Below are positions 1 through 47,500 of a DNA stretch of 47,500 nucleotides, in pieces. The stretch lies in contig KV908438.1 in assembly GCA_002005505.1 (NCBI GenBank), forward strand, positions 339,726 to 387,225. Direction: 5' to 3'. The number at the start of each line of letters is the position of its first letter. The first letter of the stretch is position 1. Under the pieces are notes generated by a model, which did no database searches, had not been told where the DNA came from, and saw nothing but the letters and a program-made list of their open reading frames with translations. The translations under genes and the position numbers were made by a program. The DNA is from Botryococcus braunii (lineage: Eukaryota; Chlorophyta; Trebouxiophyceae).

Positions 1-173
1 CCTGGCTTTGATCTTGCAGCCTTGGGCAAGATATAAAGGATGCCTGCAGAGGTCAGATATGTGGGAGAATTTCAGATGTGGACAGTGCATAGGACCAAAG
101 GCAACATACACTACCTCATGACATGCAAATATTTCCCAAAGGCCCTCTTCTTGTCACAGCTGTTTCTACTTAC

Positions 174-841
174 CTTTGCAACATCAGGGCAGAGTCTTAG
201 AAGCTGCTCTAGCACCAAAGAACCAAGGTAACCTGTGACACATCAACATGATTCCCTATCTTAAGTCCTTGGTCAACCACCACAACAGGACACTGTGGTA
301 TAAACATAACAGAGATGACCACGGAATACTTGCTACATGCTCGAAAGTCCCACCGAATTAAATTTCCTGTTACATCAGACACGCGGAGAGCGTTTTCTTG
401 GAGGCATTGTGAAGCGTGAAAGCCGCTCATGGCACACTGGGTGTAGCTATTATATCGGACGCAAGGAGTTCGGAACATGATTACAAGACCATTACCAGTA
501 CCAGAAACATGTACATTTCAAGAGACACACCTGAGGCTCCAGTAATAAGAATTACACGATCTCTGTAGGCATCGATCACTCGAAGTGGTTCAGGAGGACC
601 CTGCGCAGCAGCGGGAACCACCAATGCGAATGCGTTTGCTCCGTGGTAAACAATAAAAAGCAATTTTGTTACCCAATAAACCATAGAAGGGAGGAAGAAC
701 CTCTGCAGCAGCTTTTGTTGGTCCTGAAGTAAGGGATGGCCCGTTGACGGAGGTGAACAACCGAAAGATCCATAAATAAACCTTCAACCAGTACAAATAC
801 CAATCCCCAGCCCATTCACCCCATGTCTTTGATGTTGCCAT
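174..841 (-). CDS. FAR: Fatty acyl-CoA reductase, 5' exons (gene runs off the left edge)
   Basis: The product is predicted to reduce fatty acyl-CoA to fatty alcohol with NADPH, at the ER or another membrane. Three exons are read on the minus strand: 841-782 (from ATG), 702-531 and 232-174. The 531/530 donor (GTGTGT) and the acceptor before 232 (CACAG) join in phase 1, and the 174/173 donor is a perfect GTAAGT. The first donor at 781 (GTTTAT) is weak. About 97 residues result. Residues 1-45 contain a hydrophobic stretch (around MVYWVTKLLFIVYHG), a likely membrane anchor. The Rossmann entry follows: RVILITGASG joined across the intron to YLGSLVLEQLLRLCPDVAK, which carries the TGxxGxxG NAD(P) motif and the family's LLR-CPDV stretch. 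A possible fourth exon at the edge (1-about 44, LYILPKAARSK) resembles the next family block, but its phase does not fit the simplest junction. The active-site YxxxK lies outside the window. The SDR/FAR family call is firm; exon 1 is less so. Confidence 0.72.
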
Positions 842-1419
842 TGACTAATTCAAACCCGTTTTCACGACAAATTGGCGAAGAACCACACTCAAGATCCGAA
901 TCTGAATCCTCCGCCAATACAAAGATGTAGCAAAAAAGCAGGATTCAAAATCTCAAATCCCACGGTTTCCCTCTGTCTTTCTGAATTGGACTATGTGATA
1001 TTCGTCGAGGTGGTGATAATTGTGAAGATGGTGCTGCAATTCGAACTCGGTCGTACATTCAGTTGCCGTTTACAGGAGAACGACATGTTGGTGCTCACTC
1101 CCAGAGAAAATTGAAGATCTCACAAGGGATGGACCACATGAAGTTCGAGCCCAGCATCAAACTTAACATCTTGCATGGCATTTGTGAATCTTGAAAAGTA
1201 ATGCGAAAAGTATACCTTTGGCTGTCAGTCAAAGGAACATCTTGTTGAAGTGACGTTGAATTGTTGTAGATGCGACAGGGAATAGGTCGTGATCTTCCCT
1301 CCAGAGCATTATTTTTATTGTGGCAGCGGTGTGATAAAGGCTCTTGGCCAGGTAAAAATGTATGTCGTCAATTTTTCACCTTGTTCCGTACCCCGATGTA
1401 TTAAAAACCGTGGCGTGGA
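842..1419. promoter_or_regulatory. Intergenic region between divergent FAR and CNX3
   Basis: The two genes are transcribed away from each other from starts about 580 bp apart, so this stretch should hold both promoters and 5' leaders. I see no clear TATA box or other named element. An ORF at 872-1114 has no recognisable similarity and ordinary non-coding composition. An upstream non-coding or transit-peptide exon of CNX3 could lie here. Confidence 0.35.
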
Positions 1420-2827
1420 ATGGTTGCAGCCATGCTTTCAAATAGAAAGTTGTCCTCAACACAGAATATGATTGATGAGGCCAACAATGAAATCCATGAA
1501 GTATTGGGCCATCCCCAGGAAGTTGCAAGAAATCAAGAACTGCATCCGTCCACCAGGGTAAAGGCTAGAATTTCCTGTCGAAAATATGTGATTCCCTGCG
1601 TCTTAAAGTGTCTGGACATTTTAGTATGCATGTTAAGTCTGAAAGTGAGGGTTCTGGGGGTTCTAAAGAAACTTGGTAGGCACAGCATATGATGGTCCTT
1701 GTTGTGCACCGCTGTGGTTTGGTAGAGGTTACGAGAAGGGCAGATGAAGGGTATGTATGCGATGGGATAAGTAGCAGCATTCACTATCAGTGTTTTCTTT
1801 TTGTAAGCCTTCATGATGCAGACACTCTAGTGTTTGCGGTTCCTGGGGTAACCTTGTGCCACAGAGGACCTCTATCCTTGGATTGACTTCACTCCTTATC
1901 TCACAATGAGGCTGTGCTAGGGACCTAGGACTTGCATAGTTGTATGGCTTTCTGTGGTAGGTGCAGGAAGTTACATTAACTCACGTGGACGACAAAGGTC
2001 AAGCTGTGATGGTCAACGTGGGACACAAGGAGCAGTCACGGAGAAGTGCAACAGCCAGTGCAAGAGTATTGCTTGGGGAGAGGGTATATGGTCTTGTGAC
2101 AGCCAATATGATTACGAAAGGGAATGTACAAGAAGTTGCACGCTTGGCAGGAATAATGGCAGCAAAGCAGACGAGCAACCTGATCCCGCTTTGTCATAAT
2201 ATACCTCTCAGCGTGGTGTGCTCCCATTCCCCTCTTGTGAACTTTTGAGACAATGGGGACCTGGCAGGCATGGATTATATGGCTATCTACTGGATTTGGG
2301 CCTCTCTAGGACCTTTACCACATGGCACTTCAGAGTTGACCAGCTCACAAGCTGCTCTTAACGTAGAAAAACATTGTTCTGTTGCAGGCAGGCCTTAAGG
2401 GTGCTCAGTTGCTTTATTGTTTCTGTTTCGGTGCCGTCTGTGCCATCATTTCCAGAATCCGGGCTCTTAACTCGGTCCAGGATTTCACCAGGCAGACATG
2501 GCTGCTCTTTGTGAGAAAAGCATGATGACATCCCGGATTTTAGTGATCCTGCTCATGTCGGCGGTGCAGGTTGATGTTGATTTCTGTATGGACAGCCGGG
2601 AGTGGAGTATGGTTGTCAAGGCCAGAGCAGAAACCACAGCACAAACCGGGGTGGAGATGGAAGCCATGGTGGCTGCCACGATAGCTTCCCTGACTGTGTA
2701 TGATATGGTGAAGGGAGTAGATAAGTCTGTGTATATCTCAGATGTACAGTTAGATGAAAAGAGTGGAGGAAAGAGTGGAACGTATAAGAGGAGTGCAGCC
2801 ATTGTGCCAGAGACTTCTCATAACTAG
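1420..2827 (+). CDS. CNX3: Cyclic pyranopterin monophosphate synthase (MoaC/CNX3), three exons
   Basis: The enzyme makes cyclic pyranopterin monophosphate in the first step of molybdenum cofactor synthesis. In plants this step is mitochondrial. Exons are 1420-1557, 1967-2215 and 2570-2827. Introns start GTAAAG and GTGTGC and end GTGCAG, all in phase 0, giving about 214 residues. The first 20 residues (MVAAMLSNRKLSSTQNM) have Arg/Lys/Ser and no early acidic residue, as in a transit peptide. Next comes IDEANNEIHEVLG, similar to the pre-domain segment of plant CNX3. The MoaC core then starts at LTHVDDKGQAVMVNVGHKE. Conserved blocks are ARLAGIMAAKQTSNLIPLCH (catalytic His), TGVEMEAM (paired Glu), LTVYDMVK (Asp and Lys of the active site) and KSGGKSG near the end, then the stop at 2825. 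The usual Lys before TGVEMEA is Gln here. The second donor could be 3 nt earlier (2213). The start might lie in an upstream exon, because GTTGCAG just after the ATG could be an acceptor. Confidence 0.85.
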
Positions 2828-4396
2828 ACGGATTGCACATGTCTACAAGCTTTCTCCACTTGGCTGTATTTTGTTGCAGGCTGTATTTTGTTTGCAGGGT
2901 GAAGTCCTAATGGACATCAAGTAGGCTTGCCTTGTTGCAGTGATTCTACACATGGCCTATGCAGAAGTTTGTTCCATGGAACCAATTCTCAGGTCTTCAA
3001 TGTGGAACTGCTCATTTTACTTCATCTGGACTGCTGCCATTTCTGGCACTGCCAAACATATACCAGTGCAAAGGTATCAGCTTGGTCGGGCATGATCTCG
3101 GGTAGCCCAGCACTACTTTCAGTTCCTATTCCCGAATGTTACGTTGTCGGAGGTGGACTTATGCCCCAGTGGTTGTTTATGTTGCGTGGTATGGCTTGTA
3201 GATGTGCAAACACACCTTGTTGTGAAGGCCGTCCTGCAATATCCAGGAATGACTGACATAAAGGCAATGGGCACGAAGCTGTAGAGGGACAACAAGATGG
3301 GAGTACCTTCCTCATTGAATGGGAGGATTGCATTTGCCCAGCCGTTAACAGTTCCCCAAACAAGTGCTCCTTGAAGTCATCCAAGAACCCTGAAAGGTCT
3401 CTTCATCAAAGGTGCAGTATATAAATGTTTTAAACTGCTAGCGAAATTTATGAAACTCAAAAAGAGAAATGAAGATAACGGAGGAGGTCCAGAATGCACT
3501 TGTTTCCACCATCATTGCAGCACAAATTAAAATAAACTGTGAAGCTTATCCGAACCACACATGACGTATTTTAGATTCGTGTATGCGGAATCCAGGGGCC
3601 ATAGCTAGGGGCCATGATTGCAGCCCGTATTCTCCACTGCGGACATGTTCAGACGTACGTATCATAGCATGAAGCATTGGGAGGTCCTAGTTGTCATTCC
3701 GAAGACTGCTTCAGTTCAATGACACTATTGCATGCAAGAATGCATTTTCCACTCTTTAAATGTGCTGTAACACACTTCTGCAATGCACCTGTACAGCTTG
3801 CTCTGCCAAGTCAAAGCTCCTGTACTTTGGGCGATTGGGCACAACAGATGTTCCGCTTATTCTTACTGTTCAAGCCTTCGGGGCTGTGAGAGTGTTACTA
3901 AATCGCCCTGCGGTTTTGTGGGATATCGCCAACGCCGTAGGCCCTACGGGTTACCCCAGGACCTGGGCTAACCTTGACTCCCTGCTTCCTGCCCCAGGCA
4001 GGCAGCCTGTGCAGCTCAAACTGTGCCCTTGAGGCACGTAGAACAGGAGGTATGCGTGTGCATTAGCGGGCGCAAGGGGAATCATTGAATTAAGACCACT
4101 ACTGCACATGTCAGACAGGGTGCATCCCCCCACGCAACATCACTGACAGGATGTGCATATGATACACTCTTTGAACCCCAATGTGGTTCCGGAATACTGC
4201 TGACGGTCTTGCTCAGTCGTGAAAATGCCAAGTGTGCCTGACCCGGCAGACACTGAGAGAAAGGGTATGTAAGAACACAAAGTACGTTCCATTGCCACCG
4301 GAAATGCACTACCGGTAAACTCCTTTCCACCCAGCATAGCCCAGGGGCCCAAAGGAGCCCCACAGGTGAACCAGCGCCCCCCCCCCCCCCCCCCCC

Positions 4397-4428
<32 letters not shown>

Positions 4429-4840
4429 GCACTGCCCGGTCGTCCTCCAATCGATGAATCGGGTCGAAGTTACACCGCGTCACAGTCTGTGACTCACAGA
4501 GCACAAATGAACTCGGTGCAGCTGGACGAGACTCACAGATGAAAACGACAAGGCTCATATGTTCAATGTTCCGAAACCACTACTCGAGTGTGCATATCTG
4601 TGACTCTCAACAGTCCCCTAGGTTCATCTTGAAGCATTCCACCTGGTGTCCGTGCAGATCGTTGGACCCTTTGCAAAGCACCATAATGTAACAAAATCCT
4701 TACCAGACACAGCCTATGCTTGAGGCTGCAGCACTTCGATCGTTTCGTGTTACTAGATACGATTACACGACTTGAGAGATATTCACACAATGTTTCTCTA
4801 GAATCTATCTAAGCAAGGTTCTCCTTTACAAGAACAAGCA
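2828..4840. other. Gene-poor stretch after CNX3
   Basis: I find no protein or RNA gene that I can support here. The stretch holds a fragment of the dispersed repeat in reverse orientation (about 3560-3605), small perfect inverted repeats near 3930-3970 (CCGTAGG/CCTACGG and CCCAGG-A-CCTGGG), and a C-run followed by an A-run at 4377-4424. The 158-codon minus-strand ORF at 4082-4558 runs through those homopolymers and looks fortuitous. Confidence 0.4.
4377..4424. repeat. Homopolymer pair C20-A28
   Basis: Twenty C are followed directly by twenty-eight A. The junction of two long homopolymers is unusual. It may be a decayed poly(A) tail, slippage, or an assembly or sequencing artefact. Confidence 0.85.
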
Positions 4841-5774
4841 ATGAGTACAACAGAAAAGAGACGTCCGAACACCAAAAAGTTTGCGTCTATCAAAAGCAGT
4901 GGATACGGCAAGATAAAACAAGTACAAAATGCTCAGATTGCTGTAGATACTTCGCAATTCTTTCAACCTAGCAACACTTTTGCTCTAAATCCTCTCCCTG
5001 CAAGTACAGAGAACCATGACAGTCACGGGGATGACGACACTTTGAGCAGGTAGCATGATTGTTTTACTTGCAATACGTTTGAAAAATGTGATGGGAAGTA
5101 GGTGTAGGCACCGATTTGTAAGAGTATCTTGAAAGCTTCTCTTGTTTGGATCTCCCTCAGGGGATCAACTCGACAAAAGTACGAGATTGACGGGACAATC
5201 GGCTCAGAAGCTGGTGATCTTTCACAGTCCGCCACATCAACGCGACGAGGGGATTGCATAGACTTAAGAGAGAATGATTATAGCGTGACAGAATGCAAGG
5301 TAGCAATAGTAGAATATGCACCTAAGTGATGAATGTCACTTCATGATGTTATGACTCCACATGTTATAACTCCACAGGTCAAAATAATGATGGATATGTT
5401 CCCACTCGATAGGTTGTGCATTAGCTTCCACAACTCAATTAGTCTAGCATCTGCAAAATAAAACAGTGCACTCTTCTACGTGGTAGTTTGACAGTCGTGA
5501 TTGAAAATAGGTACATGATCCACTTGTTCTTGCAGGATTACATCCAGAAAGTGTTGCTAGATCTAGACACAGAGGTTACTGTACTCTTCTACGTGATAGT
5601 TTGCGAGTCGTGATTGAACATAGGTACATGATCCACTTGTTCTTGCAGGACTACAGCCAGAAAGTGTTGCTTGATCTAGACACAGAGGTTTTGCAAACGG
5701 CACAGCTGATTCCTGAAATGTCAGGCAAGGACAATCTTCCCCTTCAATTGGAAGAAAAGATTACAACAATACAG
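4841..5774 (+). CDS. Unrecognised multi-exon gene with a duplicated exon
   Basis: I do not recognise this protein. The exons fit together well: 4841-5049 from ATG (ends in phase 2), 5161-5299 (acceptor CTCCCTCAG, completes an Arg codon, ends in phase 0) and 5649-5774 (acceptor TTCTTGCAG, donor GTACGT, ends in phase 0). The N-terminus is basic (MSTTEKRRPNTKKFASIKSS). It is followed by a Ser/Asn/Asp-rich stretch and an acidic, Leu-rich segment (KVLLDLDTEVLQTAQLIPEM) that could be helical. A near-copy of the third exon's first 39 nt sits at 5536-5574 with the same acceptor and would read DYIQKVLLDLDTE in phase 0. It is therefore either a 13-codon cassette exon or a dead duplicate. The gene must continue downstream, but I cannot place further exons before the CT microsatellite. 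The protein is hydrophilic, has no signal peptide and is probably cytosolic or nuclear. Confidence 0.5.
5470..5690 (+). repeat. 108-bp tandem duplication spanning intron end and exon
   Basis: Segments 5470-5577 and 5583-5690 align without gaps over 108 bp with about 7 differences. Each copy includes the last 66 bp of intron, the TTCTTGCAG acceptor and 39-42 bp of coding sequence. Only the second copy continues into a longer open frame. Confidence 0.9.
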
Positions 5775-6354
5775 GTACGTGAATTCCCTTGAGTGATGCA
5801 GGGACCAATGATTTGGATTGGCTTGGTGCGATTCCAACACAGGCGGCAACTTGTGAATGCGGAAAGCATGGGGTGCAGGAAAAGACAAAAACTCCTTTGG
5901 CAAGGAACATACCATTAAACCAGCAATCACGATCATGCTTGAAGCAAAGCCCTTATTGTCTAACCTGGACAATGAATGGAGTGTTTGGCACCATCATTAT
6001 TTTTGGCCTGTCTCTGAGGCTCCTTCTATTGACTGATCAGGCATACTTACCACCTTGTTAAGAGGTACACTGTCACATGCATGGAGAATTATAAACACCA
6101 TGGAGTATGGCCTCATAAGTGGCTGGCAACTAAATTCCATGCAAGGGCAGTGTTCATGGACTTGCGTGCCCGTCCTACGATCCGATATCTGATTTAGGTA
6201 GATAATGTACACTCTTGGATATGGGATGTATGGATCCTCTTGCAGCAGGTTTGCATCCTGAAGAAGAGATTTCTGACACCTGACCCATGACGGACATACG
6301 TATCTGTGTAAGAGCAGCGCGCATCGACCTCTTTATAAAGCCCCCTTATTCTTC
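5775..6354. other. Probable intronic or intergenic sequence
   Basis: There are no convincing exons, although several short stretches are flanked by GCAG sites (for example after 5815 and near 6247). The gene that begins at 4841 may continue through here. Confidence 0.25.
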
Positions 6355-6602
<248 letters not shown>

Positions 6603-6686
6603 GGGAGGAAGGACAGAAACATGGTTTGGATCGGAGTCACCCGGGTACCTCAGAACCTCGTAGGAAACTGTGCTGTGGGTCGTTAG

Positions 6687-7131
6687 CTAATTTCCAAGAC
6701 TGGTTGTTGATAGGTGACGGATTGTCTTGTCCTTACCACATTCCACAAAATATCGTTGTCACGGAACTACGGCCTGATATTTTTATGTACTCTGCCTCAG
6801 CTAGGGCATGTATTTTGATTGAGTTGACGGTTCCCTTTGAGGATAGGGTATTTATAGCTGCTGCAGGTAAGGCCAAAAGTACTTTGAGTTACAAACACAG
6901 ATTATCTCTGCTGGTTTTGAGTGTGAGCTTTACACAGTTGAGATAGGTTGTTGTGGCAATTATGCGGCTTCGCTTCACCATTGCCTCATTCAACTCGGAC
7001 TTGCGCGTCGACACGCACGACGTGTCTGTAGTTGTGCTACAAAGACGGCGCTGAGCTGCAGCCACTATATTTTTCTAAAACGTAATAACTCACTCTGGGA
7101 GGTATACAGAAATCATGTTTCTTTTGCTTAA
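6687..7131 (+). pseudogene. C-terminal remnant of a non-LTR reverse transcriptase polyprotein
   Basis: One frame (about 6687-6946) reads NFQDWLLIGDG, then PHIPQNIV-like and TELRPDIFMYS, then ILIELTVPFEDR. This is the tail block found after the RT domain in many animal and algal LINE-like polyproteins. It has a D...E-x-T spacing reminiscent of PD-(D/E)XK nucleases. The similarity is recalled, not searched. The frame stops at 6944, but the next family block (ECELYTVEIGCCGNYAAS) continues in another frame to a stop at 7129, so a frameshift lies near 6880-6925. No RT domain remains upstream because the CT microsatellite begins there. It is a 5'-truncated, frameshifted copy, which is typical for LINEs, and is not expected to be active. 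Confidence 0.55.
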
Positions 7132-7970
7132 CAATCTCTGTGTCCTCAGGAATATTTGAATACTGCGGACAGTTACCAGAAGGGTTGTGACTTGTCAAAC
7201 GTTTTCAACCTTTGCGTTTTGGGAAGCCAAGCGTGCGCTCTTTCTCCTAAAAACTAGGTTTAGCTTCCTGGGCGATACCTGCATACACTTCAGGCCTATC
7301 CACTGAGCTCTGTGGGACGGTGTCCCTTGTATGCACAATCTCACACTTAGGCAAGGTAGATTGGCAAGTCCCCATCTGGGGTCCCTATGTGTCAAGGAAA
7401 ATGGATCCTCTCTTCAAGCTCTCCGAGTATTCCTCCCCCTTTCTCTGTAGAGTCAAGGAGTTAGTGGTGAGTTCCTAAAAGTTCTTTAGGAAATATTCCT
7501 TAGGATTGGGAGAACACATGATTTACCACTGAGCTCACTGCAGTCCTCGTACCGGGAGGGATCCCAACAGCCCGTGCTTACGTGACTGCCCGGCGGGAGT
7601 GTGATGTTTTTTTCATGGGCCTTCACACTGTTACATTGTCTGCAGAGTGGCATGTGTTCTCCTTCTTTAGTTAGACGGTACTCCAGATTGGTTGGTGGTT
7701 TTCGGTGGGGTTGTACCAGAACAACGCCATTCTCTGGACTTCGGGAGGTTGTTCCATAAACAACGTCCTATCTTGGTATGTGTCCTTTAGGTGTACGTTC
7801 TTGTCAAACGGTCCCTCTTGGCTCTGGCAGGATGTCTCCTAATGTCGTCTGCAAGCCCTGGGTAAAACCTCGGTGTGGTGGCATATATCCCCTCCCCTTC
7901 CCCACTGTATACTCACTGTGCTTGTGCTTTCGACGGGTGTGCGTGATATGGGGTACTTTCACCCCTCCCT
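7132..7970. other. No gene seen
   Basis: Unique-looking sequence between the LINE remnant and the next CT tract. The open frames are short and lack splice support or recognisable motifs. Confidence 0.35.
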
Positions 7971-7999
7971 CCCCTCTCCTCTCTCTCTCTCTCTCTCTC

Positions 8000-8077
<78 letters not shown>

Positions 8078-8085
8078 CTCTCTCC

Positions 8086-8179
<94 letters not shown>

Positions 8180-8250
8180 CTCTCCCTCTCTCTCTCTCCT
8201 CTCTCTCTCTCTCCTCTCTCTCTCTCCCTCCCCCCCCCCCCCCCCCCCCC

Positions 8251-8337
<87 letters not shown>

Positions 8338-8450
8338 CCCCCCTCTCTCTCTCTCTCCCTCTCTCCCTCTCCCCCCCCCCTTCTGTCTGTCTTCCCCCCT
8401 CCCCCACTCTGTCTGTCTCCCCCCCCCCCCCCCCGTCTCTCTCCCCTCCC
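7971..8450 (+). repeat. Long (CT)n / poly-C microsatellite
   Basis: About 480 bp of plus-strand pyrimidine, with CT dinucleotides, CTCC steps and C-runs of up to about 20. Overlapping Ser/Leu/Pro and Arg/Glu/Gly ORFs of up to 261 codons come from the repeat. Confidence 0.95.
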
Positions 8451-8870
8451 AAAACACTCGAACAAGTTTCTTGAAACATAATGACATCATGTTCCCTCAC
8501 AGAAGAAGAATAATCATGGAGAGCAACCTTCGATCCTGTCAGGCCATTAAGAATCCAATCTAATTATCTATAAGATGGAAAGCCTAGTGTTCTCCGCACA
8601 ACCCTAGGCTTGACTCCCAGGAGGAGCGCTTGCAGGGCCAGTGTTATGATAGTGACAGAACATTTTGGTGCCTTTCCCTCAGAAGAGTAATAGTGGCCAG
8701 ATCATCGTCAATTACCAGAGAGAACAGTTAGTAGAATGAGTAATCAGTGGCAGAACCCAGGAGTTCTGCCAGAACCAATCTAGACCAATTGCACGGTAAT
8801 AAGGAGGGATGAGATAATCGGACACAGTTTGCTCGAAAGGCTATAGGCTCCTGGCTCGAAGGATTGAGGC

Positions 8871-9345
8871 ACTTGATTGGGACATCAAAAGCACTTCGGG
8901 TGTTTGCTACTTTACTGTTGCCAGTCAAGTCTCTTCACTCACAGACGACACTGCTTGTTTCTCTACGCACAACAAGAGTGTCGCCGGACTTAACACCCTC
9001 GTGCCGGGTCATACAGGTAAACTGCTGTCAAGACATCATATGAACATGAACAATGGTTTAGGAAGGGTCTAGATAAGGTATAACAGAAAGGTGTAATCGC
9101 TTAGCTCATCGGACATTGGTAATGCAGACTATCAGTAACGTTGTTGATAGAGTAGTTTGAATTGCCGAGTGACGAGAGAGAGCAATAAACATTGTAAGAC
9201 TTGATTGGGACATCAAAAGCACTTCGGGTGTTTGCTACTTTACTGTTGCCAGTCAAGTCTCTTCACTCACAGACGACACTGCTTGTTTCTCTACGCACAA
9301 CAAGAGTGTCGCCGGACTTAACACCCTCGTGCCGGGTCATACAGG
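8871..9345 (+). repeat. Long direct repeat inside the LTR (147 bp, period 328)
   Basis: 8871-9017 and 9199-9345 are identical over 147 bp, separated by 181 bp. The same pair recurs in the 3' LTR at 15467-15613 and 15795-15941, giving four identical copies in the element. Copy 1 is followed by a splice-donor-like ACAG/GTAAAC. Copy 2 ends in ACAG/GGAACG, which lacks GT but can serve as an acceptor. Confidence 0.95.
9079..9189 (+). promoter_or_regulatory. Possible LTR TATA box and poly(A) signal
   Basis: TATAAC at 9079 and AATAAA at 9184 lie in the spacer between the two internal repeats. If both are used, transcription would start near 9105-9115 and polyadenylation would fall near 9200-9215, so R would be about 100 nt and U5 would contain repeat copy 2. 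This is inferred from motifs only. Confidence 0.35.
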
Positions 9346-9369
9346 GAACGCCAAGCACAAAAGTTCACA

Positions 9370-9383
9370 GGTTATGGGCCCAC
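9370..9383 (+). other. Primer-binding site, initiator-Met half-tRNA type
   Basis: GGTTATGGGCCCAC directly follows the LTR CA end. Its reverse complement GTGGGCCCATAACC corresponds to the anticodon stem-loop of eukaryotic initiator tRNA-Met, not to the tRNA 3' end. Drosophila copia is known to prime from such an internal position with a cleaved half-tRNA. Confidence 0.75.
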
Positions 9384-9435
9384 GTCTTTTCTGCTGAGGC
9401 ATGAAAAATGTATGACTTGGGCAGAGTAGTCTGCG

Positions 9436-9960
9436 ATGGCGCGAACACGACAAACAGGACGTATGAGCACGGGCAGAAGTAGACCTCATCCACCTCCACC
9501 TCCTCCTCCAACATACAACGAGCGAAGAAAGGCAGGAGGAAAGACAGGCCCACGAACGATAGACGAACGGGTATTCCTGGTGAAGGACTTCGTCCACGAA
9601 GCCCACGGACGAGGAGCACTTACCCCACCTCAGTGGTTCCGAGAGCGTTTCCCGATTTATCCAGCATATAAATTCACTGTTTGGGAAATCTCGTTCATCA
9701 ACGGAGAGCCTGGATACCTGACACGAGCAATTTTTGAGAGGTGCTTACAGCAAACAGGAGGTCCATCGCACGAAGCATATTGGACCGAGAAAGCGGCCTA
9801 CGCAGCGATTGAGCTAGCTTTGAGCAGCCTGGGAGACGATTTCATTGATCATCTGATCCTCTACGGCGAAGGACAATTTGAAGTGGACGAGTGGGAAACA
9901 GAAGACGACAGTGAGGACGAGGACGGCGACTCCAGACTGTCAGAAAGGAGCGAAGATTGA
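9436..9960 (+). CDS. Upstream ORF1 of the copia element, unknown function
   Basis: A 174-residue protein that I do not recognise. It has an Arg/Pro-rich start with a run of seven prolines near residue 20, then a globular-looking middle (residues about 40-145, with RTIDERVFLVKDFVHEAHGR and several Trp/Tyr), and a strongly acidic tail (DEWETEDDSEDEDGDSRLSE). Copia elements normally have a single gag-pol ORF, so this is an addition. It is in the same frame as ORF2: TGA at 9958, then five codons, then the ORF2 ATG. It may be a separate protein, the N-terminal part of Gag reached by readthrough, or a Gag-pol start cut by a nonsense mutation. Codon quality and acidic-basic organisation argue for a real protein. 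It would be made first from the genomic RNA. Confidence 0.7.
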   Translation: MARTRQTGRMSTGRSRPHPPPPPPPTYNERRKAGGKTGPRTIDERVFLVKDFVHEAHGRGALTPPQWFRERFPIYPAYKFTVWEISFINGEPGYLTRAIFERCLQQTGGPSHEAYWTEKAAYAAIELALSSLGDDFIDHLILYGEGQFEVDEWETEDDSEDEDGDSRLSERSED

Positions 9961-9975
9961 CAGGGTCCGAACAGC

Positions 9976-12900
9976 ATGAAGAAGAAGGGTACGAGCACCA
10001 GTGAAGCATCAAAGTCAGCGGACGAGGAATCAACATCAACCCCCACGCGAGAGCCATGCACACCCAGTACCTCCAAGGGTGAGGGAGACAGTCTTCCCAA
10101 GGTTATTGCCACGCAAGTAAAGGTCCATATCAAGCTATTGCGTCATGGTCAGAACTTTATAGTGTGGGATAATGCATTCACTGCTGCTAATAGTGCAAAA
10201 GGTTCCCTACCTGCTATTCAAGAAGCCATGCCTGGTACAATTCACAATGCTGCTGCTATGCTACTGATCTATGAATCAGTACCAGAAGAATGGTTGGGGG
10301 AACTGTCTAGCAAGCCATCTGCTTATGATGCCTACGTATTTATATGCAAGAAATTTGTTGGTGGACACAACCCTCAAGCCAATGCAGACTGGCTGAAGGA
10401 GATGGCAAGGGGCATGAAGAGAGGGGAAACTATCTCCCAGTATGTGTCCAGGATGATCAATCTGAAGAGCTGCCTGAAACGTAACGGACATGATCTCCTG
10501 GATGGTCATGTGGCAACCCAGATAGTGCAGGGACTTCCAGCAGCAGCCAACCCACCAGGATTGCTACCCACTGCAGTTGCTCAGCCTTTGGACCAGCTGG
10601 CAGATCTAATCTCCACCACAGCAGAGGCCTCAGGGTATAATGATGATGGGGAGCAACAGGCAGTGGTCATGATGGCTCAGCCTACCCCACCTGCCCCAGT
10701 AACTGCACCGACAGCATGTGCGCTGAACCAACCCAAGCAGCCAGCAGAGGGGGAAGCAAAGGGAGAGATAAAGGGGACCTGCAACTACTGCCACAAAAGG
10801 GGGCACTTCTGGCGAGACTGCCGCAAGAGGCAGAGGGATGCAGACACCCAGAGGAACGTAGTTGCAGCTGTACAGCAGCTAGCTGGCATGTGGCCTCAGG
10901 GCCAATTCCCTGGAGTACCTCAGCCACCCCCAACTGTGCAGCATGCCTTCCCGGGAGCTGGAGCATTCCCACTGTTGCATCCACCACATGGCCCTCCTTC
11001 TCCCCCTTCAGAAGGTATGCCATACGTAGTGTCCTACAATGTGCTGGACTCTCACTGCAATAGACAGTCCAAACAGTCTTGGCTTGTGGATAGTGGAGCG
11101 TCAGTGCACCTTGTGAACAGCCTATCCCTGCTGCATGCCCCCACTGTACATACCAAACCTATTCCCCTTCAACTTGCCACCTCAGATGCAACAGGAGGAA
11201 TCATTGCCACTGGCTCAGTCTGTCTGTTGTCCTCACTGCACGTACCACTGTGGCTGCATCATGTGCAGTGTGTTCCTTCAGCTACAACCAATATCCTGTC
11301 AGTATCTGCTGCGCTTCGTGATGGTGCCTGCCTCGCCACAGACGGTGTGGGCAGCTTTACAGCAGTGACAGGCCCAAATGGGTGGAGGATGCCAGTGAGT
11401 GCAGAGAATGGTTTGTATTATGTACACAACTGTGTGCCTGTGACTGCAAGTAAAACCCCATGCCCAGTAACAGCTGCCCTGAAGAGGAAAAGTAAGAAAA
11501 GCCTGAAGCACGACTGCACTAGACGGTTCCTGTGGCACAGCAGACTGGGACACCCTGGAGAACCATGGATGCTACGGCTGAGCAGCGAGCAATTGGTCAC
11601 TGGCCTGGACACACATCTCCCTCCTTGTGAAAAATGCCCCAAGTACTGTGAAGCCTGTATTGAGGGGAAGCATGCACGCCCACCGTTTGGGGAAAGTTCC
11701 AGACCTGCAGTGAACCCCCTTGACAGAATTCACATTGATACTGTGGGTCCTATATCTCCAGCTGCAATTACTGGAGAACGGTATTGGGTGACAGTAGTTG
11801 ATGAAGCATCAGGATGGAAAGCAGCTTTGCCAGTTAAATCAAAGGAGGTCATTGGAGCTGTTGTCAGGGATCTTGTCCTGTTTTGGCAGACAGAACGAAG
11901 GACCACTGTGAAATGCATTCGGTGTGACAGGGGGACTGAATTTGTTAATGCCAAATTCAAGGAGTTCTGTGCATCTCAGGGCACTAAACTGGAGATGTCA
12001 GCACCATATACCCCGCAACAGAATGGAATAGCTGAGCGAGCCAACAGAACCCTCAAGGAGCGAACCAGGACACTTCTCAACTTTGCAGCAGCCAGTCCCG
12101 TGATGTGGAAAGAGGCACTGGAGACAGCCTGCACCCTTGTGAACATGGGACCCAGCTCAGGCAGGCCTCTTACCCCCTGTGAAATGTTTATGGGATACAA
12201 ACCTGATGTCTCCCTTCTACGTACCTGGGGATGTCTGGCATTCGTGCATGTTCCAGACCAGCAGAGGGGTGTATTTGCTCCTAAGGCAGTACCCGGGATG
12301 TTCACTGGATATTCACCAGTGTCCAAGGCATATCGAATCTATCTAGGAGGAGGGGTCTGGCGGGAGAGCAGAGATGTGGAATTTGTGGAGCACATTCGGG
12401 GGGCCTCCAGAGTAGGACTACACATTCTGCCTGGACAGCCACAGATGTTTTCATATCCAGAAGGTTTGCACCTCCAGCAGTGGGATAGTGAACTTCCTGC
12501 TGATCCCATCCAGCCCCACACTCAAGATGGCAGGATCAGCATACCCAGCTCCAGCAACAGACCTGACAGCACCCTCCCAGAAGCCCCTGACGAGGCTGCA
12601 ACCGAGCCTGCCTGTCAGGGGAAGTGCCTCCTGGAGGAAGGTGCCTCAGATCTTGCCACTGGATCACCGGGAGGAACTCACCAGCTGGACCTGGACCAGT
12701 CCGGCATGCTGGAGACTCTTCGTCGAATGGCAAGAGGGAATCCCGACAGCGAAGAACACCAACGGTGTTTGGGGCGAGCACAGCAGACACTCCGAGCCCC
12801 GCAGCCTGACAACGAAGGCCAGCAGCCGGATGGATTGACAAGATCACAACGCTATGAGCAGCGCACTGCTGCTCGAGAGCTCCTGCTGGCACAGGAGAAG

Positions 12901-15219
12901 GGCGAGAGCTGTGAGCGAGTGGGGTTGACTGAATGTGACACCGAGTCACAGGGACCAGGGGAAGTGCAGGAAAGAGGTCAGAATCCTGAGAGCCCTGCAT
13001 CACATGTGAGCGATGAGAGGGGGACAGTCTTTGATCAGACTGAAAATGGTCCAAGCGAGCTGAGTGGCCTGGGTGGGACCTGCTCAGTACCTGAGGAAAT
13101 TGTTAGAGATGGGAGCTCTGTCTGTAATGCCCAGAGACAATGTGGTGCCAGCCACGCAAGTGTGGGCTATGCTTGTGAGTGTGCTGCTGGGCCTGCGCCC
13201 CAGCGCTCATGTTTGGCAGGGAGCAGACAGAGAGAGAGAGAGACATGGGCACAGTCCCAAGACAGACCAAGAGCTCATGCCATGCAGTGTGGTTCAAATG
13301 CCTGTGAGAGTCCAGACGGGACTGCAAACCGTCAGCCATGTGAGAGTGTGTCAGAGGAGGTGAATCGGAAGCCTAGACAGTGTGAGAATTCGCCCAATTA
13401 CAAGAGCTTTCCGAGAGGTACCTGTGTTTGGGAGGATGATGTGAGAGAGACTGGCAGCAAGCTTGAGAGGGCAAGTTGTGAGTCTAAGAGAGAGAAAGAT
13501 CAGAGAGGAGGGTCTGGATCACTCCCCACAGTCCCTTCGTGCAGTGCGGCGATATTCAGCGAAAGAGTAGTGGGTGACAGTGAGAGTAATAGTAAGCCAG
13601 ATCAGGGGAAGCACACTGGTGTGCGATTTGGGAAGATTAGTGTGCCTTCCAGTTTAAAGGAAGCCCAGCAGTCCCCACAGTGGGAATATTGGAAGGCTGC
13701 AATGCAGGAGGAGCAAAACTCCTTAGATGCTCATGAGGTGATGGAGTTTGTTCCAAGACCTCGTGGTCACAAAGTAATCCCTGTTCACTGGATTTTCTCA
13801 GTGAAAATGGATGCTCATGGTAATGTGCTCAGATTCAAGGCTAGGCTGGTGGCTCAAGGGTGCAGGCAAATTCCAGGAGTAGATGTAATGGAGGTATTCG
13901 CTCCCACCAGCAGTTATGGGTCTAGAAGAGCTTTGCTGTCAGTAGCTGCACAGGAGGGTCTTGAAATTCACCAGGTGGATGTCAAGACTGCCTTTCTAAA
14001 TGGTGAATTAGAGGAGGAGGTCTATGTCACACAACCTCCTGGGTTTGAGAATGGGGATGGGAACACTGTGTGTCGCTTGAAGAAGGCTCTGTATGGCCTG
14101 AAGCAAGCTCCAAGGGCATGGCATAAGACCCTTAATGAGAAGCTACATACCATGGGGTATGAGGTGTGCAAGAGTGATGCTGGGGTTTATGTGAAATGCT
14201 CTGTGGATGGAGGGAAATCCTTTGTGCTGATCTATGTTGATGATCTACTGATAGTTTCAAAGGGCATGAGTGAGATTGAGAGAGTGAAAGGGTTGCTGAA
14301 GCAGGAGTTCACCATTCATGATCTAGGAGAGGTGAAAGATTTCTTGGGCTGTCAAGTGATGAGAGATAGAGAGAAAGGGTTGATTTCTCTGAGCTGCATC
14401 CCCAAGATTGATGCCCTAGTGGAGAAATTTGGGCTGGATCTGGAGTCTGTGGGGCCTGACACCCCTATGACTAAGGATTTTGTGGCCACACAGCAACCTA
14501 TGTCTAAGGACAACAGTGCCAGCATTGGAGCTGGGAGTCCCTTACCACCAGGTCACAGATATTGTGAACTGGTTGGGTCACTGTTGTACATTGCCAACAC
14601 TACCAGGCCTGATATTTCCCAGGCTGTGGGAGTGCTTTCCAGGTATAGGATTACTCCTACCACTGCTCACTGGAATGAAGCAATCAGAGTGTTGAAATAT
14701 CTGATGGCTACCAGGGATCTTGTGTTAGTACTTGGAGGGAAGGACACAGAGCTGGAGGGCTTTGTGGATGCAGATTATGGTGGTGATCAGGATCACAGGT
14801 TTTCCACTACTGGTTACGTAATTCGTGTGTTTGGAGGAGCAGTAGTTTGGGGAAGCAAAAAGCAGTCTGCAGTGGCCACATCCACTGTAGAGGCTGAGTT
14901 TATGGCGGCAAGTGCAGCTGTCAAAGAGGCAAATTGGATGAAGGGATTCCTGGAAGAAATTGGTATTTCTCCATGGATTGTGAAGATCCACTGTGATAAT
15001 CAGGGATGCATCAATCATCTCAGAAATCCAGTGTTCTCTAAACATACCAAGCACATCGCAATCAGCTTCCATTTTGCACGGGAAGCTATTGCGTTGGGTC
15101 AGGTGGATGTAAAATACGTCCCTTCTGCAAGGAATGTAGCAGATATATTCACGAAGCCTCTGACAAGGCAGGTATTTCAGGGACATCGTGAGGCTCTGGG
15201 GTTGGCCAAGTTTTTGTGA
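9976..15219 (+). CDS. Copia Gag-Pol polyprotein
   Basis: 1747 residues, uninterrupted. Gag core at about residues 30-230, then a zinc knuckle CNYCHKRGHFWRDC (C269, C272, H277, C282). Protease motif WLVDSGAS with D372. GAG-pre-integrase HHCC region from WHSRLGHP (about 520) to the CxxC pairs around 551-563. Integrase catalytic triad D588 (HIDTVGP), D651 (CDRGTEF) and E687 (NGIAERA), giving the D,D35E spacing. RT from about 1225, with the fingers at VHWIFSVKMD, QVDVKTAFLNGELEEEVYV, and catalytic YVDD at 1420-1423. RNase H from about 1595 (FVDADYGGD, TVEAEF, HCDNQG) to the end. A linker of nearly 400 residues between integrase and RT is Ser/Glu/Cys-rich and low in complexity. All catalytic residues are present, so the copy looks competent. 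Protease and integrase act in the particle and nucleus. Expression is probably from one genomic transcript. Confidence 0.95.
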   Translation: MKKKGTSTSEASKSADEESTSTPTREPCTPSTSKGEGDSLPKVIATQVKVHIKLLRHGQNFIVWDNAFTAANSAKGSLPAIQEAMPGTIHNAAAMLLIYESVPEEWLGELSSKPSAYDAYVFICKKFVGGHNPQANADWLKEMARGMKRGETISQYVSRMINLKSCLKRNGHDLLDGHVATQIVQGLPAAANPPGLLPTAVAQPLDQLADLISTTAEASGYNDDGEQQAVVMMAQPTPPAPVTAPTACALNQPKQPAEGEAKGEIKGTCNYCHKRGHFWRDCRKRQRDADTQRNVVAAVQQLAGMWPQGQFPGVPQPPPTVQHAFPGAGAFPLLHPPHGPPSPPSEGMPYVVSYNVLDSHCNRQSKQSWLVDSGASVHLVNSLSLLHAPTVHTKPIPLQLATSDATGGIIATGSVCLLSSLHVPLWLHHVQCVPSATTNILSVSAALRDGACLATDGVGSFTAVTGPNGWRMPVSAENGLYYVHNCVPVTASKTPCPVTAALKRKSKKSLKHDCTRRFLWHSRLGHPGEPWMLRLSSEQLVTGLDTHLPPCEKCPKYCEACIEGKHARPPFGESSRPAVNPLDRIHIDTVGPISPAAITGERYWVTVVDEASGWKAALPVKSKEVIGAVVRDLVLFWQTERRTTVKCIRCDRGTEFVNAKFKEFCASQGTKLEMSAPYTPQQNGIAERANRTLKERTRTLLNFAAASPVMWKEALETACTLVNMGPSSGRPLTPCEMFMGYKPDVSLLRTWGCLAFVHVPDQQRGVFAPKAVPGMFTGYSPVSKAYRIYLGGGVWRESRDVEFVEHIRGASRVGLHILPGQPQMFSYPEGLHLQQWDSELPADPIQPHTQDGRISIPSSSNRPDSTLPEAPDEAATEPACQGKCLLEEGASDLATGSPGGTHQLDLDQSGMLETLRRMARGNPDSEEHQRCLGRAQQTLRAPQPDNEGQQPDGLTRSQRYEQRTAARELLLAQEKGESCERVGLTECDTESQGPGEVQERGQNPESPASHVSDERGTVFDQTENGPSELSGLGGTCSVPEEIVRDGSSVCNAQRQCGASHASVGYACECAAGPAPQRSCLAGSRQRERETWAQSQDRPRAHAMQCGSNACESPDGTANRQPCESVSEEVNRKPRQCENSPNYKSFPRGTCVWEDDVRETGSKLERASCESKREKDQRGGSGSLPTVPSCSAAIFSERVVGDSESNSKPDQGKHTGVRFGKISVPSSLKEAQQSPQWEYWKAAMQEEQNSLDAHEVMEFVPRPRGHKVIPVHWIFSVKMDAHGNVLRFKARLVAQGCRQIPGVDVMEVFAPTSSYGSRRALLSVAAQEGLEIHQVDVKTAFLNGELEEEVYVTQPPGFENGDGNTVCRLKKALYGLKQAPRAWHKTLNEKLHTMGYEVCKSDAGVYVKCSVDGGKSFVLIYVDDLLIVSKGMSEIERVKGLLKQEFTIHDLGEVKDFLGCQVMRDREKGLISLSCIPKIDALVEKFGLDLESVGPDTPMTKDFVATQQPMSKDNSASIGAGSPLPPGHRYCELVGSLLYIANTTRPDISQAVGVLSRYRITPTTAHWNEAIRVLKYLMATRDLVLVLGGKDTELEGFVDADYGGDQDHRFSTTGYVIRVFGGAVVWGSKKQSAVATSTVEAEFMAASAAVKEANWMKGFLEEIGISPWIVKIHCDNQGCINHLRNPVFSKHTKHIAISFHFAREAIALGQVDVKYVPSARNVADIFTKPLTRQVFQGHREALGLAKFL

Positions 15220-15237
15220 GGAAAAGGCAAGGGGAAG
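15220..15237 (+). other. Polypurine tract
   Basis: GGAAAAGGCAAGGGGAAG, with one C, overlaps the end of the gag-pol stop and abuts the 3' LTR. It is the expected plus-strand primer of reverse transcription. Confidence 0.85.
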
Positions 15238-15965
15238 TGTTATGATAGTGACAGAACATTTTGGTGCCTTTCCCTCAGAAGAGTAATAGTGGCCAGATCA
15301 TCGTCAATTACCAGAGAGAACAGTTAGTAGAATGAGTAATCAGTGGCAGAACCCAGGAGTTCTGCCAGAACCAATCTAGACCAATTGCACGGTAATAAGG
15401 AGGGATGAGATAATCGGACACGGTTTGCTCGAAAGGCTATAGGCTCCTGGCTCGAAGGATTGAGGCACTTGATTGGGACATCAAAAGCACTTCGGGTGTT
15501 TGCTACTTTACTGTTGCCAGTCAAGTCTCTTCACTCACAGACGACACTGCTTGTTTCTCTACGCACAACAAGAGTGTCGCCGGACTTAACACCCTCGTGC
15601 CGGGTCATACAGGTAAACTGCTGTCAAGACATCATATGAACATGAACAATGGTTTAGGAAGGGTCTAGATAAGGTATAACAGAAAGGTGTAATCGCTTAG
15701 CTCATCGGACATTGGTAATGCAGACTATCAGTAACGTTGTTGATAGAGTAGTTTGAATTGCCGAGTGACGAGAGAGAGCAATAAACATTGTAAGACTTGA
15801 TTGGGACATCAAAAGCACTTCGGGTGTTTGCTACTTTACTGTTGCCAGTCAAGTCTCTTCACTCACAGACGACACTGCTTGTTTCTCTACGCACAACAAG
15901 AGTGTCGCCGGACTTAACACCCTCGTGCCGGGTCATACAGGGAACGCCAAGCACAAAAGTTCACA
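15238..15965 (+). repeat. 3' LTR of the copia element
   Basis: 728 bp, identical to the 5' LTR except for G at 15422. It carries the same internal repeats, TATA-like motif (15675) and AATAAA (15780). Confidence 0.95.
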
Positions 15966-16030
15966 CTGGGCTTACCGTCCCGTGGCTATGCTCTCGCGGT
16001 GAAATAGACATGGACACGGGGAAGCCACCC

Positions 16031-17467
16031 CTACCACTCACATTTGGATTTGGGCGGGCACACAGTTTTTCTCAATGCAGTAATATGATTAACTCGAAGT
16101 TCTGGTTCTACTGCAGACTGTGACCTAGTGACCCTATCTGATTTTGGTGGTGCAGGCATTGCGGATCTCCCTACCATACCAGACCTAGGTGTAAACAAAT
16201 GGCTGTCCGATAGGCACAAGAGTATCTGAATTGCCACTAATGTCAACATCTTCATCCTCATCTAAACCATCATCTATCTGAAGCATAAACGAAGTGGCAA
16301 GAACCTCCTTGAAGACATCAGCACCCGCAGCCTTGGCCTTGTTCTTCCACTTGTTGCCCTTCTTGCCACCTTTATCATTCCCCTCATCACCTTTAGGCAC
16401 ATTGGGGCCAATGTTGGCAGAATTTGACTGTGGAAGTTTTTCACCCTTGGCATGCTTGGTGATTAACAAATCAGCATCACACTGTGAGGCCCACTTCTCT
16501 AAATCTCCAAACGAAATAGGCTTAGCTGATACACTCCTATCCATAGTCAAGCGAGCTAACTTATGTGCGTGTAGCATGAGTGGTCTACACTCATCATTCA
16601 TAGAATTAATAATTTGCAGGAAGATCTCATCCGAGTCAGGAACGCCTACCCAATGGTCGTATCCAATATCTCGGATGTGTGCAAGGTATGATGTCGCCGA
16701 TTGATTCTTTTGTTGATACTTGCCTCGTAGTGCATCGCGATAAGAAGCATTATCAGGTTTGAAGACGTCACACAAGTCAGTAACATACTCATCCACATGA
16801 TTGTACACTTTTCTACCATACACAGCTTCAAAACGTCTAGCCACATCCTTATGAGACTCAGCAGCCTTACGCACAATCATTAACCTTTCAAGTTCGTTCA
16901 GTCCCTGACCTTCTTGCCTTAACGCACGGAACACTCTTTCCTTGTAGATCTGAATGTTCGCACCTTTTTGTAGAGGCACAATTGCCTCAGTCAGCATTTT
17001 CCTTCTCAAGGCTTGCTCATGCTGGGAGGAAGAAGATCTACTCGGCTGCGTCTGCTGACTGACTGAGCTGTTAACCCTCATGGCTGACGCGACAGCTGAT
17101 TTAATAACATCATGCAGACGAGAGTTGGCGTGACGTATGCTTCTATTTACAAATCTGGTAAAATTATCCATCAACAAAACAGTAACATCATAAGGAGCCC
17201 TGTGATTAACAGCAAGACATGCATCTGCGAATACAGAAGCAGCACCAGGAACACCTGTGTTGTCAAGTGAATTTAGTAACTGCGCAAAGAATGATGGGCT
17301 TCTACATTCCTGGATAACTCTGGTATGTATGCCCTACGCCGAGGTGCTTCAGGTGATGGAGGATGCTCTGACTCGTCTGGACTACTGTGATGTTCCCCAT
17401 GACGATCATCTAAACCTTCCATATCATCAGGGTGTGGTAAACTAGCTGTGGACGCATAATCGGCCAT
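16031..17467 (-). pseudogene. Gag-like protein of an unidentified retroelement, frameshifted
   Basis: On the minus strand a frame from ATG at 17467 encodes an acidic His/Pro/Ser-rich N-terminus and stops at 17273. The downstream frame is open from before that stop (through SFFAQLLNSLDNTG) to 16185, about 360 residues, so one frameshift separates the two parts near 17290-17320. The long part has a helical Gag-like core (ERLMIVRKAAESHKDVARRF; YRDALRGKYQQKNQSATSYL; YDHWVGVPDSDEIF) and a Lys/Gly-rich basic segment near the end. There is no zinc knuckle. A third short frame (16180-16031, KSDRVTRSQSAVEPE) may continue the element. No protease, RT or integrase is found, and the sequence is cut off near the copia 3' LTR. 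The Gag identity rests on the overall pattern and on a paralogous fragment 2.3 kb away. Confidence 0.5.
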
Positions 17468-19423
17468 GCTTGGCACTGACAGCTACGGAATAACTTGAAA
17501 ATCAATTACTTCGAAGGCTTTCACCTAACTTTCACACCTCCGGGCTTCCCTTCCCGGTTGTCCCCCCACAAACGCGCTCTACCCAGAATTTATGTCGCTT
17601 CAAAACACCTATGCATCACCTTCAGGCATCAATCATCAATGTATAGTTCACAGGATCTCACAAGCAAGAGATACTCCCAACGAAACACCAGTGACTTCAC
17701 AGATCAGGTAGCAGCTTCCTGCAGGACAATACTGACCTTAATTACTTACTTGGTTGTTGTTTGTGTTGTCTCCTACTCAAACTTTGTCACCAATCAGCAA
17801 AAGAACAAAAAGCGATGATGTCTACCCAAACGGAGTGTTGCTCGTGTCCGCCGGATCTTCCACCCTGTCTGCCCTAGAGGGCCGCTCACACGCACTCACT
17901 TACATCATCAGTAGACATCTTAAAGCATCGCTTATGTGCTCCCTGCCTTTCAGCTTAGGTTGACACGAGTAGGTAGTATGCAACCGCGACACAACAACCC
18001 GTTCGGTAATTCAGTCAATTGCCCCTCACCAGGTCTGACAGCCTTCCTATCATCTGTCAAGTCAAAGTTGCCATAGATTTGCTTATAATCGCACAGGGAG
18101 AACAAACTTGCTGCCGAAATCTCGGCCGATCGACCCAAAACTACACCGATATGCCTGAATAAGGTTGCGTTTGGTAGGCTGAAATTTATAAACTTTGTAG
18201 GTCTTGTGGATGTGAAAGCAATTACAGCTTTAACCTGGAAACTCTCTGTCAATTCAAGTCCCGCGCTCTATCAGGCACTCATCATAGACCGATCAAGGTT
18301 GCGATTTCGAGAACCACAGAGAATACTCACTTCCCAGCTTGATTAAACTACGTAGTTGATATCATCTGCTCAAATGTATGGCATTTGTACGAGTTATAGG
18401 ATACCTTCACCCTACACACTCTTGCAAGTACCCTCAATGCACGCGACAACACACAGGACGTCTCGTAGTGCGGCTACTCCCGCAGATACTTGTCAAGCAA
18501 ATGTCACTCGCCTAGTCAGGTTGCCAAGGGGTTACCTTACTCTTCGTCTGCACGACGTTGGAGGTGGATGGCGTTTACGACCTGCGAACTGGAGTCTAGC
18601 TACTCAACATCAAAATACAAACAGGAGCAATGAACGATTGACTTCCTTGAATCTCTTTACAATCAGTCTTGTTGTAGAGACCTTCTCATCAAACAACTCC
18701 CAAGTAAAGTCTGACGAGCGACTCTCCAATTGCGCCTCTAAAAGGGCGAACCTTGGATAGTCCGACGTACACACGTGAGGAGGTCTACTGCTAGTGTACA
18801 CGTCACTAGTGTACAAGGTTTTCTTGGAACAAGACTAAAGAACACCAGGACATTTGTGCATCTTATACATTTGGTTCGTTTGCTGCAACTCAAGGATTAT
18901 GCAGTATTGATGCTAGCAATTTGGTCAAAATGATTAAGGTACAAGTCAGTTAGTTATTTGTACCTCCAATTGTACATATGCAATACAGGTCTTCTAAACG
19001 AAGATCAATGTAACCTTTGAATCAGGACACAACTGTATAAACAAGACTAGCATCTTAAGTGCCTAGCATCTTTTTACCACAGTTGCCCGATTGTGAGGTG
19101 ACCTCTGCTTTAATAGCCTTTCCACAACGCCCCGTGATCAAGCTTGTACCTTAAGTCTCTTAAGATTGTACCTTATGTCAGAAAACCGTCCACATCTAAC
19201 TGTGTCTTAAGGTACGTTATGTTCACAATGGACCTATATCCTAATATTGTACACATGAAGATCACCTAAAGCACAAGGCATCCAATAATAATGTTGATAA
19301 CTCAACAATTACCATACTTCTAGTGATTGTAAATTGCTCTCAACATTTCGCGTTCCCGCGTGCACGATTTCTGGTGTGCGGTTAGGATAAGCTTCACTCT
19401 TAATACTAAATTGCTCTCGCATG
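17468..19423. other. No gene seen; AT-richer, possibly the 5' part of the gag-like element
   Basis: There are no convincing exons. The motif ACATAAGGTAC and its complement recur (for example at 19164-19179 with its 16-bp inverted partner at 20028-20043), and there is a short repeated palindrome around TAGTGTAC at 18790-18815. ORFs of 100-134 codons lack similarity or splice support. Confidence 0.35.
19350..19410 (+). repeat. Short dispersed repeat, copy A
   Basis: Contains GTGTGCGGTTAGGATAAGC followed by TTCACTCTTAA, preceded by a CCCGCGTGCACGATTT segment. It is the leftmost well-preserved copy. Confidence 0.75.
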
Positions 19424-19532
19424 AAATGGGAAAGGAATTTTGAGACATGGTGGAAACGATGATGTCAAAGTAATCTTCAGTTTCAGGGAGACCCACACAG
19501 TGTTGATAACGCAGGGCCTTTACCTCAGCCAA
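19424..19532 (-). pseudogene. Second gag-like fragment
   Basis: The minus frame from 19532 reads LAEVKALRYQHCVGLPETED. It aligns with LAHIRDIGYDHWVGVPDSDE in the gag-like gene at 16031-17467 (shared Y-x-H-x-V-G-hydrophobic-P and acidic residues), followed by a similar I-I-x-S/N-M pattern. It is about 35 codons long, then runs into the dispersed repeat. It is a truncated, diverged paralogue. Confidence 0.5.
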
Positions 19533-19900
19533 ATTGTAATGCGGGGGACTCGAACCCCCGACGACTCGGAAGAGTACCTTTTGTCGGATTGTTGTTACTC
19601 ACGACTCGTTCCCGATTAATCGTCGGTATTACATCTGGCAAATCTAAACATGAATCCAGCATCCCTACAGTCTAAGAACACAGATTTTATCGCTGAAAAG
19701 AGATGGCACTTATACTTACGTCCTTCATAGCAGACAACACAATTTATACACGTTAGATGTATGCCTATAGTGTGGTTCTCATCATCACATGGTGGCAACC
19801 AGCAGCATCCAAGATTTTGAACGTGAGCACAAGCGGGTTCGTGCACGATGCCTTTTTGGAGGGAGATCTACCACATCGGGGCATGGTCTTGGGCGTTGGG

Positions 19901-20590
19901 TGTTGAGTTCTGAAATTATTAGTGAATGCCTTGTGCTTTAAGTGATCTTCCTGTGTGCAGTATTAGGATATGGGTCCATTGAGAACATAAGGTACCTTGA
20001 GACACGTTAGGTGGTGGACGCTTTCGAACATAAGGTACAATCTGATCTAGATTACACGTTTGTCGGGTGAACTCGTAAGGCTGCCCCACCAGTGTGAATG
20101 CCAACTGGTTGTGAAAGATGCTGGGCATTTCCAGATGCTAGTCTTGTCCAACAGTTGTGCATGATACTCAGCAGACAGTCGTACGGACTGCAGCGAGAGT
20201 AACTTCGTCTACTGACGACCTGTCTGCCGTGTACAGGTACGGTGCGGCAGTGTGTGTTGTATCATTGTTGCTATAGTGAGAGTGAACAAGCTTAGTGTAC
20301 CCTGTAGTCACTTAAACAGACAAGGAACAGTGACTGCAGGGAGTATAGGCATGTACTTGAACGTAGCCGCCTAGAGCTTTATCTAGTAATTGCTTGATCG
20401 GTGCTTGAGTCCAATACAATGATGTAACGGAACTGGTTGTGAAACATGCTGGACATTTCCAGATGCTAGTCTTGTCCAACAGTTGTGCATGATACTCAGC
20501 AGACAGTCGTACGGACTGCAGCGAGAGTAACTTCGTCTACTGACGACCTGTCTGCGGTGTACAGGATACGCCAATGCCCATAACCTTTCA
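19901..20590 (+). mobile_element. Candidate solo LTR of a divergent relative of the copia element
   Basis: Two 135-bp direct repeats (20103-20237 and 20431-20565, 3 differences) have a 328-bp period, the same period as in the copia LTR. The second ends 25 bp before a CA end (24 bp in the copia LTR), and the tails read ATACGCCAATG here and GAACGCCAAGC there. The proposed TG start at 19901 and CA end at 20590 are flanked by TTGGG and TTGGA, a 4-of-5 target duplication. As in the copia LTR, copy 1 is followed by ACAG/GTAC and copy 2 by ACAG/GA. Overall sequence similarity is low, so the call rests on architecture. Confidence 0.55.
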
Positions 20591-20660
20591 TTGGATGTTC
20601 GACGGGTGGACATAAACGCAACAAGAACGTTTGTATGATCGTTGAAATGGGAAAACCCAC

Positions 20661-21519
20661 ATGGACGTTACGTCTTTACAGCCCAAACTGTATTACGAGA
20701 TGTGTAGAGCATCAGAAAAAGAGGTAGCAGCTATTTATGACTGCAGCCAAACCAACAATCACATACGGTATTGGGAAAACCTGAGGGGGTGTGGGGAAAC
20801 GTTCCTCAGACCCGTGGGGTACAATCGTACTGTACGGTCACTGCCTGCCGCTTCTTTTGGCACCAGCGGCGTCGGCAGTTCGCAAGGTGTGCTAGGTCCC
20901 CCCAACCGTGAAAGCATGCCTCGGCACATCAATATGCCAGGTTTGTTCCGCAATCCTTTGCAGTCTAATGGATCTAATCTCAAAAATTTCCAATCCTCTA
21001 TTGACAGGACGATCAAGTACTTTCTAGACTTCGATGCACGCGACTTGAAGAGTCGTCACTCGCCGTGTTAACAATCATGGACATCATAGCGGATGTTGAC
21101 TTTTATGCTCGCATGTCAAGTGGTGTACTAGAACCTTTGATACGTGAACCTAAACGAGTGAGGGTTTACGAGAGAAATTGGGTGTACCCACAACAGATCC
21201 CGGAGTTGCCAGTTCGCTGTCCTCTGAAGATCACGATTCCTCGAGGAATGCATGTGAGTCGACCACTACAATTTCAAGCAGTATTTTGGAGTCGATGTTA
21301 GCAGCAATTCAGTTGTCGGCTTGTCCCAGACGCGTTTGGCCTGTCCTTCCTCACGATGTGCTCGGAACTTTTTGTTATTGCCCCATTAGGCTGATGACGT
21401 GTGCTGTTGATCAGCATGGAAAGCTCTTGAATTTACTGTGCCCGTCTTGCGAGTATGAAAATATTGTTAAACAGGCGGACCAGCATGCCTGGCAGCTGAG
21501 GAAAGAGGGGGCTGTCTGA
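20661..21519 (+). CDS. Hypothetical ORFs, possibly a broken or multi-exon gene
   Basis: Three plus-strand frames follow each other. 20661-21071 starts at ATG and encodes 136 residues with no known motif. 21065-21253 encodes a Leu/Arg-rich segment (LEPLIREPKRVRVYERNW) ending at a perfect GTGAGT donor. About 21330-21519 encodes a Cys-containing segment (CYCPIRLMTC, LLCPSC) that could be a zinc ribbon, ending in a TGA. The junction between the first two would need a frameshift or a missed intron, and the phase of the GTGAGT donor does not fit the CCCAG acceptor at 21329. I cannot name a family. It may be an old transposase, since it lies directly 3' of the candidate solo LTR, or the start of a host gene. 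Confidence 0.25.
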
Positions 21520-22391
21520 TTTCAGGTAACTGGATATGTGGTTGGGGAACCCCAATTGGGGTTGCATAATATCTTTCATTTGACAAGGGAAGGATACGTG
21601 GCCGTGGTCTTGCTCCTTCTACTTTGCTTTCCGCTGATCTGGGTCCCGTTATTCATGCCACGGTTTGTGAGACCATACCAGGTATCGTGCTCTTCTTCTT
21701 TCTGCTGTTTGCAACTCTTGCCTCTCTTGTGTCCTTTCAATGTCAGCGCACCGATCTCCCCCCCCCCCTTCCCCCGGGGTATCCCTGCCGCCATCTCTTT
21801 CTGTGTCTCTCACCCTCTCACTCTAACCCCGACTTAGCCCCCGCTCTCTCCTCACTTCTTGCTACTATCCTTTTGTCCCCTTTCTTCTCTCACCCCTTAC
21901 TTTCCCCCTCTGCTCTCCAACGCCCTTCCAGACTTCCCTTCCTCCCTCCCTCCCTCTCGCTGCAATCTCTGCTCCACCACACCTCCCATCCCGGCTCCCG
22001 AGGCTTTCCTGGGGGGACCCCTTCCCTGCTTCTCCTCCCGATCCTCCGTCTCCTTGAGCTTGACTGGGCTCCTCCCCTCCCCGTCCCCGCTTGATAAATG
22101 TACCCAAATGACGAATTTACGGTGTGGGGTTAGGATAGGCCTCACTCTTTCACTAAATGTACGTGGCGTTATCAACCCCTCTCGTTTCTCCCCCCCCCCC
22201 CTTTCCCCGGGGCTCACTACCTCAATCTCTCCCCTTCCCCAACCATCTCTCTCCTCACCCTTCTGTCTCTCCTTGTCTCCCTCCCACTTGCCCTCTCTCC
22301 AGATTACCCTTTCCACATCCACGCCCCTCATTTTCCGGAAGCCCTTCAGACCCGCTCGCAATCCTGGTGTGACGACGACTGCGTGCCTGAG
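21520..22391. other. C/T-rich stretch without a clear gene
   Basis: Strongly plus-strand pyrimidine-rich between about 21740 and 22340. The ORFs on both strands are Pro/Ser/Leu or Gly/Arg/Glu-rich and are probably compositional. One dispersed-repeat copy lies at 22110-22160. Confidence 0.4.
22110..22160 (+). repeat. Short dispersed repeat, copy B
   Basis: GGTGTGGGGTTAGGATAGGC followed by CTCACTCTTT. Confidence 0.75.
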
Positions 22392-22543
22392 GGCTGCACA
22401 TTGGGCTGGCCCAGGAACCTCTGTACAACAGGGCGGACGTGATCATCACCAAGCCAATGCGGAAAGATGACTACGAAGCCAAGTACCCCTTCTGGAAGGC
22501 GCATGAACGTGTGGGGACCCATGTGATCTGTGCCCATGTGTAA
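22392..22543 (+). CDS. Possible exon, unrecognised
   Basis: An open frame ending in TAA at 22541 reads AQEPLYNRADVIITKPMRKD, then YEAKYPFWKAHERVG. The composition looks coding and unlike the flanks. There is no ATG, so it would have to be an internal or terminal exon. The next 200 bp repeats the phrase around CATGTG...ATCATCCCT in degenerate form, so the downstream boundary is unclear. Confidence 0.25.
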
Positions 22544-22760
22544 GATCGTCCCTCACGCTAGGTGACCCCATGTGCTCTGTGCCCACGTGCAACATCATCC
22601 CTCATGCTGGGGACCGGGGTGGGGTGGGCCCATGTGTACCCTATCCTATATATGGATAAGGTACTCATACTGGAACATCTGAGTGGGGTGGCCAACGTGT
22701 AACATCATCCCTGATACCGGGGGACCCAAGTGGGGTGGGCCCCATGTGACAGTACCACAG
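22520..22760 (+). repeat. Degenerate minisatellite
   Basis: Phrases such as CCCATGTG, AACATCATCCCT and GGGGTGGGCC recur three to four times at intervals of roughly 50-120 bp. Confidence 0.5.
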
Positions 22761-23137
22761 ACTCTTGTGTTCAAGGGAGAAGGCTTTGTGCTGCCCGCTG
22801 AGCTGATAAGGACCGATGGTAATGATGTTTCTCTCGGGTTCAAAACAGGGGAACGAACTCATTCTGACCCATGAGACTGCATCCCCGCTGTGAATAAGAG
22901 CACCTCCGTTTGAGGGGGACACCAATGGGGGATTTCTGATGGTGGGGGGCGTTAAGGGGGGTTTTCTGATGGTGGGGGAGCCCAAGTGGAGATTTCAGAC
23001 CCAAGCCCAGGCCCAAGCAGAGCTGGCACGGGGTATCGCTCGCCACCCTTTGTCGGAAGCAGCACCCAGTTTGGGGAAGGATGAGGCACAGCCTGCATGT
23101 GAGTTCTGGAGTTGGAGGCCTTCGTGCTTTGTAACAT
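22761..23137. other. No supported gene
   Basis: A possible coding phrase follows a CCACAG site near 22760 (QTLVFKGEGFVLPAELIRTD), and a Gln/Ala-rich phrase lies near 23000. Neither has both splice boundaries. Confidence 0.2.
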
Positions 23138-23403
23138 CTTTGTGAGGGCCGTGTCTGAGCTGTTTTCTCCAGTCTGGGAGTCCTTTTGGCATCTTGATGA
23201 GGGCAGCGTCTGGGCTGTTTTCTCCAGTCTGGGGGTCCTTTTGGCATCTTGATGAGGGCTGTGTCTGAGCTATCCTGCCCAGTCTGAGCGTGCTTTTGGC
23301 ATCTTGATGAGGGCTGTGTCTGAGCTGTCCTGCCCATTCTGGGAGTCCTTTCGGCATCTTGATGAGGGCTGTGTCTGAGCTGTCCTGCCCATTCAGGGGG
23401 TCC
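23138..23403 (+). repeat. 55-bp minisatellite, about five units
   Basis: Units start at 23138, 23193, 23248, 23303 and 23358 with the phrase ATCTTGATGAGGG. 55 is not a multiple of three, so the long minus-strand ORFs change meaning from unit to unit and are not genes. Confidence 0.9.
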
Positions 23404-23499
23404 CCGCCAACCAACCCCTTGCTACTGCCAGGTCTCGGGCAAAGTGCATTTAGAATGTTCCAGCACATTCTAGCGGTGCTCTAGCTCGTCGTCGGGGAA

Positions 23500-23585
23500 A
23501 TGTTATATCATCATGTGCGGTGTCCCTGGCCCCTGGCTTCCGCATACCAGCATGTAGAATACGTGGTTCGCAGCTAGGGTACACT
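23500..23585 (+). repeat. Short dispersed repeat, long form, copy C
   Basis: CCCTGGCTTCCGCATACCAG, then a GCAGCTAGGGTACACTCC end. It shares about 85 bp of order with the copy at 34030-34115. Confidence 0.7.
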
Positions 23586-23649
23586 CCGCCTTCTTGTTTA
23601 AATGATTAGATACGTCCATCGTCGCAGGTTGCTGGCTCATTGTTTAGTA

Positions 23650-23707
23650 TCAAGAGCGAAGCTTTATCCTAACCGCACAGCAGAAATCGTGCATGCGGGA
23701 ACGCTGA
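23650..23707 (-). repeat. Short dispersed repeat, copy D (reverse)
   Basis: AAGCTTTATCCTAACCGCAC followed by GAAATCGTGCATGCGGGAAC, the reverse complement of copy A. Confidence 0.75.
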
Positions 23708-24768
23708 ATCGTTGTTTGCAAAAGGGGTTCTGGCCTTGCCTTGCTACCCCCCCCCCCCCCAAACAGGGGGAAGGTCAAAAATCCTCAGAAGCGTCAATCA
23801 TGAGGACTTGGCTCCTGTTGGATGAACGATTTCCTAAGAAAAGGAGTTTGGGCATTCTTTGATTTTTTTGTGGGGAGGGGGGGGGGGATCTGTTGCGGGG
23901 GCGACACTCTGCAGAAGTGTCTGCCAGCTAGGAGGCGAAATGTGGATTCAGATAGCAAGTGGGGTTTCAAAGTGGACAAACGAGGGTGACACACTCAAAA
24001 CACACTGTGTGTGATGCGTGTGGGGACTGTGTGTGACACTCAAAACACGCTGTGTGTCACAATCTGTGACACACTCAAAAACAAATGATTGACAGCTCTG
24101 CTGCAGTTATGTACATAAGAACATTCTCCGGCTGGTCTGGCCGCCATCCGGCCACCCTCTCAGATGTTCAACTTTCTTGCGCGTTGTGCGTCGCGTACAA
24201 AGCAGCATCAGCTTTTGCGGCGTGCATGCTGAAGCATTCCGAGGCAACGCTGTGTGACGCGCTCCCTTTGTTTTGTCTGGCAGTCTCTCCAGCGTTGCGG
24301 TTCCTAATTTAGGTAGTTCTTGCCTTCAGCAGGATATGTGATGCAGGAAACTCGCTGTGCAGGAAACACGACACTCATTTTTTGCACAGCAACATTGGTT
24401 TGTTTTTTTTTTTTTTTTTTGTTTTTTTGACGGGGGGCGGGCATGCTCCCCAAGTTGGTGTTGCACTGTGATTCGCCGTGGCACTTTTGCTGTGCTTTAA
24501 GAGGTCGCCTGAAGGGCGGCCACAACTTCTTTGAAGGAAGGAAGGAAGAAAAGAAGGAAGGAACTAATTACATGCAGAACTAGCCATCATGACTGAGTGA
24601 CGGGGTTGAGAGTGTGGAGATGGAATCCTAGGCAGGAGTTGGAAACTAAGAAGTTAATTTTTCTCGGGTGATTAACCCGAAAAGCTTGAGAACCAGAAAG
24701 TGAGGGATTGCGCTTTGAGGGAGCAGGCAGGGAGGACGTGCCCTTGAACTTTCCGGCGAGGATTTGAA
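23708..24768. other. No gene seen
   Basis: Holds poly-C (about 23749), poly-G (about 23875), a repeated CACACTGTGTGTGA phrase at 24000-24070, a T-run near 24402-24427 and GGAA repeats near 24535. No supported exons. Confidence 0.4.
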
Positions 24769-24977
24769 ATGTTCAGCTTTAAAGTGAGCAATGCAATGGA
24801 GGAATTGAGGTGGCGGGAATTGAGAATGGGGCCAAACCAGGACTTGGTGGAAGTGAGGAACCGGAAAGAGAAAAAGTGGGAGTGGGGGACCTTAAAGAGG
24901 GAGAATGAGGGGGATTGGAAAGTGATGATCTTCAGCGCAGGAAAGATGTACACGCGGTTTAGATGTGCGCTGGCCAG
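24769..24977 (+). CDS. Possible exon, unrecognised, highly charged
   Basis: ATG at 24769 opens a frame of 70 codons that reaches a possible donor (CCAG/GTATCC at 24978). It is Lys/Arg/Glu/Trp-rich (EVRNRKEKKWEWGTLKREN, then GDWKVMIFSAGKMYTRF). The alternation of charged and aromatic residues is compatible with a small beta-barrel domain, but I cannot name one. The plus strand is purine-rich here, which favours charged residues by chance. Confidence 0.3.
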
Positions 24978-25526
24978 GTATCCCTGACCTCGGTATTACT
25001 CAGCGCTGGCGCAACAATCAGGCGTTTCAGCTATTCGGCGGGAGTGTGTTTTTGTTGACCATACCCCATGGCATTGTACCATCAGCTTAGTGAACTATTT
25101 TGTCTTTAAATTCTTGGTTGTGAAAAGGTCACTGAAATGGAAGAAGGTGTGGTGAGTAGGAGGTGCCATTGGTAGGTAGAAAAGCACATTTTTTTCCCCG
25201 GACCCGCATGCACCTTGAGGCTTGGCTGTCATGTGCAACAATTGTAGCAATTGCGTCTGTGTGTATAGAGATGCCGCATGCCTCCCTCAGTCACTGCTGG
25301 ACTTGGCGGTAAGGGGGACGCATCACTTTCAGCCTGGTATGGGAATCGGCACAATTGCTTCAGGCTGCACAAACGCAATGGCTCTCTCATTGATGAAAAG
25401 GGGATTGGCTGTGTGACTTTTCGACCTCTAAAATGATGAGAAAGGACCACAGCCCTATCGCAGAGATGAAAAAAGCCTTGTCGCAGAGATGAAGGGTAGA
25501 GGAGACAGTGGTGAGTGTGTTCTGGG
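24978..25526. other. No supported gene
   Basis: A GCG/GTAAGG donor-like site lies near 25309, but no matching exon start could be fixed. Confidence 0.25.
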
Positions 25527-27638
<2,112 letters not shown>

Positions 27639-27734
27639 GCGTGAACGTGATTGGCAGGCATAGTCCTGTTATCGAACGCGACAATGAGAGATTGAAGAAA
27701 TGGAGTGAAGAGTTTGAAGGGCTACCTGTCCACG
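27639..27734 (+). CDS. Probable internal exon of an unrecognised gene
   Basis: Flanked by TGGTGCAG and a perfect GTGAGT donor. After two carry-over bases it reads VNVIGRHSPVIERDNERLKK, then WSEEFEGLPVH, ending in phase 1. Composition and both splice sites support an exon. It does not splice directly in phase to the exon at 29599, so at least one exon between them is missing from this model or the two belong to different genes. Confidence 0.45.
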
Positions 27735-28461
27735 GTGAGTTGGCCTTCCGCATATGAGAGTGTTAGCTGTGCTTACAGGCAAGCTTGAGAACTGGCTTAG
27801 TTTGCAACTGGGAGGTGCTTAGAGCAGACATTTCTGAGCTGGTGGCAATTCCTTTCAGTCACCACACATAATGTATGCACTCATTGTTGTTGATGTGGCT
27901 TTACAGGGATATTTTTGCAGAACCCTAGTGTGTCCTCTACACATGCTGCAATATGTAAGTGTCCCTATTACCCTTGTAGCTTCGCATGTCTGAGGCGCAT
28001 GATGCTGAGAGGGATTCCCCAGTCTCTTCATGGGCCTGCATCATCATGAGCTGCAGAGTGTGCACTTGGCACTCTGCTCGGCAGTGTCAGGTTAGAAAAC
28101 ATGTTGTGCATGTTGTTCTTTGTAAACAGTGCCGGTTAATGTGCATGTTGTGCATGTTGTTCTTTTGTCTGGGTAGGCATTCATCACCAACTGTTATCAC
28201 CAACGGTTTCCGACAGAATGGGTATGCGTGTTGGGGTCAGATTTGGAAAGGGACGGCTTGTTTTGCTTCATCAAAGATATGGGGAGCCGAAATAGGGTAG
28301 CGCCCAATGTCCAAAGCTGGTTCCCTTGTCACTACTCCCACTCGTGAGGATCAATCAATCACCATCGATCCCCATGTTTTTGAGTTTGTGATAGTGTCCT
28401 GCCGGGCTTTTCAGAGGAACAGGTGCATGTTTTGTTACTAATTAGCATCCCTTCTCAGGAG
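27735..28461. other. Probable intron, no exon recognised
   Basis: Contains a TTGTGCATGTTGTTCTTTGT phrase repeated imperfectly at 28100-28165. Nothing else was recognised. Confidence 0.3.
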
Positions 28462-29505
28462 ACGTTTCCTGAGAAGAAATTATGGTTTAACGCAAAGCAC
28501 TAGAAGTTTCCTGAAGAGGAATGATGGTTCGACACAAAACACTAGAAGGTTCCTGAGACGGAATGATGGTTCAGCACAAAACACTAGAAGGTTCCCTGAG
28601 AAGGAATGTTGGTTCAACACAAAACACTAGAAGGTTCCTGAGAAGGAATGATGGTTTAACACAAAACACTAGAGGGTTCCTGAGACGGAATGCTGGTTCA
28701 ACACAAAACGGTAGAAGGTTCCTGAGAAGGTATGATGGTTCAACAGAAAACGCTAGAAGGTTCCCTGAGAAGAAATGCTGGTTCAACACAAAACAGTAGA
28801 GGGTTCCTGAGAAGAAATGATGGTTCAACACAAAACACTAGAAGGTTCCTGAGAAGAAATACTGGTTCCACACAAAACACTAGAAGGTTCCTGAGAAGAT
28901 ATTATGGTTCAACACAAAACACTAGAAGGTTCCTGAGAAGAAATGATGGTTCCACACAAAAAACTAGAAGGTTCCTGCGAAGAAATGATGGTTCAAGGTT
29001 CCTGAGAAGAAATGATAGTTCCACACAAAACACTAGAAGGTTCCTGAGAAGATATGATGGTTCAACACAAAACACTAGAAGGTTCCTGAGAAGAAATGGT
29101 GGTTCCACACAAAACACTAGAAGGTTCCTGAGAAGAAATGATAGTTCCACACAAAACACTAGAAGGTTCCTGCGAAGAAATGATGGTTCAACACAAAACA
29201 CTAGAGGGTTCCTGAGAAGAAATGATGCTTCAACACAAAACACTAGAAGGTTCCTGAGAAGAAATGATGGTTCCACACAAAACACCAGAAGGTTCCTGCG
29301 AAGAAATGATGGTTAAACACAAAGCAGCAGAAGGTTCCTGAGAAGGAATACTGGTTCAACACAAAACACTAGAAGGTTCCTGAGAAGAAATGATGGTTCC
29401 ACACAAAACACCAGAAGGTTTCTGCGAAGAAATGATGGTTCAACACAAAGCAACAGAAGGTTCCTGAGGAGGAAGGCTGGTTCAACACTACTACTAGGAA
29501 GGTTC
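28462..29505 (+). repeat. 42-bp minisatellite, about 25 units
   Basis: The unit phrase is TTCCTGAGAAGAAATGATGG followed by a TTCAACACAAAACACTAGAAGG-type half, with scattered substitutions and some 43-bp units. Because 42 is divisible by three, one frame per strand stays open. The plus frame gives a 14-residue FLRRNDGSTQNTRR repeat and the minus frame gives LLVFCVEPSFLLRN. Starts and ends of these frames fall at the units that change length. There is no evidence that either is translated. Confidence 0.9.
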
Positions 29506-29598
29506 CTGGGCTCTGACCTGCTCAGGAAAGCTTGCCTCTCCCGCTGATGCAAACCTTCTCTACCTCCGCTAAGGAGTTGTTTGTGCTTCGGTTTCCAG

Positions 29599-31650
<2,052 letters not shown>

Positions 31651-33047
31651 TCCCCCCCACATGGCCGTTGCGTCGTCCTGGGCGACGTGGTCCACTAGTT
31701 GGGAACCCTTCGGCGGTTTTCCTGTCAGGTTGGAAGTTGTCGGGAGGCTCCGATCCCGTCTGTGGAAGAGCGAAACAGAGGGCCACTGGCGCGAGCACAG
31801 GACTGTTGTGTCCCTTGTAGAACCCCACCCTGATTGACTGGGAGGCAAAACATGTCGGCGGTTTCCTCAAATTGTCAGGTCGCACAGCACGAACATACGG
31901 CAGTGTGTGGGGCACAAACAGCAAAGAAAACAGGCACTTTCGATGAGGTGTTCAACAAGAGGTTCGTTTCTTTCTTGGACTCTACTGTTGGTTATTAGCG
32001 CGGGGGGGCCTGCCATCGGGATTTGGCGCCGTTGCAGATCCTGGCTTGCCATTGAGGGTTCAGACAAACTTTTTTTCGTTTTAATTCAATGAGCCGTTAA
32101 GAAAAACAGGTTCGTGATGACCCTGCTCGACTTCTTTTTCCCGATTCTCACTGCTTTGTGGGTCTTGGTCCAGGCCCATTCCCGTTAAGACAGTTGCCCG
32201 GGTGTCCAGTATATCTTTTTTGACTCCCACCTTGTACATTCAAATGTCGGCAAAAAACAAACATGCAGAATATGCACAAAAGCATAACTGCTTTGCATCA
32301 GACGTGCTTGCTGTGATCTTTTGTGGGGTAGAGAGCATTCTGCGTAGAGAGCGTGTGTGTCAGAGCCCAGCCACCAGTGTCTATAGCGTGGCTGGAAAGA
32401 TGGAGAGCATATGTCGTGAGTGGGTACCATCGTGTTGGATGTGTACTCAGCACCAACGCCAGCGCCAGCTAGAACCTAAAAGGTTTTTGAACCCTGAAAG
32501 GTTTAAAACCTCTAAAATGTGTTTCCCACGCACGGGGACCACGGAACGTGCTTGGTGGGATTGGTGCTGTGTTGGATAGCACATTCATGCACTGCGAGTC
32601 ACTGACTACGAGTCGGACAAGGCATGGAGTGTGCTGGTATGAACAGAAACAAAGATTAGCTAGTCCACCGTGGTCAGCCTTTTCTCCCTCAGGCTTACTG
32701 GGTATGGGCAGTTTTGTGGGCCCATGTGTGGGTGTGGGATATCATTGGGGATTTTCGTGTGCCCTCAAAAAACAACAACGCAGTTTTCTTATGTACAACA
32801 TCAGAAGTTGTTAGTTTCTTTTCCCGGTAGTGGTTAGGTACCTCCCCTGTTGCTCAGAGGGCGGAGGTGTGTGCGCGGTATGATGTGATGGACATTTTGT
32901 TTTTTGTTTGGATGGGGTTGTCCAGCAATGAGCGGGATGCCCGAAACAATAGGGGCGAGCGGGAGTGGAGTTTCTGAGTATTACTTAGATGTGTGGATTG
33001 CAACTGTAGATGGCGGGTGAATGTTGTGAGTTGGAAAAGCATTGTAA

Positions 33048-33130
33048 AGGTGGCCCTGATTGGTCCTAGAAAAAGTGTAAAGTGGCCCTGGATGGTTCTA
33101 GAAAAAGTGTAAAGTGGCCCTGGATGGTTC
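33048..33130 (+). repeat. 32-bp tandem repeat, about 2.5 units
   Basis: CTAGAAAAAGTGTAAAGTGG recurs at 33066 and 33098. Confidence 0.85.
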
Positions 33131-33181
33131 TCCTCTTTCCTAATGCCAGGGAAAGGGGGGGGCATTGTCGCTAGCACTTAT

Positions 33182-33372
33182 GATCAATCATTTATGTGAG
33201 ATCAGGGGAATCGTGGCGTTGATCAACCATGAATGCTGAGATCAGGGGAAATTTCGCCTTTGGTCAATCAGCAAACGAGATCACGGGGATTGTCGTCTTT
33301 GATCAGTCACAAATGCGAGATCAGGGGGGATTGTCACCTTAATCAATCATAAATGGGAGATTAGGGGCGGCC
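33182..33372 (+). repeat. About 40-bp tandem repeat, 4-5 diverged units
   Basis: Units begin GATCAATCAT or a variant at 33182, 33221, 33262, 33301 and 33341, each followed by GAGATCAGGGG or a variant. Confidence 0.8.
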
Positions 33373-33553
33373 GTCAAACATGCTGTTATGGTGCCATGTA
33401 TTGCTTCAAAGCAGGTTAGACGACCTTTCGTGTAGGTATGGTTAAGTTTGCAAAAACAAAATCCGGCCAAGCATTCGCCACCACTGTTTGATTTTGGAAA
33501 CCATTCCCACGGTGCCGGATCGATGCTCTGCCGGGTTAAGCAGAAATGGCCTT

Positions 33554-33653
33554 TTACGAGGTGTCGGCCCTGACTGGCCTGGAACAGAATATGTATGTTG
33601 GAGTTACGAGGTGTCGGCCCTGACTGGCCCGGAACAGAATATGTATGTTGGAG
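33554..33653 (+). repeat. 50-bp tandem duplication
   Basis: TTACGAGGTGTCGGCCCTGA starts at 33554 and 33604. The two copies differ at one position. Confidence 0.9.
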
Positions 33654-34029
33654 TGGGGTGGGATGATTCCTTCCTAGCATTGGTCAGAGGGGCGATGACC
33701 CCCATGACTCACATGTCCCATGACCCATGTCTGTGGGGCTTTTAAAGTGGCCTCGAATTCGGATGTTTGGCTCGCATGGAGCGGCCAAAAAAAAGGGGGC
33801 CCCCCAAGAGCTTGGTGCCTATGGCAGGGGTGACTCAACTCTCTGTTTGGGACCTACAGAGGCTTTTCTCAATCACAGTCATGTGGGAGGGAGCGCACGG
33901 TGAATTTCCCGAATGTCCTCGTGAGGTTATGGGGCTGTTGCGCGGAAGTACCACAGGACCACAGTTTCAAAGAAACTAGTTTGCATCCATGGGGCAAAAC
34001 ATGCCCCACTGCCATTCAGCATGTGTTAT

Positions 34030-34115
34030 ATAATCATGTGTGTGTTGAAGGCCCCTGGCTTCTGCGTACCAGCATCCAGGATGCGGGGCCCGCGGCTAGG
34101 ATATGCTTCGGTTGG
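34030..34115 (+). repeat. Short dispersed repeat, long form, copy E
   Basis: GCCCCTGGCTTCTGCGTACC, then GCGGCTAGGATATGCTTCGG, in the same order as at 23500-23585. Confidence 0.75.
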
Positions 34116-35190
34116 TTTCCAATATATGGATTCCATATACCTCAAGTTTTGTCTGGGCCGTGTCTACTGCTTCTGGTCATATTGGCAACTGCAGCGAGCT
34201 CAGATTTAAGCTCAGATTTTGCCACGATCGGGAGTAATCCGTCTCGAAATTGGTGAAATTTGTGCCAAAATGCCACACAAATCCGACTTCGTTGGAATTC
34301 CCCAATTTTGAGTCGCAGTCTAAAAGCCGCCCCCACGAATCACTCCGAGCTGAAGCACTCCATTCTGGACTTTGCTAGCCAGTAGTGTTGTCACGTCAGA
34401 GTACCTTTGCAATGCAAACATGCAGTGTGGCTGCTGTTTCGGGAAAGAATTTTTTTACAGTCGCAGCATGAAAGCATGTTTCTGTCCAGAAGAGTCAGCA
34501 GGAGTTCTAGTGCTCATGAGTGGTGGGCAGCACAGGCGCAGTGCGCCAAATTTTAGGCTGCGGCGGCCTTTCGTGCTGCGTGCATTTCGGGGCCATTAGA
34601 GCGTGTTTGTCCGTCTGTGCTGTTCCTCAAAGCCTTGGTTTTGCTGGGTGGTGGAAAGGCGGGTCGTGTATGTACGGGGGGACGGGTCGTATTTGTGGTG
34701 CTTGCATAATAATTTTTCCTCCGCGTGTGCCGGGTCATGCACACTTCATACTTTTTTCTGAAGCCCCTGGTGTTTAGGCGCGCTGCCCAGCTGTTCTTCA
34801 TCCATACAAGGAGAAGTATTCGTGGTTTGCGCTTAGGAGATGCTCCACTTTCATGTTTTGAACATGCCGGTTCTGTCGCACACGCTCCCAGAATGCGTGC
34901 ACGGCTCTAGGTGAGACCGGTGGGCAAATCCCCGTGGTTACTTGCAGTTAGACCGGCGCCCGTGGCCTGCTTCCAAGGATGCCCAGTTACTGAAACTTGG
35001 ACTGAGAAATTGGATATGGCGGTTGGCATGCCATCACATCATTTGGCGGTTGGGATGCCACATAATGTGCTTTACTTTCGATTTCATAAACTTTCGATTT
35101 ATTACATGGTACTGTTGTATACAAGGGTAGCTGTTTGAGGGTGAAGTACGGCGCGGTACACAGGGAAGCCTTTTGTGGAAGTGGGAATGG

Positions 35191-35220
35191 TATTAGGATA
35201 GGCTTCACTCTTTATGATTA
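35191..35220 (+). repeat. Short dispersed repeat, core only
   Basis: TTAGGATAGGCTTCACTCTT. Confidence 0.75.
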
Positions 35221-36039
35221 TATAAGTGGGAATGGTATTGCTCTTATGGATGTGGTCCTGAAAAGGAGTCGGGGCCAAGTTCGGTAGTTTGTATGATTGG
35301 GAGAACTCCTGCAACTTGAAGAAGATGTTCCTGACGATTTTGTTGGTGTTCGATCCCAAAACTGCTCGAAAACCCGACCGTGTGTACAACTGACTGTTGG
35401 GAGCAGTGTGGCTTAGTTTCTTTACTGCAGAATCATACCGGGTATGTCCTTATTCTCTCTTTAGAAGTAGCACCGTGTATCTTCGTTTCTTATTCTGTTT
35501 TTCTCGTATCGTTTAGTGTACGATCCTTGTTCAATTCCCATTTCTGGGGTCGTTCTCCCCCCCCCCACCCCCCCCCCCCCCGGGCTTTTTAATTTTACCT
35601 TCCTTTTCCCACTTAATATCTACTGCAAACTGCGGTCAGGAAACCCCCCCCCCCCCGCGCGTGCACCGGGGGCCTTATCCGTTCAGTTTGCACTGCAGGA
35701 CTGGGTCAAAGAAAAAGGCCGGAGTGGCTTAAAATAGAAGGCAGGACTGGGTCAAAGATAAAGCGTGTGTAGGAAGTAGCACACACGGGAAAATGGTTGA
35801 GTTGGAAAGTGAAGCAGCGTCCAGAACTTTGGGGGTTCACAGTTGAGGGTGACGGACGCCTGTAGCGCAGTTTGACGTGGTGGTCAACCGCGGCGCCACA
35901 TTTCAGTTGCGCGGCCACCAGGCGCGTGATGAGGAGAACACACAGTAAACGCGTGTGTGTATGTGCCTTCCAAGCACGAGCAAACACAGGGTCGGGCGGG
36001 TGGTGTCGTGCATGTGCCTGCAAGCAAGTCCTGTTACCG

Positions 36040-36090
36040 GCATGCACGATTTATGGTGTGCGGTTAGGATAGGCTTCACGCTTTATTCTA
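36040..36090 (+). repeat. Short dispersed repeat, copy F
   Basis: GCATGCACGATTTATGGTGT, then GCGGTTAGGATAGGCTTCAC. Confidence 0.8.
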
Positions 36091-36116
36091 AGTCATGTTT
36101 CAACAGTCGTAGCTGC

Positions 36117-36190
36117 CCATGGCTCCTGGCTTCCGCGTACCAGCATGTAGGATATGTGGGGTTGCGGCTAGGATATGCGTCACTTTTATG
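36117..36190 (+). repeat. Short dispersed repeat, long form, copy G
   Basis: CTCCTGGCTTCCGCGTACCA, then GCGGCTAGGATATGCGTCAC. It lies only 27 bp after copy F in the same orientation. Confidence 0.8.
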
Positions 36191-36501
36191 TTTAAGCAGG
36201 AGCAGACACAGGGTGGGCGGGTGGGCTGGCCTGGTGCATACGTCAGGTTTTCGCCATCAGAGGAACTGCCGTGCGGCTTCGCTCATGCTGAAGGCCACAC
36301 GCGCAAGCCTGTCGCCCTACAGAGCCTTGTCGCACTCCTTGTGTCATGAGGAAGGAAAAAAGGAATACTACATCCACCTGTGGCCTGGTTTTAAACCGTG
36401 GCAAGGCGTCTACGCCACGATTATCCAGCCTTTATACAGTTTACCAGAAGAAGAGGTTTGACCGACGATCTCAGACTCGAATCCAGTCGAATGTCTCGTG
36501 G

Positions 36502-36628
36502 CATTGGGAACTCCCGCGAGGTCGAATTTGTATGGATTTCCAGCGCGACTTTCTTGTTTTTAGAGCCGGGACAGTCCCGATCGTGGCAGATTTCGGGCTG
36601 AAATGTGATCTCGTGGGAGTTCCCAGTG
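36502..36628. repeat. Foldback element with 28-bp arms
   Basis: 36502-36529 and 36601-36628 are inverted copies with about five mismatches. The shared phrase is GGGAACTCCC on the left and GGGAGTTCCC on the right. The 71-bp loop contains TCCCGATCGTGGCAGATTTC, related to sequences at about 34200-34245 (reverse) and 38655-38705. Confidence 0.7.
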
Positions 36629-37527
36629 GCATGTGAAGGGGCATCCCCCTGACAGAAATGGTCTGTTTGAATTGTTCTGCAACCTATGTATGGCCCTGGC
36701 AAGGACAGTTGTAATTGAAAGGTGGACAGTTGTACATGCCAGGTGGACATGGGCAAAGCCCACGCCAGCAGTTCCCTCCGTGCATTCTGTGGTGACCCAC
36801 GTGTCGGGTCGGTCGTAGATATGAAATATCTGTTCCAGAGAAGGAAGAGGGCTTTTGAGCGATGCGAGTCGAGCGGGCCTTCACCTACATGCGCAGAGGT
36901 TCGAAGTCCAAGGCGTGCAGTAACAAGCCGTAATTTCTTTCTAAGTTTTCATGGGCGACACGTTCATGCCTCAAGGGTGCGGGCCCCTGGGAACCAGAAC
37001 GCCTTCCCTTCATCGACTATGAGCGCAAAGGCACGCCAATCAGGCTCGAGTTTGTCCTTTCAGAGTATGTCCGTTCAGAGTCGCGTTCTGCCTACAAAAG
37101 CGTTTCTGGTACAGAAGGCGGCATCCGATAGATCACGTGTTTTACCAACATGGTGAAGGCCACAATAACAGAAAATCCGCATTCGGCGCTCGAAATGATT
37201 ATTCGCGGTGTTCGCAGTATTTAAAACGCGCACTGGATAATCATACGAGCAATATTCCAGCGTGCTCGGAATAGCGCGAGCCCTAATGCGGATGCCTTCT
37301 AACAGCGGTTGGGGGTCATGTCCCAATATGCCCACAACCCAAAACCAACACTGTTACGGTGGCTCTCCTCTTGTTGAGGGAGCTCCCACTGCGAGGGTAT
37401 TTGAGCAACCTAGCCAAGTACAATTCCAAAGACCCCCTGGGAGGATTGCACAAGAAAGAAAAGGTCAAATATTGAGGAGCGTGTGCATTCCCACGTTCTG
37501 TGTTCCGATCCACGTCCGATGGGGTTG

Positions 37528-37586
37528 CTTAGAATAAAGAGTGAAGACTATCCTAACCGCACACCATAAATCTTGCATGCGGGTAC
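37528..37586 (-). repeat. Short dispersed repeat, copy H (reverse)
   Basis: GAAGACTATCCTAACCGCAC, then CATAAATCTTGCATGCGGGT, the complement of copy F. Confidence 0.8.
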
Positions 37587-38132
37587 GTGGAATCGATGGG
37601 GCTACCTGTTGGAAGACCGAGATGACGGCCATAACAGCAGAGGTTGCGGGGCCCTGGCCCAATATGGCCTGCAGCCCCGCAAGCATCACTTTTGTGGTGG
37701 CCTTTTTTTCGACGGGCTCACCCATGCTTACCGACCCGCTCTCCTAAACCACCCCGATTATGATATCTCGGTGCTTCATTCGTGCTGCAGCTCGCTGAAA
37801 GTTGTGAGGTTGCAGCGTTTGGTCCGCCCTGCATGCTTCATCATCAGCCCTGGGACCCCTGGCATTGAAAATGTTATCGGGACGAGAAAGTCTAAAGATT
37901 ATCGGGACGAGGAAAAAAAAGCACACACATAAAAAACATGCAAATGGAATAGCCGATGGCTGGGAGAGGAGGGGTACAAGGCTTCCACGTCAGGACATCT
38001 GTCAGGAGCATGGGGACATAGCCACGTACTAACGCTAAGGAATGGGAAAGCACGGAAATAGGTCCACAGGCATGGGACGCAGGGATAGAGAGCGCCACTG
38101 CTGTCTAGATAAGAGGTCGAAGGATACCATAG

Positions 38133-38175
38133 CAATTAGAATTAAGAGTGAAGCCTGTCCCAACCGCACACCATG
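38133..38175 (-). repeat. Short dispersed repeat, copy I (reverse)
   Basis: TTAAGAGTGAAGCCTGTCCC followed by AACCGCACACCAT. Confidence 0.75.
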
Positions 38176-38699
38176 GTCCCGATGGCACACCGCAAGTGGT
38201 GCTACCACTGGGTTGGTGTGGAGGCATGGTAACGAGGTTGAAATTTTCCGCTGCACTTGGTCAATAGCCCATTCGAGGCGTTTGGTACTGAGTATGATGT
38301 GCCAAAAGCACGGTGACCTGGGTACCATGGGAAGGTTTGGTTAGGAACTTTGGCCTCCTTCTTGTTCACGTGCCTATGCGCCCTCCCATGTGGATGCGCA
38401 CTGTATCTAAGCGTGGAACTGTGATTCAAAGGGATAGTGTTCCATGAGCAAACAGAAGCGCGCGTTCAACGGGGTCCACATGCAAAACATTGCCGTGCTG
38501 GTGCATGCGAACAAAATCATAGAAACGCACTGCCTGGCCCTGGTGCCCCCCCTCGGGGGGGGGGGGGGGAGGCATCAGAACAAGCTACTGGGAAACTGGA
38601 AAATTCCACCGGCCCTTGAACTTCTGTGTTTAATTTTCATACATTCTTCTCCTTTCGAGCCAGGGTAACTCCCGGGTGTGGCAAAATTTCCGATTGGAA

Positions 38700-38776
38700 T
38701 GTGACCTTCTCCTCCTCCTCCTCCTCATCTCCCTCCTCCTCCTCCTCCTCCTCCTCCTCCTCCTCCTCCTCCTCCT
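38700..38776 (+). repeat. (TCC)n trinucleotide repeat
   Basis: CTC/TCC repeats with a few interruptions. Similar shorter tracts lie at about 40279-40318 and 40398-40437. Confidence 0.9.
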
Positions 38777-39260
38777 TGGATTTGGAGTTGGCAGTGACCT
38801 GAGTGAACAGAGACACAGATAGGCTTATGTTATATAGTTCAAAGCTACGGTGACCACGGGACGCATAGGAAGTGATGGGTCGTGGGTGCCTGAGGCAGCA
38901 CGCACGGACGCTCCCACGGCCGTCTAGGCATAGGAGGCCCCGGATTTACCCACTGTTAGTGCCCAGGACTGAACCAGTGGGTGAAGCACACGCTCAGCCT
39001 GTTGTTATGTAGCACCGTTACATAGGAATAGGGTGAGCGGGTGTGCTTCAACCTGCCCACACAGGAGACAATGGTTTGCAGTTGTGATACGCTTCACTCC
39101 TCATTGAATTAATGCGTGTAGAACCTGCCCCACGCCTTGCATCTGGAAAACAAGCGAGCGCTAATGTGGACGCCTCTCTGTGGGGCCGGCGAAGCAGGGC
39201 GCTAAAGAAACTTCAAGGGCGCTCTCCCCCCTGGCTGGCGCTGTACCGTCTGCTCTGCAG

Positions 39261-47183
<7,923 letters not shown>

Positions 47184-47214
47184 GGGTCCAACCTTCCTTC
47201 GTGGTCGTTGGAGG

Positions 47215-47342
47215 ACGGGTGGGCAGAGGGCGGGGCCCTTGGGGGGTGGGTGAGCGGAGGGCGGGGCCGTTGGCGGGCGGGGGAGCGAGTGCGGGGTTGT
47301 TTGGGGGTGGGTGAGCGGAGGGCGGAATTGTTGGCGGGCGGC
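47215..47342 (+). repeat. G-rich minisatellite
   Basis: GGTGGGTGAGCGGAGGGCGG occurs at about 47244 and 47306, with two weaker half-units between and before them (period about 31 bp). Confidence 0.8.
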
Positions 47343-47348
47343 ACTGTC

Positions 47349-47500
<152 letters not shown>

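Follow-up and report, generated by a model that had tools for sequence, protein, structure and literature searches.

The window analysed here, i.e., the whole 47,500-nucleotide stretch of Botryococcus braunii DNA, contained a copia element on the forward strand, bounded by two 728-bp LTRs at 8642-9369 (5', TG...CA) and 15238-15965 (3') that differed by one mismatch. A primer-binding site (PBS; GGTTATGGGCCCA) was located directly after the 5' LTR at 9370-9382 (+) and a polypurine tract (PPT; AAGGGGAAG) directly before the 3' LTR at 15222-15237 (+). By its look, we take the PBS to be of the initiator-Met half-tRNA type, with that tRNA as the presumed partner; a search of the window for tRNAs found none. 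The Gag-Pol ORF (9961-15219, +, 1752 aa) showed a weak gag match followed by pre-integrase, integrase and RVT_2 in the copia order. Pfam matches along 9961-15216 were gag_pre-integrs (39.5 bits), SH3_retrovirus (73.7 bits) and RVT_2 (224.6 bits), whereas rve reached 30.9 bits against a cut-off of 32.6, its domain being split by the border of the searched piece, and gag 17.1 bits against a cut-off of 27. The integrase precedes the RVT_2 reverse transcriptase and the element thus belongs to Ty1/copia. Upstream of it, an ORF of 174 aa from its ATG (9436-9960, +, no Pfam match) had an acidic C-terminus and lay in the same frame as Gag-Pol, with only its TGA (9958-9960) between them, so that either read-through or a separate product is possible. 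Another ORF of 382 aa on the opposite strand (16185-17333, -) had no Pfam match and looked like the Gag of a different element.

The searched piece of the reverse transcriptase was closest, among the 120 matches listed, to unnamed metagenomic proteins; of the listed matches with an organism name, the first was from Chlamydomonas eustigma (49% over 84%), followed by a Tanacetum protein (41%) and Gonium pectorale (50%). No relatives of the reverse transcriptase were found in IMG/VR and GTDB contigs. Copia elements are abundant in the 176 Mb genome, in which a first look gave 2,658 RVT_2 candidates, 150 of these being scored. Matching 5-bp flanks (TSD) were present in 13 of the 14 two-LTR elements of the family of the window element (family 1). 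The exception was the window copy itself, whose flanks at 8642 and 15965 were GCCAG and CTGGG; lacking a TSD, it may be an inter-element recombinant.

A second sequence of 690 bp at 19901-20590 (+) is a solo LTR of a second family, with the near-TSD TTGGG/TTGGA. The first-pass annotation had left room for this stretch not being an LTR, but the match started within 2 bp of 19901 in 25 of the 29 other copies fetched, some copies were followed by the PBS GGTTATGGGCCCA or had a PPT just before them, and two full-length copies had TSDs (C470, CCATA; C374, AAAAG); overall, TSDs were seen in all three family-2 elements examined. The description of the two LTRs as unrelated in sequence did not hold, given that both families share the U5 start (GGAACGCCAA / GATACGCCAA), the PBS and the PPT, and intermediate families exist. 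An inverted fragment adjoining the solo LTR (19163-19307) was 86% like the start of the family-2 LTR. At the 5' LTR/PBS border of another family-2 copy (L072:1967-2012) the end of U5 perfectly complements the PBS (CCCATAACC...GGTTATGGG), with the same letters at the U5 end of other family-2 copies, and a strong hairpin was predicted across this border (-19.6 kcal/mol, z -4.4); none was predicted in the family-1 stretch tested (z 0.6). Such a predicted hairpin might hide the PBS or mimic a tRNA.

Repeat pairs and predicted signals inside the LTRs

As first reported, a 147-bp stretch of the copia 5' LTR (8871-9017) recurs identically at 9199-9345, i.e., with a period of 328 bp. The same repeat with the same period was present in the 3' LTR (15467-15613). 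Equally confirmed was the 135-bp pair of the family-2 LTR (20103-20237 and 20431-20565), with three mismatches and again a period of 328. We named the two copies A and A', and their order relative to putative expression signals was as follows: a TATA-like box, A, AG|GT, spacer, TGTAA, A', AG|G and U5. In the 5' LTR the TATA-like CTATAG, a predicted core promoter (8841-8846, +), lies 30 bp upstream of A (8871-9016, +), a predicted first exon whose left edge C|A would be the transcription start. The GT at 9017-9018 (+) belongs to a predicted 5' splice site (CAG|GTAAAC) found in 39 of 39 family-1 LTRs. Spacer and A' would together form an intron of 328 nt (9017-9344, +), with a predicted poly(A) signal at 9184-9197 (+; AATAAA at 9184-9189, TGTAA at 9193-9197) directly upstream of A'. 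This second copy (9199-9344, +) ends in CAG|G as the 3' end of the predicted intron, has a branch-like TTAAC at 9318-9322, and is followed by the 25 nt of U5 (9345-9369, +), where the predicted second exon starts. The corresponding positions in the 3' LTR (+) are 15467-15612 for A, 15613-15940 for the predicted intron and 15795-15940 for A'. In the family-2 LTR, A (20103-20236, +) ends GTACAG|GTACGG, A' (20431-20564, +) ends GTACAG|GATACG and TGTAA (20423-20427, +) is 3 nt upstream of A'.

Since the first copy ends CAG|GT and the second CAG|G, the period equals the length of a GT...AG interval, the predicted intron. The first-pass annotation had missed this probable nature of the period: it spans the interval between a 5' splice-site sequence that closes copy 1 and a 3' splice-site sequence that closes copy 2. 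It had also proposed a constraint on the period, and a strict constraint to 328 bp is not supported: the periods by family were 149, 321, 328, 329 and 331 bp, and single copies ranged from 323 to 344 (328-329 in 39 family-1 LTRs, 323-338 in 30 family-2 LTRs and 327-344 in 49 LTRs of the family-1 type paired by coordinates). The value of 328 in both window LTRs is best read as shared descent plus coincidence. Copies without the duplication, varied periods, or a non-LTR nature of 19901-20590 had all been listed beforehand as counting against the original claim; some copies do lack the duplication (see below) and the periods vary, but 19901-20590 is an LTR.

The position of TGTAA directly before A' places the predicted RNA 3' end in the first part of A'. 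According to the available passages of one study, TGTAA precedes the poly(A) site by a mean of 14 nt in Chlamydomonas and lies within 22 nt of it in only 12 of 26 sites (PMC3439250), and those of another give a peak near -17 in chlorophytes (PMC1868727). Among families 1 and 4, no poly(A)-tailed truncated copies were found that could map the poly(A) site.

A direct-repeat scan of 345 kb of sequence (overlapping loci included) and the self-alignment of ten LTR candidates revealed the same layout in nine LTRs of eight subfamilies: 1, 1b, 1c, 2, 2b (two copies), 2c, 3 and 4. The tenth self-aligned candidate, the fragment near 19163-19307, was without such a repeat. Several repeats did not look LTR-internal and were set aside: a minisatellite with a 42-bp unit (window 28378-29572), the 23.1 kb repeats, further repeats in L078, L018/L080 and L054, and pairs spaced 509 and 996/631; the pair with a spacing of 509 flanks a solo LTR with a single A. 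Across the nine LTRs, A measured 101-146 bp and the predicted introns 328, 328, 329, 328, 331, 331, 331, 321 and 149. Family 4 was counted as a copia LTR on the basis of coordinates at seven loci, where its copies follow RVT_2 on the same strand at a distance of about 1.19 kb (e.g., C62:524110/525299 and C340:138017/139211). Note that the nine LTRs are not independent: families 1, 2 and 3 have U5 in common and are probably homologous, which leaves perhaps two to four independent groups.

The repeat edges of the nine LTRs were also set blind to any motif, by the change-point in identity only. In 8 of 9 LTRs the blind right edges fell one base beyond AG|G, at CAGG|T in copy 1 and at CAGG|G or CAGG|A in copy 2; in 1b they extended 4 nt further through chance matches. 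TGTAA was found within 9 nt before the blind left edge of A' in 8 of 9 (1c has TGTGA), and the left edge of A coincided with C|A in 7 of 9, the edges of family 3 and 1c being 1 and 3 nt before C|A. The per-position backgrounds were 2.8% for the splice motif, 1.2% for TGTAA and 7.4% for C|A. In a second test, C|A was taken as the start and the AG|G closest to the end of the repeat as the splice point; six features then scored 50 of 54, compared with 2.8 on average and 15 at most for shifts of 4-100 bp. Two of the six are partly given by construction through this placement. The TATA-like motif (from a loose motif set; 8 of 9 LTRs) and the branch-like YTNAC 21-25 nt upstream of the acceptor (7 of 9) each reached the same count at some other shift and therefore add little. 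Also missing were the TATA-like box in the window family-2 copy and the branch-like motif in 1b and 1c; in L030 the TATA-like motif was TATAAAAG, at -31. Besides the nine LTRs analysed, two copies of A per LTR and the splice context were conserved in all 39 family-1 LTRs, a set that excludes one partial LTR (L063). In family 2, AG|G was kept in 22 of 25 listed acceptor contexts, and decay is visible.

Likeness of the two copies and LTRs with a single copy

The claim that the copies within an LTR are being homogenised was borne out, and this seems to occur at retrotransposition rather than by a slow chromosomal process. In family 1, A and A' differed at 5 of 5,694 sites in 39 LTRs, each difference being in a single LTR, and at each of three polymorphic sites of A both copies agreed in 39 of 39 LTRs (the LTRs of an element were each counted singly in all co-variation counts). 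Between family-1 copies, A differed by 0.8%, the spacer by 2.4% and U3 by 3.0%. Family 2 is older; in its 30 LTRs, fetched as loci of 40 scored matches, A and A' differed at 160 of 4,020 sites (4.0%) against 6.1% for randomly permuted pairs. Eight polymorphic sites agreed in 26-29 of 28-30 family-2 LTRs where 13-22 were expected, and A was no more conserved there than the spacer or U3.

A difference between A and A' common to both LTRs was found in none of 16 two-LTR elements (14 of family 1 and 2 of family 2), which indicates that A and A' were alike at insertion. Differences confined to one LTR, on the other hand, persist unrepaired, and slow chromosomal gene conversion as the main cause was ruled out on these grounds. 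Likeness at insertion together with the persistence of later differences argues against gene conversion in the chromosome as the main cause and for reverse transcription. Of the two causes originally offered, template switching during reverse transcription was therefore in the right area. The comparison of 92 donor and 71 acceptor places (from 284 and 223 exact-motif matches, respectively) revealed no array with three copies of A.

LTRs with a single A also exist. A 363-bp family-2 LTR (L017:2956-3318; TSD GTTAC) had one A joined to U5, and with this LTR as the query, which favours single-A copies, 21 of 40 scored loci aligned across the junction and 19 stopped there. Five more were read (L081-L085), and in one element (C173; TSD GTCTC) both LTRs were of the single-A type. 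In a tree of family-2 U3 plus A, the single-A rows were scattered: six rows needed 5 changes, as compared with 5.7 when labels were shuffled, starred branches forced at least 3 changes, and a single origin appeared in 0% of 200 bootstrap trees; support for the tree was weak, with 18 of 33 forks open. For family 1, the first 100 of the 223 acceptor places yielded 23 LTR pairs, spaced by 6552-6600 in 16 cases and by 6253-6268 in five (the 3' LTR being shorter by about the intron length), with two others.

Four of the six single-A LTRs read (L081, L082, L083 and L085, two of them from one element) had T or C at the A/U5 junction, where double-A copies mostly have G; one double-A copy (L040, C257:181661) also had T at the acceptor. 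Exact junction patterns occurred genome-wide at 47 places with G, 7 with T and 1 with C. The T/C junction is not simply explained by splicing, nor by recombination between A and A' in standard copies. Reverse transcription should yield two like LTRs per element, yet three elements seemingly have, by coordinates, two copies of A in the 5' LTR and one in the 3' LTR, in the same orientation each time (C16:776919/783184, C204:16516/22712 and C287:84388/90317), and this points to chromosomal deletion between A and A' as well. Both a transposing single-A sublineage and chromosomal deletion are possible.

Proposed splicing and regeneration of an LTR intron

We consider it likely, from the layout and the pattern of differences, that the LTR contains an intron, with A as the first exon and A' as a copy of A that forms the intron's 3' end, and that this intron is spliced out and rebuilt in each cycle of reverse transcription. 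RNA from the 5' LTR would start at A and be spliced from A to U5, by which the poly(A) signal would be lost from the 5' end. In the 3' LTR, cleavage and polyadenylation of the RNA would take place about 14-17 nt past TGTAA, at a point shortly after the start of A' and ahead of the 3' splice site; the spacer would then stay in the 3' end of the RNA, and R would correspond only to the first part of A'. Minus-strand strong-stop DNA copied from the spliced 5' end would consist of U5 plus A. Its first part of A would pair with the first part of A' at the 3' end of the RNA, and synthesis would continue into the spacer. The new LTR would be U3-A-spacer-A-U5, with the intron restored and A' replaced by A; the transcription start would define the left edge of A', and splicing the right one.

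Overwriting of A' by A in each cycle predicts the absence of shared A/A' differences seen in the 16 elements. Splicing followed by such a transfer would account for the identity at insertion, the left edge and the right edges together, and would allow any intron length. If the strong-stop DNA annealed to A instead of A', a new element with a single A and no intron would result. The single-A LTRs fit such a transfer, although A/A' recombination would look alike; with the same product expected from both, we dropped single-A LTRs as direct proof of splicing. The broader proposal, in which we place somewhat less confidence but which we still favour, is a class of LTR retrotransposons whose replication would depend on an LTR-borne spliceosomal intron enclosing the poly(A) signal, this intron being rebuilt each cycle by minus-strand transfer onto a second copy of exon 1.

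An unlikely alternative is that the RNA stays unspliced and A/A' is an LTR-internal duplication kept alike by jumps of the reverse transcriptase or by gene conversion. Strong homogenisation within LTRs is what it would give, and one-A LTRs are expected if a jump or an unequal recombination deletes a unit. Nevertheless, if jumping were only occasional, a shared A/A' difference would not be absent from all 16 elements, the unrepaired differences in one LTR are at odds with chromosomal gene conversion, and none of the places compared showed a triple array, which would be the reciprocal product. With unspliced RNA from A, transfer of the strong-stop A-spacer-A'-U5 would either add a unit or let A and A' continue as two separate lineages. 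The coincidence of the blind repeat edges with the splice motif and with TGTAA (8 of 9 LTRs each) would also be left unexplained.

Transcription could instead start at A' as in an ordinary LTR, A being a passenger or an enhancer-like repeat in U3 and the splice motifs coincidental. Repeats in U3 are common in LTRs, and RNA started at A' would equal the spliced RNA in sequence. We regard this as very improbable, considering that the TATA-like box and C|A belong to A and not to A', and that A, as part of U3, would go unrenewed and drift from A', a drift that was not seen. An intron gained by tandem genomic duplication of an AGGT segment or by an introner-like insertion, and persisting without regeneration, predicts the AG|G at both ends but is hardly credible. 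The repeated part covers only 101-146 of 149-331 bp, so the duplication is not of the head-to-tail type. Copies that were simply inherited would drift apart, and without restoration the intron would be lost from a spliced genomic RNA.

Comparison with known systems

The window element resembles Ty1/copia elements, such as Drosophila copia and Volvox Osser, in the integrase preceding RVT_2, the TG...CA LTRs, the PPT and a PBS that we take to be initiator-Met-half-tRNA-like, and its family in the 5-bp TSDs. An ordinary copia LTR has one U3-R-U5 series; here, in contrast, the block at the predicted RNA start is present twice, after a promoter-like motif and after a predicted poly(A) signal, with splice-site sequences at the ends. 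Intron loss is the classic proof of an RNA intermediate. If the proposed mechanism is true, promoter and poly(A) signal are kept apart inside a single LTR and an intron survives passage through a sense RNA intermediate, which would be a new answer to two old LTR problems, namely how to avoid polyadenylation in the 5' LTR and how to hold promoter and poly(A) signal in one repeat. The layout also offers a prediction of transcription start, splice sites and poly(A) site from sequence in any such family, and the A/A' pair is a clean case of concerted evolution with a testable cause.

A search of open-licence literature found no natural LTR intron or LTR-internal duplication of this kind; judged by that literature, the mechanism would be new if it is confirmed. 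As far as the available passages go, the leader intron in PMC5542766 belongs to an engineered vector and is not natural, and other matches concern short tandem repeats and a masking method. The motif order in the LTRs analysed here would fit that of foamy virus, with a predicted splice donor between a predicted RNA start and a predicted poly(A) signal, a likeness of layout and not of membership. Foamy virus genomic RNA stays unspliced, so that nothing needs regenerating. The major splice donor of the foamy virus LTR is located in R, upstream of the poly(A) signal, and the available passages of the source describe no duplicated exon (PMC3694450). The plant LTR elements Ogre, EVADE and BARE1 have functional introns for subgenomic RNAs, which the passages available from the source do not describe as located in the LTR or as rebuilt (PMC12786077). 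Penelope-like elements keep introns through transposition, and the cause proposed in the available part of that work is an antisense, self-primed template (PMC3846280). In the LTRs described here, by contrast, the intron would be restored by strand transfer, in which a spliced sense RNA serves as the template and a second copy of exon 1 as the target.
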